From Campylobacteraceae bacterium (lineage in GTDB: Bacteria; Campylobacterota; Campylobacteria; Campylobacterales; Sulfurovaceae): 64,000 nt of DNA. A program made the position numbers and the translations under genes. The notes under the pieces are model-generated. The model ran no database searches. It had not been told where the DNA came from and saw only the letters and a list, made by a program, of their open reading frames with translations. The stretch spans positions 1-64,000 of the forward strand of contig JALVUD010000036.1 in the NCBI GenBank assembly GCA_027035765.1. The letters are read 5' to 3'. Shown here piece by piece: positions 1 through 64,000 of this stretch. Positions within the stretch are counted from its first letter, which is position 1; each line of letters starts with the position of its first letter.

Positions 1-808
1 CCCAGATGATGTAGCACAGCCCGTTGATCAGCGCCAGGTCGGTGCGGGGTTTGATGGGCAGGTAGATGTCCGCCATGTTGGCGGTTTTGGAATGGCGGGG
101 GTCGACGACGATGATCGTGGGTTTTTTGCCCCTTACCTGCTTGTTTCGTGCGATGTGAAGCTTTAAAATCGGGTGGTTGTCGGCGATGTTGGCGCCGATA
201 AGCATGATCACCTCTGCATGGCTGAAATCCTCGTAGCAGCCCGGAGGGCCGTCGCTGCCGAAGCTCTGCTTGTAGCCCATGACGGCGCTGGCCATGCAGA
301 GGGTGGTGTTGCCGTCGTAGTTGTTGGTCTCCAGCCCCAGCTGGACGAATTTGCCCAGGGTGTAGAACTCTTCGGTGAGCAGCTGCCCCGTGGAGATGAC
401 GCTCACGGCCTTTTTGCCGTACTTTTTCTGAACTTCTTTGAACTTGTCGCTCACAGTCTGGAAGGCTTCGTCCCAGCTCACCTGCTCGAAACTGCCGTTT
501 CGCTTGATCATCGCCCCCGGGAGTCGCGTAGGGGCCCGCACCATCTCGTGTTCGCTGAGCCCCTTGGGGCACAGCGTCCCACGGTTGACCGGATGGTCGG
601 GATCGCCCTTGACATAGACCGGATCGCCGTTTTTGACCCCGATGTAGAGGCCGCAGCCCACCCCGCAGTAACCGCAGGTGGAGCGCACCCACTTGTCGGG
701 GGCTTTGGATTTGGCGACCTTGCCGAAAAAGGGGTCGTCGACCAGGGCGTATTTTTCCTCTTTGATGTCCAGACCCAGAAAGGATTTGGCTTTGTTGAGT
801 AGACTCAT
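1..808 (-). CDS. nasA: Assimilatory-nitrate-reductase-like molybdopterin oxidoreductase, N-terminal part (runs off window start)
   Basis: Minus-strand translation from ATG at 808: MSLLNKAKSFLGLDIKEEKYALVDDPFFGKVAK...RSTCGYCGVGCGLYIGV...GTLCPKGLSEHEM; N-terminal 4Fe-4S and molybdopterin motifs; nitrate assimilation neighbours. Confidence 0.8.
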   Translation of the reverse strand, partial: MSLLNKAKSFLGLDIKEEKYALVDDPFFGKVAKSKAPDKWVRSTCGYCGVGCGLYIGVKNGDPVYVKGDPDHPVNRGTLCPKGLSEHEMVRAPTRLPGAMIKRNGSFEQVSWDEAFQTVSDKFKEVQKKYGKKAVSVISTGQLLTEEFYTLGKFVQLGLETNNYDGNTTLCMASAVMGYKQSFGSDGPPGCYEDFSHAEVIMLIGANIADNHPILKLHIARNKQVRGKKPTIIVVDPRHSKTANMADIYLPIKPRTDLALINGLCYIIW

Positions 809-1027
809 GGCTTTTGGTTCTTTCAGAATATTTGATTTATCTCTGGTCGGGCTGGAGCCCTCCGATGAGGAGATGAAGTCCCGCATCTTTTTATTCCAAT
901 TATAATCGTATTTGAGACAATTTGATGCTGAAAATATAAACAATGGTTAGGAAAACTGCTCTCGACATTTCGGATCAAGTTTAGAATGAGGAGCTTTTTA
1001 AAGGGCTTGATACGTCAAAAATCCTCA

Positions 1028-1798
1028 TTATGACGTATAGAGATAGCGCATCACGATAGCGACAGCGATCAAAAGCAACATTCCCTTGACAATACCGACA
1101 TAGGTTCGCTCCGGTATATACTTTCTGACTTTAGCCCCGAGATAGAATCCTCCGAGTGCCGCCGCCGTCGTATAGAGCAGAGTCGTCAAGCCCAGCCACC
1201 GTCCCATCAACAGGAAAACGGCGATTTGCGAAAGTTTCCCCAGGAGAAACGAGAGATTCATAAAGACGATGCTCTCCTCTTTGGGGTAGCGTTTGGTGAG
1301 GGCATAGATGATGAGAATCGGCGACATGTTGTTGGTGATGCCTCCCAGCATCCCGCCGATCAGGGCAAAGGAGACAAAAGAGGCTTTGGGGGAGCGATTG
1401 ACGAACTCAAATTCGACCCTCAGCCTTCCGAGGGCAAGATAGAGGAAGATCATCAAGGCCAAGAGCAGCTTCATCCACCGGGCATCCCAAGCCACCAATA
1501 TCAGTGTTCCCAGCACGCTGCCTGTGAGGGCCAGAAGCGCAAAAGAGAGGTGCTTGCGCGCCATCTTTTGCCACCCTTTGATCGTCCCGATACTTGCGGC
1601 ATTGATAAAGATCGTGGGGAAAAGAGTGATCAAAATCGCGCTGGAGAGATCCATCCCCATCGCCAGGATCGGCGTGCTGATCATCGCAAAAGAAAATCCC
1701 ACTGAACCGTGCACAAAACCGGCTGCCATAAGCACCAGAGCGATCAGAAAAGTCGAATCGGCGCCAAGGGTGGGGAGGAGAATGCTGTGCATCATCAT
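1028..1798 (-). CDS. TauE/SafE family membrane permease
   Basis: 256 aa polytopic protein, internal duplicated hydrophobic pattern GFVHGSVGFSFAMISTPILA typical of TauE/SafE. Confidence 0.75.
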   Translation of the reverse strand: MMMHSILLPTLGADSTFLIALVLMAAGFVHGSVGFSFAMISTPILAMGMDLSSAILITLFPTIFINAASIGTIKGWQKMARKHLSFALLALTGSVLGTLILVAWDARWMKLLLALMIFLYLALGRLRVEFEFVNRSPKASFVSFALIGGMLGGITNNMSPILIIYALTKRYPKEESIVFMNLSFLLGKLSQIAVFLLMGRWLGLTTLLYTTAAALGGFYLGAKVRKYIPERTYVGIVKGMLLLIAVAIVMRYLYTS

Positions 1799-2043
1799 TT
1801 ATAGCATAGACTTATTTATAGTTTACCGCTTCGTCGGCACGGGTCCGCTTGTAGATCGACTGCAGCGTCCGGGAGTCGGCGGAAGTGAGGATCGGGATTG
1901 AGAACGATCGGCTTTTATCGAACCGGCTCCTTTTTTTGCAAAAAGATAGTGAAGTTGAGAGAGGAAATCTTGGATGAAATTGCTACAGAAGGTCTCGATT
2001 TTAGTCATCCTGAACCTGAATCAGGATCTGGGGCGAAGCCCCG

Positions 2044-3639
2044 CTAGTGCCTCTGATTCCCCGCAAAGAAATTCCCCGCCAGTCCCAAGGGAACGACGGT
2101 GCGATAGAAGAGGTAGCGTCCGGTGATCTCGCTGACGGTGGCTCCCAGAAGAGCCACAATGAGAGTGATCGCTGCAGCGGTGCCCATATTGGCCGCGGCG
2201 AAGATGATGGCGACCATCGGCAAAGCGATGGCGAAGGCGGCCAGACTCGTCAGACGCAGCTTTTTCAGATGTCCGAAGTGCTCCTCCAGCAGCCGTTTGG
2301 TACGGCTGAGCGGATAGTAGAGGGGATGCTCTTTGTCCAGGTATTTGTAAAAGACCGTCTCATCGTAGATCAGATGCATCTGATAAAGCCCCAGCATCAG
2401 GGTCGGGGCCATCAGAGCCAGGACGCTGCGGGCCTCCCCGGTAAAGGCCAGAACCGTGGCAATCAGCAAAAAGCCCAGATATCCGGTGCCGAAGAATCGC
2501 AGGGTCGTGGACTTGCGGTTCCAGGCGGGGCGGGCGGGGACGCGGTAGATCATCGACTGGGCGTAGATGCCGTAAACCCCCAGCACCGCCACGGGCAGCT
2601 CCACCAGCAGCTTGAGCCACTCTGGCGCCCCCAGATAGTAGAGCAGTGCTAGCAGCGTCACACCCCCGGCGTAGGCCCCCAAAGCCGCCGCTTCGCGGCT
2701 GAGCCAGGAGCTTTTGAGGTTTTTCATGGCTGTGATCGCCAGAATCGGGCGCCCCAGATGCAGGGCTGACAGAGGCAGTCCGATGGCAGCAGGAGCCAGC
2801 ACCGCCAGGACCATCCAAAGGTTGGGAGCGGGGAGCTCCAGGCCCAGCAGATGGAGCAGTTCACCGAAAAAGAGGGCGACGAATCCGCCCACGCTCATTT
2901 GGGTCAGGACCGTCATGAAAACGAGAGGCCATTCGGGGTGGGCAGGTTTGAGGATATGCTCATCAGCGGGGTGGATCTCTTCACCCTCGGGGATTTCGGG
3001 CAGGGTATAGCGGGTGGTGGGTTTGGTGATGCCGACGTCAGGGAGATGGGGGGCGACGCCCTCTTTGGCCATGTCGTTTCGGATCCACTCCTCCTTGTCC
3101 ACCACTTCGATCTGAATGGCGCCGGCGGGGCAGGCCTGCACACAGGCGGGGGTCTGGCCCGCTTCCAGTTTGTCGACGCACATGTGGCATTTGGTGACGA
3201 TCCCCCGCTCTTCGTGGAAGACCGGCACTTCGTAGGGGCAGTTCCAGGTGCAGTACTGGCAGCCGATGCAGTCTTCGTCTACATGGTAGACGATGCCGTT
3301 GTCGAGTTTGATGTAGCTGTTGGTGGGGCAGCCGTTGAGGCACGCGGGGTCGATGCAGTGGTTGCAGCTCATGGAGTTAAACAGCTGCAGGGTGTCGGGG
3401 AAATGCCCCGTCTCCATTTCGCCGACTCTACGCCATTTGACGTCGGCGGGGTTGCCGTTTTGTTCGTTGCAGGCCACTTCGCAGCAGTGGCACCCCACGC
3501 AGGCGGTCATGTCGAAGTGGAAGCGGTACTGTTGGCCCGGTTGCAGCTCGGGGATATCGATGGTGTAGTTGCCGCACTGCATACCGGTGTCGGCTTTGTG
3601 ATTCAGAAAGCTGTCGATGGGGGTAGTTGCTTCACTCAT
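2044..3639 (-). CDS. Fusion of DmsB-like 4Fe-4S ferredoxin and DmsC-like membrane anchor
   Basis: N-terminal CVGCHCCEVACNEQNGNP, CNHCIDPACLNGCP, CIGCQYCTWNCPYEVP cluster motifs followed by about 8 TM segments; likely start MSEATT. Confidence 0.8.
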   Translation of the reverse strand: MSEATTPIDSFLNHKADTGMQCGNYTIDIPELQPGQQYRFHFDMTACVGCHCCEVACNEQNGNPADVKWRRVGEMETGHFPDTLQLFNSMSCNHCIDPACLNGCPTNSYIKLDNGIVYHVDEDCIGCQYCTWNCPYEVPVFHEERGIVTKCHMCVDKLEAGQTPACVQACPAGAIQIEVVDKEEWIRNDMAKEGVAPHLPDVGITKPTTRYTLPEIPEGEEIHPADEHILKPAHPEWPLVFMTVLTQMSVGGFVALFFGELLHLLGLELPAPNLWMVLAVLAPAAIGLPLSALHLGRPILAITAMKNLKSSWLSREAAALGAYAGGVTLLALLYYLGAPEWLKLLVELPVAVLGVYGIYAQSMIYRVPARPAWNRKSTTLRFFGTGYLGFLLIATVLAFTGEARSVLALMAPTLMLGLYQMHLIYDETVFYKYLDKEHPLYYPLSRTKRLLEEHFGHLKKLRLTSLAAFAIALPMVAIIFAAANMGTAAAITLIVALLGATVSEITGRYLFYRTVVPLGLAGNFFAGNQRH

Positions 3640-3813
3640 ATTTTGGACTCCGACATTAGTCAATTGGGTGTATTGTATCACTGAAAGAGTCAGAAGGATG
3701 ATGAAAAAGTGATCATATGCGGAAAGAGATGTCGGTATGGGGAGTTGTGTGTTTCAAACGGTGGGCCCACAGGACGCTACCCTACGGCTTGTGTGCAAGG
3801 GGGAGAGCTCTGT

Positions 3814-4320
3814 TCAGTGGAGCTCCACCTTCTCGGCTCCTGTCTCTTCCAACAGCGTCCGGGCTTTGTCGACCGCCTCGTCGGAGCCGTGGACGATCAC
3901 CAGGACCTTACCCTTCTCCACCAAGCCTTCGTAGCGCTTGGCCTCGATCTCACCCATTCCCCACTCGATCAGGGCGTCGGCCAGGCCCAGGGCCGCTCCG
4001 CCGGTCATGGCGCCGCCCAGCAGACCCGCCAGGGCTGCACTGACGGGGCCCACGCCGACAATAGGACCGAAGCCGGGGACGATGAAAAAGGCACCGCCCA
4101 GCAGTGCGCCGATGAGACCGCCCCAGAGGGCGCCCTGGCTTCCCCAGAGGGCGACGTCGCTGTTGACCTTCTCCACTTCGACCTTCTCCACCTCCTCCTC
4201 GTTGGAGCGGGCGACGAGGGAGATGGAACGTCGGTCCACTCCCGCAGCAAGCAGCTTCTCTACAACCTCTTTGGCGCTTTGGGCATCGGGATAGACGGCG
4301 ACGGCAAAATGTTTTTTCAT
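3814..4320 (-). CDS. Glycine-zipper-containing stress-type protein (paralogue of 9311..9814)
   Basis: 168 aa; N-terminal fold plus Gly/Ala-rich hydrophobic middle GSQGALWGGLIGALLGGAFFIVPGFGPIVGVGP. Confidence 0.55.
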   Translation of the reverse strand: MKKHFAVAVYPDAQSAKEVVEKLLAAGVDRRSISLVARSNEEEVEKVEVEKVNSDVALWGSQGALWGGLIGALLGGAFFIVPGFGPIVGVGPVSAALAGLLGGAMTGGAALGLADALIEWGMGEIEAKRYEGLVEKGKVLVIVHGSDEAVDKARTLLEETGAEKVELH

Positions 4321-4853
4321 ATTTTTCTCCTTGTGTGTGGTATGCTCTCATCGAAACGGACGACCCGATCGATATGTTTTCGAAGCCTTTCGGCGAGGCG
4401 GTTCCAATGCTCATCATCCGGAACGATCCGGCGGGGAAAGTAGAGGAAGGTTCCTCCCCCCATCTCCAGCAGCGTCCCCGCAGGGGCCAGAATCGCCCGC
4501 CGGAACCCCTCCCAGGGGAGGCAGGCCTCATCGAGGCAGATGCCCTCCTCGGAGAGGGTAATTTTCAGCCGTCCCGGGCGCTCCTCTCCGGCAAAAAAGC
4601 GCCGCAGCATCCGGCGGCGCATGGGCCAGCGCAGGCCGTACCAGTAGATCACCAGCAGCGTCGAAATCAGCAGCAGTCCGATGCTTCCGCGCAGCAGGGC
4701 CGCCACGACTCCGAACTGGGTCAGGGCGATGAAAAACCATCCCATGTATCGCCGCCAGCTGTGGCGCATATCGTAATCGTAGGCGAGTTTGGCCCCTTCC
4801 AAAAAGGTCGCCTCGTCCCAGGGGAGTTCCAGGGTGATCACAGGCTCAGACAT
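4317..4853 (-). CDS. YcxB-like membrane protein
   Basis: Start MSEPVITLELPWDEATF; two TM segments then basic domain. Confidence 0.45.
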   Translation of the reverse strand: MSEPVITLELPWDEATFLEGAKLAYDYDMRHSWRRYMGWFFIALTQFGVVAALLRGSIGLLLISTLLVIYWYGLRWPMRRRMLRRFFAGEERPGRLKITLSEEGICLDEACLPWEGFRRAILAPAGTLLEMGGGTFLYFPRRIVPDDEHWNRLAERLRKHIDRVVRFDESIPHTRRKI

Positions 4854-5451
4854 GTTCGTCACTCTCAACGATCCAGAGCCTGTTTTTCTCCACGCATCCC
4901 TGAGCTTCCAGCGCATCGAGCAGCTTCAGACTCTCGTTGTAGAGACGCTGGAAACGGAGGTTCTCTTCGGCATATTTGCGCTGCATCTTTTTGGCGTACC
5001 ACCAGGCCGCGAGGATGGAGAGGGCGAAAAGGCCGTAGATGTACCATTGGTAGGCTTTGAGGTTGAGCAGCACGATGAAATACTGGACAGAAAAGAGGAC
5101 GGAAAACTCCACCGAAAAGATGATCACCAACGTAGAAGAGTGGGCGAAGTCCAGAGTGTATTTCTCGATCTCTTTGAGGACCGAGAGATTGGCATTGAAG
5201 CGTTCGACTTTCTCACGACACTCCCCCGTCAGTTTATCGGTGGGACTCGGCTTGAGATGAAGATTGCTGAGGTTGTACTCGACGTTGGTCTGTTTGTACT
5301 CCCGCAGGATCTCGGGATGGATCTGCAGGAGTTCTCGGATCTGTTCCACTGTGGGACGTTCGGTTCCGAGGATCCTTTTGACATCCTGGAGGATCAGGTC
5401 ATAGAGTCCGACGCTTTTGATCTCACGGGCGACACGGTCGAGGTTGGTCAC
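4846..5451 (-). CDS. Conserved hypothetical membrane protein
   Basis: 201 aa ORF with two central TM helices, overlapping translationally with the next gene. Confidence 0.45.
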   Translation of the reverse strand: MTNLDRVAREIKSVGLYDLILQDVKRILGTERPTVEQIRELLQIHPEILREYKQTNVEYNLSNLHLKPSPTDKLTGECREKVERFNANLSVLKEIEKYTLDFAHSSTLVIIFSVEFSVLFSVQYFIVLLNLKAYQWYIYGLFALSILAAWWYAKKMQRKYAEENLRFQRLYNESLKLLDALEAQGCVEKNRLWIVESDEHV

Positions 5452-5468
5452 GGTATTCCTTCACAGTC

Positions 5469-7163
5469 TTACTTCTGAGCGGGAACGGTTTCCGGCGCCG
5501 CTTCCGGTTCCTCGTTGAGTCCATAACTGGCGACATTGTCCTTGGCGGGGAGGAAGATCCCGATCAGCCCTTTGAGTCCGACGCTCATAATGATATTGAA
5601 GAGGAAGATAAACCAGGCGATCATCACCATGGAGCCGAAGACGGCGGCGAGGATCATCCAGGTGTTGAACTCTCCGTTGACATAAAGGTGACGGCGCAGC
5701 ATACCGTCGAGCCCGGCCATTCCCGCGAAGGCCCCCATCCCCACTCCGCCGATGAGGTAGAGCCAGAAGTGGGTCCAGGTGAGCTTTTTGCTAAAGAGCG
5801 TGGTGTTGTTGGTTACCAGGGGCCAAAGCACATAAAGCGCACTGTAGAGGGTCATGTAGAGCCCCACGATCAGCGCGATGTGGAAGTGGGCGAAGCTGAT
5901 CCACTGGGTATTGTGCAGGACCCGGTTCATCCCCATATCGGCCTGGATGATTCCGGCGGGAACCGCCAGACCGAATCCGATGAGGCCGCCAAGCAGATAG
6001 GCCAGCTCCGGACTCATTTTCAGTGGACGGGCCTTCCAGAGGGTCACCAGGGTGATGAAGAGGGCGAGTCCCTGGGTCAGGAGCTCGAAGGCGGTCACCA
6101 TCTCTCCGGAGACCAGTTTCATCATCTCGGGCTGGGGCTGGTCGGCCAGGAGGTGGTGGCTCCAGACCATCCAGGAGACGAAGAGCTCCAGCAGCAGCGC
6201 CGCCCGGGCGACGTTCTCCATAAAGAGCTTCTGCCCGGTGATCAGCGTCGCCAGCAGGTACCAGGAGCCTGCGACGTAGATGAGCACCAGACCGTCGGCG
6301 ACCAGGTCGAACCCCCACCAGAAGAAGTTTTTATAGAGTAACGAATCGACGGCGTGGACATCCCAGGTGATGCCGCCGGCATCGGCGATGAGATAGACCA
6401 GGACCAGGATACCGGCAGCGAGGATCACGATGGCGTCGAGGAAGGTATCGACGGTTCCGCGGAAGATCGCGACCACCGGCAGACTCAGAGCCGGCTCTTT
6501 GGAGTAGGGGGGCTTGCCGGTGAGCTTGTGGATCAGGTTCATCAGCCCGTCGATTCCGAAGCCCGAGATCAGCAGCTCTTTTGTGGTTTTGTTCTTGTGG
6601 ATCCCGGTGCGGGCGAAGATGGTGGCGTAGATGTTGTAGATGAAGCCGATGGTGCCGATCATGATGAGCGCCACCCCGATGACAAAGACGAATCCGCCGA
6701 TGAGTTTGAACTGCTCCATATCGGCAGGCAGCGGCCAGTAGAGGGTATACAGCGGCGCATACTGCCAGATGAAGCCCGCCAGCCAGGCCATAGCGGTACC
6801 CACGGTGATGAGGATCCAGACGGCGTTGGCCAGTTTGACACTGTAGAGGGGCTTTTTGGTCAGGTACGGCACCAGAAACATAAACGCGGCGAAGACCAGC
6901 TGATAGGTCGAGCCGAAGATTCCCACGATGGGGTGGACGGTCATGATGGAGAAGAAGTGTTCAGGATGATTGAACATCTTGGGCAGGGGATTGGAGGGGC
7001 CGGTTTCGACCATTCGCATGATCATCCCCTCGATGGCCACCAGGCCGAAGAAGAGGAAACTCATCACCACCGCCCGCAGGGTGACTTTCTGCAAGGCACT
7101 CAGCTGGGTGTGATCGAAGTCGGTTCCGTGAATCAGTGTCTGGGTGAAACTCTTTTTTTCCAT
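5469..7163 (-). CDS. Heme-copper oxidase superfamily subunit I, NO-reductase-like (gNOR-type proposed)
   Basis: 564 aa, about 14 TM; MTVHPIVGIFG, VWSHHLLAD (tandem His), ISFAHFHIALIVG; helix VI reads FFWWGFDLVADG in place of GHPEVY. Confidence 0.75.
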   Translation of the reverse strand: MEKKSFTQTLIHGTDFDHTQLSALQKVTLRAVVMSFLFFGLVAIEGMIMRMVETGPSNPLPKMFNHPEHFFSIMTVHPIVGIFGSTYQLVFAAFMFLVPYLTKKPLYSVKLANAVWILITVGTAMAWLAGFIWQYAPLYTLYWPLPADMEQFKLIGGFVFVIGVALIMIGTIGFIYNIYATIFARTGIHKNKTTKELLISGFGIDGLMNLIHKLTGKPPYSKEPALSLPVVAIFRGTVDTFLDAIVILAAGILVLVYLIADAGGITWDVHAVDSLLYKNFFWWGFDLVADGLVLIYVAGSWYLLATLITGQKLFMENVARAALLLELFVSWMVWSHHLLADQPQPEMMKLVSGEMVTAFELLTQGLALFITLVTLWKARPLKMSPELAYLLGGLIGFGLAVPAGIIQADMGMNRVLHNTQWISFAHFHIALIVGLYMTLYSALYVLWPLVTNNTTLFSKKLTWTHFWLYLIGGVGMGAFAGMAGLDGMLRRHLYVNGEFNTWMILAAVFGSMVMIAWFIFLFNIIMSVGLKGLIGIFLPAKDNVASYGLNEEPEAAPETVPAQK

Positions 7164-7176
7164 AGTCAGATCCTTC

Positions 7177-7773
7177 TTACTTGCTTGCCAGTTTGGGATT
7201 GCAGTCGATGACGACGGCGTCTTTGACGAGCATTTTATCTCGTCCGGTTTCGTGATCGTACTGTTCGGGTCCGGAATATTCGGTAGAGGTCAGATCGAAC
7301 TTTCCGCACTCGTTGAAGGTCCAGAGAATGTCGTTGTGATGTTTGGGAAGCACCTGCATCTGCATCACCATCGTGCCGTCTTTTCGGAAGAGACCGAAGC
7401 CGTAGGTCAGATCTTTGCTGCTGACGTTGAAACGGACTTTCTCTCCCTGTTTGAAGTGGATGGGCTTTTCGGGGAGTTTCCAGCGATGTCTGTCGATGGA
7501 GATGGTGTACTCGTGGTCAGCTTTGATGTCGTGGCGCATGATATCCTCGGCCACCCAGGGGATAGCGTTGTAGGTGAAGATATGGTGTCCGACTCCTCCG
7601 GCGACGAGGAAAGCGATGTAGCCGTAAAAGGGGATACGGACGATGGACTTGACCTTCTCTTTGCGGGTCAGATTGTAGCCGAACCAGGCGATGATCGAGA
7701 TGATCAGCAGCGCATAGATCGAATAGGCTGCCCAGTGGAATTTGAGCAGCTCCACGGAGGTGGCGAAATTCAT
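7177..7773 (-). CDS. Cytochrome oxidase subunit II-like partner lacking CuA cysteines
   Basis: TM anchor plus cupredoxin-like domain; STEYSGPEQYDHETGRDKM at the CuA site; SD ggaagg upstream of ATG at 7773. Confidence 0.7.
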   Translation of the reverse strand: MNFATSVELLKFHWAAYSIYALLIISIIAWFGYNLTRKEKVKSIVRIPFYGYIAFLVAGGVGHHIFTYNAIPWVAEDIMRHDIKADHEYTISIDRHRWKLPEKPIHFKQGEKVRFNVSSKDLTYGFGLFRKDGTMVMQMQVLPKHHNDILWTFNECGKFDLTSTEYSGPEQYDHETGRDKMLVKDAVVIDCNPKLASK

Positions 7774-7850
7774 AGTCTTTCCTTCCATAAATTCGGTGAA
7801 TTTTATCCTGTGGATAGGATTGAATTATAGAGGTTTTGAAGTCCTTAGCC

Positions 7851-7864
7851 TTGATCTTGATCAA
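7851..7864. promoter_or_regulatory. FNR/CRP-type palindrome TTGATCTTGATCAA
   Basis: Perfect TTGAT-N4-ATCAA about 80 bp upstream of the NO-reductase-like operon start. Confidence 0.6.
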
Positions 7865-8107
7865 ATATCAGAGTATTGAATAGTCTAAAAAATGATCAAT
7901 AAATAATCAAAAGTTATTTCAAAAATGATTCACTGTCGATTTTTTGTACAGGAGAAACGGGCCTTGATCAGTTTACGCCGGAAACGATTTAACGAATCGA
8001 TGTATAATATTTTCACATCCGGATGAGCAAAATAGCTTAAGAAAAGGAGTGGGAGCAAGTCGTATATCTTAACTGGTGAGGACCCTGAAAGAGAGTGAGG
8101 AAAAACA

Positions 8108-9241
8108 ATGCTCTTTGATTTCAAAAAGAAAGCCGCGTCATTACTGGAAAGTGCCGGAATCAGCATAAACGGCAGTGAACCATGGGATATACAGGTACAT
8201 AATGAAGAGCTCTACGAACGGACACTTCGCGGCGGTACTGTCGCTTTCGGAGAGTCCTATATGGATGGTTGGTGGGATGCGGAGGATCTGGAACGCTTTT
8301 TCGAAAAAGTTCTCACCGCCAATCTCGATGCAAAGATTCAAACCTTGGGACTGCTGCCCTACTATCTCAAATCCCTGATCACCAATCCGCAGAAAGGGAG
8401 CCGTACCTACGCGGTGGGTGAAACCCATTACGACATCGGCAACGATCTGTATCGCCGCATGCTCGATCGGCGTATGACCTACACGTGTGCCTACTGGGAA
8501 CCCTTTCAGGAGCTGCCTGCCGCCAAAACACTCGACGAGGCACAGGAGCACAAACTCGAGATGATCTGCAGGAAGATCGGCCTGAAAAAAGGCGACAGAG
8601 TTCTGGATATCGGCTGCGGATGGGGAAGTTTCATCCGCTATGCCGCCGAAAAACACGGCGTCGAATGTGTCGGTATCTCGGTTTCGAAAGAGCAGGTAAG
8701 ACACGGCAACGAAACACGAGGAGATCTGCCGATCGAATTCAGGTATCAGGATTACAGAGAGGTGAACGAGACGTTCGATCATATCGTCTCACTCGGTATG
8801 TTCGAGCATGTGGGCGTCAAAAACTACAAGCACTATATGGAAGTGGTCCACCAGTGTCTCAAAGAAGATGGACTCTTCCTTCTGCAGACGATCGGAAGTC
8901 CCGTCAGCCGCCGCTCGACCGATCCTTGGATCGACAAATATATTTTCCCCAACTCCATGCTGCCCTCGATGGCGCAGATCGCCAAAGCGGCGGAAAAACT
9001 CTTTGTCATCGAAGATTGGCACAATTTCGGATATCAGTACTACCTGACTCTGATGGCGTGGTACGAGAACTTTCTGCGTGCATGGCCGGAACTGAAGGGG
9101 CATTACGATGAGCGGTTTTACAGGATGTGGGTCTTCTACCTCCTCTCCTCCGCCGCGACATTCAGCACCCGGATCAATCAGGTCTGGCAGATCGTCTTTT
9201 CCAAAGAGGGGGTCAAGGGCGGCTATAAAAGCCTGAGGTAA
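8108..9241 (+). CDS. cfa: Cyclopropane-fatty-acyl-phospholipid synthase
   Basis: 377 aa; VLDIGCGWGSFIRYAAEKHGVECVGIS SAM motif; FEHVGVKNYKHYM. Confidence 0.93.
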   Translation: MLFDFKKKAASLLESAGISINGSEPWDIQVHNEELYERTLRGGTVAFGESYMDGWWDAEDLERFFEKVLTANLDAKIQTLGLLPYYLKSLITNPQKGSRTYAVGETHYDIGNDLYRRMLDRRMTYTCAYWEPFQELPAAKTLDEAQEHKLEMICRKIGLKKGDRVLDIGCGWGSFIRYAAEKHGVECVGISVSKEQVRHGNETRGDLPIEFRYQDYREVNETFDHIVSLGMFEHVGVKNYKHYMEVVHQCLKEDGLFLLQTIGSPVSRRSTDPWIDKYIFPNSMLPSMAQIAKAAEKLFVIEDWHNFGYQYYLTLMAWYENFLRAWPELKGHYDERFYRMWVFYLLSSAATFSTRINQVWQIVFSKEGVKGGYKSLR

Positions 9242-9310
9242 AAGCGTGGAATGACTCCCGCCCGGGAGCAGAATATGTCTACGGTCGGGAAGTTTGATTC
9301 CACTCCGTTT

Positions 9311-9814
9311 CTATTTGTGTTCAACCTCGGCAGAGAGCGTGCGGAGGATAACAGCGGCATCTTCGGTCTTTTGGAGATTGCCTTTGACGAAGACGATCAC
9401 CTTCCCCTCTTCGATCAGTTTTTTGTAGTGCTCGGCTTTTTCGCGGCTCAACCCCCATTCGATCAGGCCGTCGACAAGTCCCACAGCCGTTGCCCCGGCG
9501 GCGGCACCGCTGATCAGTCCTGCCAGAGCGCCGCCGATGGTTCCGGCACCGGCGATAGGTCCGATACCGGGGACCGTGAAGAGGGCCCCGCCGATGAGCA
9601 GCCCGAGGATCGATCCCCAGATGCCTCCCTGGGCTCCCCAGAAGAGCGCATCACTCTCTACCTTGCTCAGGGCCGCTTCGTCCACCTTCTCTTTGTTGAG
9701 GCGTCCGATGACAGAGATCTCTCCTTTGCCGAACCCTTTTTCAACCAGCACTTTGACGGCTTCTTTGGCTTTTTGGGGATCGTCGAAAACCGCTGCGGTA
9801 AAATGATGAACCAT
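9311..9814 (-). CDS. Glycine-zipper-containing stress-type protein (paralogue of 3814..4320)
   Basis: 167 aa, aligns end to end with the 3814..4320 product. Confidence 0.55.
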   Translation of the reverse strand: MVHHFTAAVFDDPQKAKEAVKVLVEKGFGKGEISVIGRLNKEKVDEAALSKVESDALFWGAQGGIWGSILGLLIGGALFTVPGIGPIAGAGTIGGALAGLISGAAAGATAVGLVDGLIEWGLSREKAEHYKKLIEEGKVIVFVKGNLQKTEDAAVILRTLSAEVEHK

Positions 9815-9976
9815 TTGGAACTCCTTTACTTTTTTTCTATTGTAGCACTTAATCGGGAGTAAAACCGTTTAATCTTTATAAGTGAAGAAAATAAAAAAGA
9901 TAAGAATGGGATGGGCAGGAAGCCGTCGAGAGCCCTTTCGTTCCGCATTTTGGAACCGGTCCGGTATGAGGGGTTT

Positions 9977-11608
9977 TTAGCGTAGAAGCAGAACCAGCAA
10001 TATGAGATTGATCACCAAAGAGACGGTAAACGCCCAGCGGTAGACCCGGACCGGCTCCCGCTCCAGGAGCGTAGCGTTTTCAGGGTAGTAGGGGCGGACC
10101 TTTTCGGGGTGGGTCAGTTCGTACTCCATTTCGCTGTAGCGTTCGTAGCGACGGGTTTTGTCCTTTTCGACGGCGCGCATGATGACCGCTTCGAGCCAGG
10201 CGGGGGTGAGAGGGTTGAGACGGCGCAGAGGCGTTGGCGTGCGGAAAGTCGGCGTCTGGAAAGGTTCGATCTCCCCATAGGGGAGTTTGCGACCCAGGGC
10301 TTCGTAGAGGGTGATACCGACAGCGAAGATTTCGGTCTGTTCACTGATACTTTCACCGGTGAAGCGTTCGGGGGCCAGATAGCTGGGGGTCCCGGCCCGG
10401 GAGGCGAGGGAGAAGATCTCCACGATGGAGCCGAAATCGATCAGTTTGTAGACCCGTTTGCCGTGACGGCGCAGCACCAGGATGTTTTCGGGTTTGATGT
10501 CGCCGTGGACCAGATCGTAGCGCAGGAGAAACTGGGAGGCATGGAGCAGAAATTTACCCAGGTTGACCGCATCTTCGACGGGCAGGGGCTTGCGGGCGAT
10601 CTCCTCCTTGAGGGTGGGGGCGTCGATATACTCCATCACATAGTAGCGGCAGCTCCGTTTGGCGGGAATGACCGCTTTGGGGAAGAATCCGGCCTTGAGG
10701 CGGGAGGCGTTCCAGGCCTCTTTGACGAAGCGGTCGAGATAGGTCTCGTCGCGGGTCGCCTCGACGGGCGGGAATTTGAGGACGTAGCGCACCCCTTTTT
10801 TCTCCGCCAGCCAGGTGCGTTCGTTTTGGATGAGGGGGCGCAGCAGTCTGTAGCCGTCGATCGTTTCACCCTTTTTGAGCGTTTCGGGGATCGGCAGGTC
10901 GATCTTTTTGAGGCTTTGACGCTTGGATTCTCCCAGGATGTCGATGGTGACGGCGGTGGTGTCATCGGGGAGGTCATCTTTGACCTTTTTGCTGGCATAC
11001 TTGATCAGAGGAACCGCGCCGGCGACCATCTGTTCGATGATCTCCTTTTCGCTGAGCACCGCTTCCAGTCCGTCGCTAGCCAGGAGTAACCGGTCGCCGA
11101 CATGGAGATTGTTTTCGAAAAAGAAGATCTCTACCTGTTCCTCCATGCCGATGGCTTGAGTCAGGACGTGCTCCATCCCCTCCTCGTGGCTGGTATGGGG
11201 AACGCTTAGGCGCAGCAGCTCCCCCTCGCGGAGCAGGAAAATGGGTGAGTCCCCCACGTTGGCACCGTAGAGGCGGTTTCCTTCGATGACGGCAACGCTG
11301 AGGGTGGTGAGATATTCGGGGCGTTCATACTCTTCGATCCCCTCACGGTAGAGGATTTCGTTGATATTGCTGATGAAGTGACGAAGGGATTTTTCGATAC
11401 TCCAGCTGCGGGGACGGGCTTTGAAGCTGTTGAGGAGGTAATTCACCGCCCGGCGGGAAGCCTTGGCCCCGGCGGCGGCGCTGCCGACCCCGTCGCAGAG
11501 CACCGTGATACAGAGGTCGTCGACCACCCGCACTGCGGCGAAATCTTCACTGAGAGGCTCTTTGCCTTTGGCCAGGCCGAAGGTGGAGGTTTTGAAAAGG
11601 GAAGACAT
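9977..11608 (-). CDS. Fused PP2C phosphatase and Ser/Thr protein kinase with C-terminal TM
   Basis: PP2C CDGVGSAAAGAKASRRA, GANVGDSPIFLLR, DDTTAV; kinase HGDIKPENIL, KLIDFGSI, APERF; C-terminal hydrophobic helix. Confidence 0.9.
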   Translation of the reverse strand: MSSLFKTSTFGLAKGKEPLSEDFAAVRVVDDLCITVLCDGVGSAAAGAKASRRAVNYLLNSFKARPRSWSIEKSLRHFISNINEILYREGIEEYERPEYLTTLSVAVIEGNRLYGANVGDSPIFLLREGELLRLSVPHTSHEEGMEHVLTQAIGMEEQVEIFFFENNLHVGDRLLLASDGLEAVLSEKEIIEQMVAGAVPLIKYASKKVKDDLPDDTTAVTIDILGESKRQSLKKIDLPIPETLKKGETIDGYRLLRPLIQNERTWLAEKKGVRYVLKFPPVEATRDETYLDRFVKEAWNASRLKAGFFPKAVIPAKRSCRYYVMEYIDAPTLKEEIARKPLPVEDAVNLGKFLLHASQFLLRYDLVHGDIKPENILVLRRHGKRVYKLIDFGSIVEIFSLASRAGTPSYLAPERFTGESISEQTEIFAVGITLYEALGRKLPYGEIEPFQTPTFRTPTPLRRLNPLTPAWLEAVIMRAVEKDKTRRYERYSEMEYELTHPEKVRPYYPENATLLEREPVRVYRWAFTVSLVINLILLVLLLR

Positions 11609-11639
11609 AAAAAATCCTTTGGATTTTAGGCAGTGAGAT

Positions 11640-11748
11640 TCGCTACGCGAATCGGCATTGGGCATTGAGGCATTTGGAAAATATTACCAATGCCAGCGAA
11701 GCGCAATGCCTCAATGCCCAATTCCCGGATTTGACTTTTGTCAAATCC
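11640..11748. repeat. Heptamer/hairpin element, family alpha copy 1 (GGCATTG / CAATGCC arms)
   Basis: ggcattg ggcattg aggcattt ... caatgcc agcgaagcg caatgcct caatgccc, with GGATTTGAC-tttt-GTCAAATCC hairpin over the narK stop. Confidence 0.8.
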
Positions 11749-13015
11749 GACCCCCCGCACTTACTCCCCAGGTAGTGCGCCAGCGGGTTTTGACCAGGCT
11801 GATGCCGAGGATGGCGACGGCGATGACGGCGGCAAAGAGGAAGAACCCCGCGGCATAGCCGCCAAAGGCGCTCTTGGACCATCCTAGGGTCTTGATGAGC
11901 GCCGTTCCGCCCAAGCCGCCGGCACAGCCGACGATGCCGGTCATGATCCCCATATCCCGGCCGAAGCGCTGCGGGACCAGCTGGAAGACTGCGCCGTTGG
12001 CCATCCCCAGATTGGCCATGATCAGAAAGAGGATTAGGATCGCCAGGTAGAAGTTGTGCACGAAGGCGTTGAAAATTGCCAGAGCCGCCGTGGCGCCGAA
12101 GAAGAGATAGAGGCTCTTGACCCCACCCATCTTGTCGGCGATCCCACCCCCCACAGGACGCAGTACCGCCCCGGCAAAGATACACAGCGCTCCGAAGTAG
12201 CCGGCGACCACCTTGACGTTGGGTTCGTTCAGGTATTCCAGGCCGAATCGGCTCATATCGACCTGATAGGTGTTCATCAGGTAGACCTTCATGTAGTTGG
12301 CGAAGCCGACGAAGCCTCCGAAGCTGACAGCGTAGAAGAGGCTGAACCACCAGGTGTCTTTGTCACGCAGGAGTTTGAGGTAGTCGCTCAGTTTCTTGGG
12401 ATTGGGCTTGTAGACGTCGGTGGGAGCGTCCTTGGCCATCAGGGTATACATGATGAAAATGAAGGTCGAGAGAATAGCGCCTACCAGAAAAACCGCCTGC
12501 CATCCCCAGAGCTCCGCGATCTTGGGGGCGAAGAGGAAGTCCAGGACCACGCCGATGTTCCCCGCGCCCGCCAGACCCAGCACCAGCCCCTGCAGCCGCG
12601 GAGGGTACCACTGCCCCGCCTGCGGGAGGACCACGGCGAAGGAGGCGCCGGCGAAACCGAGGCCGAAGGCGACCGCCAGCAATTCGTTATAGGTGATGTT
12701 CTCTCCCCGGAAGTAGGCGTAGAAAAGCGAAGCGATGACGATCGCCTGAGCGATCAGGGCCGTCTTTTTGGGCCCGATCTGATCGACCAGGAAGCCGAGC
12801 AGAATCCGCAGAATCGCTCCAGAGAGGATAGGGATCGCCAGGAGGGTCGCTTTTTGGTTGGGGTCGAGGTGGTAGCCGTGGGCCACGAGTGACTGGCTGA
12901 TCTCCGTCGCCAGCGGCCCCAGCATGGTCCAGACCATGAAGCTGAAGTCGAAGTAGAGGAAGGCGGCCAACAGGGTGGGGAAGTGGCCGGCCGTTTTGAG
13001 TTCACCGAATTTCAT
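11741..13015 (-). CDS. narK: NarK-type nitrate/nitrite MFS transporter
   Basis: 424 aa, 12 TM MFS; GLGFAGASFAVVLPQAGQWYPPRLQGLVLGLAGAGNIG and downstream NarK-like sequence. Confidence 0.9.
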   Translation of the reverse strand: MKFGELKTAGHFPTLLAAFLYFDFSFMVWTMLGPLATEISQSLVAHGYHLDPNQKATLLAIPILSGAILRILLGFLVDQIGPKKTALIAQAIVIASLFYAYFRGENITYNELLAVAFGLGFAGASFAVVLPQAGQWYPPRLQGLVLGLAGAGNIGVVLDFLFAPKIAELWGWQAVFLVGAILSTFIFIMYTLMAKDAPTDVYKPNPKKLSDYLKLLRDKDTWWFSLFYAVSFGGFVGFANYMKVYLMNTYQVDMSRFGLEYLNEPNVKVVAGYFGALCIFAGAVLRPVGGGIADKMGGVKSLYLFFGATAALAIFNAFVHNFYLAILILFLIMANLGMANGAVFQLVPQRFGRDMGIMTGIVGCAGGLGGTALIKTLGWSKSAFGGYAAGFFLFAAVIAVAILGISLVKTRWRTTWGVSAGGRI

Positions 13016-13152
13016 CTGTCGTACTCCTGGTGTGTATGATGGCGAAATTATAGATCAGATAACGTTGCGTTGTATGTTTATTTTTTAATCAATAGATTGG
13101 AATGTATTTGAATATACTTCCAGCAAGAAAATGTTCCAAAGAGGTATATATC

Positions 13153-15051
13153 ATGCAACTGGAAGCGATAAGCGCCCGACATACTAAAATCAACAAGATC
13201 GAAAAACTCAAAGAGACCCGCAGTTATGAGGAGGCATGGGAAGCGCTGTTGCGTTATGCACAAGAGGGTTACGATGCCATCTCTAAAGAAGACAAAGAGT
13301 ATTTTCTCAAAACTTTCGGGATCTTTGACCGCCCGGCGACACCCGGCAAATTCATGCTTCGCGTCCGCATCCCAGGCGGACGCCTGACGAGCGAGCAGGC
13401 AACCCGCCTGGGGGAGCTTGCACGAGATTATGGTGAAGATGCGATGGATCTGACGACCCGGATGCAGGTACAGCTGCGCTACCTGAAAATCGAGGATCTT
13501 CCCACGGTTCTGGAGGGGCTCGAAGCTGTCGGCATCACCACCTGGCAGACGGGGGTGGACAACTTCCGCAACATCGTCACCGATCCTCTCGACGGCCTGG
13601 CCTTCGACAACCTGATCGAGTGTGCACCGCTCATCGAAGTCATGCAGTCGCTCTGGCTCAAGCAACCCGAATACATCAATGTACTTCCGAGAAAATTCAA
13701 CACCGCCGTCAGCGGCTCTTTGGCCAACCGCTGCAACCTCTTTGCCCATGATATCTGTTTCGCCCTGGCCAACAAGGAGGGGGAGTACGGCTTCAACCTC
13801 TATCTGGGAGGCAAGGTCGGAGCCATCGCCGAGCGGGCCGATATTTTCGTTACACCGGACGAGCTGATGGAGCTCTACAAGGCTGTCATCGATACTTATA
13901 TAAAGTACGGCTTCCGGGACAGCCGCAACCGCAACCGACTCCACTTCGTGATCAAAGAGGCAGGGATGCAGAGCTTCGTCAACGCGGTCAAAGAGACCGC
14001 CGGGCGGGATTTCGACAGCGCCGGAGAGACCCTGGTCAAAACCCCCCGCACGGAAGAGGCCGACGGGCGCATTCGTCTCAAAGACGGCAGTTGGGCCCTG
14101 CATACGGTCGTCCCCTCGGGAATCTTCCATGGGACAGCGATGATCGATGCGGCGAAAAATGCCGAGAAACACGGTTCGGGAACGCTCAATATCTCCACGA
14201 CCCAGAATCTCTTCCTCCTGGGGGTACCCACGGAGAAGATCGGCGCTGCCCTGGCTGAGGCCCCCTATGACCGCTACCGCAACGTCAGCACTCCCTACTT
14301 CAATCAGCTGGTGGCCTGTGCCGGATCGGATCTCTGCCCCTACGGCGTCATCCCCAACAAAGCCGACGCCATCGAGATGGCCGAGAAACTGGGAGAGCGG
14401 GTTCCCCTGCCGACGGATGCTTCGATCCGGATGCACTGGTCGGGGTGTGTCAAAGGATGTGGGGTCCACGAGCTGGGGGATATCGGCTTCGTCGGCTGTA
14501 AGGTCAAGGTGGACGGTCAAAGCGCCTACGGCGTGCATATCCAGTTGGGAGGCAAATCGACCGCCAGCCAGGAGGAGGCCTACACCATCCTCAAAAGTAT
14601 CCCGCTGACTCAGGCGACCGACTACATCGCCCAGCTGGCGTCGGCCTATCGGGATCTGCGCCGGAAGCGGGAGAGTTTCGAACGCTTCGAGAGCCGGGTG
14701 CTTCGCCGCTACTCCAAAGGAGCCCTGGGCTTTTTGCTCCACTGGAATGTCCGGATCGCCCTGTCCAAAGGCTGGGAGGCTCTCGCCATCCGGGAGAACT
14801 GGGAAGCCGGCGAAGAGCGCAACGAGATCTTTCTCCTTGGACTGGAGATCTACAAAGCCCTCGCCGGCAGAAGCGCCTACCAGGGGATCCATCACTACGA
14901 CCCCATCGAGAAGACCCCCGCCGAAACGCTCCATCGGCTCAATCCTTCTGTGGACAAAGAGCTTAGCGGTGTGGTGATGAAGATGATCGCGCCCTCCGAA
15001 AAACGTTACGAAGTCTTTACCGAAATATTGGCTGATCTTGGGATCAAGTAA
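13153..15051 (+). CDS. nirA: Ferredoxin-type nitrite reductase with kinase-C-lobe-like C-terminal extension
   Basis: Nitrite/sulfite reductase domains; VACAGSDLCPYGVIPNKA and HWSGCVKGCGVHELGDIGFVGCK siroheme/4Fe-4S motifs; extra C-terminus. Confidence 0.85.
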   Translation: MQLEAISARHTKINKIEKLKETRSYEEAWEALLRYAQEGYDAISKEDKEYFLKTFGIFDRPATPGKFMLRVRIPGGRLTSEQATRLGELARDYGEDAMDLTTRMQVQLRYLKIEDLPTVLEGLEAVGITTWQTGVDNFRNIVTDPLDGLAFDNLIECAPLIEVMQSLWLKQPEYINVLPRKFNTAVSGSLANRCNLFAHDICFALANKEGEYGFNLYLGGKVGAIAERADIFVTPDELMELYKAVIDTYIKYGFRDSRNRNRLHFVIKEAGMQSFVNAVKETAGRDFDSAGETLVKTPRTEEADGRIRLKDGSWALHTVVPSGIFHGTAMIDAAKNAEKHGSGTLNISTTQNLFLLGVPTEKIGAALAEAPYDRYRNVSTPYFNQLVACAGSDLCPYGVIPNKADAIEMAEKLGERVPLPTDASIRMHWSGCVKGCGVHELGDIGFVGCKVKVDGQSAYGVHIQLGGKSTASQEEAYTILKSIPLTQATDYIAQLASAYRDLRRKRESFERFESRVLRRYSKGALGFLLHWNVRIALSKGWEALAIRENWEAGEERNEIFLLGLEIYKALAGRSAYQGIHHYDPIEKTPAETLHRLNPSVDKELSGVVMKMIAPSEKRYEVFTEILADLGIK

Positions 15052-15054
15052 AAA

Positions 15055-15172
15055 AGGCATTTGGCATTTGGGCATTACGCTTCGCTGGCATTGAGTGATA
15101 ATTTTACAAAATGCCCATTGCCCAATGCCGATCCGCAAAGCGGATCTCGATGCCCAAGAAACAATTGCCTAA
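15055..15172. repeat. Heptamer/hairpin element, family alpha copy 2
   Basis: ggcattt ggcattt gggcatt acgcttcgct ggcattg ... aatgccc attgccc aatgccg ATCCGCaaaGCGGAT. Confidence 0.8.
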
Positions 15173-15254
15173 AATTTATACACTCCACTGTACCGATCTC
15201 GAAAAAATTTGAAATACAATGTGAGCATCCAAAAACCAATTCAAAGGATGTTCG

Positions 15255-16517
15255 ATGAAGCTGAAACTTCTCGCGCTACTCGCAACCCTCCTGCCCGTCG
15301 CCGCTATGGCGGGCGAAGCCAAGATCGATACGGGCGATACCGCCTGGATGATCGTGGCTACTGCCCTGGTCATGCTGATGACTCCGGCCGGTCTAGCCCT
15401 CTTCTACGGCGGTCTGACTCGTCGGAAAAATGTGCTCAACACCATCGGGATGAGCCTGATCGCTTTTGCCGTGGGAACCCTGGTCTGGGTGGTCGCCGGC
15501 TACTCCATCGCCTTCGGTTCCGGTGATCTCATCGGTACCGGCAAGATTCTCCTGGCCGGCATCACCGACAAGACAGTCAACGGGACCATCCCTGAACTGC
15601 TCTTCGTCGCCTTCCAGGGAACTTTCGCCGCCATCACCGTGGCCATCGCCAGCGGTTCGATGATCGAGCGGGTGAAGTTCTCCACCTTTGCGATCTTTGC
15701 GGCGCTTTGGATTCTGGTCGTCTATGCTCCCATCACCCACTGGGCCTGGGGCGGCGGTGAAATGCTCAACTTCGGCGAAATGGACTTCGCCGGCGGTACC
15801 GTCGTTCATATCAATGCCGGGGTCGCCGGATTCGTCGTCGCTATGATCCTGGGTAAGCGCCGGGATTACGGCAAAGCGGCGGTCAAGCCCTTCTCTCCCA
15901 TCCTGGTAGTTCTGGGGGCTGCACTGCTCTGGTTCGGATGGTTCGGTTTCAACGCCGGTTCCGAAGTCGCCGCTGACGGCGTTGCCGCCAACGCGTTCCT
16001 GGTGACCAATGTGGCTGCTTCTCTCGGTGTAATCGGCTGGATTCTGACCGAGTATCTCCTCTATAAGAAAGCGACCCTCGTCGGCGGTGCTTCCGGTGCC
16101 GTCGCCGGTCTGGTCGCCATCACTCCCGCCTCCGGTAGTGCCGGAGTCGTCGGAGCCATCATCATCGGTCTGGTCGGCGGTGCTCTGGGAGCACTGGCCG
16201 TCTCCAAAATCAAAAAGCTCTTCCCCGTCGATGACTCTCTGGATGCCTTCTGGGTCCACGGTCTGGTAGGAATCTGGGGCTCCATCGCCACGGCGCTGTT
16301 TATCGCTCCCTATCTGATGCCCGAGAACTACCACCTGGGTACGCAGCTGCTGGCCCAGATCAAAGCGATCCTGCTGACGGTCGTCTACAGCGGCGTGATG
16401 ACAGCGGTGGTCTACTTCGTCTCCAGCCTCCTTACCGGCGGCGGACGGGTCGATGACGAGACCGAGCTGATGGGTCTGGACGAAGCGGTCCACGGTGAAG
16501 AGGCGATCAACCTCTGA
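15255..16517 (+). CDS. amtB: Ammonium transporter
   Basis: 420 aa; signal peptide, FYGGLTRRKNVLNTIGMS, DFAGGTVVHINAGVAG, FWVHGLVGIWG. Confidence 0.95.
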   Translation: MKLKLLALLATLLPVAAMAGEAKIDTGDTAWMIVATALVMLMTPAGLALFYGGLTRRKNVLNTIGMSLIAFAVGTLVWVVAGYSIAFGSGDLIGTGKILLAGITDKTVNGTIPELLFVAFQGTFAAITVAIASGSMIERVKFSTFAIFAALWILVVYAPITHWAWGGGEMLNFGEMDFAGGTVVHINAGVAGFVVAMILGKRRDYGKAAVKPFSPILVVLGAALLWFGWFGFNAGSEVAADGVAANAFLVTNVAASLGVIGWILTEYLLYKKATLVGGASGAVAGLVAITPASGSAGVVGAIIIGLVGGALGALAVSKIKKLFPVDDSLDAFWVHGLVGIWGSIATALFIAPYLMPENYHLGTQLLAQIKAILLTVVYSGVMTAVVYFVSSLLTGGGRVDDETELMGLDEAVHGEEAINL

Positions 16518-16552
16518 TCCCGGAACTCTTGAGAATATTTCAACAAGGATAA

Positions 16553-16897
<345 letters not shown>

Positions 16898-16925
16898 GCT
16901 TCTTTTCCCATTTATCAGATTTTGC

Positions 16926-16972
16926 GGGGAGACTTCTCCCCATCCTTTCCTACATCGGGATCCTCCCCGATG
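16926..16972. terminator. Tandem hairpins downstream of glnK
   Basis: GGGGAGA-ct-TCTCCCC and CATCGGG-N6-CCCGATG; no strong U tract. Confidence 0.4.
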
Positions 16973-17054
16973 CCTTCTTCTACGACCTGCCGTTTTCAAT
17001 ATTTCATCCTGAGAGTATAATATGAACGAAAAGAGACCCAATCCATAAAAAAGG

Positions 17055-17498
17055 ATGATGATGTCCGGTGAGAAAAGCGTCAGCTTCTCCGGGAATTTGA
17101 AGCAGGCGGCCTTCTCGATCCTCTATATGATGCCCATGATTCTGGCGATCATAGGGTTGGTGGGGCTGTTCCAGAGCTACATCACCGAAGAGATGCTTGC
17201 TTCGGTTTTCAACGGAAACGCGGTGCACGATACGCTGGTGGGGACCTTGGCGGGGATGGTGGCCGTCGGCCAGGCGATTGTCAGCTATATTCTGGGCGGC
17301 GAACTCCTCAAAGAGGGGGTGAGCCTTTATGCGGTGACCGCCTTTGTCCTGGCCTGGGTGACGCTGGGGGTGGTGCAGCTGCCCATGGAGGCGTCGGTGC
17401 TGGGCATAAGGTTTACCTGGCGGCGAAATTTACTGGCTTTTTTTTCCACCATTCTGGTCTCGGTCATCACGGTGAAACTGCTGGAGCTGTGGCGATGA
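17055..17498 (+). CDS. Permease half-protein (DUF318-like), first half
   Basis: 147 aa, 4 TM, overlaps next ORF by ATGA. Confidence 0.55.
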   Translation: MMMSGEKSVSFSGNLKQAAFSILYMMPMILAIIGLVGLFQSYITEEMLASVFNGNAVHDTLVGTLAGMVAVGQAIVSYILGGELLKEGVSLYAVTAFVLAWVTLGVVQLPMEASVLGIRFTWRRNLLAFFSTILVSVITVKLLELWR

Positions 17499-18016
17499 GC
17501 GGAAAGCAGCGACGATCCCGATGGATGGGAGTGCGGCTCCTGGCGCTGGTGCTCCTGCTCTATGCCGGCCTGGCCCTGGCAGGAAGCCCCGGCGTTCTGC
17601 CGGCGCTTCACAAGGCTTTGGAGATTTTGAAGACGCTGCTGCCGATTCTTGCCGTAGTTGTCATCATCTCCGGAGGGATCAATTATTTCCTGAAACCGAA
17701 AGCTTTGGCGAAACATCTGGGAGAGGAGAGCGGTCTACGGGGCTGGATGATCGCGCTGGGGGCGGGGGTGCTCAGCCACGGTCCCATGTACGCCTGGTAC
17801 CCGGTGATCGCAGAGCTGCGACGGCACGGGATGCGCGACGGCCTGGTGGCGGCCTTTTTCTACGCCCGGGCGATCAAGGTGCCGCTCCTGCCGATGATGG
17901 TGGCTTATTTCGGATTGGATTTTACGGTACTCCTCACCCTGTTGACCCTGTTGGCCGCCTGGGGGCAGGGGGTGATTATGGATATTCTCCCTGCCCGACA
18001 GGAAGAGCTTCCGTGA
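17495..18016 (+). CDS. Permease half-protein (DUF318-like), second half
   Basis: 4-5 TM; GVLSHGPMYAWYPVIAELRRHGMRDGLVAAFFYARAIKVPLLP. Confidence 0.6.
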   Translation: MSGKQRRSRWMGVRLLALVLLLYAGLALAGSPGVLPALHKALEILKTLLPILAVVVIISGGINYFLKPKALAKHLGEESGLRGWMIALGAGVLSHGPMYAWYPVIAELRRHGMRDGLVAAFFYARAIKVPLLPMMVAYFGLDFTVLLTLLTLLAAWGQGVIMDILPARQEELP

Positions 18017-19424
18017 TGAGATAACAGTTCTTTCCTTTCCTTTTGGCCCGATACATTGTCATATCCGCCTGCCGCAGCAGGCTGTCAAGGTGGAGCTCTC
18101 CTTGCGGAATGAGCACCACGCCGATGCTGGCGGTGACACTGCAGAGATGTCCTTCGGCACGGACGGGGCGGGCAATGACGTTCAGGATGCGATTCAGGAT
18201 CTCCTCCATCTCTTCCCGTCGACGGATATGGTTGAGAATCAGCAGGAACTCGTCTCCCCCCAGGCGAAGCAGGACATCGTCGGGACGCAGATGGCGTCGG
18301 ATCCGATAGGCGGTCTCCCGCAGCACCAGATCTCCTACCGCATGACCGTAGCTGTCGTTGATGGCTTTGAAATGGTCCAGATCGATGTAGCAGAGGGCGG
18401 AGAGGCTCTGTTCACGTTCGAGGAGTTCGAGACTCTGCTGCAGCTGTGTCTCAAGATGATTGCGGTTGAGCAGGCCGGTAAGGGGGTCGAAGTGGGCCAT
18501 TTTCAATTCGGCCAATGCCTCCTCCTTCTCCCGAAAGAGGGTCCCGATGATTAGAACGAGAAGCAGAACGCTCAGGATGAAAAAATTGAGATTGAGCAGG
18601 TTGCAGCTGAGGTCCTCCTCGCGGACGAAGATCCCCAAATGGTAGTGGACCATCACCAGGCTGCTGAGGGCCAGGGCTACTCCGCCGCTGAGAGCGTAGG
18701 TGAGATTGACAGTGCCGAGCTGGATCAGCAGCGGCAGGGTTACCAGCATCAGGAGGGCGAGACTGTGCATCCCGATGGTAACTTGCAACAGGTAATTCAG
18801 CAGGGTGAAGGCGGCAACGATGAGAAGGAGTATCGGTATCCGGATGCGGCGATAGTCGGTTCGCAAAAAGAGGAGCAGCGGGGTCAGCAGCAGTTGGCCC
18901 ATGGTATTGCCGAACCACCAGTAGACGAGGTTGCTTCGAAAGAAAGCGTTGTCCGTCTCTTGGGTTAGATAGAGGATACCGTTGCCCAGCAGAGAGCTGA
19001 AGGGCTGAAGGATGAAGAGGATCATTCCCACCAGCAGCAGAATATCCCGGACACTCCGCAAGCGAATATCGAGCCTGAGCTCTCGGGCCAGCAGAAAAGC
19101 CAAACCTGCCTCGGCACTGTTGACCAGAGAGATCCCCAGAGCGGGAAGAGGATGGAGTCCCGCATCCAAAGCCAGGAGCAGCTGACCCAGAAAGATCCCG
19201 GGAATGATTCTCGGACCGTAGACCAGGACGGCCGCCAGAGCGAATCCCTCAGGCAGAAAGGCGGTCAAGGTGACGATCTTGGCCTGGTAGAAGACGGCGA
19301 AGCTGAATTTGCCGGCGACATAGTAGAGCAGAGCCAGTCCCAGGATGCGGACCGCCGTCTTCTTCCGGAGATCCTGAAGAGAGGAGAGACCTCTTTCCCG
19401 GATCCCAGGGTTCGGATTCATCAT
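17976..19424 (-). CDS. MASE1-like membrane sensor with GGDEF domain (diguanylate cyclase)
   Basis: 8 TM N-terminus then HFDPLTGLLNRNHLE and LLRLGGDEFLLIL. Confidence 0.88.
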   Translation of the reverse strand: MMNPNPGIRERGLSSLQDLRKKTAVRILGLALLYYVAGKFSFAVFYQAKIVTLTAFLPEGFALAAVLVYGPRIIPGIFLGQLLLALDAGLHPLPALGISLVNSAEAGLAFLLARELRLDIRLRSVRDILLLVGMILFILQPFSSLLGNGILYLTQETDNAFFRSNLVYWWFGNTMGQLLLTPLLLFLRTDYRRIRIPILLLIVAAFTLLNYLLQVTIGMHSLALLMLVTLPLLIQLGTVNLTYALSGGVALALSSLVMVHYHLGIFVREEDLSCNLLNLNFFILSVLLLVLIIGTLFREKEEALAELKMAHFDPLTGLLNRNHLETQLQQSLELLEREQSLSALCYIDLDHFKAINDSYGHAVGDLVLRETAYRIRRHLRPDDVLLRLGGDEFLLILNHIRRREEMEEILNRILNVIARPVRAEGHLCSVTASIGVVLIPQGELHLDSLLRQADMTMYRAKRKGKNCYLITEALPVGQGEYP

Positions 19425-19612
19425 CGATGATACTTTACGACTAACGGATTCAGACAGATCTCTTTCACGACCCTATTCTCCTTCAGAAATAGAATCTTTT
19501 TTAAATCTAACACTTAGAGTATATTCCAATCTTAACATAATTTTTATGAAGAGAATAAAAATTATTGAAATGTAAACAGTTTCTGAGGGAAGAGGAGGGG
19601 AGAAGGACCGGA

Positions 19613-20974
19613 TCAGACCGCCCCTTCGTCGATCATGGCATCAGCGACCCGACGGAAGCCGGCGATATTGGCTCCCATGAGCAGGTCCCCTTCGTGACCG
19701 AACTCCCGGGCGGTTTCATCGGCTGTTTCGAAGATGCTTTTCATGATGCCGAAGAGTTTGGTATCTACCTCGGCGAAGCTCCAGCGCTGCATACTGGCGT
19801 TTTGCGCCATTTCGAGCTGGCTGACGGCGACGCCTCCGGCGTTGGCGGCTTTGGCGGGCCCGAAGAGCACCTTGTGCTTCCGGAGATATTCGAGCGCTTC
19901 GGGCGTGGTGGGCATGTTGGCCCCCTCGTTGACCAGGCGGCAGCCGTTTTTGACCAGGTTCTTGGCGTCGACGAGGGTCAGTTCGTTTTGGGTGGCGCTG
20001 GGGAAGGCTACGTCACAGGGAATCGCCCAGACCGCATGGCCCCCTTCGGGGTACTGGTGGGCCGGGATATAGGTGGCGTCGGGATGGAGCTGGGCGTACT
20101 TCTCAAGGGATTTTCTACCCACCTCCTTGATCGCTTTGAGGGTCTTGACATCGATCCCCTTGGGGTGGTGGATGGTCCCCCGGCTGTCGGAGCAGGTGAC
20201 GGGGGTCGCTCCCATGCTCTTGAGCTTCTCGATCGTGTAGGTAGCGACATTTCCCGCTCCGGAGACGCAGCAGGTTTTGCCCTTGAGCTCATCGCCGTGT
20301 TTGTTGAGGATATGTTCGGCGAAATAGACCGATCCGTAACCGGTGGCCTCCCGGCGTCCGAAGGAACCGCCCCAGCCTATCCCTTTCCCGGTCACGGCCC
20401 CTTCGAAGGTTCCGGTGAGGAGCTTGTACTGGCCGAAGAGGTAGCCGATCTCCCGGGCACCGACCCCGATATCTCCGGCCGGGACATCTTTTGTCGTGCC
20501 GATATGGCGGTAGAGCTCGTTCATAAAGGCCTGGCAGAAGCGATTGACCTCGGCGTCGCTCTTGCCCTTGGGGTCGAAGTTGCTTCCCCCTTTACCCCCG
20601 CCGATCCCCAGGCCGGTGAGGGCATTTTTGAAGATCTGCTCGAAACCCAGGAACTTGACGATTCCGAGATTGACGGAAGGGTGGAAGCGCAATCCCCCTT
20701 TGTAGGGCCCCAGGGTGGAGTTGAACTGGACCCGGTAGCCCAGGTTGGTTCGGACCTTGCCGCTGTCGTCGATCCAGGTGACGCGGAAGATGATGGTCCG
20801 TTCCGGCAGGATCATCCGCTCCAGGATACTGTAGTCCCGGTATTTGTGCTCTTCCTCCAGCAGCGGAGTGAGACTCTCGAAGACCTCGGTGGCCGCCTGG
20901 TAAAACTCATCCTGACCGGGAGAACACTCCCGGATGAATTTCAGGACATCCTCGATGTACTCTTTGGCGCTCAT
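19613..20974 (-). CDS. gdhA: NADP-specific glutamate dehydrogenase
   Basis: RVQFNSTLGPYKGGLRFHPSVNLGIVKFLGFEQIFKNALTGLGIGGGKGGSNFDPKGKSDAEV. Confidence 0.96.
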   Translation of the reverse strand: MSAKEYIEDVLKFIRECSPGQDEFYQAATEVFESLTPLLEEEHKYRDYSILERMILPERTIIFRVTWIDDSGKVRTNLGYRVQFNSTLGPYKGGLRFHPSVNLGIVKFLGFEQIFKNALTGLGIGGGKGGSNFDPKGKSDAEVNRFCQAFMNELYRHIGTTKDVPAGDIGVGAREIGYLFGQYKLLTGTFEGAVTGKGIGWGGSFGRREATGYGSVYFAEHILNKHGDELKGKTCCVSGAGNVATYTIEKLKSMGATPVTCSDSRGTIHHPKGIDVKTLKAIKEVGRKSLEKYAQLHPDATYIPAHQYPEGGHAVWAIPCDVAFPSATQNELTLVDAKNLVKNGCRLVNEGANMPTTPEALEYLRKHKVLFGPAKAANAGGVAVSQLEMAQNASMQRWSFAEVDTKLFGIMKSIFETADETAREFGHEGDLLMGANIAGFRRVADAMIDEGAV

Positions 20975-21101
20975 TATGGGGATCCTTTGGAAGAAGTGGA
21001 TGGAGCCATTGTAGCACAAAGATCGGGAGTGAAGAGAGAATTTTCCGCTTGGAAAACTACGGCAATAAACAAGACTGATCCAGGTTGAGATCAGGTCTTG
21101 C

Positions 21102-22076
21102 TTAGTGTTCTTTCAGGAGCTTTGCCGCCTCTTTGCCGTGGTAGCTGATGATGAGGTCGGCACCGGCCCGTTTGAAGGCCAGGAGCGTCTCCATCATCAC
21201 CCGCTCATAGTCGATGACCCCCGCTCTGGCGGCCATCTTGAGCATGGAGTATTCGCCGCTGACGTTGTAGACCGCCAGGGGGAGGCGGCTGGCTTCACGG
21301 ATATCGCGGAGAATGTCCAGATAGGCCAGGCCCGGTTTGACCATCAGGATATCCGCACCCTCTTCTTCATCGGCCAGGCTCTCCAGGATCGCTTCGCGGC
21401 GGTTGGCGGGGTTCATCTGGTAGCTGCGGCGGTCACCGAAGCTGGGGGCGCTCTCGGCCACGTCCCGGAAGGGACCGTACCAGGCGCTGGCGAATTTGGT
21501 GGAGTAGCTCATGATGGGCAGATGCTCGTAGCCCGCTGCGTCCAGAGCTTCACGGATGGCGGTGATCATTCCGTCCATCATCCCGCTGGGGGCGATCATA
21601 TCGGCACCCGCCTTGGCATGGATCACCGCTTGTTTGCCGAGATTCACTAGGGTTACGTCGTTGTCCACGGTCTCGAGGACCGGATCGAGGATCCCGCAGT
21701 GGCCGTGGTCGGTGTATTCGCAAAAGCACAGATCGGTGACGACGAAGAGGTCGGGATGGGCCGCTTTGAGCTCCCGTACCGCCGTGGCGATGATCCCGTG
21801 TTCACAGAGGGCGTCCGAGCCGACGCTGTCTTTGACATCGGGGATACCGAAGAGAATCACGGCCCGAAGCCCCAGGCTTTTGAGTTCGTCGCACTCCTTG
21901 ATCGCTTCGTCGATGCTGAGTTGATAGACGCCGGGCATGGAGGCGACTTCGTTGCGGATTCCCTCTCCGCTGCGGATAAAGAGGGGGTAGATGAAATCGT
22001 CCGTGCTCAGGTGGGTCTCCTGGAGCAGATCCCGCAGGACAGGAGAGAGTCTTCGACGTCGGAATCGGGTGAACAT
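21102..22076 (-). CDS. hemB: Delta-aminolevulinic acid dehydratase
   Basis: [66 protein letters not shown]. Confidence 0.95.
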
Positions 22077-22139
22077 TGGGCTTCCTTTGAAAGGTGTTTC
22101 GGTAATTTTACTCGTTTTTGTCTCTGGGGCGGCTTGGGG

Positions 22140-22145
22140 TATAAT
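22140..22145 (+). promoter_or_regulatory. TATAAT -10 element immediately upstream of ribA
   Basis: ggggTATAATgcccccATG. Confidence 0.5.
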
Positions 22146-22151
22146 GCCCCC

Positions 22152-22718
22152 ATGAAAAAAATCGAAATCTCCAATACCGCTACCCTGCCCACGCGCCACG
22201 GTACTTTCCGGATTCAGGCTTTTCGGGAAGGGGACAAAGAACACCTGGCTATGTTCACTGAACCGTTGCCTGAGGTCCCGCTGGTGAGGGTCCACTCCGA
22301 GTGCCTCACCGGTGATGCCCTGGGTTCGGTGAAATGCGATTGCGGTGAGCAGCTGCAGGCGGCACTGGATCAGATTGCCCGTGAGGGAGGCATGCTGATC
22401 TACCATCGGCAGGAGGGGCGCAACATCGGCCTGCTCAACAAGGTCAATGCCTACGCCCTGCAGGATCAGGGGCTCGATACCGTGGCGGCGAACCATCAGC
22501 TGGGATTCGCCGCGGATGAGCGGACCTACGAGATCGTGGAGACGATCCTGGAGCATTTCGGGATCACCCGGATGCGCCTGTTGACCAACAACCCCCGGAA
22601 GATCGAGTCACTGCAAAAGGTGGAGATCGTGGAACGTGTTCCCCTAGTCATCACGCCCAACCCCTATAATGAAAAGTATCTGCAGACGAAAAAAGAGCAG
22701 ATGGGACACCTGCTTTGA
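22152..22718 (+). CDS. ribA: GTP cyclohydrolase II
   Basis: [48 protein letters not shown]. Confidence 0.93.
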
Positions 22719-22734
22719 GTGCAACGTACTCAAA

Positions 22735-22767
22735 GAGTGAGGAGTGAGGAGTGAGGAGTGAGGAGTC
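22735..22767 (+). repeat. Heptamer tandem (GAGTGAG)4 overlapping the rsmG start
   Basis: Four exact GAGTGAG units plus GAGTC, preceded by hairpin TTTGAGT-N7-ACTCAAA. Confidence 0.9.
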
Positions 22768-23377
22768 TTTTCGAAAGCTTCTTCGACTGAAGTTGAACGA
22801 AGCCGGTCTGGAATATGACGAAACACTTCCGGAGCGGCTGGGGCGTTTCGCCGAGCTGCTGGGAGAATGGAACGCTATCCATAACCTGACGGCGGACGCT
22901 TCGCCGGAGGCGGTGGCGGCCAATGTGCTGGATTCCCTCTATCCGCTCATTTTTGTTGAAAAACCCGATTCGCTGCTGGATGTAGGGACGGGAGCGGGTT
23001 TTCCAGGGTTGGTTCTGGCGGCGGCGTGGCCGGAGGTGCCGACGGTACTCTGCGAACCGCTGAACAAACGGGCGGCTTTTTTGCGCTATGCGGCGCTGGA
23101 GATGGGCCTGGAGGAGGTGACGGTCGCCCGCAAACGGGTCGAGGAGCTCAGGCACTCTCCTTTCGGCCTCATCAGCTCCCGGGCGGTGACCGATACCGGT
23201 GTGCTTCTGAAACTGACATCGAAGCTGAGCGACACTCCTACCCGTTATCTCTTCTACAAAGGCAGCCGTCTGGAAGAGGAGATCGGCATCCTGCCGCCGG
23301 GGCTTCGGGCCGAGATCGTGGAGCGGGAGCCGAGGCGCTATCTCTATCTTCTGCCCGAAATCCAAAAATCGGTATAA
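22751..23377 (+). CDS. rsmG: 16S rRNA (guanine527-N7)-methyltransferase
   Basis: DVGTGAGFPGLVLAAAWP; LISSRAV; GTG start within the heptamer repeat. Confidence 0.85.
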   Translation: MRSEESFRKLLRLKLNEAGLEYDETLPERLGRFAELLGEWNAIHNLTADASPEAVAANVLDSLYPLIFVEKPDSLLDVGTGAGFPGLVLAAAWPEVPTVLCEPLNKRAAFLRYAALEMGLEEVTVARKRVEELRHSPFGLISSRAVTDTGVLLKLTSKLSDTPTRYLFYKGSRLEEEIGILPPGLRAEIVEREPRRYLYLLPEIQKSV

Positions 23378-23433
23378 ACGTGATATTATTCATAAACATC
23401 AATATCTGAGATGAGTTTTTAAAGGATAGAACA

Positions 23434-23775
23434 ATGAAAAAAAGAGACGATTTGGATCTGGAGCACTTCCGCAAACTGCTGGAGGCGGAACGTGAGCGCC
23501 TGCTCAAAGAGATCGACGGGGTCGCTGCCGATACTCAGGGGCTGGATGCCGCCGCGAGTGAAGCTGAGGACCGGGGTGATGTGGCGGAACTGGATGCTCA
23601 GAACGCTATCGATCAGCGTCTGCTGGAGGATCTGAAAGGTCAGCTCAAAGAGGTGGAGGATGCCCTGAAACGCATTGCAGAGGGGAGCTACGGAATCTGC
23701 GAAAAGACGGGCAAACCGATCCCCGTCGACCGGCTTGAGGCCTATCCCGCCGCCCGCACCCTCGCGGATGCCTAA
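23434..23775 (+). CDS. TraR/DksA family protein with degenerate zinc finger
   Basis: Coiled-coil N-terminus; GSYGICEKTGKPIPVDRLEAYPAARTLADA, one Cys retained. Confidence 0.75.
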   Translation: MKKRDDLDLEHFRKLLEAERERLLKEIDGVAADTQGLDAAASEAEDRGDVAELDAQNAIDQRLLEDLKGQLKEVEDALKRIAEGSYGICEKTGKPIPVDRLEAYPAARTLADA

Positions 23776-23790
23776 GAGAGCAGCGATACG

Positions 23791-24021
23791 ATGTGGTTGA
23801 AGCTGCTGATCATCGGAGGAATCCTTTACGCCCTCTATCGATTTGCGGGCGGCAGAATCCTCCCGGAGCGAAAAGATACCGGTCAGAAAGGCTCCGAGGA
23901 ACCCGGAGAAGAGGAGACGCTGGTGGAGTGCAGCAAATGTTCCACCTATGTCGTGAAGAAGGAGGCGATCTTTTACCATGGGAAATACTACTGCAGTGCA
24001 GAGTGCCTTCCCAAAAAATAG
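23791..24021 (+). CDS. Small membrane protein with CxxC...C zinc-binding-like C-terminus (PP0621-like)
   Basis: 76 aa; TM then VECSKCSTYVVKKEAIFYHGKYYCSAEC. Confidence 0.6.
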   Translation: MWLKLLIIGGILYALYRFAGGRILPERKDTGQKGSEEPGEEETLVECSKCSTYVVKKEAIFYHGKYYCSAECLPKK

Positions 24022-24051
24022 GATCCTGAACTTACCTGTCAAGGAGTAACA

Positions 24052-24438
24052 ATGTTGATCTTCGGCCATCCCTGGGTGGAGAGCCCCCGGTTCGTCAAAG
24101 TCTTTTCGCTGGAGGATATCGCCAGGACGCAGCGGGAGGATATCCTGCTGCTGGAGCCCCTCAGTGTCTCCATCGACCTGGCGAAGCATTGCCGGAAAAA
24201 CGGCCTCGCTTTTGCCGTGACCATCGGATCCCTCAAAGAGGCGCTTCTGGCCAACGCCCTGGAAGCGGCCTATGTCATCTGCCAGCATGAGCAGGCGATC
24301 GAAGTTCAGAAGATTGCCGAGGAGTATCTCTTCGATACCAAGATCCTGGTTTTGGTGGAGGAGGAGCGGGGAATCGAAACGATGGCCCGCTTCGGGATTG
24401 ACGGGGTGGTCTTCCCCGCCGCAATCGTTCAGATCTGA
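24052..24438 (+). CDS. Conserved hypothetical protein
   Basis: 128 aa ORF in tight operon context. Confidence 0.5.
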   Translation: MLIFGHPWVESPRFVKVFSLEDIARTQREDILLLEPLSVSIDLAKHCRKNGLAFAVTIGSLKEALLANALEAAYVICQHEQAIEVQKIAEEYLFDTKILVLVEEERGIETMARFGIDGVVFPAAIVQI

Positions 24439-25128
24439 ATGGAACAGGAGGGACTGCGTACGCCGCTGACCTGGGGTCTGATCGGACTCAGTCTTCTGGG
24501 ATACATCGCCGAGGGGCTCTGCGGCGGAGATTGGGGGACGATCGGCGGAAAGGCCCTGGTTGCCTGCGGCGGTCTCTACGGCCCTGCGCTTTTTGAAGGC
24601 GGAGAGTGGTGGCGGCTGTTGAGCGCCATGTTCCTCCACGGCGGTATCGAACATCTGGCGCTGAATATGATCTCCCTCTACATTGTAGGCCGGATCATGG
24701 AAGCCTACTTTCGCCCTCTGGACTATCTGCTGATCTACTTTCTCTCCGGAATCGGAGGATTTCTGCTCTCCCTCTCTTTGCATCCGGATACGGTGATCAT
24801 CGGTGCCAGCGGTGCAATCTTCGGGATCTTCGGGGCGCTGGGGGGATTCGCACTCTTTCATCGGGAGCGGCTGGGGAGTCACTATCATACGTTTCTGAAA
24901 GAATTCGGGATCATTCTCGGGCTGAACCTCGTTTTCGATCTGGCGGTCCCCGGGATCGATATGAGTGCTCATATCGGCGGCCTGCTTCTAGGGGGGATCG
25001 GCGGCTATCTGGCCAGCGGTCCCCGGCAGTTTTTCTATCTTTTTGTCGCGGGGGTTTCTCTCGGGATTCTGGCGGGAGCCCTCTGGCTTCAGGGGCACTT
25101 TGCCGGTTCATCGCTACGGTACTTTTGA
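24439..25128 (+). CDS. Rhomboid family intramembrane protease
   Basis: MFLHGGIEHLALNMISLY, GASGAIFGIFG, SAHIGGLLLGGIGG. Confidence 0.88.
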   Translation: MEQEGLRTPLTWGLIGLSLLGYIAEGLCGGDWGTIGGKALVACGGLYGPALFEGGEWWRLLSAMFLHGGIEHLALNMISLYIVGRIMEAYFRPLDYLLIYFLSGIGGFLLSLSLHPDTVIIGASGAIFGIFGALGGFALFHRERLGSHYHTFLKEFGIILGLNLVFDLAVPGIDMSAHIGGLLLGGIGGYLASGPRQFFYLFVAGVSLGILAGALWLQGHFAGSSLRYF

Positions 25129-25184
25129 AACCAAAGGGTTTCCGATGAGGGTTGGAATTTTTTGATCATCAGAAAGGAGGAGGA

Positions 25185-26657
25185 GTGAAAAAACATTGCA
25201 AAATCCTGGCGACAGTGGGACCGGCCTGTCAGACGGTAGAACGGTTGACGGCGATGATCCGGGCGGGGGTCAACCTCTTCCGGCTCAATTTCAGTCACGG
25301 CGACCATGCCTATCATCTCCAAAGCCTGGAAGCGATCCGGGAAGCTTCGCGCCGCACTGGACTCTATGTGGGAGTGCTGCAGGATATCAGCGGGCCCAAA
25401 GTCCGTATCGGCAAGCTGGAGAAGGATCTATTCCTGGAGGTGGGAGACCGGATCGAGTTCGTCCGGGAGGAAGTGGTGGGCCATTTCGACCGGCCCCATC
25501 ATCTGGTGGTGAGCCTCAACCATCCGGAGCTCCTGGACAGGCTCAAAGTGGGAGAGTTGATCTATCTTTATGACGGGATCATCTGTGCCCGGGTAGTGCG
25601 GGTCGGCAAAAGTGTGGAAGCGGAGGTGATCAGCGGCGGAATGCTCTCCTCCCGGAAAGGGGTCAACTTTCCCAATACCCGGCTGGATCTCGACATTCTG
25701 ACGGAAAAAGACAAAAAGGATATCGCCTGGGGGGTTGAGCACGGTGTCGATTTTATGGCGATCTCTTTTGTCCAGAAGGCTTCGGATATGGCTCGGGCGC
25801 GGGAGCTGGTGGCCTCCCTGGGCGGAAAGCAGGATCTCATCGCCAAAATCGAGAAGTTTGACGCCGTGGAGAATATCGACGCGATCCTGGAAGCGAGTGA
25901 CGGGCTGATGGTGGCACGGGGGGATCTGGGGATCGAGATCCCCTACTACCGGGTCCCGGAAGTCCAGAAGATGCTGATCCGCAAAGCCAACGAAGCCTCC
26001 AAACCGGTGATTACCGCCACCCAGATGCTGCTGAGTATGACCCATGCGGAGCGGGCCACCCGGGCGGAGATCAGCGATGTGGCCAATGCGGTGCTGGACG
26101 GCTCGGATTGTTTGATGCTTTCGGAAGAGAGCGCCATCGGGGAATTCCCGGTGCAGGCGGTAGAGACCATGAGTGCCACCATTCGCGAAGCGGAGTCGGT
26201 CTATCCCTATTTCAAGATCCATCAGTTTTCCTACCGCGACGAAATGGATGTGATCGACGAATCGGCGGTGAACCTGGTGGAGAATATCGAAGCGGCGGCG
26301 ATTCTGGCCATCACCAGCTCCGGCCAGTCGGCGCGGAAGCTCTCCCGCTACCGTCCGAAGCAGCCGATCTATGCCGTGACCCATGCGGAGGAGATCGCCC
26401 GGAAACTGACGATGGTCTGGGGGGTCGTCCCGGCTTTCCGCTCGGCGGCGGAGAGTGCACGGCAGATGATGATCGATGTGATCCGGCGCGGTCTGGAGCA
26501 GGGGGTGCTGAAGAAGGATCACAACTATGTGGTCACCGCCGGCGATCCTCCGGGCGTCCCCGGAACCACCAACATTATCCGGATTCTGCGCCATCACGAA
26601 CTGGAGCACTTCGCCAAATTGGCCCGGGAGAATCGGATCCCGAAAGATTGGGAGTAA
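25185..26657 (+). CDS. pyk: Pyruvate kinase (GTG start after aggaggag)
   Basis: KILATVGPACQTVERL, FRLNFSHGDHAYH, MVARGDLGIEIP, VITATQML. Confidence 0.93.
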   Translation: MKKHCKILATVGPACQTVERLTAMIRAGVNLFRLNFSHGDHAYHLQSLEAIREASRRTGLYVGVLQDISGPKVRIGKLEKDLFLEVGDRIEFVREEVVGHFDRPHHLVVSLNHPELLDRLKVGELIYLYDGIICARVVRVGKSVEAEVISGGMLSSRKGVNFPNTRLDLDILTEKDKKDIAWGVEHGVDFMAISFVQKASDMARARELVASLGGKQDLIAKIEKFDAVENIDAILEASDGLMVARGDLGIEIPYYRVPEVQKMLIRKANEASKPVITATQMLLSMTHAERATRAEISDVANAVLDGSDCLMLSEESAIGEFPVQAVETMSATIREAESVYPYFKIHQFSYRDEMDVIDESAVNLVENIEAAAILAITSSGQSARKLSRYRPKQPIYAVTHAEEIARKLTMVWGVVPAFRSAAESARQMMIDVIRRGLEQGVLKKDHNYVVTAGDPPGVPGTTNIIRILRHHELEHFAKLARENRIPKDWE

Positions 26658-26662
26658 CCCTT

Positions 26663-28183
26663 TTACTCCTCCGGCCCTATCACTTCATCGATCTCGCCGT
26701 TGCAGGACTCCTCCCATCCGTCGATCAGCACGATACTGATTCCTTTGGGAGTCTGGAGACTGTCGATCGCTTCGTGGGCCAGATAGAGCGGTCGATCACT
26801 GTAGATTCTCAGGGTGTTATCCTCCCAGGAGAAACGGATCTCGGCCCGGGAAGAGTTTTCGTGGAGGATTAGCGTCAGGGTATAGGCGAAGCTGAGCCAT
26901 TGGATCACCTCTTTGGAAGGGAGCAGGGGTTTGTAGCGCCGATAGAGGGGTTTGTAGTAGAGGGAGTCCCCTTTGGAGCGCATCAGCAGGGCGATGGTGA
27001 GCATCTGGGAGTGGGTGAAGCCGAAATTGAGTTCCTGCATGGCGATGTAGAAGGCGTGCTGGTGCTCTTTGTAGATGGTGAGCATCTTGCCGATGTTGGA
27101 GAGGCTCAGGGCATCGGAGAGCAGCTGTCGGTGTTCGGGCTCGCTTCGGTAGCGGTCGGTGATAGCCTGGAAGAGTCTTCGGCCGATAAGCTGTTTGTTT
27201 CCTTCGGGAAGATTCAGCAGATCGAAGCGGTCTTTGATACTGCGGAGGCTGGGGTTGACTCCCGGGGGAAAGCGCAGCCCGTCCCGACGCAGCAGATCAT
27301 GGAGAAAGACCCCCTCCCGCACGCCGACTCCACTGGTGAGGACCTCTTTGGCCTCCAGATGGCGCAGGACCTCCAGGAAGATGTGAGCCCCCTCCCGGAT
27401 CGTATCGAAACGGTTCTTTTTGATGGAGAGTTCACCCAGGCGTTCCATGGGAGCTTCGATGATCGCTTTGAGGTAACTTTTGTGTTCTTTGAGGGAGTAG
27501 CTGAAGGCGTGGATTTTATCGAAGGGATAGTCGCTCTCAATCATGATACCACGTGCCAGAGCCCGGGCGGTTCCGCCGATGCCCACGGCCAAGGTGCTGC
27601 GGAAGCTTTCCGGCAGGGACTCGAGGCGTCGGCGGATGTAGGCTCTGGCCTCTTTGAGACTGCGTCCCTGATCGGTAAATAGTTCCTTGAGCCGGACGGT
27701 TCCCAGATCCAGCGAGACCGTTTCGACGATACGACCGTCCCGGATCAGCGCCATATCGGTGGATCCGCCGCCGATATCCACGGTGATCCCTTCGTCGATC
27801 GGCAGCAGGTTCAAGGCTGCGATAGCCCCGTAACGGGCCTCTTTCAGTCCGTCGATGACCCGGATCTGCAAACCGAGGCGTTGACGGACAACCCGGAGAA
27901 AAGCCTCTCGGTTGGGGGCATCCCGCAGGGCGGAGGTGGCGACACAGTGGACTTTGTGGACTTTGTATTCTCTGAGGGTATGGGTAAAAGAGTGCAGCGC
28001 GCCGAAAGCGCGCCGGATCCCGGCAGGCTGGAGGCGTCCTCCCGCTTCGTAAGCTCCTTCACCGATACGGACGCGGCTCTTTTGCTGGACGATGAGGTGG
28101 AAGCCGTAGCGGCTGGTTCGCTGGAAGATCACCAGCCGAGCGGAGTTGGAGCCGATATCGATGACGGCGATACGTTTGGGCAT
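26663..28183 (-). CDS. Ppx/GppA family phosphatase
   Basis: MPKRIAVIDIGSNSARLVIF; TVDIGGGSTDMALI; GIGGTARALA. Confidence 0.88.
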   Translation of the reverse strand: MPKRIAVIDIGSNSARLVIFQRTSRYGFHLIVQQKSRVRIGEGAYEAGGRLQPAGIRRAFGALHSFTHTLREYKVHKVHCVATSALRDAPNREAFLRVVRQRLGLQIRVIDGLKEARYGAIAALNLLPIDEGITVDIGGGSTDMALIRDGRIVETVSLDLGTVRLKELFTDQGRSLKEARAYIRRRLESLPESFRSTLAVGIGGTARALARGIMIESDYPFDKIHAFSYSLKEHKSYLKAIIEAPMERLGELSIKKNRFDTIREGAHIFLEVLRHLEAKEVLTSGVGVREGVFLHDLLRRDGLRFPPGVNPSLRSIKDRFDLLNLPEGNKQLIGRRLFQAITDRYRSEPEHRQLLSDALSLSNIGKMLTIYKEHQHAFYIAMQELNFGFTHSQMLTIALLMRSKGDSLYYKPLYRRYKPLLPSKEVIQWLSFAYTLTLILHENSSRAEIRFSWEDNTLRIYSDRPLYLAHEAIDSLQTPKGISIVLIDGWEESCNGEIDEVIGPEE

Positions 28184-28190
28184 CGGAGGC

Positions 28191-28442
28191 TCAGTGCTCC
28201 TCCTGCAGCTGTTCGAATTTGAACTTGAGTTCCTCGGCACTCTCGACGTTGTCGGGGTCCGGGATAATACAGTCGACAGGACAGACGGCGATACACTGGG
28301 GCTCGTCGAAGAAACCGACACACTCGGTGCAGCGGTCGGGATCGATGATGTAGATAGGATCGTTCTCTTCGATCGCTTCGTTGGGACACTCTTCGCGACA
28401 GGCGTCGCAGGCAATGCATTCCTCGGTGATCAGTAGCGCCAT
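28191..28442 (-). CDS. 2[4Fe-4S] ferredoxin (YfhL type)
   Basis: CIACDACREECPNEAI, CTECVGFFDEPQCIAVCPVDCI. Confidence 0.9.
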   Translation of the reverse strand: MALLITEECIACDACREECPNEAIEENDPIYIIDPDRCTECVGFFDEPQCIAVCPVDCIIPDPDNVESAEELKFKFEQLQEEH

Positions 28443-28516
28443 TGTTCATCCTCGTAGGTGGATTTGATTTCCGAGTTATAGCCAATAGAACCTTAAGCGA
28501 AAGAGGCGAAGAGGAA

Positions 28517-29818
28517 TCAGGAGGAATTTTTCCTGAGGGGCAGGATGAAAGTAGCGACGGTTCCCCGACCGTCACGGCGGTTGCGGAGGGTTACTTCAGC
28601 CTCCAGGGCATCGGCGGCGCTTTTGACCAGGAAAAGCCCCAGCCCGGCACCGGGGGAGTCGGCGGAGCGTTTGAAGGGGGCGAAGAGATCTACTCCCTCT
28701 TCGATTCCCGGTCCTTCATCCCGGATCTTGATCACCAGGTTCTCTCCCTTGCGGTAGGAGAAGAGGCGGACCGTTCCCCCCTCTGGAGTGAAGCGCAGGG
28801 CGTTCTGGATCAGATTCTGCAGGATCTGCGTCAGCAGCAGGGGCTGGATACGTGCCGGAAGCCGCTCGGGGGTCAATCGGGATCGTAGCCGTTTGCCCGA
28901 GGCTTCGGCCAGGAGAGAGAACTCCGCCGCCTTCTTTCGGAGGAGCTCGATGAGGTCCAGTTCTACCGGGGGTTCAAACTGGGCTCCCTCGGCCCGGCCG
29001 AACTCCAGGATAGAGCCGACAATCCGGTTCATGTCGTCAACGGTGGCGATATTCTCCCGGATCACCCCCTCCAGTTCCTCGGGGGTCTTCCTCTTTTTGA
29101 TCAGCGCCACCTGGCTCCGGGTCTTGATGACCGCCAATGGCGTTTTCAGTTCGTGGGCCGTTCCGACGAAGAGCTCTTTTTTGTAGAGGAGAAAGCTTTT
29201 GATCCTTGCCACCAGCTGATTGATGGATCGTCCCAGGGGACGGAACTCCAGAGGAATCTTTTCCAGGTCGAGCGGTTCGAGAATGTTTTCGTTCATCCGC
29301 TCCAGCTTCTGAGAGAAGAAACGGATCGGAGAGAGGAGCATTTTGGAGAGGAAAAAGGCGTAGAGGATGATCAGTCCCATGGCCAGGACATTGAGCAGGA
29401 CAATAGCGCGAAAGACCTGATGCTGCATCCGTTTTTGCTGGGTAATGTCGGCCGTGAGAATCAGATAGCGCTGCCGTCGGAAATTGTAGGGGAAAAAGGC
29501 CTGGAGGTAGGTGTGTCCGTCCCGGACAATCTGCTGAAAGTGCCTCGGACGATAGGCCGCCTCCGGGGCCTGGGCGATGCGGGCGTTGATCTTGAGGGTC
29601 CTGCGCAGCAGGGTCTGCTGCTTTTTGAGCGCCTCTTCCAGGTTGTCATATTTGGCGAAGAGGTAGTTGGCCTGTTTGATCAGGGAAGATCGGAGACTTG
29701 TCTCCACATTGATGTTGATATAGGTATAGAGAATGATGGAAAAAAAGCTCAGCAGTACCGCCATCGAGGCGGTGAGCTTGATGAGAAAGTTGAGTCTTAG
29801 GCTTTTTGAGGAAAGCAA
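28517..29818 (-). CDS. Sensor histidine kinase
   Basis: GTAHELKTPLAVIKTRSQVAL; QNLIQNALRF; IRDEGPGIEEG; GAGLGLFLVKS. Confidence 0.9.
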   Translation of the reverse strand: MLSSKSLRLNFLIKLTASMAVLLSFFSIILYTYININVETSLRSSLIKQANYLFAKYDNLEEALKKQQTLLRRTLKINARIAQAPEAAYRPRHFQQIVRDGHTYLQAFFPYNFRRQRYLILTADITQQKRMQHQVFRAIVLLNVLAMGLIILYAFFLSKMLLSPIRFFSQKLERMNENILEPLDLEKIPLEFRPLGRSINQLVARIKSFLLYKKELFVGTAHELKTPLAVIKTRSQVALIKKRKTPEELEGVIRENIATVDDMNRIVGSILEFGRAEGAQFEPPVELDLIELLRKKAAEFSLLAEASGKRLRSRLTPERLPARIQPLLLTQILQNLIQNALRFTPEGGTVRLFSYRKGENLVIKIRDEGPGIEEGVDLFAPFKRSADSPGAGLGLFLVKSAADALEAEVTLRNRRDGRGTVATFILPLRKNSS

Positions 29819-30468
29819 AAGCGGTAACCCCGCCGTCGAACGGTTTCGATGGTGACGATGCCGAGAGGTTTATCCATCTTTTGACGGATCTGGTTGATAG
29901 CCACTTCGATGACATTGGGAGTGACCAGCTCGGGCTCCTCCCAGATGGCATCCAGAAGCTGCTCTTTGGAGACGATCTGGTCCTTGTGCATCGCCAGATG
30001 GGTTAGCACCTCGAAGGGCTTGCCCTTGAGCTCGATCGTTTCGCCTTTGTAGATGATCTTCTCCTCTTCGGGGTTGATGACCAGCTCCTCGATCTCGATG
30101 ATGTTGCTGCCTCCGAAGCGGAGTTTGGCTTCGATACGCATCAGAAGAATGTCGAAATCGAAAGGCTTTTTGATGTAGTCGTCGGCCCCGGCCCTCAGCG
30201 CCTCGATCTCGCTCTCCTTGTCATCCCGGGCGGAGAGGACGATGACGGCGGTCTTGGGACGCTTCTCCTTGATTTCGGGGATCAGGTCGATGCCGTTGCC
30301 GTCGGGCAGCATCCAGTCGAGCAGGACCAGGTCATAGTTGCGGATATCCAGGTAGTAGCGACCGTCAGCCAGACTCTCGGCGATGTCGTTCTGATAGCCG
30401 TACTCCTTGAGCCCTTCAGCCAGGGTCTTGCTCAGAGTCACCTCATCTTCGATTATGAGAATTCTCAT
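29797..30468 (-). CDS. HsrA/CosR-like OmpR-family response regulator
   Basis: DBD VLTHLAMHKDQIVSKEQLLDAIWEEPELVTPNVIEVAINQIRQKMDKPLGIVTIETVRRRGYRF resembles Helicobacter HP1043 from memory; receiver keeps LVLLDWMLPDGNG. Confidence 0.88.
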   Translation of the reverse strand: MRILIIEDEVTLSKTLAEGLKEYGYQNDIAESLADGRYYLDIRNYDLVLLDWMLPDGNGIDLIPEIKEKRPKTAVIVLSARDDKESEIEALRAGADDYIKKPFDFDILLMRIEAKLRFGGSNIIEIEELVINPEEEKIIYKGETIELKGKPFEVLTHLAMHKDQIVSKEQLLDAIWEEPELVTPNVIEVAINQIRQKMDKPLGIVTIETVRRRGYRFCFPQKA

Positions 30469-30615
30469 CTTTAAGCCTTCATTCAGTTTAAGATTTTTTT
30501 AATTATAGCACAAAAAGAGCTTTCTGCACTATCGATTTCATCTTGAGTTCATTCCCGCATTCTATGATGCTTTCCAGATCCCCTTCGGGGAGATTCCAAA
30601 TAGAGAAGGCTATCG

Positions 30616-31698
30616 ATGCTAACCAATGCTTTCAGAGCGCTTCTGGCCAATCCCATGCGAAGCCTTCTGGTTTTTCTCAGCCTGACAGTATCCATTACCG
30701 CGGTTTTTCTCATCAGTGCCGTGGCCCACGGGATCGTCTCCTCCTACAGCACGATCCTGCGCAGCGACGGGGACCTGATCGTCACTCAGGCCCGTATCGC
30801 CGATACCTTTTTCAGCGATGTGGACACGGCGTTGATCCCACGGATCTCGAAGCTTCCCGGCGTTTCCAAAGTCACGGCGATGATCGTCGGGGCCAGCCCG
30901 GTGGGGAGTCTTCCCATCGTGGCGGTTTACGGCCTCTCTCCGGGACGAATGTCCCGCTACAAGATCCTCGCCGGAGATTACCCCAAAAAAGGAGAGGCGA
31001 TGGTGGGACAGGGGATCGCCGGGCGTTTTACGGGAAGCACCCTCTCCATCGGAGATCGGAAATTCCGGATCTCGGGGGTTTTCGGTTCGGAGACGGGTTT
31101 CGAGAGCGGCGGGGTGATTCTGAGCCTCGAGGATGCCGGAGCGCTCTTTCATAAAAAAGCGTCGATGCTCTTCGTCGATCTAGATGGGACGCAGCCGGCC
31201 CGGAAGGTGATGGAGGCGATTCGAAAGCTTTCCGACAGGATCGAGGTCAAAAGCACCGACGCCTTCGTCAAGAACTACCATCAGTTCCGGATCATCGAGA
31301 CGTCGGCAGATGTGATCTCCGCCATCGCCCTGCTGATGGGGCTGATCTCCATCGCCTCCATCATGAGCGTGACGATGCTGGAGCGCAAATACGAATTCGG
31401 CATCCTCCGTGCCCTGGGGCACAGCCGGGCCGCCATCGTGGGGCGGATCCTTCTGGAGACGCTGATGGTCGGTATCGTCGCCTACCTGACGGCGCTGGCG
31501 GCGGCCCTGGGAATCCTCTGGATCCTGCGGCGACTGCCGGCGCTGCAGGGTTATGTGGACGGCGTCATCACCCTGCCGTTGGCGCTGGAGGTGGGCGCCG
31601 CGGCTCTGACGATGACGGTGCTGGGAGCGATCGTGCCGGCCTGGCGGGCCTCGGGCATCGATCCCATGGAACTGATCACCCGGGGGAGCAGAGCATGA
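30616..31698 (+). CDS. MacB/FtsX-type ABC transporter permease
   Basis: N-terminal TM plus periplasmic domain and 3 C-terminal TM; VTMLERKYEFGILRALGHSRAAI. Confidence 0.88.
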   Translation: MLTNAFRALLANPMRSLLVFLSLTVSITAVFLISAVAHGIVSSYSTILRSDGDLIVTQARIADTFFSDVDTALIPRISKLPGVSKVTAMIVGASPVGSLPIVAVYGLSPGRMSRYKILAGDYPKKGEAMVGQGIAGRFTGSTLSIGDRKFRISGVFGSETGFESGGVILSLEDAGALFHKKASMLFVDLDGTQPARKVMEAIRKLSDRIEVKSTDAFVKNYHQFRIIETSADVISAIALLMGLISIASIMSVTMLERKYEFGILRALGHSRAAIVGRILLETLMVGIVAYLTALAAALGILWILRRLPALQGYVDGVITLPLALEVGAAALTMTVLGAIVPAWRASGIDPMELITRGSRA

Positions 31699-32318
31699 TC
31701 GAGGCAAAAAATCTGATCCACTTCTACGGGCAGGAACGGGCCATCGACGGCATCTCTCTCCGGGTCGCTCCCGGAGAGTTCGTGGCACTTACCGGCGAGA
31801 GCGGCAGCGGCAAATCGACTCTGCTGGCGATCCTCTCGACCCTCTTGCGTCCCGATTCCGGTGAGCTGCGTATCGAAGGCAAAGCGCCCGAGGCGTGGGG
31901 GGATCTGAACCGTTTCCGCCGCCGCTATATCGGTTTCGTGTTTCAGTTTCATTACCTGATCCCCTATCTGAGTATCGCCGAGAATGTGGCCCTGGCCGCC
32001 GACAGGGAGCGTCGCCAGGAGATTCCGGCACTGCTGGCACGACTGGGCATCGGGGAGATCGCGCGGAAAAAGGCCGACGAGATCTCCGGGGGGCAGCGGC
32101 AGCGGGCGGCCATCGCCCGGGCCGTCGTCAATCGTCCCCGGATCCTCTTCGCCGACGAACCCACCGGTAATCTGGACTCGAAAAACTCCGAAAAAGTCTT
32201 CGACCTCTTCCGAAGCATCGCCGACGAGGGGACGACCCTGGTCGTGGCGACGCACGACCGGCGCCTGGCGGAACGGGCCGACCGGATCATCGACATCAAG
32301 GATGGCCGTCTTGTCTAA
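31695..32318 (+). CDS. LolD/MacB-type ABC transporter ATP-binding protein
   Basis: LTGESGSGKSTLLAIL; EISGGQRQRAAIARAVVNRPRILFADEPTGNLD. Confidence 0.93.
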   Translation: MIEAKNLIHFYGQERAIDGISLRVAPGEFVALTGESGSGKSTLLAILSTLLRPDSGELRIEGKAPEAWGDLNRFRRRYIGFVFQFHYLIPYLSIAENVALAADRERRQEIPALLARLGIGEIARKKADEISGGQRQRAAIARAVVNRPRILFADEPTGNLDSKNSEKVFDLFRSIADEGTTLVVATHDRRLAERADRIIDIKDGRLV

Positions 32319-33936
32319 ATTTCTCTCGATTCATCTGCCCATCAATATGGCGATATTGGCACTTTCGGTGGCGGTGGGACTCTTTGTCTCCGTCGAGTTG
32401 CTGGGGCTGGTTCCCGATTCTTGGATCCTGCAGCCCCTGCGCCTGCGTTCGGTGCACATTTCGCTGATGCTCTACGGGGCGATTCCCCTGCTGCTCTCCT
32501 TTCTGCCCTTTCTGCTGATCGAAAAGGAGGCCGGCCCTCTGCCTTCCCGGATTCTACACTACCTCAACCTCTACGCCCTGAGCTGGTATCTCTTTTTGAT
32601 CCTGATGGTTTTGACGCTGCTGCTGGGAGATCGGCGGGGACTGCCCTTCTACGATTTCGACTATCGGCTCAATTTTCTCCTGGCGCTGGCGGGGCTCTTC
32701 TATATCGTCGCACTCTTCAAAGCGGTGCGACGCTACGAGCGGCTACCGCTCTGGGTGCGGGTCTCGCTGGGGGTGACCCTGCTGGCCCCGGCGGCGCTGT
32801 TGCTGCTGATGAACCCGGTCAACGGGCCGGTGACCCAGACCCTCAAAGGTCCCCATGGTGATAACACCCTGGGAATGAGTTTCGCCCTGCTGCCGATCTA
32901 CTATCTGGCCCTCAAGCTCCTCTCCCGCGAGCCTTTCCGGGCGCGCTGGGCGATCTTCTGGATCGTGCCCCTGGGGGGCTATCTGCTGACCCTGCTCTGG
33001 CGCTTTTTCGTGGGGCCCCTGAGCTACGGGGGAGAGTGGGCGGCCCAGTGGCTGACGCTGCTCTATCTGCCGCTGCTCTGGCGCTGGTGGCGGGATGCCG
33101 ATCTGAGTTTGGCGGCCCGCTGGGTCCTGGGAATCTCCGTGGCGGCGTTTCTCTTTGTCGATCTGGAGGGGAACATCCTTTTCATTCCCCAGTTGCGCTG
33201 GCTTTTCCACCGCAACGACCTGGTGGTGGGGCACGCCCACCTGGCCATGGGGCTGGGGGTGGGGTTCCTGGCACTTTCGCTCTATGCGGAGCGGATCGTC
33301 CGCCTCGCGTCGCTGCGTTTCGTGCAGCTCTTTGCGGCAGGGATCGCGGCCATGGCCCTGGTCCTGAGCCTGGCGGGAATCACCGAGGCGGGCTGGAAGG
33401 TCGGGGAGGTGATGTTCTACTGGAAGCTTCGCACCCTCTTCGGGGCCGTGGTGCTGCTGGCCTTTCTCCTCTGGATTCCCCGGCGTATCCCCGCAAGCTG
33501 GCGGGGGCTGGAGTGGTACAACCTGCTGGGATTTCTCGGAGACGGGACGGGGGCTTTGGCCCTGCTCTTTGCCGGAGAGTGGCTCTACCGGCAGCTGGGA
33601 TGGCCCTTTACACTGCGGGATCACTGGGTGATCTTCGCCTTTATGGCGGGGACGGCCGCCGTGCACCTTCTGGCTCTGCGATGCCGGGAATCTTCCCGGG
33701 ACCTGACCCTGGGCACCGCACTGATCCGCCTCTTCGTCGGCGGCGTTTTCGCCGCCCTGGCGACGGCGGGAGTGTTGGGAATCGAGGGGTGGGGGGTGGC
33801 GGCCTACGACCTGGGCTTTGCCTATCTCTATTTTCTCTTTCTCCACACCGAGGCGAAAGCGCCGGGTGAGCAACCGGAAGAGGCGTTGGCCGCCAACAGC
33901 TCCGAAAGGAAAGATGCACAAAGGATCGAACGATGA
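32302..33936 (+). CDS. CcoN-like membrane protein lacking CuB ligand histidines
   Basis: LRLRSVHISLMLYG and DLVVGHAHLAMGLG match CcoN heme helices; CuB helix positions read HGDNTLGM and VGPLSYGG. Confidence 0.55.
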   Translation: MAVLSKFLSIHLPINMAILALSVAVGLFVSVELLGLVPDSWILQPLRLRSVHISLMLYGAIPLLLSFLPFLLIEKEAGPLPSRILHYLNLYALSWYLFLILMVLTLLLGDRRGLPFYDFDYRLNFLLALAGLFYIVALFKAVRRYERLPLWVRVSLGVTLLAPAALLLLMNPVNGPVTQTLKGPHGDNTLGMSFALLPIYYLALKLLSREPFRARWAIFWIVPLGGYLLTLLWRFFVGPLSYGGEWAAQWLTLLYLPLLWRWWRDADLSLAARWVLGISVAAFLFVDLEGNILFIPQLRWLFHRNDLVVGHAHLAMGLGVGFLALSLYAERIVRLASLRFVQLFAAGIAAMALVLSLAGITEAGWKVGEVMFYWKLRTLFGAVVLLAFLLWIPRRIPASWRGLEWYNLLGFLGDGTGALALLFAGEWLYRQLGWPFTLRDHWVIFAFMAGTAAVHLLALRCRESSRDLTLGTALIRLFVGGVFAALATAGVLGIEGWGVAAYDLGFAYLYFLFLHTEAKAPGEQPEEALAANSSERKDAQRIER

Positions 33937-34916
33937 AAACGTTTGCACTGATACTGCTGGTCGCCGCGCAGTTTCTCTACTACCTGTTGATCGCCCAGAC
34001 CGGGATCGTGGAGTATTTCCATTCGGATCTCTCCCGGATCTTCTGGCTGCCTCTGGGCGGCATTATCGGCACGGTGCTGAGCGCCCGCCTTCCCGGCAGC
34101 GAGCGGCAGCGCCTGGCAGGATTGCTGATCCTGCAGGGCGTGATCACCCTGCAGTATCCCACTCTCTCCTGGGTGCTACTGTGGCTTCTGGGAATCGCCA
34201 TGGGAGCCAGCGCTCCGCTGATGGTTCGGCTGCTGCGTAAGGGGGGAGCCCCGGTGATGGGAGGGGCCCTGGGCCTCTCCTATCTGATCGGGACGCTGCT
34301 CTTTACCACTCCCGTGGCCTGGCGGGGACCTCTGGGGATCGGACTGACGCTCACGGCACTGCTCCTCCTCCCCTGGGCAGGAGGGAGATTCAGGGGCTCC
34401 GATCTGCCGCCTCTGGGGGCGGGGGCGATCGCGACGATGGCGCTGTGGGCCTTTTTCGATTCGGCGCTTTTCGAGACCCTCTCCCGCGATGCTTCCCTCT
34501 CCATCTGGCGCGACGGGCACAGCATCGAAATCGCCGCCTTTCATCTCGTGGGCGTCGGAGTGGCTCTCTGGTTCCCTCTGGGATGGCGGCGTTCCCGACA
34601 GCTCATCGCCTGGCTCTTCGCCGGGGCCTATCTGAGCTACCTCCTGGCGCTGCCTTTGGTGTTGGCGGCCGTCTATCCGGTGGTGATCTCCTACTACAAC
34701 GTGGTGATCCTGCGCCGGTTGACCCGGGAACGGGAACTCTCCCGGGTCGCCGCGGCGATGCTGGCCATCGGCTGGGGGGCCTCGGGAGCCGGCTTGGGCG
34801 CGGCGCTCTCCGGCGGCACATTTGTCGTCGCCGTGGCGGCACTGCTCTACGGGATCGGACATCTGCTTCGTGTTTCACGTTCGTTTCATCTTCAGCGTGC
34901 AGAATCGCTGAAATGA
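33933..34916 (+). CDS. Polytopic membrane protein of unknown function
   Basis: 327 aa, about 10 hydrophobic segments, ATGA overlap with upstream gene. Confidence 0.55.
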   Translation: MKTFALILLVAAQFLYYLLIAQTGIVEYFHSDLSRIFWLPLGGIIGTVLSARLPGSERQRLAGLLILQGVITLQYPTLSWVLLWLLGIAMGASAPLMVRLLRKGGAPVMGGALGLSYLIGTLLFTTPVAWRGPLGIGLTLTALLLLPWAGGRFRGSDLPPLGAGAIATMALWAFFDSALFETLSRDASLSIWRDGHSIEIAAFHLVGVGVALWFPLGWRRSRQLIAWLFAGAYLSYLLALPLVLAAVYPVVISYYNVVILRRLTRERELSRVAAAMLAIGWGASGAGLGAALSGGTFVVAVAALLYGIGHLLRVSRSFHLQRAESLK

Positions 34917-34921
34917 AAGCA

Positions 34922-35062
34922 GAATCGAGCTTCTCGAAAAACCGAATCGATTTGAACCCGTCATCCTGAACTCGATTCAGGATCCATAGCCGCGTGAGCC
35001 TTTGAAGCCCCGGGTTCCGGATCCGGTCCGGAATGACGATGGTTTTTCGAGGCGTTCGATTC
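34922..35062. repeat. Nested palindromic element (REP-like core) with locus-specific inverted arms
   Basis: Arms GAATCGAGCTTCTCGAAAAACC / GGTTTTTCGAGGCGTTCGATTC (19/22 complementary) around CGTCATCCTGAAC..TTCAGGATCC ... TTCCGGATCCGGTCCGGAATGACG. Confidence 0.85.
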
Positions 35063-35093
35063 ACTGTTCATTCTAATGAAAAGGAGATTCACT

Positions 35094-35618
35094 ATGAAAA
35101 AACTGACCGTTGTCCTCTTTCTGAGTCTATTCACCCTGCTTTCGGCCGCTTCGCTGCATCTGCAAAAGGGGTATATCAAAGCCCACACCCAGGTCCTGGG
35201 AGATTCCACCATCGATCCCGCCACGGGGCGGGTCCACGCCGCGTTGACGATGGCCGGTGATCCTACGACCCTGCGGGGAAGCGTCTGGATCCGCTCTAAG
35301 GATCTGCGTTCGGACAACAAGGAGCGCGATCAGCATATGTATGAGGTGCTGGCGGTCAAAAAATATCCCAAAATCCGTTTCCGGATCGATCGGGTCCGGC
35401 GCCGGGGTTCCGGATATCTGATCGAGGGGAGGCTGAGCCTGCACGGCAAAAGCCGCACGGTGAAGGTCCCGGCGAAGATCAGCGGCAAAGGAAGCAAGCT
35501 GGAGCTGACCGGTCGTTTTCGGATCCTCATGAGTGATTACGGGATCAAACCCCCCAAACTCCTCTTCCTGACGGTTCGGGATGCCGTGGATATCACCGTC
35601 TATCTCAGGACGAAGTGA
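35094..35618 (+). CDS. YceI family periplasmic protein
   Basis: Signal peptide; GSVWIRSKDLRSDNKERDQHMYEVLAVKKYPKIRFR. Confidence 0.85.
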   Translation: MKKLTVVLFLSLFTLLSAASLHLQKGYIKAHTQVLGDSTIDPATGRVHAALTMAGDPTTLRGSVWIRSKDLRSDNKERDQHMYEVLAVKKYPKIRFRIDRVRRRGSGYLIEGRLSLHGKSRTVKVPAKISGKGSKLELTGRFRILMSDYGIKPPKLLFLTVRDAVDITVYLRTK

Positions 35619-35628
35619 TCGGTTCCCG

Positions 35629-36351
35629 ATGCATCGCGTTCCCGTCGAACGAATCGAGATCGCGACCCGGTGCGACATCCTCAGAGGGTTGGAAATCCTC
35701 CATCTGAGCGATCTGCACCTCTCCCCCCGCCACCGGGCCGCCGACCTGAAGCGCCTGGTGGAGCGTATCAATGAAAGCGCCCCCGATTTGATCGCCCTGA
35801 CCGGCGATCTGATCGATGCGCCGGTGAGTCGGGTCCGTTCGCTGATTCCCCTCCTGGGAGCCCTCGAAGCCCCCACCTTTTTCGTCAGCGGAAATCACGA
35901 TCAGGTCTATGGATACCGTCCCCTGGTCACACTGCTGGAAAAGGCGGGGATCACGATCCTGGATTCGCGGCGGCAGCGTCTGCGTATCGGCAGCGTAGAG
36001 ATCGAGCTGGCGGGACTGCCCGACCGTTTCGCCCCGTTCTTCGGTCGACGACGGAGTTACGATCATCTGGATACCGGGGAGGAGGGAAAGATCCCCCTTG
36101 TTTTCCTCGCCCATCAACCCAAAGATTACCGCCATGCGCTGCGGGCCGGCAGTGAGCTCTTTCTCTGCGGCCATACCCACGGCGGGCAGATCTGGCCCTT
36201 TCACTGGCTGGTACGGCTGAGCCAGCCCTTTCTCGAGGGGTTGCACCGGGTGGAGGGGATGGCGGTCTTTGTCAGCCGCGGCGTGGGGACCTGGGGGATT
36301 CATCGCCGCTATCGGGCGCCGGCCCATCTGCCGTTGTTGGTTATGGTATGA
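35629..36351 (+). CDS. Metallophosphoesterase
   Basis: LHLSDLHLSPRHR, LTGDLIDAP, FVSGNHDQVYG, LCGHTHGGQIWP. Confidence 0.9.
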   Translation: MHRVPVERIEIATRCDILRGLEILHLSDLHLSPRHRAADLKRLVERINESAPDLIALTGDLIDAPVSRVRSLIPLLGALEAPTFFVSGNHDQVYGYRPLVTLLEKAGITILDSRRQRLRIGSVEIELAGLPDRFAPFFGRRRSYDHLDTGEEGKIPLVFLAHQPKDYRHALRAGSELFLCGHTHGGQIWPFHWLVRLSQPFLEGLHRVEGMAVFVSRGVGTWGIHRRYRAPAHLPLLVMV

Positions 36352-36365
36352 TCCAAAACAGTGTG

Positions 36366-36393
36366 AAGTGCTATGTGCCAAGTGCTAAGTGTT
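36366..36393 (+). repeat. Degenerate heptamer tandem upstream of response regulator
   Basis: aagtgct atgtgcc aagtgct aagtgtt. Confidence 0.7.
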
Positions 36394-36404
36394 GAGAGGA
36401 TGCA

Positions 36405-37061
36405 ATGAAGATATTGATCGTGGAGGATGACCCGGGCATCGCTTCGCTGCTGGAGCGGACCCTGGAGGAGGAGGGGTGGCGTGGCGTGACGGCGGGTGAC
36501 GGGGAAGAGGGGCTCTACCGGGCGGAGATGGAGCCCTTCGATCTGATCATCCTCGACTGGATGCTGCCGGGGTTGAGCGGACCGGAGCTGCTGGAGCGTC
36601 TTCGCAAAGAGGGAAACGAGGTTCCCGTGCTGATGCTGACGGCCCGGGGAGAGACGGAGGACCGGATCGAGGGGTTGAAAAAAGGGGCCGATGACTATCT
36701 GTCCAAACCCTTCAGTATCGAGGAGCTGATCGAGCGGATCCGGGCGCTCTATCGGCGGAGTCTCGGCAGCGGCGGCAACCGGATCGACGCGGGTCCCCTG
36801 CAGGTCGATCTGGCGGAGCGCCGGGTGTTTCTGGAGGGAGAGGAGCTGCTTCTGAAGCGCAAAGAGTACGACCTTCTGCTCTTTTTGCTGAAACATCGCG
36901 GTGCCCCGGTCTCCAAAAGGATGATCGAAGAGCATCTCTGGGAGAGTGAAGATTTTCTTCAGAGCAATGTCATTCAGGTGACGATCTACAATCTGAGAAA
37001 GAAGATCGGAAAAGATCGGATCCGTACCAGCCGGGGAATGGGGTACATTCTCGATGTCTAA
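36405..37061 (+). CDS. OmpR-family response regulator
   Basis: ILIVEDDPGIASLL; LIILDWMLPGLSG; trans_reg_C DBD. Confidence 0.93.
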   Translation: MKILIVEDDPGIASLLERTLEEEGWRGVTAGDGEEGLYRAEMEPFDLIILDWMLPGLSGPELLERLRKEGNEVPVLMLTARGETEDRIEGLKKGADDYLSKPFSIEELIERIRALYRRSLGSGGNRIDAGPLQVDLAERRVFLEGEELLLKRKEYDLLLFLLKHRGAPVSKRMIEEHLWESEDFLQSNVIQVTIYNLRKKIGKDRIRTSRGMGYILDV

Positions 37062-38391
37062 ACAACCCGTGAGCCTGCGCAAGCGGCTGATGCTGCGTTT
37101 CGCACTGGTGCTCTTTGTGCTGATGGGAGCCTTTACCGCCCTCTTTTACACTCTCTCCCAACAGAATCTGCGGCACAAGGTCCTGGCGGAGCTGCGGGAG
37201 ACGGCCCTGGAGGCCGAGGGGCACCTGCTGGAGAACCAAAAGGTGGTTCAGCACGGCATCATCCTTCTGCATCTCCCACCCCATACCGAAGCCGCTCTCA
37301 TACGCAACGGCCGTATCGCCGCACGGACTCCCGGCTACCGCCCGGAAATCTGCCGTCCTCTGGAGAGCAGCGGCCAGGAGTTTCTCCTGGAGGGAGGCGA
37401 GCGGCTCAATGCCTGCTACTGGGAACGGTTCGAGCGTCCCTTCCCCGGTGCCGTGGTCTTACAGAGACTGAAGATCCCCAACGAGACGGTGGAGATGATG
37501 GAGATCTTTGCGGCGGTTCTGATCCCCCTGACACTGATTCTACTCTGGATGGCATGGCGTCTCATCGGACGGATTTTCGAGCCGATCCATCTCCTGACCG
37601 ATTCGATCCGACAGGTGCGGGTGGACAACTTCTCCCGAACCATTCCCGCCCCCGACCGGGACGATGAGATCCAGGCCCTGACCGACGCCTACAACGCGAT
37701 GATCCTGCGTCTGAGAGAGGGGGTGGAGACTCTGGAGCGTTTCAACAGCGACCTGGCCCATGAACTACGCACCCCCCTGACGGTGATGAAGGGGGAGATC
37801 GAATTGGCCCGGCGCAAAGAGCGCACACCCGAGGAGTACCGGAGGACATTGGAACGGCTGGCGAAGGAGACGGCGGGGATGGAACGCCTGACGGAGGGGC
37901 TGCTGCTGCTGAGCCGCTATACCCGTCAAAATGTGGAACAGAGTTTCGAAGCGTGCCGGTTGGAGCATCTGCTGAAAGAAGTGATCTCCCAGCTGGAGCC
38001 GGCGGCACGCCAACGAAAGATCCGTTTTCGGGAAACGATCGAGGCGGTGGGAGAGTATCGGGGAAATCCGGTGCTGTTGCGGGCCCTCTTTGCCAATGTG
38101 ATCGAAAACGCCGTCAAATACTCCCACGACGGATCCGAAGTGAGTATCCGGCTGGAAAAAAGACCGGAGGGAATCTCTTTCACGGTGGAGGATCGGGGGA
38201 TCGGAATCGAGACGCAAAAACTCCGCCGGATCACCGAACGTTTCTACCGGGCCGACAGCGCCCGTAGCCGCCGGATCGAAGGCTTCGGCCTGGGCCTGGC
38301 GCTGGTGGAGCGGGCGGTGGAGCTGCACGGCGGCACACTGCAGATCGACTCCCGGCCGGGCGAGGGGACGCGGGTGCGTGTCGTGCTCTGA
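37054..38391 (+). CDS. Sensor histidine kinase (HAMP, HisKA)
   Basis: SDLAHELRTPLTVMKGEIEL; ANVIENAVKYS; VEDRGIGIE; GFGLGLALVERAV. Confidence 0.93.
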   Translation: MSKQPVSLRKRLMLRFALVLFVLMGAFTALFYTLSQQNLRHKVLAELRETALEAEGHLLENQKVVQHGIILLHLPPHTEAALIRNGRIAARTPGYRPEICRPLESSGQEFLLEGGERLNACYWERFERPFPGAVVLQRLKIPNETVEMMEIFAAVLIPLTLILLWMAWRLIGRIFEPIHLLTDSIRQVRVDNFSRTIPAPDRDDEIQALTDAYNAMILRLREGVETLERFNSDLAHELRTPLTVMKGEIELARRKERTPEEYRRTLERLAKETAGMERLTEGLLLLSRYTRQNVEQSFEACRLEHLLKEVISQLEPAARQRKIRFRETIEAVGEYRGNPVLLRALFANVIENAVKYSHDGSEVSIRLEKRPEGISFTVEDRGIGIETQKLRRITERFYRADSARSRRIEGFGLGLALVERAVELHGGTLQIDSRPGEGTRVRVVL

Positions 38392-38444
38392 TCTGCCGTT
38401 TCATTTCGGTTTCATTTTCGGTCGGCACACTTCCGAAAATTAAA

Positions 38445-38577
38445 TGAGTGCTCTGAAAAACAACCGTCATTCCGGGCTTGACCCGGAATCCAGGGCTTGG
38501 AATCCCCATTAAACCATGGATCCTGAATCGAGTTCAGGATGACGCAAGCGTAACTCTCGTGTTTTTCAGAGCACTCA
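38445..38577. repeat. Nested palindromic element, perfect 17 bp terminal inverted repeats around REP-like core
   Basis: TGAGTGCTCTGAAAAAC ... GTTTTTCAGAGCACTCA; core CGTCATTCCGGGCTTGACCCGGAATCC ... GGATCCTGAATCGAGTTCAGGATGACG. Confidence 0.9.
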
Positions 38578-38601
38578 AATCACAAAAGCAGGAGCAGTTG
38601 A

Positions 38602-39048
38602 ATGAAAAAGAGTATGAAGATTCTGTCGGGGGTGGTCCTCCTGGCGGTGGCCATCCAGTTTGTCCCCTACGGTCGGGATCACTACAATCCCCCTGTGGTC
38701 AAAGAACCCCAATGGGATTCACCAAAGACCAAAGCCCTTTTTGCACGGGCCTGTGCCGATTGCCACAGCAACCACACCCGCTGGCCGGCCTATGCGAACG
38801 TAGCTCCCGTTTCCTGGCTGGTGACCCATGACGTGAACGAGGGGCGGGAACACTTCAACGTCTCGCTCTGGGGTGTGCAGGAGAAGAACAAAGGGGATGA
38901 AGCGGCCAAGGAGTTGAAAGAGGGAGAGATGCCTCCGGCGATCTATACCGTGATGCATCCGGAGGCACGGCTTAGCGATGCCGAAAGAAAGGCATTGATC
39001 GAAGGGCTCCAGAAAACTTTTGGTTCTAAAGAGTTGAAAGACGAGTAG
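38602..39048 (+). CDS. c-type heme-binding domain protein
   Basis: N-terminal signal/TM; CADCHSNHTRWP heme motif; GEMPPAIYTVMHPEARLSDAER. Confidence 0.85.
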   Translation: MKKSMKILSGVVLLAVAIQFVPYGRDHYNPPVVKEPQWDSPKTKALFARACADCHSNHTRWPAYANVAPVSWLVTHDVNEGREHFNVSLWGVQEKNKGDEAAKELKEGEMPPAIYTVMHPEARLSDAERKALIEGLQKTFGSKELKDE

Positions 39049-39111
39049 CGTGGGATTGCCATCCCACGGGCCAGTTGAGATATCGATCCCTTTCTGTTTA
39101 TCTCTTCATTT

Positions 39112-39175
39112 CTTTTTCTTTGTTTCGCGACAAAGAAAAAGGAAACGAAGCAAAGAAAAAGAAAACGCGAAGGAC
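39112..39175. repeat. A/T-rich hairpin with repeated CAAAGAAAAAG
   Basis: CTTTTTCTTTGT-ttcgcg-ACAAAGAAAAAG 12 bp stem, then second CAAAGAAAAAG. Confidence 0.7.
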
Positions 39176-39231
39176 TGACGTCACTTTGGATGTGCCATTC
39201 ACTATGCTCTTTGAAAGCCGAGTATGGATTT

Positions 39232-39312
39232 CCTCATCCTGAACTTAGTTCAGGATAGACAGCGGGACTGATCATCCAAGCCCTGGATTCCGAATCAAGT
39301 CTGGAATGACGA
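39232..39312. repeat. REP-like composite palindrome, third copy
   Basis: CATCCTGAACTTAGTTCAGGAT ... CCTGGATTCCGAATCAAGTCTGGAATGACG. Confidence 0.8.
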
Positions 39313-39332
39313 TCGTTTGTCAGAGTGATTTT

Positions 39333-39668
39333 TCAGAAATCGATACGGTTCCAGCACTCACTGACGGCGACACGGCAATCTGGGAGGATCTCCGGTTTTT
39401 CCAGGCGTAACTTCAGGCTCTCGACGAGGGGGTATGCTTCGAAGATCCGCTCCTTGAGTGCCAGAAGGGCCTCTTCGAGCAGTCCGAATTTCCTGTCGAC
39501 AAGCTCTTGCCGGATCAACTCAGCGATGGCGGCATAGTCCAGATACTCCCCCTCTTTGTAGCGATACTCCGCCTCCAGATCGACGATGACTCTCTGGGGG
39601 GTTTGACGCTCTGCCGGAAGGATACCGATCACGGCGTCGATCTCGAGGGAGCGGATCTCGATTTTCAT
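39333..39668 (-). CDS. folB: Dihydroneopterin aldolase
   Basis: MKIEIRSLEIDAVIGILPAERQTPQRVIVDLEA. Confidence 0.85.
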   Translation of the reverse strand: MKIEIRSLEIDAVIGILPAERQTPQRVIVDLEAEYRYKEGEYLDYAAIAELIRQELVDRKFGLLEEALLALKERIFEAYPLVESLKLRLEKPEILPDCRVAVSECWNRIDF

Positions 39669-40297
39669 GCGACGGGGGCTTCCTCTTTTTTGAAGAGGCG
39701 GACGAGATTGGGGATGTGCTTATAAAAGACGGTGATCGCGATGATCCAGACCGGGGCGTGGGTACCGATGCCGGGGATACCTGCGGGGTAGAGCAGATAG
39801 CTGGCAAGCAGCAGCGTGGCCAGGGCGATGAGGGAGGAGAGGGAGGAGATTTTGATCGTCTTGGCGGCGACAGCCCAGGCGGCCAGAGCGATCAGGGTCG
39901 GAACGGGGAGGAGAAAGAGCAGGACCCCGAAGCCGGTGGCGACCCCTTTGCCCCCTTCGAAGCCAAGGAAAATGCTGAAACAGTGCCCCCAGACCGCCAG
40001 AACAGCGATGGTCCAGAGGGTGGAGGGGGAAGCTCCCAACCACTTGGCGACCAGGAGGACCAGGACCCCTTTGACGGCATCGAGGAAGAGCGTGGCCGCT
40101 CCCAGCTTTCTGGCCAGGGCGGGATCGCGCTGTTTGAGGACCCGCAGGACATTGGTGGCGCCGATGTTGCCGCTGCCCTCCTGCTTGATATCGACCCCGG
40201 CGAAGGTTTTGGCCAACAGATAGCCGAAGGGGATACCGGCGATCAGATAGGCGGCGAGGTAGAGCTGGATATTGAGGTTGGAGAGGAGCTGTGTCAC
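39665..40297 (-). CDS. plsY: Glycerol-3-phosphate acyltransferase PlsY
   Basis: GSGNIGATNVLRV, GHCFSIFLGFEGGKGVATGFG. Confidence 0.93.
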   Translation of the reverse strand: MTQLLSNLNIQLYLAAYLIAGIPFGYLLAKTFAGVDIKQEGSGNIGATNVLRVLKQRDPALARKLGAATLFLDAVKGVLVLLVAKWLGASPSTLWTIAVLAVWGHCFSIFLGFEGGKGVATGFGVLLFLLPVPTLIALAAWAVAAKTIKISSLSSLIALATLLLASYLLYPAGIPGIGTHAPVWIIAITVFYKHIPNLVRLFKKEEAPVA

Positions 40298-40383
40298 AGG
40301 AAGACCTTTCGTTCCATACGGGGTAATTTTTTTACGATAGGGTTTCGTTTTCGGATCGCTATTTTACCCAAAAAGGAATAGTG

Positions 40384-40389
40384 TATAAT
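40384..40389 (+). promoter_or_regulatory. TATAAT -10 element upstream of nadA
   Basis: gtgTATAATtcagg 33 bp before the start codon. Confidence 0.45.
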
Positions 40390-40421
40390 TCAGGAACTTT
40401 CACACAAAGGTGGTCCAAACG

Positions 40422-41417
40422 ATGAGTATCGACTATCGCGCCGAGATCGAGCGCCTGAAACGAGAGCTTCCCGTGACAGTGGTGGCCCACTACTATCAGC
40501 GGGATGAGGTTTTCGAGATGGCAGACATCACCGGGGACAGTCTGGAACTGGCCCGCAAATGCCAGGCCGACGAAAATCCCTGGGTGGTCTTTTGCGGCGT
40601 GGGTTTTATGGGGCAGAGCGTCAAGGTGATCGCTCCCGAAAAACGGGTTCTGATGCCCAAAATCGCCTGCTGCGCCATGGCGCGAATGATCGACGGCAGC
40701 TACTACGACGACACGGTCGAAGCGATCGAAAAGGGCGGGGTGAGCCGGGAGGAGCTCCTGCCCATCACCTACATCAACTCCGATGCTACCGTCAAGGCCA
40801 AGGTCGGCAAGATGGGTGGCCTGGTCTGTACCAGCTCCAACGCCGTCAAGATCATCGAAAAAGGTCTCGAGAGCGGCAAGAAGATCCTCTTCGTTCCCGA
40901 CCGCTGTCTGGGGCAGAACGTGGCCAATATGATGGGGCTCAAATCCTGCGTCATCGGCGAAGAGGGGTGCGATCCCAAAGCGGCGGACGTGCTCTGCTTC
41001 AACGGCTTCTGTTCCGTCCATCAGCTCTTTACCGTGGACGATGTCAACTTCTACCGGCGCAAATACCCGGGTATCAAAATCGCCGTGCACCCCGAGTGCG
41101 ACCCCAAGGTGGTCCAGGCGGCTGATTTCGTCGGCTCCACCTCTCAGCTGATCAAGTATGTCAAGGAACTCGATCCCGAGCAGAAAGTGGCGGTGGGGAC
41201 CGAGTACAATCTCGTCCACCGTATGCGCAAGAAAAACACCTACGTCCTCTCCTCCACCAAGCCCGAATGCCCGACGATGAACGAAACGACTCTGGAGGAT
41301 CTCTACCGTGCCCTCAAGTCCATCGAGGACGGCATCCCCCTCAACGAGATCCATGTGGACGAGGAGACGGTCCATTACGCGAAACTCGCTCTGGAACGTA
41401 TGCTGGAGATCCGATGA
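40422..41417 (+). CDS. nadA: Quinolinate synthase A
   Basis: VVAHYYQRDEVFEMADITGDSLEL; VHPECDPKVVQAADFVGSTSQ; C-terminal KPECPTMNETTLEDLY. Confidence 0.95.
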   Translation: MSIDYRAEIERLKRELPVTVVAHYYQRDEVFEMADITGDSLELARKCQADENPWVVFCGVGFMGQSVKVIAPEKRVLMPKIACCAMARMIDGSYYDDTVEAIEKGGVSREELLPITYINSDATVKAKVGKMGGLVCTSSNAVKIIEKGLESGKKILFVPDRCLGQNVANMMGLKSCVIGEEGCDPKAADVLCFNGFCSVHQLFTVDDVNFYRRKYPGIKIAVHPECDPKVVQAADFVGSTSQLIKYVKELDPEQKVAVGTEYNLVHRMRKKNTYVLSSTKPECPTMNETTLEDLYRALKSIEDGIPLNEIHVDEETVHYAKLALERMLEIR

Positions 41418-42250
41418 CTGTCTCCCAGCATCTGATCGAAGATTTCGTCCACCGTGCCGTCGAGGAGGATCTGGGGCGGGGAGATCTCTTCGCCCGGATC
41501 AGCGAATCGCGTCCCCTCGGCGCCTACATCCTGGCCAAAAGCGAAGGGGTCTTCGCCGGGCGGGAGTATATCGAGGCGCTGGCTGGGATCTACCCCTTGG
41601 AGCTGGAGTGGAAAATTCGGGACGGAGAGCGCTTCACTCCCGGAGATCGATTGCTGGAGATCAAGGGGGATTCACGGGATCTGCTCTCGCTGGAGCGGAC
41701 GATCCTCGATCTGGCCTTGCACGCCAGCGGCATTGCCACCCTGACGGCCCGGTACGTCACCGAACTGGAAGGGACCGGCTGTGTCCTGCTCGATACCCGC
41801 AAGACCCGTCCGGGTCTGCGGGCCTTCGAGAAGTATGCCGTACGCTGCGGCGGCGGGCAGAACCACCGCATGGGGCTCGACGACTGCCTGATGCTCAAGG
41901 ATACCCATCTGCGGGCCATCGGGGATCTGGACCGATTCATGAAAGAGGTGCGGTGCAAGATCCCCTTCACCGCCAGGATCGAGATCGAATGTGAAGATTT
42001 CGCCATGGCGGAACGGGCGATGAGTGCGGGAGCCGATATCGTGATGTGTGACAACATGGATAGTGCGACGATCCGGGAAGTGGTCAATCTACGTAATGAG
42101 CGCTATCCTCATATCTTGTTGGAGGCCAGCGGCAACGTCACCCTTGAAACGATCCGTTCCCTCGCCGAGACAGGAGTCGACGCTATCAGCTCCGGCAGTA
42201 TCATCCATCAGGCGACCTGGCCCGACCTCTCCATGAAGGTCGATGCGTGA
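41414..42250 (+). CDS. nadC: Nicotinate-nucleotide pyrophosphorylase (carboxylating)
   Basis: LDTRKTRPGLRAFEKYAVRCGGGQNHRMGLDDCLMLKDTHL; ATGA overlap with nadA. Confidence 0.95.
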   Translation: MTVSQHLIEDFVHRAVEEDLGRGDLFARISESRPLGAYILAKSEGVFAGREYIEALAGIYPLELEWKIRDGERFTPGDRLLEIKGDSRDLLSLERTILDLALHASGIATLTARYVTELEGTGCVLLDTRKTRPGLRAFEKYAVRCGGGQNHRMGLDDCLMLKDTHLRAIGDLDRFMKEVRCKIPFTARIEIECEDFAMAERAMSAGADIVMCDNMDSATIREVVNLRNERYPHILLEASGNVTLETIRSLAETGVDAISSGSIIHQATWPDLSMKVDA

Positions 42251-43230
42251 AGCACGATAAGAAACTCCACTTCTCCCCTAAAGAACGGGAGCAGTTTCTT
42301 CAGCTTCTCGGGGATCATTCCGCGGTGACCATCCTCTCTCATATCCACCCCGATGCCGATGCCATCGGAACCTCTCTGGGTATCTACCTTCTCCTCAAAA
42401 AAGAGGGGTACCGGGTGGAGATTGCCAACGCGACCCGTGAGCTTCCCCGACACCTCGATTTTCTCGAAGGGTTCGGGCGGATCAAACAGAAGATCGACTA
42501 CGACAATTCGCTGATCATCACCTGTGACTGCGGCAGCCTGGACCGACTGGGTTTCGATGTGGAAGGGCGCCGGATCATCAATATCGATCATCACCCCAGC
42601 AATACGAGATTCGGAACGCTCAATCTGGTTCGGCCGGAGGCGGTGAGCAGCTCCGAGGTGGCCTACCGTTTTTTGGAGCCCCTTTTCGAGATTCCCGGGG
42701 GCAGTGCCGAGGCCTTCTACGCGGCGCTCATCTCCGATACCCGCTACTTCACCACCGCCAACGTCAGCGAAGAGAGTTTCGAAGTGGCCAGAGAGCTGAT
42801 CGCTCGTGGGGTGGAGCCCGGCAGCGTGGCCCAGGCGATGCTTCAGCGCCGCTCCCTGGCCTCGCTGCGGGTTCTGGGGCGAGCCCTGGAATCGCTGCAG
42901 CTCTACCTGGGAGGACAGGTGGCGGTGATGATAGTCACCCGGGAGGATCTCGAAGCGACCGGAGCCCGGTACGACGATCTGGACGGGATTGTGGACTATG
43001 CCCGCTCTCTGGTGACTGTCGAAGTGGCGATCATGGTGGTGGAGCGCTCCGGCAGTCGCAAAGTCTCTCTGCGCTCCAAAGGAGCCGATGTGATGCGGAT
43101 CGCTCAGGCCTTCGGGGGCGGGGGGCATACCGTCGCCGCCGGTTTCGAGACGGATACACTGCCGACCCGGGAGCTGATTGAGCGGCTCCTGGAAATGATC
43201 AAAGAGGAAGGAGTCGTGACGACACAATGA
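42247..43230 (+). CDS. DHH/DHHA1 phosphoesterase (NrnA-like)
   Basis: ILSHIHPDADAIGTSLG; INIDHHPSNTRFG; GGGGHTVAAGF. Confidence 0.9.
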   Translation: MKHDKKLHFSPKEREQFLQLLGDHSAVTILSHIHPDADAIGTSLGIYLLLKKEGYRVEIANATRELPRHLDFLEGFGRIKQKIDYDNSLIITCDCGSLDRLGFDVEGRRIINIDHHPSNTRFGTLNLVRPEAVSSSEVAYRFLEPLFEIPGGSAEAFYAALISDTRYFTTANVSEESFEVARELIARGVEPGSVAQAMLQRRSLASLRVLGRALESLQLYLGGQVAVMIVTREDLEATGARYDDLDGIVDYARSLVTVEVAIMVVERSGSRKVSLRSKGADVMRIAQAFGGGGHTVAAGFETDTLPTRELIERLLEMIKEEGVVTTQ

Positions 43231-44630
43231 GACGCAATTACGGATATGGACGCCGACGCAAAAAACGGGGAGGCTGGCTCTGGCTCTTTCTCCTGCTTCT
43301 GGCTGCCGGTGCAGCAGGCTATCTCTTTCTCTCCCCCCGTTTCGAGCGAATCCCTCCCTCGGTAGAGCTGAAGCCGAGTTTCTTCTGGGCTCCCGGCAAA
43401 GCGATCAAAGTACCGATTCGGGACAATCAGGGCCTGGGGAGCTATCGGGCGGTCCTCAGCGACGGGAAACAGGAGCTGACCGTCGCTTCGGGGAGTTTCA
43501 CGACACCGGTCCGCGAGAGTGAGATCGCTGTCACCCTTCCCAAACAGAGCGGACTCGACCCCCAAAAGGCCCCCTGGCATCTGAAGGTGGAGGTGAGAGA
43601 CCGGAGTCTTTGGAATCTGGGGCGGGGAAATGTCGTCTCAGCAGAAGCGAAAGTCCTGGTGGATACCCGCCCTCCGCGAGTGGGGATCGTCGCCCGGAGC
43701 CCCAGTGTAGTCCGGGGCGGCAGCGGTCTGGTGATCTTCCGGGCGACGGACGAGCATCTGAAAGATGCCTATGTCCAGGTGGGGAAAAAGCGCTTCCGGG
43801 TCCTCCCCTACCGGGCCAAAGGCTACTGGGCCACGCTGCTGGCCTGGCCGTTCCGTAACGAGATCTTCGATCCGAAAGTGGTGGCGGTGGACAAGGCCGG
43901 CAACCGGACCGAAGCAAAGATCGCTTTCGAGCGTATCGGCAGGAGCTACCGGGTCTCCTGGATACGCCTCAGTGACCGGTTTCTCCGGGGTAAAATCGCC
44001 GAGGTCGCCCGACTCGATCCCAAGATCGAGGCACTCACCGATCCTCTACGGCGCTTCAAAGCGATCAATGAGGGGATGCGACAACGCAATGAAGCACTGA
44101 TCCATCATTACACTGCCGCTCCCAGCCCCGTGGATTTCTCCCGCTGGCGACTGAAGGCTTTCTACCCGCTCAAGAGTGCCAAACGGGTGGCCGATTTCGG
44201 GGACGAACGCCACTACTACTATCGGGATCGCAACCGGGAGGTTTCCCGCTCCTATCATCTGGGATACGATCTGGCCAGTGTCAGCCATGCTCCGATCATC
44301 AGTTCCAATCCGGCAACGGTGGTCTTCGCGGGCTATAACGGTATCTACGGCAATATGCCGATCCTGGACCACGGCTTCGGTCTCTACACGCTCTACGGCC
44401 ACTGCTCCTCGGTTCTGGTCAGCGAAAAGGAGCATGTCCGGGCCGGACAGGTGATCGCCCGGACCGGCAAGACGGGGCTGGCCCTGGGGGACCATCTCCA
44501 TTTCGGGGTTCTGGTCCAGGGCGTGGAGGTGTGGCCTATGGACTGGATGAAACAGAACTGGATCAACAGCCACATTGATGCCGTTTTTCGGGAGGCGGAC
44601 CGGATCATCGGCCGGGCAAAAAAGCGTTGA
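43227..44630 (+). CDS. M23 family metallopeptidase
   Basis: YHLGYDLASVSHAPI ... HGFGLYTLYGHCSSV ... GDHLHFGVLVQG. Confidence 0.88.
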   Translation: MRRNYGYGRRRKKRGGWLWLFLLLLAAGAAGYLFLSPRFERIPPSVELKPSFFWAPGKAIKVPIRDNQGLGSYRAVLSDGKQELTVASGSFTTPVRESEIAVTLPKQSGLDPQKAPWHLKVEVRDRSLWNLGRGNVVSAEAKVLVDTRPPRVGIVARSPSVVRGGSGLVIFRATDEHLKDAYVQVGKKRFRVLPYRAKGYWATLLAWPFRNEIFDPKVVAVDKAGNRTEAKIAFERIGRSYRVSWIRLSDRFLRGKIAEVARLDPKIEALTDPLRRFKAINEGMRQRNEALIHHYTAAPSPVDFSRWRLKAFYPLKSAKRVADFGDERHYYYRDRNREVSRSYHLGYDLASVSHAPIISSNPATVVFAGYNGIYGNMPILDHGFGLYTLYGHCSSVLVSEKEHVRAGQVIARTGKTGLALGDHLHFGVLVQGVEVWPMDWMKQNWINSHIDAVFREADRIIGRAKKR

Positions 44631-44687
44631 TAAAAATTTGGCTATAATATGCACAATAACTCCGCCCGAGCGGCACGAAGGGAAGGA

Positions 44688-45572
44688 ATGCACCAGCGGA
44701 CTATCGCCAAACCCACCGAAGTGGTGGGGATCGGCCTTCACAAGGGCGAATCGATCCGTCTGAGGATTGAGCCTCTCGATGCCGACAGCGGCATCATCTT
44801 CTACCGCAGCGACCTGGGCCGAAGCATTCCCCTGAGCCCCTCTGCTGTCATCGATACCCGAATGGCCACGGTCATCGGAGCCCCCGACGGCTATATCTCC
44901 ACCATCGAGCATTTCCTATCGGCCCTCTACGCCCACGGAATCGACAATCTCCGGATCGTCCTGGAGGGCAATGAAATGCCCATTATGGACGGCAGTGCCG
45001 TCTCCTTCTGTCTGCTGCTCCAGGAGGCGGGGATCCGTACTCTGGAGCAGCCCAAGCGCTTTCTGAAGATCCGTCGGCCGGTGGAGATCCGGGAGGGAGA
45101 GAAGTACGTCCGTCTGGAGCCCTCCGAGGAGATCTCCTTCGATTTCGAGATCGATTTCGACCATCCCGCCATCGGCCGCCAGCGTTTCTCTTTCGATTTC
45201 ACTCTGAGCAGCTATATGGAGGAGATCGCCCGGGCCAGAACCTTCGGTTTCGCCCGGGATATCCAGTATCTTCAGAGTCAGAATCTCGCCCTGGGCGCCA
45301 GCCTGAAAAACGCTATCGGCCTGGACGAACACAAGGTCCTCAATCCCGAGGGACTACGCTATTCCGACGAGTTCGTCCGCCACAAGATTCTCGATGCCAT
45401 GGGGGATATGATGGTCACCGGTCACAACCTGCTGGGACACTACCGCTCCTTCGCCGGCAGCCATGATCTCAATCACCGCCTGACGGAAAAGCTGCTGGCC
45501 GACGCGGCCAACTATGAGATTGTGGCTCTGGAGCAGATCCGGAGTCCCCATTATGAGCGGTGTTTTGCCTAA
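44688..45572 (+). CDS. lpxC: UDP-3-O-acyl-N-acetylglucosamine deacetylase
   Basis: VVGIGLHKGESIRLRIEP; STIEHFLSALYAHGIDN; DEFVRHKILDAMGDM. Confidence 0.95.
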   Translation: MHQRTIAKPTEVVGIGLHKGESIRLRIEPLDADSGIIFYRSDLGRSIPLSPSAVIDTRMATVIGAPDGYISTIEHFLSALYAHGIDNLRIVLEGNEMPIMDGSAVSFCLLLQEAGIRTLEQPKRFLKIRRPVEIREGEKYVRLEPSEEISFDFEIDFDHPAIGRQRFSFDFTLSSYMEEIARARTFGFARDIQYLQSQNLALGASLKNAIGLDEHKVLNPEGLRYSDEFVRHKILDAMGDMMVTGHNLLGHYRSFAGSHDLNHRLTEKLLADAANYEIVALEQIRSPHYERCFA

Positions 45573-46020
45573 GCGGACTCTCCTGATCAATCCCGTTGCT
45601 TCTCCGTTGCAGTTTGCCCTTTATGAGGGAGGTGAGCTGCAGCGCAGCTGGGAACGCGACGGTTACGCTTCCGAAGTTCTGCTGCCGGAGCTGGAGCGCA
45701 TCTTGCGTGAAAAGAGACTCGATGAGATCCTCTATGTCAACGGTCCCGGCAGCCAGATGGGGATCAAACTCACCTACATCGCCCTGGAGACCCTGCGGCT
45801 GCTGCGGGGAATCCCTTTCGGAGCGGTCAGCGCTTTCGCCCTCAACGGCGGCCGGCCTCTCAAGGCCATGGGACGGCTCTATTTCGTCAAAGAAAAAGAG
45901 ACTATAATTACGCAACCTCTCGAGGAAACCATTGTGCAGGAGTTCTCGTTCCCCTCTTCGCTGGAGGCACTGGAACGGGAGCCGGAGAACCGGCCCGACT
46001 ATCGACTGCCTGCCGTCTAA
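45553..46020 (+). CDS. TsaB-like protein (short)
   Basis: YVNGPGSQMGIKLTYIALETLRLLRGIPFGAVSAF resembles the TsaB GPGSFTGLR region. Confidence 0.6.
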   Translation: MSGVLPKRTLLINPVASPLQFALYEGGELQRSWERDGYASEVLLPELERILREKRLDEILYVNGPGSQMGIKLTYIALETLRLLRGIPFGAVSAFALNGGRPLKAMGRLYFVKEKETIITQPLEETIVQEFSFPSSLEALEREPENRPDYRLPAV

Positions 46021-46029
46021 AGGCCCGAT

Positions 46030-46914
46030 GTGTTTATCAGTGTACCCGCAACGAGTGCCAATCTGGGGCCGGGGTTCGATACCCTGGGGCTCGCCATCGA
46101 TCTGCGCAACGAGATCGTCATCAAGCCCTCCCGATTTCTGAGTGTCTCCACCAAAGGGGAGGGGGCCGACAACCCCAAGATCAAAAAGAACACCCTCTTT
46201 CTCCATATCTTCAACGAACAGTACCGGCGCCTCACGGGAGGCAAGCAGCCGGTTTTTCGCTTCGAGTTCACCAACCGCATCCCCATTTCCCGAGGGCTCG
46301 GAAGTTCGTCTGCGGTGATCGTCGCTGCCATCACCGCCGCCCATGTTGCCGCCGGAGCCAAATATAACAAGCGCAAGATCCTCAACACCGCTCTACGCTA
46401 TGAGCATCACCCCGACAATATCACTCCCGCGGTGATGGGAGGGTTCAATGTCGCCTGTCTGGAGGGGGAGAGAGTCTACAGCAAGAAACGCCGTCTTCCC
46501 GCCTATCTGCGGGCGGTCCTGGTGGTGCCGGACCGAAGAATCTCCACCAACCGCTCCCGCAACGTTCTTCCGAAGATGTATACCAAGGAGGAGCTGGTCT
46601 ACTCCCTCTCGCGGGCAGCCTATATGACCGCACTCTTCATGAGCGAATCCTGGGATCTGCTGCGGATCGCTGCCAAAGACAAGATCCATCAGGAGCGCCG
46701 TATGAAGATGATGCCCGAACTCTTTGATGTCCAGAAGACCGCGCTGGATCACGGGGCGCTTATGAGCACCCTCTCCGGCAGTGGATCGACTTTCTTCAAT
46801 TTGGCCTACGCCGACGATGCCGATGCTCTGGCGACAGCTTTGGCGGAACGCTTTCCCCAGTTCCGGGTCATGACCCACGGTCTAGATAATACGGGCGTCA
46901 TAGGAAAGTCCTGA
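46030..46914 (+). CDS. thrB: Homoserine kinase
   Basis: [34 protein letters not shown]. Confidence 0.93.
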
Positions 46915-46927
46915 CTTTTTTGGTATA

Positions 46928-47173
46928 ATGCCCGTGAAAAAATATCCTATTCGAATGTGTATTGCCTGCAGAAACAGAGAACCCCAACATACATTAATCC
47001 GAATACAGTTTGAAGGTGGTCGGGTCATACCCTATCGCGGTCAGGGCCGGAGCAGTTATATCTGCCGCGCCTGCAGTCAGAATACGAAGAGGATCAAACA
47101 ACTGTCAAAACGCTTCCGGATCGAGGAGGAGGCTTTTGTCAAGCTACTAAAGGAGTGCTACACTGATGGGTGA
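46928..47173 (+). CDS. YlxR family RNA-binding protein
   Basis: RMCIACRNREPQHTLIRI; YICRACSQNTKRIKQLSKRF; upstream of infB. Confidence 0.85.
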   Translation: MPVKKYPIRMCIACRNREPQHTLIRIQFEGGRVIPYRGQGRSSYICRACSQNTKRIKQLSKRFRIEEEAFVKLLKECYTDG

Positions 47174-49775
47174 TAAAGTCAAGATCCAGGAGATTGCGGC
47201 CGAGGCCGGAATGTCCAACAGCGAGCTGCTGAACAAAGCCAAAGAGCTTGGATTCGATGTCAAAGTTGCGGGGAGTTCCGTGACCCTGGACCAGGCAGCG
47301 ATGCTGATGGACTATGCGATGACGGGACGCTGGCCCGATGCTCTACCGAAGCCGGGAGCCGGAAAAACGTCGTCGGCCGAAAACGAGGCTGAAAAGGCAG
47401 CTCCCGAAGCCGAGGGTGAAAAGGGTGCCGAAGAGGCCGTAAGCGTCGAGACAGTGGCCGAGACCCCGGCAGAGGAAGCGCCCGCCGTTGAGGCCGCCGC
47501 ACCGAAAAAGAGTGCGACGGTCCGCAAAGGGATCACCGCCACCGCCCGCAAGAGTGCCGAAACGGCCGAAGAGGAAGCGGAGACACCTCTGCGGCGTGCC
47601 CCCTTGCGCAAAAAAGGGATTACCATCGTCAAGAAGGCGAAGCCGGCTCCGAGCCGGGAGAAAAAGATCTCCCTATCCAACGTCTCTCCCAGCGCCTCTT
47701 CCAAAAAGAAGAAAAAGAAGACTCCCGCCGAAGCCAAATCCACTGGCGAAAAGCTGGAGATCCTGGGCGAGCGGGATCTGGGAGGATCTGTGGAGCTCTT
47801 CGAGGAGCAGGAGGTGGTCCTGCTGGATTTTTCCGACAAGACCATCTTCGAGGAGCAGCAGCGTCAGGAGGAGCGCCGTCGTGCCGAAGCCAAACGGCGG
47901 GCTGCTCAGGGGATCGGCGGTATGCCGCAGCGCAACTTCCCCAACCGTCCCGGCGGGCGCAATATCCGCCGCGGCGGACGCCGTAGAAAATATACCAAAC
48001 AAGAGAATACAGAAAAGGTCAGCGTGGTAAGAATCCCCGAAGATGTTCGTGTCTATGAGTTCGCCGAGAAGGTCGGCAAAAGTGTCGGCGAAGTGGTCAA
48101 GGTCCTCTTCGCCCTGGGAACCATGGTGACCAAAAACGACTTCCTCGACAAAGATGCCATCGAGATCCTGGCCGAAGAGTTTGATGTACAGGTCGAGACC
48201 ATCAACCCTCTGGATGAGTTGGACTATGTCGCCGCCTACGATGCCGAGCCCAATACCGTCGAAGAGCCCCGTCCTCCGGTCATCACCGTCATGGGACACG
48301 TTGACCACGGAAAGACCTCGCTGCTGGACTATATCCGCTCCACCAAAGTGGCCGCCAAAGAGGCGGGAGGAATCACCCAGCACGTCGGTGCCTATCAGGT
48401 GGAAAAAGACGGGGAGAAGATCACCTTCATCGACACCCCGGGCCACGCCGCCTTTACCGAAATGCGGGCACGGGGAGCCCAGGCGACCGATATCGCCGTC
48501 ATTGTCGTCGCGGCCGATGACGGGGTGATGCCCCAGACCAAGGAGTCCATCGCCCATGCCCAGGCGGCCGGGGTCCCCATCATCATCGCCATCACCAAGA
48601 TCGACAAGCCCACCGCCAACATCGACAATGTCAAGTCCCAGCTGGCGGAGATCGGCATTCTCCCCGTGGATTGGGGCGGAGAGTACGAGACCGTCGCCGT
48701 CTCCTCCCACACCGGCGAGGGGATCGACGAACTGCTGGAGACCATCGTGCTCCAGTCCGAAATGATGGAACTCACCGCCGATCCTACCCGCCGGGCCAAA
48801 GCGATCGTCATCGAGAGCTCGGTGGAGAAGGGCTTCGGTCCTGTGGCCAACGTCATCGTCAAGAACGGGACCCTTCACGTGGGGGACAACGTCATCGTCG
48901 GGACCACCTACGGCCGGGTGCGGACCCTGATCCTCGACGACGGCAGCCGTGCCAAAGAGATCGGGCCCAGCACTCCTGCCGCCGTGGTGGGACTCCATGA
49001 CGTGCCCCAGGCCGGCGAGGTGCTGGTGGGTATGGAGAGCGAGAAGGAGGCGAAGGAGCTGGCGGACAAACGCAAAGAGTACGCCCGGGCCAAAGAGCTC
49101 TCCAAAAGCACCAAGGTCTCCATCGACGAACTGGGAAGCCTCATCGCCGAAGGGAAGATCAAGAAACTTCCCCTGGTGGTCAAAGCCGATGTCCAGGGAT
49201 CCCTGGAGGCGATCAAATCGGCGCTGGCGGATCTGAAGAACGAAGAGGTCAAAGTCGACATCATCCACGGAGGAGTCGGCGGGATCACCGAGAGTGACGT
49301 GCTCCTGGCCGACGCCAGCGAGAATGCGCTGATCCTCGGCTTCAATGTCCGCCCCACCGGTGCGGTCAAGAAGAAGGCCGAGGATCTGGGGATCGAAGTC
49401 AAGACCTACTCCATCATCTACGACCTGATTGACGATGTCAAAGCGCTGCTGGGAGGTCTGATGAGCCCGGTCGTCACCGAAGAGGTCACCGGCCAGGCCG
49501 AAGTACGGGAGACCTTCACCGTGGCCAAGGTCGGGACCATCGCCGGATGTATGGTCACCGACGGTGTCATCGAGCGCAATGCCGGCGCCCGGCTCATCCG
49601 TGATGGCGTGGTGGTCTATACGAGCCGCATCAGCTCCCTCAAGCGTTTCACCGAAGATGCCAAAGAGGTCCGGGCCGGTTTCGAGTGCGGGATCATGCTG
49701 GAGAACTTCAACGACATCAAAGTGGGTGATGTCATCGAGACCTTCAAAGAGGTGGAGGAACAGGCGACGCTATGA
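47166..49775 (+). CDS. infB: Translation initiation factor IF-2
   Basis: VTVMGHVDHGKTSLLDYIR; FIDTPGHAAFTEMRARGAQ; ITKIDKP. Confidence 0.98.
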   Translation: MGDKVKIQEIAAEAGMSNSELLNKAKELGFDVKVAGSSVTLDQAAMLMDYAMTGRWPDALPKPGAGKTSSAENEAEKAAPEAEGEKGAEEAVSVETVAETPAEEAPAVEAAAPKKSATVRKGITATARKSAETAEEEAETPLRRAPLRKKGITIVKKAKPAPSREKKISLSNVSPSASSKKKKKKTPAEAKSTGEKLEILGERDLGGSVELFEEQEVVLLDFSDKTIFEEQQRQEERRRAEAKRRAAQGIGGMPQRNFPNRPGGRNIRRGGRRRKYTKQENTEKVSVVRIPEDVRVYEFAEKVGKSVGEVVKVLFALGTMVTKNDFLDKDAIEILAEEFDVQVETINPLDELDYVAAYDAEPNTVEEPRPPVITVMGHVDHGKTSLLDYIRSTKVAAKEAGGITQHVGAYQVEKDGEKITFIDTPGHAAFTEMRARGAQATDIAVIVVAADDGVMPQTKESIAHAQAAGVPIIIAITKIDKPTANIDNVKSQLAEIGILPVDWGGEYETVAVSSHTGEGIDELLETIVLQSEMMELTADPTRRAKAIVIESSVEKGFGPVANVIVKNGTLHVGDNVIVGTTYGRVRTLILDDGSRAKEIGPSTPAAVVGLHDVPQAGEVLVGMESEKEAKELADKRKEYARAKELSKSTKVSIDELGSLIAEGKIKKLPLVVKADVQGSLEAIKSALADLKNEEVKVDIIHGGVGGITESDVLLADASENALILGFNVRPTGAVKKKAEDLGIEVKTYSIIYDLIDDVKALLGGLMSPVVTEEVTGQAEVRETFTVAKVGTIAGCMVTDGVIERNAGARLIRDGVVVYTSRISSLKRFTEDAKEVRAGFECGIMLENFNDIKVGDVIETFKEVEEQATL

Positions 49776-50137
49776 ACCAGGCAGAGATCAAGCGCAAACG
49801 GACCGAATCGGTCCTGCGCGAACTGATCCCCGAAGCCCTGGGGACCCTGGACGACGAGCGGATCAACGCCCTGAACGTCACAGAGGTACTCTGCTCCCGG
49901 GGACGTTACGACGCCCGGGTCTTTCTGGATCCTGCCGGGATCGAACCCGAGGAGCAGGAAGAGGTGTTGCGGCGGCTGCGGAAGGTCGCCGGCTATCTCA
50001 AGACCTATATCAAAGAGGCAGAGGGGTGGTACAAGGCCCCCAACTTCACCTTCGAGTTCGATGACGAGCTGGAGCGGATCAGCCGAATCGACGAACTCTT
50101 CAAAAAGATCGAAAAGGAGATCGGCGATGCCTCTTGA
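49772..50137 (+). CDS. rbfA: Ribosome-binding factor A
   Basis: Position after infB; RbfA-like fold sequence with VAGYLKTYIKEAEGWYKAPNFTFEFDDELERISRIDELF. Confidence 0.85.
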   Translation: MNQAEIKRKRTESVLRELIPEALGTLDDERINALNVTEVLCSRGRYDARVFLDPAGIEPEEQEEVLRRLRKVAGYLKTYIKEAEGWYKAPNFTFEFDDELERISRIDELFKKIEKEIGDAS

Positions 50138-50564
50138 AGATCAGATCGCCAAAATCGTCGCCAGCCACGGCGCGGAGTTCTACGATACTGAGACGGTCAA
50201 CGAGAACGATCAGACCATCTACCGTGTCTACATCACCAAAGAGGGCGGGGTGGATCTGGACACCTGCGCCGAGATCTCCAACGACCTTTCCCCTCTGCTG
50301 GATGTCCATCCCCCCGTCAGCGGCAACTACTTCCTGGAAGTGAGCTCCCCCGGGATCGAACGGCCTCTCAAAAAACCGCGCCATTTCCAAAATGCCGTCG
50401 GAGAGCGGGTCAAGCTCAAGATCGCCGGCGGGGAGAAGCTCAAAGGGATCCTCGAGTCCGCCGACGAGGAGGGGATCGTCCTGCGTAACAAAGAGGGAGA
50501 GCACCGCTTCGGCTATCCCCAGATCCTCAAAGCCCGCACCTACTTCGACTGGGCCAACATGTAA
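50127..50564 (+). CDS. rimP: Ribosome maturation factor RimP
   Basis: YRVYITKEGGVDLDTCAEISNDLSPLLDVHPPVSGNYFLEVSSPGIERPLKKPRHF. Confidence 0.93.
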   Translation: MPLEDQIAKIVASHGAEFYDTETVNENDQTIYRVYITKEGGVDLDTCAEISNDLSPLLDVHPPVSGNYFLEVSSPGIERPLKKPRHFQNAVGERVKLKIAGGEKLKGILESADEEGIVLRNKEGEHRFGYPQILKARTYFDWANM

Positions 50565-50662
50565 ACCCCTAATCTATTGTTAACTATTCATTATCTTTTT
50601 AAGTAAAAATAAATGACTATTTTGTTAATGTATCTTTAGTTCATTAAGTTAGGGAGGGGTAA

Positions 50663-51346
50663 ATGAAGAAAGTGGTACTTTCGATGTCGACTGTGCTGGC
50701 AATGAGTACGTTTGCATTAGGGGGCGGTGATGTTGTGCCGGCAATAAATGATGATGGTGGTTTTTATATAGGGCTGGAAGCCGGTTATCTTAACGGTAAA
50801 GCCGAGCATAGATATTTATGGGGTGGAAGTGAATTCGCACCTCGAGGGGACTCAGATCCAGATGGGAGTATTGCCGGGATTCTTGCAGGGTATCAGCGAT
50901 ACTTCGGAAACTATCTTTTGGGTTTAGAAGCTGACTTCATGATGAGTGGATCGAAAGGATCGTTTGAGGATTTTAGCGGTGCCACATCTGCAGGTCGTTC
51001 GGAGATCAATTACATATATTCATTGAGAATTAGAGCAGGATATCGCTTTGATTCCTGGGATACGTTGGCATACCTGACGGTAGGGTATGGGGGCGCTGAT
51101 GTGGATCTATATGGTGGGCCAGCTGGTTCCATGCCTACTGATGGTTATACTGCGCACTATCACGGAGGTGTATTTGGTGGCGGCCTTGAAAAAGCTTTTG
51201 GAAAACATGTCCATATACGCCTGGAATATCGCTACAGCAATTTAGGAACAAAAACTGGTTCACTTCTTCCTGGTTACGGGGATGTTGAGATGCCAGTGAA
51301 ATTAAAAACTCACCAATTCATTGGTGCTGTCTATTATCAATTTTAA
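50663..51346 (+). CDS. Outer membrane beta-barrel protein
   Basis: Signal peptide; GGFYIGLEAGYL; C-terminal FIGAVYYQF aromatic end. Confidence 0.8.
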   Translation: MKKVVLSMSTVLAMSTFALGGGDVVPAINDDGGFYIGLEAGYLNGKAEHRYLWGGSEFAPRGDSDPDGSIAGILAGYQRYFGNYLLGLEADFMMSGSKGSFEDFSGATSAGRSEINYIYSLRIRAGYRFDSWDTLAYLTVGYGGADVDLYGGPAGSMPTDGYTAHYHGGVFGGGLEKAFGKHVHIRLEYRYSNLGTKTGSLLPGYGDVEMPVKLKTHQFIGAVYYQF

Positions 51347-51369
51347 TACTTTATACGTTAAGAAAGAAA

Positions 51370-51384
51370 CCCCAAAAATTGGGG
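51370..51384 (+). terminator. Short hairpin CCCCAA-aaa-TTGGGG downstream of OMP gene
   Basis: 6 bp stem 24 bp after stop, weak T tract. Confidence 0.45.
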
Positions 51385-51495
51385 ATTTGCCGCCGAACGA
51401 TATTTTGCTATCTCTGATGTCACATTGAATTTGATGATTGGTAGATGACTCTCCAAATCCTGACATGATCCATTTATAGAAGTGGAGGTTTTGCC

Positions 51496-51672
51496 TCATG
51501 CGGCTTTGTGACGCAGAATTCCTGAAGCCGTTCTCGGTTTTTTCTCTGCAGTGGGCAGAGCCTCTTTCCCGCGGATATCCATACCGAGATTGGAGAGTCG
51601 TATCACGATCTGGTAGAGGGTGACTCCAATGACGATCATGGAGTAGATGAAGATCTTTTCAAGTAGTTTCAT
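51496..51672 (-). CDS. 58-aa single-TM small protein
   Basis: MKLLEKIFIYSMIVIGVTLYQIVIRLSNLGMDIRGKEALPTAEKKPRTASGILRHKAA; SD aaaggaaag before ATG; below the ORF-track length cut-off. Confidence 0.55.
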   Translation of the reverse strand: MKLLEKIFIYSMIVIGVTLYQIVIRLSNLGMDIRGKEALPTAEKKPRTASGILRHKAA

Positions 51673-51783
51673 TTGCTTTCCTTTCTATTTGGTGGAATAG
51701 AATTGTCGCAAAAGAGACTTACTCAGTTATTACCGTAGAATTATTTGAATATTAGTTGAGAGAATATTTGGGGTGTTTCCTTC

Positions 51784-52491
51784 TCATCCACCGAGATAGG
51801 CGGCTTGGACGCTCTCATCTTTGCGGAGTGCATCCGAGCCCCCTGCTTGGACGATCCGACCATTCTCCAGAACATAGGCTCTGTCGGAGTGATCGAGGGC
51901 CAGATGGGCGTTTTGCTCGACGAGGAAGATCGTGGTCCCCTCTTCCCGAAGTTGCATCAGCGTTTCAAAAATCTCTTCGACGATGACAGGAGCCAGGCCC
52001 ATGCTGGGCTCGTCGAGCAGGAGCAGTTTCGGGCGGCTCATCAGGGCCCGGCCGACGGCGACCATCTGCTGTTGACCGCCGCTGAGAGTGCCGGCATAGG
52101 CTTTGCGTTTCTCTTTCAGGATCGGGAAACGACGGTAGACCTCTTCCAGGTCGCGGACGATCTCCTTTTGATCCTTTCGCGTATAGGCTCCCAGCAGCAG
52201 ATTGTCCTCGACGGTAAGTGTGGCGAAGAGCCCCCGACCTTCCGGCACCTGGGAGATCCCCGCCTCGACACGCCTGTCGGAGGGAAGGCGGGTGATCTCC
52301 TTTCTCAGGTATTCGATCTTTCCGCTCCGTGGAGTCACCAGTCCGCTGAGGGTGCGCAGCAACGTGGTCTTCCCCGCTCCGTTGGCCCCGATGAGCGCCA
52401 CGATCTCTCCCTCGTCGATATGAAGAGAGAGATCACGCAGGGCTTCGATCCTGCCGTAGTTGACGGAGAGATTTTCCACAAGAAGAATCAT
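51784..52491 (-). CDS. livF: Branched-chain/aromatic amino acid ABC transporter ATP-binding protein
   Basis: LIGANGAGKTTLLRTLSG; TLSGGQQQMVAVGRALMSRPKLLLLDEPSMGLAP. Confidence 0.92.
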   Translation of the reverse strand: MILLVENLSVNYGRIEALRDLSLHIDEGEIVALIGANGAGKTTLLRTLSGLVTPRSGKIEYLRKEITRLPSDRRVEAGISQVPEGRGLFATLTVEDNLLLGAYTRKDQKEIVRDLEEVYRRFPILKEKRKAYAGTLSGGQQQMVAVGRALMSRPKLLLLDEPSMGLAPVIVEEIFETLMQLREEGTTIFLVEQNAHLALDHSDRAYVLENGRIVQAGGSDALRKDESVQAAYLGG

Positions 52492-53243
52492 CGCCTCCCT
52501 CCCAGATAGGCCTCGATCACCTCCGGATCGTTCCGGATCTCCTCCGGGGTCCCTTCGGCCAGTTTTTTGCCGAAATGCATGACGGTGATCCGGTCGGAGA
52601 GATCCATGACCATGCGCATATCGTGTTCGATGAGGATCACGGTCACTTCATCGGCGACAATGGTGCGGATCAGCTCGGCCACTTCGGCGGTCTCCCTGGG
52701 GTTGAGCCCTGCGACAGGTTCATCCAGCAGGAGCAGCTCCGGGCCCGTGGCCAGCGCCCGCACGATCTCCAGTTTTTTCAGGATGCCGTAGGAGAGGTTG
52801 CGTGCCTCCTGATGGGCATAGTCGCGAATCCCGATAAGTCCCAGCAGATGCATGGCCCGTTCGGTATAGCGCCTCTCATCTTCCAGGAGCCTTCGTGAAC
52901 GCAGAAGCGTGGGCCAAAGTCCCTTGCTCAGATAGCGGTCGAAGCCGAGCATCACATTCTCCAGCACTGTCATGCCGCCGCAGATCTCCAGATTCTGGAA
53001 GGTGCGGCAGATCCCCCGGTAGACCAGCTGATCGGTGGGGGTGTCGGTAATGTCCGCTCCGTCGAGCCAGACGCTCCCCCCGTCGCTGCGGTAGACACCG
53101 CTGATGGTATTGACCAGCGTGGTCTTGCCCGCTCCGTTGGGGCCGATGACGGCGTGGATGTGCCCTTTGGCCACCCGGAAGCTGATGTCGTCCACTGCCG
53201 TCAGGCCTCCGAAGCGTTTGGTGAGGTTGCGGATCTCAAGCAT
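52488..53243 (-). CDS. livG: Branched-chain amino acid ABC transporter ATP-binding protein
   Basis: VIGPNGAGKTTLVNTISG; LSYGILKKLEIVRALATGPELLLLDEPVAGLNP. Confidence 0.92.
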   Translation of the reverse strand: MLEIRNLTKRFGGLTAVDDISFRVAKGHIHAVIGPNGAGKTTLVNTISGVYRSDGGSVWLDGADITDTPTDQLVYRGICRTFQNLEICGGMTVLENVMLGFDRYLSKGLWPTLLRSRRLLEDERRYTERAMHLLGLIGIRDYAHQEARNLSYGILKKLEIVRALATGPELLLLDEPVAGLNPRETAEVAELIRTIVADEVTVILIEHDMRMVMDLSDRITVMHFGKKLAEGTPEEIRNDPEVIEAYLGGRR

Positions 53244-53250
53244 CTTTTTC

Positions 53251-53470
53251 CTCCCGTTGGGAGGGGTAACTAGTAACTAGTAACGAGTAACTAGTAATTT
53301 TTGTATGCGTTGCTATGCAACGCTTTTTTTTATGAGGGTGAGAGGGTGAGAAGGTGAGAGGGTGAGAAGGTTTTTGTCTTGTACCTTCCCACCTTCCCAC
53401 CAGCGCGAAGCGCGATCTCACCCTCTCACCAAGAACTCTGGTTACTAGTTTCTTGTTACTTGTTACTCGT
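53251..53470. repeat. Composite heptamer/octamer/hairpin element, family beta copy 1
   Basis: TAACTAG x4; GCGTTGC-tat-GCAACGC; GAGGGTGA x4; CCTTCCCACCTTCCCACC AGCGCGAAGCGCGAT CTCACCCTCTCACC; GTTACTAGTTTCTTGTTACTTGTTACTCG. Confidence 0.9.
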
Positions 53471-53483
53471 TTTCCGATAAATT

Positions 53484-54428
53484 TCATCCCCTTCTCCTCC
53501 ACCGATCAAAAAGCGAAACGATCCCTTTCGGCATGAAGATCATCACTCCGATGATGATGGCACCGTAGATGAGGGTCTGGTAGTCTTCGAAGGAAGTCAG
53601 AAGCTGGGGGAGCAGCGTCAGGATCACCGCACCGATGACGGCACCATAGAGACGCCCCATCCCGCCCAGGACCACCATAACCACCAGTTCGATGGAACGG
53701 TTGAATCCCGCCTCCTGAGGAGAGATGAACCCGGAGAAAAAAGCGTAAAGACTGCCTGCCAATGCAGCGACGACCACGGAGATGACGAAGACCAGACTCT
53801 TGTAGCGGGCCACGTTGACCCCGACGCTGGCCGGGGCGCGTTCCGAGTCGTGAAGGCTGCGGAGGATCCGTCCCAAAGGGGACTCGATGAGGTTCTGGGC
53901 CAGCCAGAGGAGGACCAACAGGTGCAGGGCCGCCAGGAGATACCACTCCCAGCTCTCAGTAAAGGTGTGGCCGAAAAGGGAAAAGCTCTCCACACTCATC
54001 CCGTCGGTTCCGCCGGTGAGCTCCTCTTCGTTGTTGAGGATGATGGAGACGATGATCCCCACCCCCAGGGTCGCCATGGCCAGATAGTGGCCCCGCAGCC
54101 TCAGGATCGGCCGGGCGAGCCCGTAGGCCAGGAGTGCCATAATCCCCAGGCTGACGGCGATGGAGAAGAGCGGCGCCAGGCCGTAGCGTCCCGTCAGGAT
54201 GGCGGCGATGTAGCCGCCCAGCCCGGCGAAGGCCCCGTGGGCCAGGCTGATCTGCCCCGCATAACCCATCAGTAGATTGAGCCCTACGGCGATCATGGCG
54301 TTGAAAAGGGCGAGGATGGCGATCTCGTAATAGAAGTCGTTACTGAGCATCCACGGCACAAGGGCCAGGATCAGGGCGGTCACTCCCAGGGCGGGGCGCA
54401 GGTTCCAGCGTCGGGCCAGTGCTCTCAT
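53484..54428 (-). CDS. livM: Branched-chain amino acid ABC transporter permease
   Basis: NLLMGYAGQISLAHGAFAGLGGYIAA; polytopic. Confidence 0.92.
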   Translation of the reverse strand: MRALARRWNLRPALGVTALILALVPWMLSNDFYYEIAILALFNAMIAVGLNLLMGYAGQISLAHGAFAGLGGYIAAILTGRYGLAPLFSIAVSLGIMALLAYGLARPILRLRGHYLAMATLGVGIIVSIILNNEEELTGGTDGMSVESFSLFGHTFTESWEWYLLAALHLLVLLWLAQNLIESPLGRILRSLHDSERAPASVGVNVARYKSLVFVISVVVAALAGSLYAFFSGFISPQEAGFNRSIELVVMVVLGGMGRLYGAVIGAVILTLLPQLLTSFEDYQTLIYGAIIIGVMIFMPKGIVSLFDRWRRRG

Positions 54429-55294
54429 ACCCGTTGGACTCCCCGATGGCTGAAGAGGCCGCCGGGCCGGAAAAAGAGGATCAGAAGCATGATGACGAAG
54501 GCGACGGCGTCTTTGTACTCCGAAGAGAGATAGCCCGCCACCAACGCCTCCATGATCCCCAGGATCAATCCCCCCGCGACGGCACCGAAAGGATTGGAGA
54601 GCCCGCCGGTGATCGCCGCGGCAAATCCCTTGAGCCCCAGCATGATCCCCACTTCGTAGTTGGTGGAGGTGATGGGTGTGAGGAGGATGCCTCCCACGGA
54701 GGCGATGGCGGCGGCCAGGGAGAAGCTGAGGACCCAGATCTTTTTGAGGCTGATGCCCATGAGCCTGGCGGCGTCGGGGTCGAGGGAGACGGCGATCATC
54801 GCTTTGCCGGTGCGGGTCCGGCGAAAGAAAAACCAGAGCCCCGCTACGATGAGCACCGAAGCGGCCATCACCAGCAGTGCCTGATAGCTGAGCGTCGCCC
54901 CCAGGATCGTCAGATGCCCCTCACCGAGCAGGGGAGGCAGGGTATGAAGCTCCTTGTCGAAGACCACCTCCGCTGCGCCTCGCAGAAAGATGGCGTAGCC
55001 CAGGGTGAGGATGATCAGGGATTCCTGGGAGCTGTCCCGGGAGAGATCGGTGAGTTTCCAGAGCAGTACCCCAAGCAGTGCCGTCAGCCCGATCGCCAGG
55101 AGATAGGCGGGCAGATAGGGAATGCCTCCCGCCAGCAGAAAGACCATGATCATCCCCCCGGCCATGACGAACTCCCCCTGGGCGAAGTTGATGATCCCGC
55201 TGGCGTTGTAGATGACGGTAAAGCCCATCCCAACCAGGGCATAGACGAAACCGACAGTCAGACCGGTGAGGAGAAAGGCGAAAAGTTCGGTCAT
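54425..55294 (-). CDS. livH: Branched-chain amino acid ABC transporter permease
   Basis: MTELFAFLLTGLTVGFVYALVGMGFTVIYNASGIINFAQGEFVM. Confidence 0.93.
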   Translation of the reverse strand: MTELFAFLLTGLTVGFVYALVGMGFTVIYNASGIINFAQGEFVMAGGMIMVFLLAGGIPYLPAYLLAIGLTALLGVLLWKLTDLSRDSSQESLIILTLGYAIFLRGAAEVVFDKELHTLPPLLGEGHLTILGATLSYQALLVMAASVLIVAGLWFFFRRTRTGKAMIAVSLDPDAARLMGISLKKIWVLSFSLAAAIASVGGILLTPITSTNYEVGIMLGLKGFAAAITGGLSNPFGAVAGGLILGIMEALVAGYLSSEYKDAVAFVIMLLILFFRPGGLFSHRGVQRV

Positions 55295-55318
55295 TTTTCG
55301 CCCCCAGGAGCGAAAAAC

Positions 55319-55495
55319 GAGTGAGGAGTGGGGAGTGAGGAGTGAGACAGGAATTTCTGGTGAGAAAGTGAGAAGGTGAGAAGGTGAGAAGGGTTCTGTT
55401 TTATACCTCCCCACCTTCCTACCAGCGTGAAGCGCGATCTCACCCTCTCACCCTCTCCCAATCCACCAATACCCCAATATGCCAATAACATAACG
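55319..55495. repeat. Composite heptamer/octamer/hairpin element, family beta copy 2
   Basis: GAGTGAG/GAGTGGG x4; GTGAGAAG x4; CACCTTCCTACC AGCGTGAAGCGCGAT CTCACCCTCTCACCC; CCAAT-rich arm. Confidence 0.9.
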
Positions 55496-55500
55496 TTCAG

Positions 55501-56643
55501 TTATTCCGCCAATTTCCAATCGCCGTTTTTAATCTGCAGCATCACCAGACCCGATTTGGTGTCCAGTCCCAGATGGTCGGTGGGGCTCATATTGACCACC
55601 CCGTCGATGCCGACGAAATTGTGCAGGCTCTCCAGGCCGTCCCGGATGGCCGCGGGAGAGGTCCCTTTGCGTTTGACGGCGTCGGCGATGGCGTACAGGG
55701 AGTCGTAGGCGTGGCCTCCGAAGCTGGCCACGGGAGTGTGGAAGGTCTTTTCATACTCGTTCTTGTAGGCCAGGCAGACCTTTTTGACCGGGTTGGTGTC
55801 GGGGAGCTTGGCGGCCACCACGACCGGCGGAGAAACCACATAGACCCCTTCGGCGGCATCACCGGCGATCTCGATATATTTTTTGGAAGCGACACCATGA
55901 GATTCATAGAGGGGCATTTTGAGTCCCAGTTGCTTGAAGTTCTTGGTCACAATGGCAGGCCCCTGACCGAATCCGGGGTTGAGGACCGCCTGGACACCGG
56001 GAGTGTTTTTGATCTTGAGCAGCTGGGCGCTCATGTCGGTATCCTTCTTGCCGTAGGTTTCATCGGCGAGGATATCGATCCCCATATCCTTGGCCACCAT
56101 CTTGCACTGTTTGCGCATCGACTTGCCGAAGCCGCCGCTGCCCGAGAGCATGGCGATCTTGGAGATCTGATGGGCTTTCATGTGTTCCATGATCTTTTGA
56201 CAGGCCATCCGGTCGGTGGCGACGATCTTGAAGACCCATTTTTTGACCGGATCGATGATGGGAACCCCACCGGCCATGGAGAGCATGGGGATCTTCGATT
56301 TCTGGATCAACGGGATGACGGCCATGGTCTCTCCCGTGGTGGAGGGGCCGATGATGGCGGCGACCTTGTCTTTGTAGAGAAGCCGCTTGGCGAAGGTGAC
56401 CGCCTTCTTGGGATTGGCGCCGGTATCGTAGGCGATCAGCTCCAGCTTGCGGCCCGCGACACCGCCTGTATCGTTGATCTTTTCGACGTAATGCCGAAGT
56501 GTTTTGAGCTCCGGATCTCCGATGAACGAAGCCGGTCCGGTGGCGGAGACCAGGGCCCCGATCCGAATCGGCTCCTCTGCCAGAACGGACCCGCTCCAGA
56601 ACAGGGCGACAATGGCCAGCATTTTCAGCAACATCGATTTCAT
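55501..56643 (-). CDS. livK: Amino-acid ABC transporter substrate-binding protein
   Basis: Signal peptide; PIRIGALVSATGPASFIGDPELKTLRHYVEKIND; Peripla_BP_6-like. Confidence 0.9.
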   Translation of the reverse strand: MKSMLLKMLAIVALFWSGSVLAEEPIRIGALVSATGPASFIGDPELKTLRHYVEKINDTGGVAGRKLELIAYDTGANPKKAVTFAKRLLYKDKVAAIIGPSTTGETMAVIPLIQKSKIPMLSMAGGVPIIDPVKKWVFKIVATDRMACQKIMEHMKAHQISKIAMLSGSGGFGKSMRKQCKMVAKDMGIDILADETYGKKDTDMSAQLLKIKNTPGVQAVLNPGFGQGPAIVTKNFKQLGLKMPLYESHGVASKKYIEIAGDAAEGVYVVSPPVVVAAKLPDTNPVKKVCLAYKNEYEKTFHTPVASFGGHAYDSLYAIADAVKRKGTSPAAIRDGLESLHNFVGIDGVVNMSPTDHLGLDTKSGLVMLQIKNGDWKLAE

Positions 56644-56888
56644 TTTTTCTCCTCCTTGAGCGATGGTGGCTCTATTATAGCCTCCGGCCCTAAGATTGAC
56701 GATGATCCGTGTCAATCGGCAAAAGAAAATAGTGAATTTTCTACATTTATACGATGAAAAATTCAACAACAATTATCAGATGGAACTATAAAAATGCTTT
56801 GATGTATAACTATTGTAATGATTAAGAGAATTGTGAGTAGAATGGAACGGGTTCATCGCAACAGTAGCGAATCGAAGAAGGAGGAGTG

Positions 56889-58727
56889 ATGAAAGAGACC
56901 CTGATGGGCAACGATGCTATCGCCTGGGGGCTGATCCACGCCGATGTGGAGATGGTCTCGGGCTATCCCGGGACCCCTTCCAGCGAGATCCTTGGGATGG
57001 TACAGAAGATCAAATCGAAGCTGAAACTGCCGGTCTACGCCGAGTGGGCCACCAACGAAAAGGTGGGCTTCGAGGTGGCCTACGCCGGGGCCATCGCCGG
57101 CAAACGGACAGCCGCGACGATGAAGCAGGTGGGCCTCAACGTCGCCAGCGACGCGTTGATGTCGGCGGCCTATATCGGAAATAGAGGGGGATTCCTCCTC
57201 ATCGCCGCCGACGATCCGGGCTTCCACTCCTCCCAGACGGAGCAGGACAGCCGGGTCTTCGCCAAATTCGCCCGGATCCCGGTGCTGGATCCCTCCACGC
57301 CCCAGGATGCCTACGATATGACCCGCTACGGTGTCGAACTCTCCGAACGCTTCGAGACGCCGGTGATGCTGCGTCCCGTGATGCGGGTCTGCCACGCCCG
57401 GGAGATCATCGAGATGGAGGATGCCACTGACTTCCATCCCAAAGAGGGGAAATTCGTCCGCAACATCCCCCGCTGGGCGGCGGTCCCCCGGGACGGTCGG
57501 CTGCAGCAGGGCTATGAAGCCCTCGATCGCATCGAAGCGATCGCCGCCTACAACTGGGCAGAGCACCTCAAGCCGCGTTTCGATGCACTGGAGGGGAAAA
57601 GTGACGTTCTGATCCTCGCTTCCGGGACCGGATACGCCTTTACCCGGGAGGCGATGGAGGAGCTGGAGGTCGAGGCCGATCTGGTCAAAGTGGAGATGCC
57701 CTATCCCCTGCCGGTAGAGGAGATCCGCAAACGCTTCGAAGCCTACGAGAAGGTTCTGGTGGTCGAAGAGCCCTATCCCTGTATCGAAGAGCAGGTGATG
57801 GACCCGGCCAAGGTTCACGGGCGCCTCGACAAGACGATGAACCGCATCGACGAGATGAAAAAGGAGCATATCCTCGAGGCGTTTAAAAAGCTGGGCCTTT
57901 ATGAAGGGAAGAACATCTACGCCCCCAAACTCACTTTCAGCATCGACGTGCCCCCGCGTCCGCCGGCGCTCTGCCCGGGATGTCCCCACCGGGATATCTA
58001 CTACGCCATCATGAAGGTCTTCAAAAAGAGCAAATCGATCTACCCCTCCGATATCGGCTGCTACACCCTGGCCCTGGCCCAGGGAGCCATCGATACGATC
58101 CTCTGTATGGGGGCCAGTGTCTCCATGGCCAGCGGTCTGAGCCTGGCCGATCCGAGCAAAACGGTGGTGGCCACCATCGGGGACGGGACCTTCTTTCACT
58201 CCGGGATCCCGCCGCTGATCAATGCCGTCTACCAGGGGCACCGTTTCATCCTGGTGATCCTGGACAACTCCACCATCGCCATGACGGGACGTCAGGTGAC
58301 TCCCGAGCGTTTCAACCAGACCCTGGATATCGGCCGGATCGTCGAGGGGATGGGGATCAAGTGTTACGAGCACACCTACTCCCACGAGATGCACAAAAAC
58401 ATCGACTTTTTCAAGGGGATCAAGAAGATCTTCGAATCGGAGGAGCATCAGGGACCCCTGGTGGTGCGGGTGCGGCAGTTCTGTATCCTGGACAACGAAC
58501 GCAAGGATGACTGGGTCCCCGGAGAATACGCCGTGGTCGATCCCGAACTCTGCGTCGCCTGCGATCAGTGCACCACCGTCTACAAATGCCCCCCCATGGC
58601 CTACAATGCCGAAGGAAAGATCGAGATCGACCCCTTCCTCTGCGCCGGCTGCGGAGGGTGTCTGGAGATCGTCTGCCCGACCGATGCGTTCAAGCTGGAT
58701 GAAGAGAAGAGTGGAGGAAAACAATGA
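56889..58727 (+). CDS. iorA: Indolepyruvate ferredoxin oxidoreductase alpha subunit
   Basis: MGNDAIAWGLIHADVEMVSGYPGTPSSEIL; TPP domain CPGCPHRDIYYAI, GDGTFFHSG; C-terminal 2[4Fe-4S]. Confidence 0.93.
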   Translation: MKETLMGNDAIAWGLIHADVEMVSGYPGTPSSEILGMVQKIKSKLKLPVYAEWATNEKVGFEVAYAGAIAGKRTAATMKQVGLNVASDALMSAAYIGNRGGFLLIAADDPGFHSSQTEQDSRVFAKFARIPVLDPSTPQDAYDMTRYGVELSERFETPVMLRPVMRVCHAREIIEMEDATDFHPKEGKFVRNIPRWAAVPRDGRLQQGYEALDRIEAIAAYNWAEHLKPRFDALEGKSDVLILASGTGYAFTREAMEELEVEADLVKVEMPYPLPVEEIRKRFEAYEKVLVVEEPYPCIEEQVMDPAKVHGRLDKTMNRIDEMKKEHILEAFKKLGLYEGKNIYAPKLTFSIDVPPRPPALCPGCPHRDIYYAIMKVFKKSKSIYPSDIGCYTLALAQGAIDTILCMGASVSMASGLSLADPSKTVVATIGDGTFFHSGIPPLINAVYQGHRFILVILDNSTIAMTGRQVTPERFNQTLDIGRIVEGMGIKCYEHTYSHEMHKNIDFFKGIKKIFESEEHQGPLVVRVRQFCILDNERKDDWVPGEYAVVDPELCVACDQCTTVYKCPPMAYNAEGKIEIDPFLCAGCGGCLEIVCPTDAFKLDEEKSGGKQ

Positions 58728-58729
58728 GT

Positions 58730-58955
58730 TGCAAGCACGGCCCTTCGGGCCTCAAGTCGCAAGTCGCAAGTGGTGTCGCCTTCGGCGACGTTATTAGTTA
58801 TTGGTGTATTGGTGTATTGGGAGAAGGTAGGAGGGTGAGATCGCGCTTTGCGCTGGTGGGAAGGTGGGAAGTTTTGAGACAAAAACCTTCTTACCTTCTT
58901 ACCTTCTTACCTTCTCACCAGAAATTTATTTCTCATTCCTCCCAAAGGGAGGTTG
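58730..58955. repeat. Composite heptamer/octamer/hairpin element, family beta copy 3
   Basis: GGCCC-ttc-GGGCC; AAGTCGC x2.5; GTCGCC-ttc-GGCGAC; GTGTATTG x2; GAGATCGCGCTTTGCGCTGGTGGGAAGGTGGGAAG; CCTTCTTA x4. Confidence 0.9.
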
Positions 58956-58959
58956 CATT

Positions 58960-59499
58960 ATGAAATACCAAATCGTCATCGCCGGATTTGGCGGGCAGGG
59001 GGTGGTCTTTCTGGTCAAGGTGCTCGCACTCTGTGCGGGGAATCGGGATCTGAAGTTCCTGGGGACGGAGAATCACGGGATGAGCCAGCGGGGTGGGGCG
59101 GTCAGCTGCGATATCAAGATCGGTGATTTCTCCAACCCGGTCATCGATAGAGGCCAGGCCGATCTGCTCATCGGTCTGGATGCCAACGAAGCCCTGCGCA
59201 ATCTGCAGCTGCTCAAAGAGGGAGGTCATGTGGTGAGCAACGCCCAGGATCCCTTCCCGGAGGGGCTGCCGTTCCAGGTCCACACCATCGACGCCAACGC
59301 CCAGGCCCTGGCCGGAGAGTTCCCCATTCAGGGGCTCAATGTCTTCATGCTGGGGGTGACGCTGGCCACGGTGCCCGATTTCCCCTTCAGCATCGAAGAG
59401 ATCGAAACGGCCCTGCGGCAGATCAATGCCAAGGTGGCGGATCAGAATATCGAGGTGCTGCACCATGCCCTTGCTGACGCAAGGGAGATGGGGGAGTGA
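58960..59499 (+). CDS. iorB: Indolepyruvate ferredoxin oxidoreductase beta subunit
   Basis: MKYQIVIAGFGGQGVVFLVKVLA; GTENHGMSQRGGAVSCDIKIG. Confidence 0.92.
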   Translation: MKYQIVIAGFGGQGVVFLVKVLALCAGNRDLKFLGTENHGMSQRGGAVSCDIKIGDFSNPVIDRGQADLLIGLDANEALRNLQLLKEGGHVVSNAQDPFPEGLPFQVHTIDANAQALAGEFPIQGLNVFMLGVTLATVPDFPFSIEEIETALRQINAKVADQNIEVLHHALADAREMGE

Positions 59500-59500
59500 T

Positions 59501-59633
59501 TTTGGATGTTGGATTTTGGATGATGGATTACGGTTTGCGTTGCAGGGCAACGCCTTTGTTGAAATCGTCGCCGGAGGCGACACCGTAACCCCAATGACCA
59601 ATGACCAATAACCAATAACGCCGCTGAAAGCGG
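59501..59633. repeat. Composite heptamer/hairpin element, family gamma copy 1
   Basis: TTTGGAT GTTGGAT TTTGGAT GATGGAT; GCGTTGC..GCAACGC; CGTCGCCGGAGGCGAC; CAATGAC CAATGAC CAATAAC CAATAAC. Confidence 0.9.
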
Positions 59634-59659
59634 CAATCCGACTAAAAGGAGGAGAACAC

Positions 59660-60955
59660 ATGATCTGGAATACGGTGGAGAGCGCTTCGAGGGAGGCGAT
59701 CGAGGCGATACAGCTCAAACGGTTGCAGGAAACGGCCCGGCGGGTCTATGCCCTGAACCCTTTTTACAAAGAGAAGTTCGAAGAGCGGGGGATCACGCCG
59801 GAGGATATCCGCTCCCTGGAGGATCTGCAGCGGCTCCCCTTCACCCGCAAGCAGGATCTTCGCAACCACTACCCCTTCGGACTCTTCTGCGTCCCCATGA
59901 GCGAGGTGGTGCGGATCCACAGCTCCAGCGGGACGACGGGCAAACCGACGGTGGTGGGGTACAACGCCCACGATATGGAGGTCTGGAACGAGGTGATGGC
60001 ACGGGTCTATACGATGTCGGGGGTAGGGGCCGAGGATGTGGTCCACAACGCCTACGGCTATGGTCTCTTCACCGGGGGGCTGGGCTTTCACTACGGCGCC
60101 GAGAAGGTGGGGGCGACGGTGGTGCCTGCCAGTGGCGGATTCACCGATCGGCAGTTGATGCTGATGCGGGATTTCGGCGCGACTGTCTTGGCCTGTACCC
60201 CCAGTTTCGCCCTGCATCTGGCAGAGGTGGCAGCCAAAGCCGGCAGCGAATTCCGCAAGGACTACAAGCTCAAAGTGGGGATTTTCGGCGCCGAGCCCAC
60301 CAGCGAAGGGCTCAAGAAGGAGGTGGCAAAAGCCTGGGGGATCGAGTATCGTGAGGTCTACGGACTTTCCGAGATCATCGGCCCCGGGGTCAGCTGCAGC
60401 TGTTCCCATAGCGATCGGCTCCATCTCTTTGAGGACCATTTCCTGCCCGAGATCATCGACCCCGAGACCGGAGAGGTGCTGCCGGAAGGAGAGCGGGGTG
60501 AGCTGGTCATCACGACATTGAGCAAGCAGGCGCTGCCCATCATCCGCTACCGCACCGGCGATATCACCTCCCTGGTCAAAGAGCCCTGCGGCTGCGGCCG
60601 GACCATGGTGCGGATGGAGAGCATCGTTGGGCGAGCCGACGATATGCTCATCGTCAACGGGGTCAACGTCTACCCCTCCCAGGTGGAGCATGTCATCGCC
60701 AATGCCGAGGGGGTAACCCTGAACTACCAGATCATTGCCGAAAAGAAAGGGCATCTGGACAAGCTGGAGATCATGGTGGAGGTGAGTGAGGAGATCATGA
60801 CCGACAATGTGGGCGAACTGGAACACATCCGCAAGGAGATCCAGGCCAGCCTGCTGAACAACCTCTACATCAACGCCAACGTCAAACTGGTCGAGCCCAA
60901 CACCATCGAGCGGAGTATGGGCAAAGCGGTGAGGGTGGTCGACAAGCGTCGGTGA
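59660..60955 (+). CDS. paaK: Phenylacetate-CoA ligase
   Basis: [63 protein letters not shown]. Confidence 0.95.
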
Positions 60956-61097
60956 CGCTTGTCGAGTGAGGAATTAGGAATGAGGAATGAGGAATTTTGG
61001 TTTGCGTTGCGGAGCAACGCCTTTATTCAAATCGTCGCCGAAGGCGACACCGAAACACTATCGACTAGAGACTAACGACTAAAAACTAAGGACTAAA
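60941..61097. repeat. Hairpin over paaK stop plus composite heptamer/hairpin element, family gamma copy 2
   Basis: GACAAGCGTC-ggt-GACGCTTGTC; AGGAATT AGGAATG AGGAATG AGGAATT; GCGTTGC-gga-GCAACGC; CGTCGCCGAAGGCGAC; GACTAGA GACTAAC GACTAAA AACTAAG GACTAAA. Confidence 0.9.
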
Positions 61098-61099
61098 AA

Positions 61100-61522
61100 A
61101 TGAGCAAATCGGTCAAACAACTTTCGGTCTTTCTGGAGAACAAGGTCGGACGGCTGGGCGAGGTGACGGGGATCCTGGCGAAGGCGGGGATCCGGATCCG
61201 GAGTATCGAGCTGGTGGAGGCGGGGGATTTCGGGATCCTGCGTCTCATCGTCGCGGAGACGGAGCGGGCGAAGGAGCTGTTGGAGGCCGGGGGCTTCAGT
61301 GTCAAGGTCTCTCCGGTGATCGCCGTGGAGATCGCCCACGAATCGGGCTGCTTCAACCGGATCGTTTCGCTGCTGGCAGCCGAGGGGATCAACATCCAGT
61401 ACGCCTACACCTGCCACGGCGGCCCCCTGGGGATCTTCATTCTCAAGACCGACCGGGTGGAGATGCTCCGGGCGGTGGAGGTGCTGGAGAGCGACGGGGT
61501 GAAGGTGCTCGATGCAGTTTGA
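61100..61522 (+). CDS. Tandem ACT-domain amino-acid-binding protein
   Basis: KQLSVFLENKVGRLGEVTGILAKAGIRIRSIEL ... second ACT-like repeat. Confidence 0.88.
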   Translation: MSKSVKQLSVFLENKVGRLGEVTGILAKAGIRIRSIELVEAGDFGILRLIVAETERAKELLEAGGFSVKVSPVIAVEIAHESGCFNRIVSLLAAEGINIQYAYTCHGGPLGIFILKTDRVEMLRAVEVLESDGVKVLDAV

Positions 61523-61940
61523 GGAACTGGATCGTCGGGACAGGGATTTCCTCTCCTACATCGGCGGAGAGCTGATCGAGCTGGGGGAGGGGCATGCGAG
61601 CCTCGCCTTCGCCATCCGCCCCCACCATATGCAGCACCTGGGGGTGGTTCACGGCGGGGCCATCGCCACCCTGGCGGATCACTGCGGCTGGTATGCGGTG
61701 ATCAGCCAGCTCGATCCGGGTTACACCAGTGTGACGATCGAGCTCAAGATCAACTACCTCAAACCGGCCAGCGGAGAGCGTCTGCTGGCAGAGGCGAAGG
61801 TGATCAACCGCACCCGGCGCACCGCCTTCGCGACCATCGAGATCTTTGTACGGGAGACCCTGGTGGCTTTCGCGACGGCCACCTACTCCATCGTGGATGA
61901 AGAACGACTCAAAAACAGGATCAGCCATGTTAAGCAATAG
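61512..61940 (+). CDS. PaaI-type hotdog thioesterase
   Basis: LGVVHGGAIATLADHCGWYAV; TSVTIELKINYLKPA. Confidence 0.9.
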   Translation: MQFEELDRRDRDFLSYIGGELIELGEGHASLAFAIRPHHMQHLGVVHGGAIATLADHCGWYAVISQLDPGYTSVTIELKINYLKPASGERLLAEAKVINRTRRTAFATIEIFVRETLVAFATATYSIVDEERLKNRISHVKQ

Positions 61941-62403
61941 AGAAATTTCCCAGAACTTCGAGGTGCAGATCAGCACCCTCTACAACTGGCGCAAGACCAA
62001 ACCGCGGCTCTACCGCTATCTACAGAACGCCGATTTCAATTTTGAGCAGACCAAGGAGATCAATATCCTCCTGAAGCGATTCGCCCGGGAGATCGAGTGC
62101 GATCTGAGCATTCCGGAGATCCGGAACTTCATCGAATCGAAATTCGAGGCCCGGAGCATCGATGAGATCGAAGCGATGCACCGCCTGCTCCTGCAGCTGC
62201 ATCACCGGGAACTGGGGGGCGAGAAGGGGCCGCTCTATTTCGGCTTTTACGACAAAGTCTCGCGGATGAACATCATCGAAAAGTACATTCTTTACAAACG
62301 GGTCCACAATTTTCGGGCGGAAAAACGGGAGCTGAGCGACGAAACGATCCGGGAGTACTTCGAAGAATTTCTCGACAGCGACAACTTCGTAGTGGAGGAG
62401 TAG
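61927..62403 (+). CDS. Hypothetical protein with N-terminal HTH-like segment
   Basis: MLSNREISQNFEVQISTLYNWRKTKP; ORF support. Confidence 0.55.
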   Translation: MLSNREISQNFEVQISTLYNWRKTKPRLYRYLQNADFNFEQTKEINILLKRFAREIECDLSIPEIRNFIESKFEARSIDEIEAMHRLLLQLHHRELGGEKGPLYFGFYDKVSRMNIIEKYILYKRVHNFRAEKRELSDETIREYFEEFLDSDNFVVEE

Positions 62404-62406
62404 AGC

Positions 62407-63216
62407 TCAGGTGAGCCGATCGGCGAAGAGGGCCCGAAAGCCGCGGCGATAGAGGTCGGATTGCCGCTTCGGGTCATTGACGGTATAGACCCCGCAGACG
62501 ATCCCCTGACCCCGCAGCAGATCGAGGGGGAAGGAATCGGCGATCTCTTCGGCCACATGGTAGGCCTCCACCCCGAGTTCCTGTAGATAGGGGAGCAGGC
62601 GGGGAGGATGGCACCCCTCCGCCAGAGCTGCCAAAGGGAGGGTCGGTCGCTGTCGATGCAGTCGATAGAGATAGTGGTGGTTGAAGGAGGAGACGAGGAT
62701 CGGCGGCAATCCGGCAGCCGTCTCATATGTCTCGAGAAAACGGTGGACCACCACCCGATCCTCACGGGTCGGCATATCCTTGATCTCTATATTGAGGGGA
62801 ATCTGTTTGTCGTGAGCGAAATCCAGCACTTCCCGAAGTGTCGGCAGCTTCTGGGACGGGAGTATTTCGATCTCCCGGCGCCGGATTTCTCCCGATTTGA
62901 GTGTTCCGAAAGGATCCCGTTTTCCAAACCAGCTTCCCGCATCCAGGCGGCGGAGTTCCCCCAGTGTGTAGTCGATGACCTGCCGCGGGCGAAGTCCTTC
63001 GGGGAAGCACTCCTCCACGTCGGTGGTCCGCTCCAGGCTCTCATCGTGGCAGACGATCCACTCTCCGTCCCGGCTCAGCTGGATATCCAGTTCGATGAAA
63101 TCACAGTGACCGACAGCCGCCTCGAAAGCGCTGAGGGTGTTTTCCGGCCGGATCGCACGCCATCCCCGGTGGGCTGCAATCAGATGCTTTTTGCCGAAGG
63201 TGTCGTAAAAGCCCAT
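62407..63216 (-). CDS. Glycerophosphodiester phosphodiesterase
   Basis: LIAAHRGWRAIRPENTLSAFEAAVGHCDFIELDIQLSRDGEWIVCHDESLERTTD. Confidence 0.92.
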   Translation of the reverse strand: MGFYDTFGKKHLIAAHRGWRAIRPENTLSAFEAAVGHCDFIELDIQLSRDGEWIVCHDESLERTTDVEECFPEGLRPRQVIDYTLGELRRLDAGSWFGKRDPFGTLKSGEIRRREIEILPSQKLPTLREVLDFAHDKQIPLNIEIKDMPTREDRVVVHRFLETYETAAGLPPILVSSFNHHYLYRLHRQRPTLPLAALAEGCHPPRLLPYLQELGVEAYHVAEEIADSFPLDLLRGQGIVCGVYTVNDPKRQSDLYRRGFRALFADRLT

Positions 63217-63382
63217 TTTCTCTCCTCGCTGTCGGTGAATCTCTTTCACACAAAGTGTAGCACAGAGTCGCGCTTCTCCGGTTTTCCGGATCAAGTCCGG
63301 AATGAGGTCGGTTTTTCGGAGGATACATTCAGGATAGATGTTCTGTTCTCTTGCGTGATACAATAGAGAAGAGGAGGGAAAG

Positions 63383-64000
63383 ATGAAACGCTTGTTTTTT
63401 CTGATCATGAGCGTCATGCTCTCGGGTCTTCATGCCGGAACGACCGACGCCGCCTACGCCGCCTACAAAAAGGGGCATGCCGGCGAGGCTTTCAGGCTCT
63501 ACCGTCGGGCCTGGAAAAAGGAGGGGGGTACCAAAGCGGCCTACAATCTGGCCGTCTTCTACGAAAAGGGGATCGGAACCTCCCGGAACCTGTCCGAGGC
63601 GCAGAAGTACTATAGGATTGTCCATGATCGCATCTATCGTATCTTCCCGATCCGGAAGATCTGTGATGATCCCATGCTCCCCTACTACCGAAAGACACTC
63701 CAAAAACTGGCCGAATACCGTAAAAAAACCCATTATCGCAAATTGTTGCGGGAGATCGATGAGAGTTGTGGAGAGCAAAAGCAGTGGCGCTTGGAAGCCA
63801 ACGGTCGCTACCTGAAAGTATGTCCGGAAGCTTCGGTGATCCCGGCCGCTGACCGGATCGACTTGGATCGGTACGACTGCGTGCTTTTCCGGAAATACCC
63901 CAGGCTCATGAAAGAGTATCTGCACCTCTACCGTCAACGAAAACAGTTCCTGCTGCTGGCGGAGCGGGGCGATGATCTGGAGGCGAAACGCAAAGCTGTC
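63383..64000 (+). CDS. Secreted SEL1/TPR-like protein, N-terminal part (runs off window end)
   Basis: Signal peptide MKRLFFLIMSVMLSGLHAG; GGTKAAYNLAVFYEKGIGTSRNLSEAQKYYR. Confidence 0.65.
   Translation, partial: MKRLFFLIMSVMLSGLHAGTTDAAYAAYKKGHAGEAFRLYRRAWKKEGGTKAAYNLAVFYEKGIGTSRNLSEAQKYYRIVHDRIYRIFPIRKICDDPMLPYYRKTLQKLAEYRKKTHYRKLLREIDESCGEQKQWRLEANGRYLKVCPEASVIPAADRIDLDRYDCVLFRKYPRLMKEYLHLYRQRKQFLLLAERGDDLEAKRKAV

Follow-up and report, generated by a model that had tools for sequence, protein, structure and literature searches.

Why does a nitrite reductase carry, behind its catalytic core, what looks like a piece of a protein kinase? The question is raised by nirA (13153..15051, forward strand), which encodes a siroheme/[4Fe-4S] nitrite reductase of 632 aa in a stretch of 64,000 nucleotides from a Campylobacteraceae bacterium (contig JALVUD010000036.1, called the window below). 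The last 117 or so residues of the predicted protein (516-632; 14698..15048, forward strand) form a domain that appears to derive from a kinase C-lobe, and a gene for a complete kinase lies close by.

The nitrite reductase and its neighbours

The probable start of nirA is the ATG at 13153, a further in-frame ATG being present upstream at 13102. Residues 1-515 (13153..14697, forward strand) are, as far as sequence and model can tell, an intact and ordinary siroheme nitrite/sulfite reductase core. The Pfam families NIR_SIR (1.4e-37) and NIR_SIR_ferr (5.8e-31) each matched in two stretches, and the cluster/siroheme cysteines C389, C395, C432 and C436 were invariant in an alignment of 27 NirA orthologues. 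The best NCBIfam family was PRK09566, ferredoxin--nitrite reductase (1.2e-100), with a score of 337 bits that lies below the cut-off of 594; NirA thus appears to be a divergent member of this family. An AlphaFold model of the full-length protein (pLDDT 90.1) found plant NiR (3b0g, 3.2e-41) and NirA of Mycobacterium tuberculosis (1zj8, 3.5e-38) as its top PDB matches, and PknB ranked directly behind the nitrite/sulfite reductases. From the fold and from the clustering with narK and nasA-like genes we infer that NirA would reduce nitrite to ammonium.

The genes around nirA can be read as nitrate-assimilation genes. A narK nitrate/nitrite transporter gene (11741..13015, reverse strand; NCBIfam TIGR00886, 5.7e-74) is divergent from nirA. 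The gene at 9977..11608 (reverse strand) encodes a fusion of PP2C phosphatase and Ser/Thr kinase of 543 aa (Pfam PP2C_2, 3.3e-17; Pkinase, 4.5e-21), which possesses HGDIKPEN and DFG motifs and ends in a hydrophobic anchor (C-terminal hydropathy 2.2). Downstream of nirA, sequence reading identified an ammonium transporter gene, amt (15255..16517, forward strand), and a glnK/glnB gene for a PII signalling protein (16556..16897, forward strand), homologues of which reappear in related clusters. The window also encodes a 4Fe-4S electron-transfer protein with a membrane part (2044..3681, reverse strand); its counterpart in another genome of the order, 58% identical, adjoins nasA and a tailed nirA there. 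The end of the contig is occupied by a partial nasA/nasC-like gene for the catalytic subunit of an assimilatory nitrate reductase (1..943, reverse strand; NF047855 match at C36:5-715, 1.7e-50). Since the start of contig C20 carries a piece covering the remainder of the NF047855 profile, contigs C36 and C20 may join at this gene.

Kinase ancestry of the tail

The first-pass annotation had described a C-lobe-like extension without N-lobe, HRD or DFG at 14818..15048 (forward strand; residues 556-632). This peptide is in frame and covers the kinase homology from alphaF to alphaI, but the domain itself starts earlier, at about residue 516 (14698). It is composed of helices at 522-539, 555-571 (alphaF-like), 602-611 (alphaH-like) and 622-628 (alphaI-like), with a short alphaG-like region (Y...F.P) at 572-596. 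Helix 555-571 aligns with kinase alphaF (EIFxxGxxxYxxLxG), and a conserved Arg and the motif VF[ST]E[IVL] mark the alphaI position. Homology to kinases is confined to the last 80 or so residues; the first helix fits kinase alphaE in position, with no sequence support for this equivalence from hhalign (P 0.26).

The relationship to the neighbouring kinase, counted by eye in the first-pass annotation as about 22 identities over about 73 columns, was recovered by BLASTP: NirA residues 500-632 and the product of 9977..11608 share 27 identities and 44 positives in 81 columns (E 3e-9). When used alone, the tail sequence gave marginal scores (NCBIfam MAD6 kinase, E 0.0077; PknB in the PDB, E 0.28) and no Pfam match. 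A profile built from 19 tails was far more telling. Among PDB sequences it found a PknB-type kinase of Staphylococcus aureus (1.2e-7, the best match) and StkP (8.5e-6), and 16 of the 19 tails matched the NCBIfam PknB kinase model (best 1.6e-4), 14 the MAD6 model (best 3e-5). In a six-frame search of its own genome the tail profile had just two matches, NirA itself and the C-lobe stretch of the neighbouring PP2C-kinase (10112..10369, reverse strand; 4.5e-12). Comparison of 38 tails with the C-lobes of the cluster kinases by hhalign gave a probability of 98.3% (E 2.4e-14; 82 columns, 29% identity).

The predicted structure leads to the same family. A model of residues 516-632, built without templates and without kinases in the alignment, reached a pLDDT of 93.4 and a pTM of 0.87, and its best 50 matches in the PDB were all protein kinases, headed by PknB of M. 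tuberculosis (6b2p; probability 1.00, TMq 0.53 by query length, 87 columns). The top matches among viral proteins were likewise kinases. Profile comparison and fold, on which the first-pass annotation had staked its reading, therefore both return kinases, and descent of the NirA tail from a protein-kinase C-lobe appears almost certain. An assembly or frame artefact is ruled out by the unbroken reading frame in more than 60 genomes. The N-lobe, the VAIK Lys, HRD, DFG and APE were absent from every tail inspected for these motifs, which indicates that the tail lacks residues for ATP binding or catalysis. Only about 40 residues separate the reductase core from alphaF, too few to accommodate a catalytic loop, DFG and APE, and the tail is therefore neither a kinase nor a full pseudokinase domain.

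Within the kinases, the tail probably descends from the PP2C-kinase family of its own nitrate-assimilation cluster. The tail profile scored 40-59 bits against most cluster PP2C-kinases and at most 37 bits against other kinases of the same genomes, and mean tail identity was 25% to the former and 19% to the latter. Glu replaces the canonical alphaF Asp in 38 of 38 tails and 45 of 45 cluster kinases, and never in the 18 other kinases compared, which include a divergent PP2C-kinase subfamily. Tails and cluster kinases were grouped in the tree with moderate support (69/71; 128 of 200 bootstraps), and the AU test did not reject trees in which the tails join other groups of kinases (p 0.26-0.32). 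In some genomes nirA adjoins the kinase gene, either in tandem or convergently with the 3' ends together, so that simple routes to a fusion exist.

Two groups of related sequences deserve mention. The divergent PP2C-kinase subfamily, seen at ten loci, is about 30% identical and has the canonical alphaF Asp; some genomes without the usual kinase have a member of it close to their tailed nirA. Five further loci contain open frames of about 1500-2070 aa with kinase domains and weak matches to the tail profile.

Distribution and history

The search for NirA homologues with the same tail proposed by the first-pass annotation found full-tailed NirA in 61 of 398 genomes spread over the phylum Campylobacterota. 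These belong to many families, and tailed loci were attributed to Nitratifractor, Hydrogenimonas, Sulfurimonas, Nitratiruptor, Sulfuricurvum and Sulfurospirillum, among others. The hosts are sulfur- and hydrogen-oxidising bacteria. All of the best 80 matches listed, which are related loci, possessed the tail. The NirA-like matches listed from plasmids of other phyla had none, stopping at about query residue 500. Tailed NirA was also seen in three MAGs titled Persephonella or Aquificota, which may reflect horizontal transfer or misbinning.

In a tree of NirA cores a tail-less clade of 13 members (support 100) is nested among tailed sequences, and the tail looks ancestral in this NirA lineage. 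The simplest history is an early gain, one loss in the 13-member clade and a shortening in one genus. The tails are monophyletic in the kinase C-lobe tree (99/96), which points to a single origin; on this evidence a single early fusion apparently joined it to the siroheme enzyme of Campylobacterota. Shortened forms were observed in three genomes, where NirA has 565-590 aa and retains the first tail helix, the C-lobe part being gone; in one of them (L174) the next gene starts immediately after nirA.

For the closest same-genus pairs the dN/dS of the tail was mostly 0.09-0.17, and its dN exceeded the core value by a factor of about 1.8. The tail is thus under purifying selection but less constrained than the core. 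Its residues E558, V621 and E624 are invariant. The first-pass annotation had considered a remnant of a fusion or deletion event: an origin by fusion fits these data, but conservation across the phylum, monophyly and purifying selection speak against decaying debris, and a relic of local extent is ruled out by the distribution together with the dN/dS values. One pair of genomes (G080 and G082) shares 95-98% identity over most of the narK-kinase-nas-nirA block, but the value falls to 71% and then to 49% where the NirA tail begins, with a dS of 0.07 in the core and 1.45 in the tail. This pattern indicates that recombination had its breakpoint at the tail or within it.

Possible function of the tail

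What might such a fragment do? Much of the argument turns on the PP2C-kinase. The cluster kinase or its divergent form was found in 57 of 61 tailed genomes and in 8 of 14 with tail-less NirA (Fisher p 0.002, a value that ignores relatedness). Several tailed MAGs (G239, G283, G338 and G422), perhaps incomplete, had no kinase, and the kinase is kept in 8 of 13 genomes of the tail-less clade, so it does not need the tail. A hydrophobic helix ends the kinase in 35 of 36 cases, and homologues outside the phylum adjoin FNT or NarK transporters at four of the five plasmid loci read. The kinase therefore looks like a membrane-anchored, transporter-associated kinase/phosphatase. These plasmid homologues occur in, for instance, Azospirillum, Methylobacterium and Acinetobacter beside genes for FNT nitrite/formate or NarK transporters, and cyanase genes are close by in Sulfitobacter and Acinetobacter. 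When NirA core distance was removed, tail distance correlated with that of the kinase N-lobe/catalytic part (partial r 0.28, permutation p 0.001) and not with that of the PP2C part (partial r 0.03). Partial Mantel tests tend to be liberal and this one was exploratory; we take the result as a weak hint of co-evolution between tail and kinase.

The activation of PknB-type kinases is attributed to an asymmetric front-to-front dimer (PMC3601408), and the kinase fold has widely been put to new use as an interaction module (PMC8141879). Taken together with the co-occurrence, the shared ancestry, the anchor and transporter context and the co-variation, this suggests indirectly that the tail may dock on the PP2C-kinase, one of the two readings offered by the first-pass annotation. 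We would give an even chance to the proposal that it is a docking module of kinase origin by which NirA is tied to this membrane-anchored, transporter-associated enzyme. The tail would imitate a kinase surface, and its partner would be held at the membrane by its C-terminal hydrophobic helix, in a genetic association with nitrate/nitrite transporters. Docking might bring NirA to the membrane beside NarK and the nitrate reductase; alternatively, the kinase/phosphatase might sense or modify the docked NirA. Either way, nitrate uptake could be matched to the capacity for nitrite removal and a build-up of nitrite avoided. A more specific version, which we put forward tentatively as the less likely one, is that the tail replaces the second kinase protomer; how much NirA is present, or in what state, would then directly switch the kinase/phosphatase controlling nitrate uptake. 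If this version is true, a core metabolic enzyme has acquired half a kinase as a built-in regulatory subunit.

Other explanations have to be weighed against docking on the kinase. The marginal scores of single sequences might be thought to indicate a chance or convergent resemblance between helical sequences. We consider this refuted, with scarcely any probability left to it, because searches by profile, by profile-profile comparison and by fold all lead to one segment of one fold, with its parts in the same order, and the sole other match in its own genome is a kinase. The tail could also be a neutral leftover of the fusion, as its loss in one clade, its shortening elsewhere and its faster evolution relative to the core might suggest. 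This reading is disfavoured, and in our view very improbable, given that 61 genomes from many families have kept the tail intact, with a dN/dS of mostly about 0.1-0.17 between close relatives and three invariant residues.

More serious is the idea that a kinase-derived module serves the oligomerisation or stability of NirA with no contact to the kinase at all. Kinase C-lobes can self-associate, the tail folds well both alone and in the full NirA model, the kinase persists after tail loss, and some tailed MAGs have no detectable kinase. This would leave the frequent company of the kinase (57 of 61 genomes) and the co-variation with its kinase domain to be accounted for, and also the retention of alphaG-region features, among them the F of the EPF motif in 23 of 38 tails (45 of 45 cluster kinases); we judge it possible but unlikely. 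Another partner is conceivable too, for instance the electron-transfer subunit of the membrane-bound nitrate reductase, a ferredoxin or NarK, on which the tail might dock NirA for the channelling of nitrite or electrons. The same clusters do contain nasA and the gene for its 4Fe-4S/membrane subunit, together with narK, amt and glnK, but a surface derived from a kinase would be odd for such partners and no sequence link was found, which makes this possibility the more doubtful of the two.

Limited searches of open-access literature yielded neither a report of a kinase-like tail on a nitrite reductase nor a paper on a role of these PP2C-kinases in bacterial nitrate assimilation. As no Pfam or NCBIfam model reaches its curated threshold on the tail, the architecture has stayed unannotated in dozens of genomes. 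This phylum-wide, kinase-derived domain on an assimilatory nitrite reductase would show that about 80-117 residues of a kinase C-lobe suffice for a domain that persists by itself under selection. It also suggests a partner for those PP2C-kinases whose genes adjoin nitrate/nitrite transporters.

How does this protein compare with known systems? With the assimilatory ferredoxin-dependent nitrite reductases Nii/NirA (PDB 3b0g and 2akj; 1zj8 from M. tuberculosis) it shares the core fold over about 506-539 columns, the same four SiR/NiR half-domains and the [4Fe-4S]-siroheme cysteines, but those enzymes have no kinase-like C-terminal domain. The tail has the C-lobe fold in common with the Hanks-type kinases PknB, StkP and the S. 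aureus PknB-type enzyme (6b2p, 9ru3, 4eqm; probability 1.00, TMq about 0.5), of whose kinase domain it represents about one third, without the active site. The PP2C-kinase of nitrate/nitrite loci (annotated as 'bifunctional protein-serine/threonine kinase/phosphatase') shares its C-lobe sequence from alphaF to alphaI with the tail, both having the EIFxxG helix with Glu for Asp, the xF-P motif and the RYxxYSE/RxxVFSE end, whereas the PP2C domain, N-lobe, catalytic loop, activation segment and C-terminal anchor are missing from the tail. Comparable in the proposed mode of action are the scaffold and allosteric pseudokinases (PMC8141879), where a kinase fold without catalysis likewise acts through protein-protein contact; the reviewed examples, however, use kinase-fold domains, while NirA is a metabolic redox enzyme to which half a C-lobe has been joined.

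Follow-up and report, generated by a model that had tools for sequence, protein, structure and literature searches.

A 97-nt inverted repeat in co-directional operon spacers of a probable Nitratifractor genome

Three beta elements at the liv–ior locus

The window, by which we mean the whole 64,000-nt stretch of DNA analysed here, is part of contig 36 of a draft genome (2.03 Mb, 47 contigs) whose host is probably a member of Nitratifractor (Campylobacterota). Three spacers in this region, among the minus-strand genes livF, livG, livM, livH and livK and the plus-strand genes iorA and iorB, contain copies of a common element, beta: copy 1 (53336–53432, minus strand) between livM and livG, copy 2 (55358–55454, minus strand) between livK and livH, and copy 3 (58824–58920, plus strand) between iorA and iorB. 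The ends of these copies were set by a covariance model, with respective R1 scores of 104.4 bits (E 6.9e-27), 95.9 bits and 97.9 bits. In a repeat search of the window, the copies at 53.3 and 55.4 kb form a 94-nt direct repeat with 89% identity, and the copy at 58.8 kb is an inverted repeat of the other two (94 nt at 87%, and 143 nt at 84%). The homology of three elements reported in a preliminary description of this DNA is therefore borne out by these repeats of 94–143 nt; the consensus sequence given there is correct, as are the neighbours it assigned, and all three cores indeed read in the sense of the adjacent liv or ior genes.

Each copy is accompanied by further repeat modules. Directly downstream of copy 1 lies the M3 module (53307–53323, minus strand), a GCGTTGC-ATA-GCAACGC stem followed by ATACAAAAA, which when read on the plus strand, antisense to liv, resembles an intrinsic terminator with a T8 tail. 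A (TTACTAG)n heptad array (approximately 53250–53300, minus strand) is also found downstream of this copy, and an array of the GTAACAA/GTAACTA type (approximately 53440–53475, minus strand) upstream of it. Copy 2 has a (CTCACTC)n array downstream (approximately 55310–55350, minus strand), while the region upstream of copy 3 (58728–58823, plus strand) holds CAAGTCG heptads, GGCCCTTCGGGCC and GTCGCCTTCGGCGAC hairpins, and TATTGGTG units. Other inverted and direct repeats of the window occur at 11619–11725, 15056–15164, 34959–35048 and 38451–39325, including GGCATTG heptads with CGCTTCGCT hairpins and elements of the GTCATTCCGG/CCTGAATC type.

Anatomy and predicted fold

As read from an alignment of 14 copies, which starts with GGTSAGA and ends with CTCACC, beta is a 97-nt inverted repeat made up of 8-nt units: its left arm, of the GGTGAGAA type, includes a short GCGC-TTY-GCGC side hairpin and is followed by a loop and a complementary TTCTCACC right arm, so that the two arms can pair into one long hairpin. 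Very stable folds are predicted for all three window copies, at −63.7 kcal/mol (z −9.7) for copy 1, −52.5 kcal/mol (z −6.7) for copy 2 and −50.9 kcal/mol (z −6.6) for copy 3. A role as an intrinsic terminator was considered and rejected, as some copies are followed by a T run but many lack one, the three window copies among them. The window gave no Rfam match at the gathering score.

Modules sharing the spacers with beta

Beta-bearing spacers are full of period-7 arrays, period 8 being the only other one to reach threshold, and none of 402 coding controls contained such period arrays. Many of the heptad units recur. Individual operon spacers hold several different period-7 arrays, often of three to five copies (TTCCTCA, ATTCACC, CTTCCAT, TTACTAG, GTCGTTT, CAGTCGG, CAAGTCG and others), and spacers rich in them are found in L072–L083, L104–L123 and the window (for example L075:12925–13270 and L081:17159–17582). 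Pooled over an unbiased 464 kb sample, 28 heptad arrays are sense and 28 antisense, so a sense orientation is not dictated by the spacers themselves; the same count rules out a single orientation for each heptad family. GTCGTTT, CAGTCGG, CAAGTCG and GTGCTAC are nevertheless almost always sense, at 14:0 outside beta spacers, although counts within one spacer are not independent.

Two hairpin families complete the set. M3, of the general form GCGTTGC-NNN-GCAACGC followed by ACCGAAA, often follows beta, and where both sides of its stem have changed in copies from the genus, ten changes preserve Watson-Crick pairing and one does not. The second family, gamma (GGGGGCAGGGCTTTGGCCCTGCATGCGGGACTGAAGTCCCGCCTCC), has been observed in the slot held in the window by beta (L132:7428–7750, L088:1697–2028, L130:14082–14395).

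Placement and orientation across the genome

A covariance model search of the genome returned 15 strong copies of beta (87–107 bits, all with E below 1e-21, which places the match far outside chance) and one weaker relative. The model was built from 14 of the 15, which match it by construction; neither their resemblance to one another nor their inverted-repeat fold depends on it, however. Among the first 16 pattern matches, two (the coding stretch L008 and the unrelated L016) were rejected as copies. With genes called by a script that took its codon usage from the window, in place of an annotation, every one of the 15 strong copies lies between co-directional genes. Such spacers make up 63% of intergenic bases in the 464 kb sample, giving p of about 0.001 for this placement, which is compatible with co-transcription or with exclusion from promoter and terminator spacers.

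Orientation is a weaker regularity than placement, which the preliminary description did not point out. The preliminary description had the core always in the mRNA sense and called for a genome-wide count of orientations, anticipating a ratio near 50:50 if its view were wrong. That count gives 12 sense and 3 antisense copies (two-sided p 0.035), an excess of sense that is neither exclusive nor an even split, and over 18 distinct sites in the genus the ratio is 13:5 (p 0.10).

Distribution among genomes

Across 84,980 species genomes the exact core pattern was found in 11 stretches, every one from Nitratifractor or Campylobacteraceae metagenome-assembled genomes, a result on which the genus assignment above is based. 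Six of 12 relatives in the genus are beta-positive. A search of 298 sampled genomes of the class at E 1e-8 scored only the genome itself and G039, which belongs to a different family of the order and has a beta-like octad hairpin at L101:9786–9881 and L102:9747–9866; this look-alike may reflect homology or convergence. The strong beta family is limited to Nitratifractor and patchy within it, and one other genus has a weak look-alike. The exact core was absent from viral contigs, and plasmids gave no match. As for the accompanying modules, in a sample of 150 the TTCCTCA array too was found within the genus only, and the closed genome of a beta-free member (G011) carries a (TTCCTCA)n array of about 20 units (C1:99210–99358).

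Orthologous spacers and kinship of the copies

Comparison of orthologous spacers reveals that different module sets fill the same slot in relatives, as seen for the livM–livG, livK–livH, iorA–iorB and hemN spacers, and that in the liv and ior spacers heptad modules have been exchanged right up to the edge of beta. The site of copy 1 is also occupied in G004 and G008, with 96% identity of the element. In contrast, the other two sites hold gamma or neither module in the compared relatives, gamma being present in the livK–livH spacer of G004, G006 and G008 and in the iorA–iorB spacer of G006, G008 and G009. The livM–livG spacer of G008 is interrupted beside beta by an apparent insertion sequence that coincides with the contig ends (L130:16186–16358, L098:1–125).

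Where a copy is shared it is well kept. Shared copies are mostly 92–100% identical, with a few at 78–85%, bearing in mind that orthologues were found through the covariance model, which favours well-kept copies; third positions of the flanking genes at identical amino acids are 50–94% identical, and beta is usually better conserved than the remainder of its spacer. Either selection acting on beta or a recent exchange at the site may account for this conservation.

Copies on the same contig are also closer kin, with a mean identity of 0.874 versus 0.785 (p 6e-5), a comparison that, like the local copying it suggests, relies on eight same-contig pairs. The three window copies form a single clade, and on contig 27 two antisense copies are closely related despite lying on opposite strands; in both cases likeness persists where strand and gene direction flip together. 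Orientation counts are consequently not independent, and the three-of-three sense arrangement that had drawn attention to the locus, while true of the trio, does not represent three separate events. Since the sites of copies 2 and 3 hold gamma or neither module elsewhere and copy 1 is shared, the comparison points to copy 1, or an element closely related to it, as the source of copies 2 and 3.

How beta may have spread

Homology of the copies, their predicted fold, co-directional restriction, patchiness, module differences, conservation of shared copies and local similarity are directly established; what holds up as regular is that beta lies between co-directional genes and that operon spacers exchange modules. 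Movement of beta, its transcription and any effect on expression are, by contrast, putative. The explanation we prefer, and to which we give an even chance, is that beta is a genus-specific non-autonomous hairpin repeat that is copied over short range, with its polarity kept, from one repeat-filled operon spacer to another. In its favour are the co-directional setting of all 15 strong copies, the patchy presence in the genus, the varied contents of orthologous liv and ior spacers, the greater likeness of same-contig copies, the conservation of shared copies and the strong folds. In this view beta occupies operon-internal spacers already filled with heptad arrays and M3 and gamma hairpins, and copies would pass chiefly between such spacers that lie near each other in the genome. 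The copying could proceed through recombination or template switching at modules that the spacers share, so that polarity relative to the genes would be kept. The absence from divergent and convergent spacers would most likely mean that insertions there are removed or never arrive, and within its operons beta would presumably be co-transcribed and form a strong intercistronic hairpin in the mRNA. Against local copying, no empty site with a clean junction was seen, the genome is a draft with script-called genes, and the high conservation of shared copies could instead reflect functional selection.

Such selection is central to a less probable alternative, in which beta is a selected intercistronic RNA hairpin that sets mRNA processing (e.g., by RNase III) or differential stability within the operon, hence its co-directional and mostly sense placement. 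The confinement to co-directional spacers, the 12:3 ratio, the very stable predicted fold, and the conservation of shared copies above synonymous sites and usually above the remaining spacer are all in its favour. However, the mRNA strand folds no better than its complement: when both were folded for each copy there was no systematic gain, with differences in both directions, and the ratio of G-U to A-C is 62:33 for the sense and 26:13 for the antisense copies, where the absolute G-U excess means little because the pair-union procedure favours G-U pairs on the core strand. The transcript-level selection raised in the preliminary description accordingly gains no support from strand-specific folding. 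In addition, a change on both sides is seen at only two of 30 consensus pairs, changes between copies being mostly transitions that keep a wobble pair; three copies are antisense, one of which (L073) is 100% identical to its counterpart in G006; and relatives have other modules in the same operon spacer.

Somewhat less probable again is that a transposase acting in trans moves beta in the manner of a MITE or REPIN, with random insertion followed by loss from spacers that hold promoters or terminators. The inverted-repeat layout fits this description, as do the size, the copy number and the patchy occurrence, yet a search of the genome gave a single Y1 (IS200/RAYT-type) gene (C20:28345), flanked by GGGGTCAGGTGATGC repeats unrelated to beta, and across the genus Y1 genes are missing from several beta-bearing genomes and present in beta-free ones, so that neither flanks nor distribution match RAYT-mediated spread. 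No target duplication or clean empty-site junction was recognised in the orthologous spacers compared, which differ by several modules so that no clean junction is readable, and orientation tends to be common within clades.

A more elaborate and rather unlikely reading sees in Nitratifractor operon spacers a series of slots that obey a fixed grammar (heptads upstream, beta or gamma as the central hairpin, the M3 stem, G-less heptads and a Shine-Dalgarno hairpin). Modules would be swapped between species by polarity-keeping conversion, and selection would maintain the central hairpin as an insulator or processing site in the intercistronic RNA. Finally, transcription-linked insertion, earlier offered as a reason for the sense orientation of the trio, draws on the co-directional setting of all copies and the 12 of 15 in sense, but is highly improbable given the existing antisense copies, the single clade formed by the trio and the even split of pooled heptads in the same kind of spacer.

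Relation to known repeats and significance

Beta shares traits with each of several known kinds of repeat and lacks a defining feature of both REPINs and STRRs; it is filed here with the dispersed palindromes of the REPIN/ERIC/STRR kind. REPs, which comprise the GTAG and CGTC super-families, are found mainly between unidirectional and convergent genes (PMC3733652), and REPINs are REP doublets that form hairpins (PMC3116915, where ERIC and NEMIS/Correia MITEs are also named). Like these, beta is a short, dispersed, extragenic inverted repeat that forms a hairpin and is patchy among relatives, but its hairpin ends without a GTAG or CGTC tag, its arms consist of 8-nt units, none was found between convergent genes, and the repeats flanking the Y1 gene do not match it. 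ERIC and the NEMIS/Correia MITEs are palindromic intergenic elements of about 100–150 bp, able to form long hairpins in mRNA. Beta resembles MITEs of this type in length (97 nt, against a criterion of about 100 to 400 bp), in its complementary arms and in being non-autonomous, as 97 nt are too short to code for a transposase. It differs, in a comparison by description, in sitting in multi-module spacers together with other repeats; no target duplication was seen, in spacers whose several module differences leave no clean junction to read.

Heptad arrays have precedents of their own, with TAACTGA heptads filling spacers of Beggiatoaceae and cyanobacteria (PMC4679880), GGGAATC and GGGGATT heptamers in Xanthomonas and Nostoc, lying in Xanthomonas mostly between aligned genes (PMC4692102), the STRR repeats of cyanobacteria, and four-copy heptads in Geobacter (PMC2700814). 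The arrays around beta qualify as STRR or heptamer repeats, being short, intergenic, built of 7-nt units, often four-copy, lineage-specific and variable between relatives, whereas beta itself has 8-nt units in inverted arms and a side hairpin; unlike the known heptamer systems, here a single spacer can combine many different heptads. The P6b stem of the Nostoc tRNA-Leu intron, with complementary heptads, side stem-loops and replacement of repeat classes (PMC4476775), is similar in having a stem of complementary short units, a side stem-loop and repeat classes replaced at a fixed place, but concerns one locus, a group I intron and 7-nt units, while beta is dispersed in operon spacers.

Dispersed palindromes and heptad arrays are already known from many bacteria. 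Here, one genus combines many repeat families in the same spacers, and its species differ at fixed places while the genes stay and one element is kept almost unchanged. This provides a single system in which to ask if such elements spread through transposition or through conversion from spacer to spacer, and whether RNA function or purging lies behind their restriction to co-directional genes.
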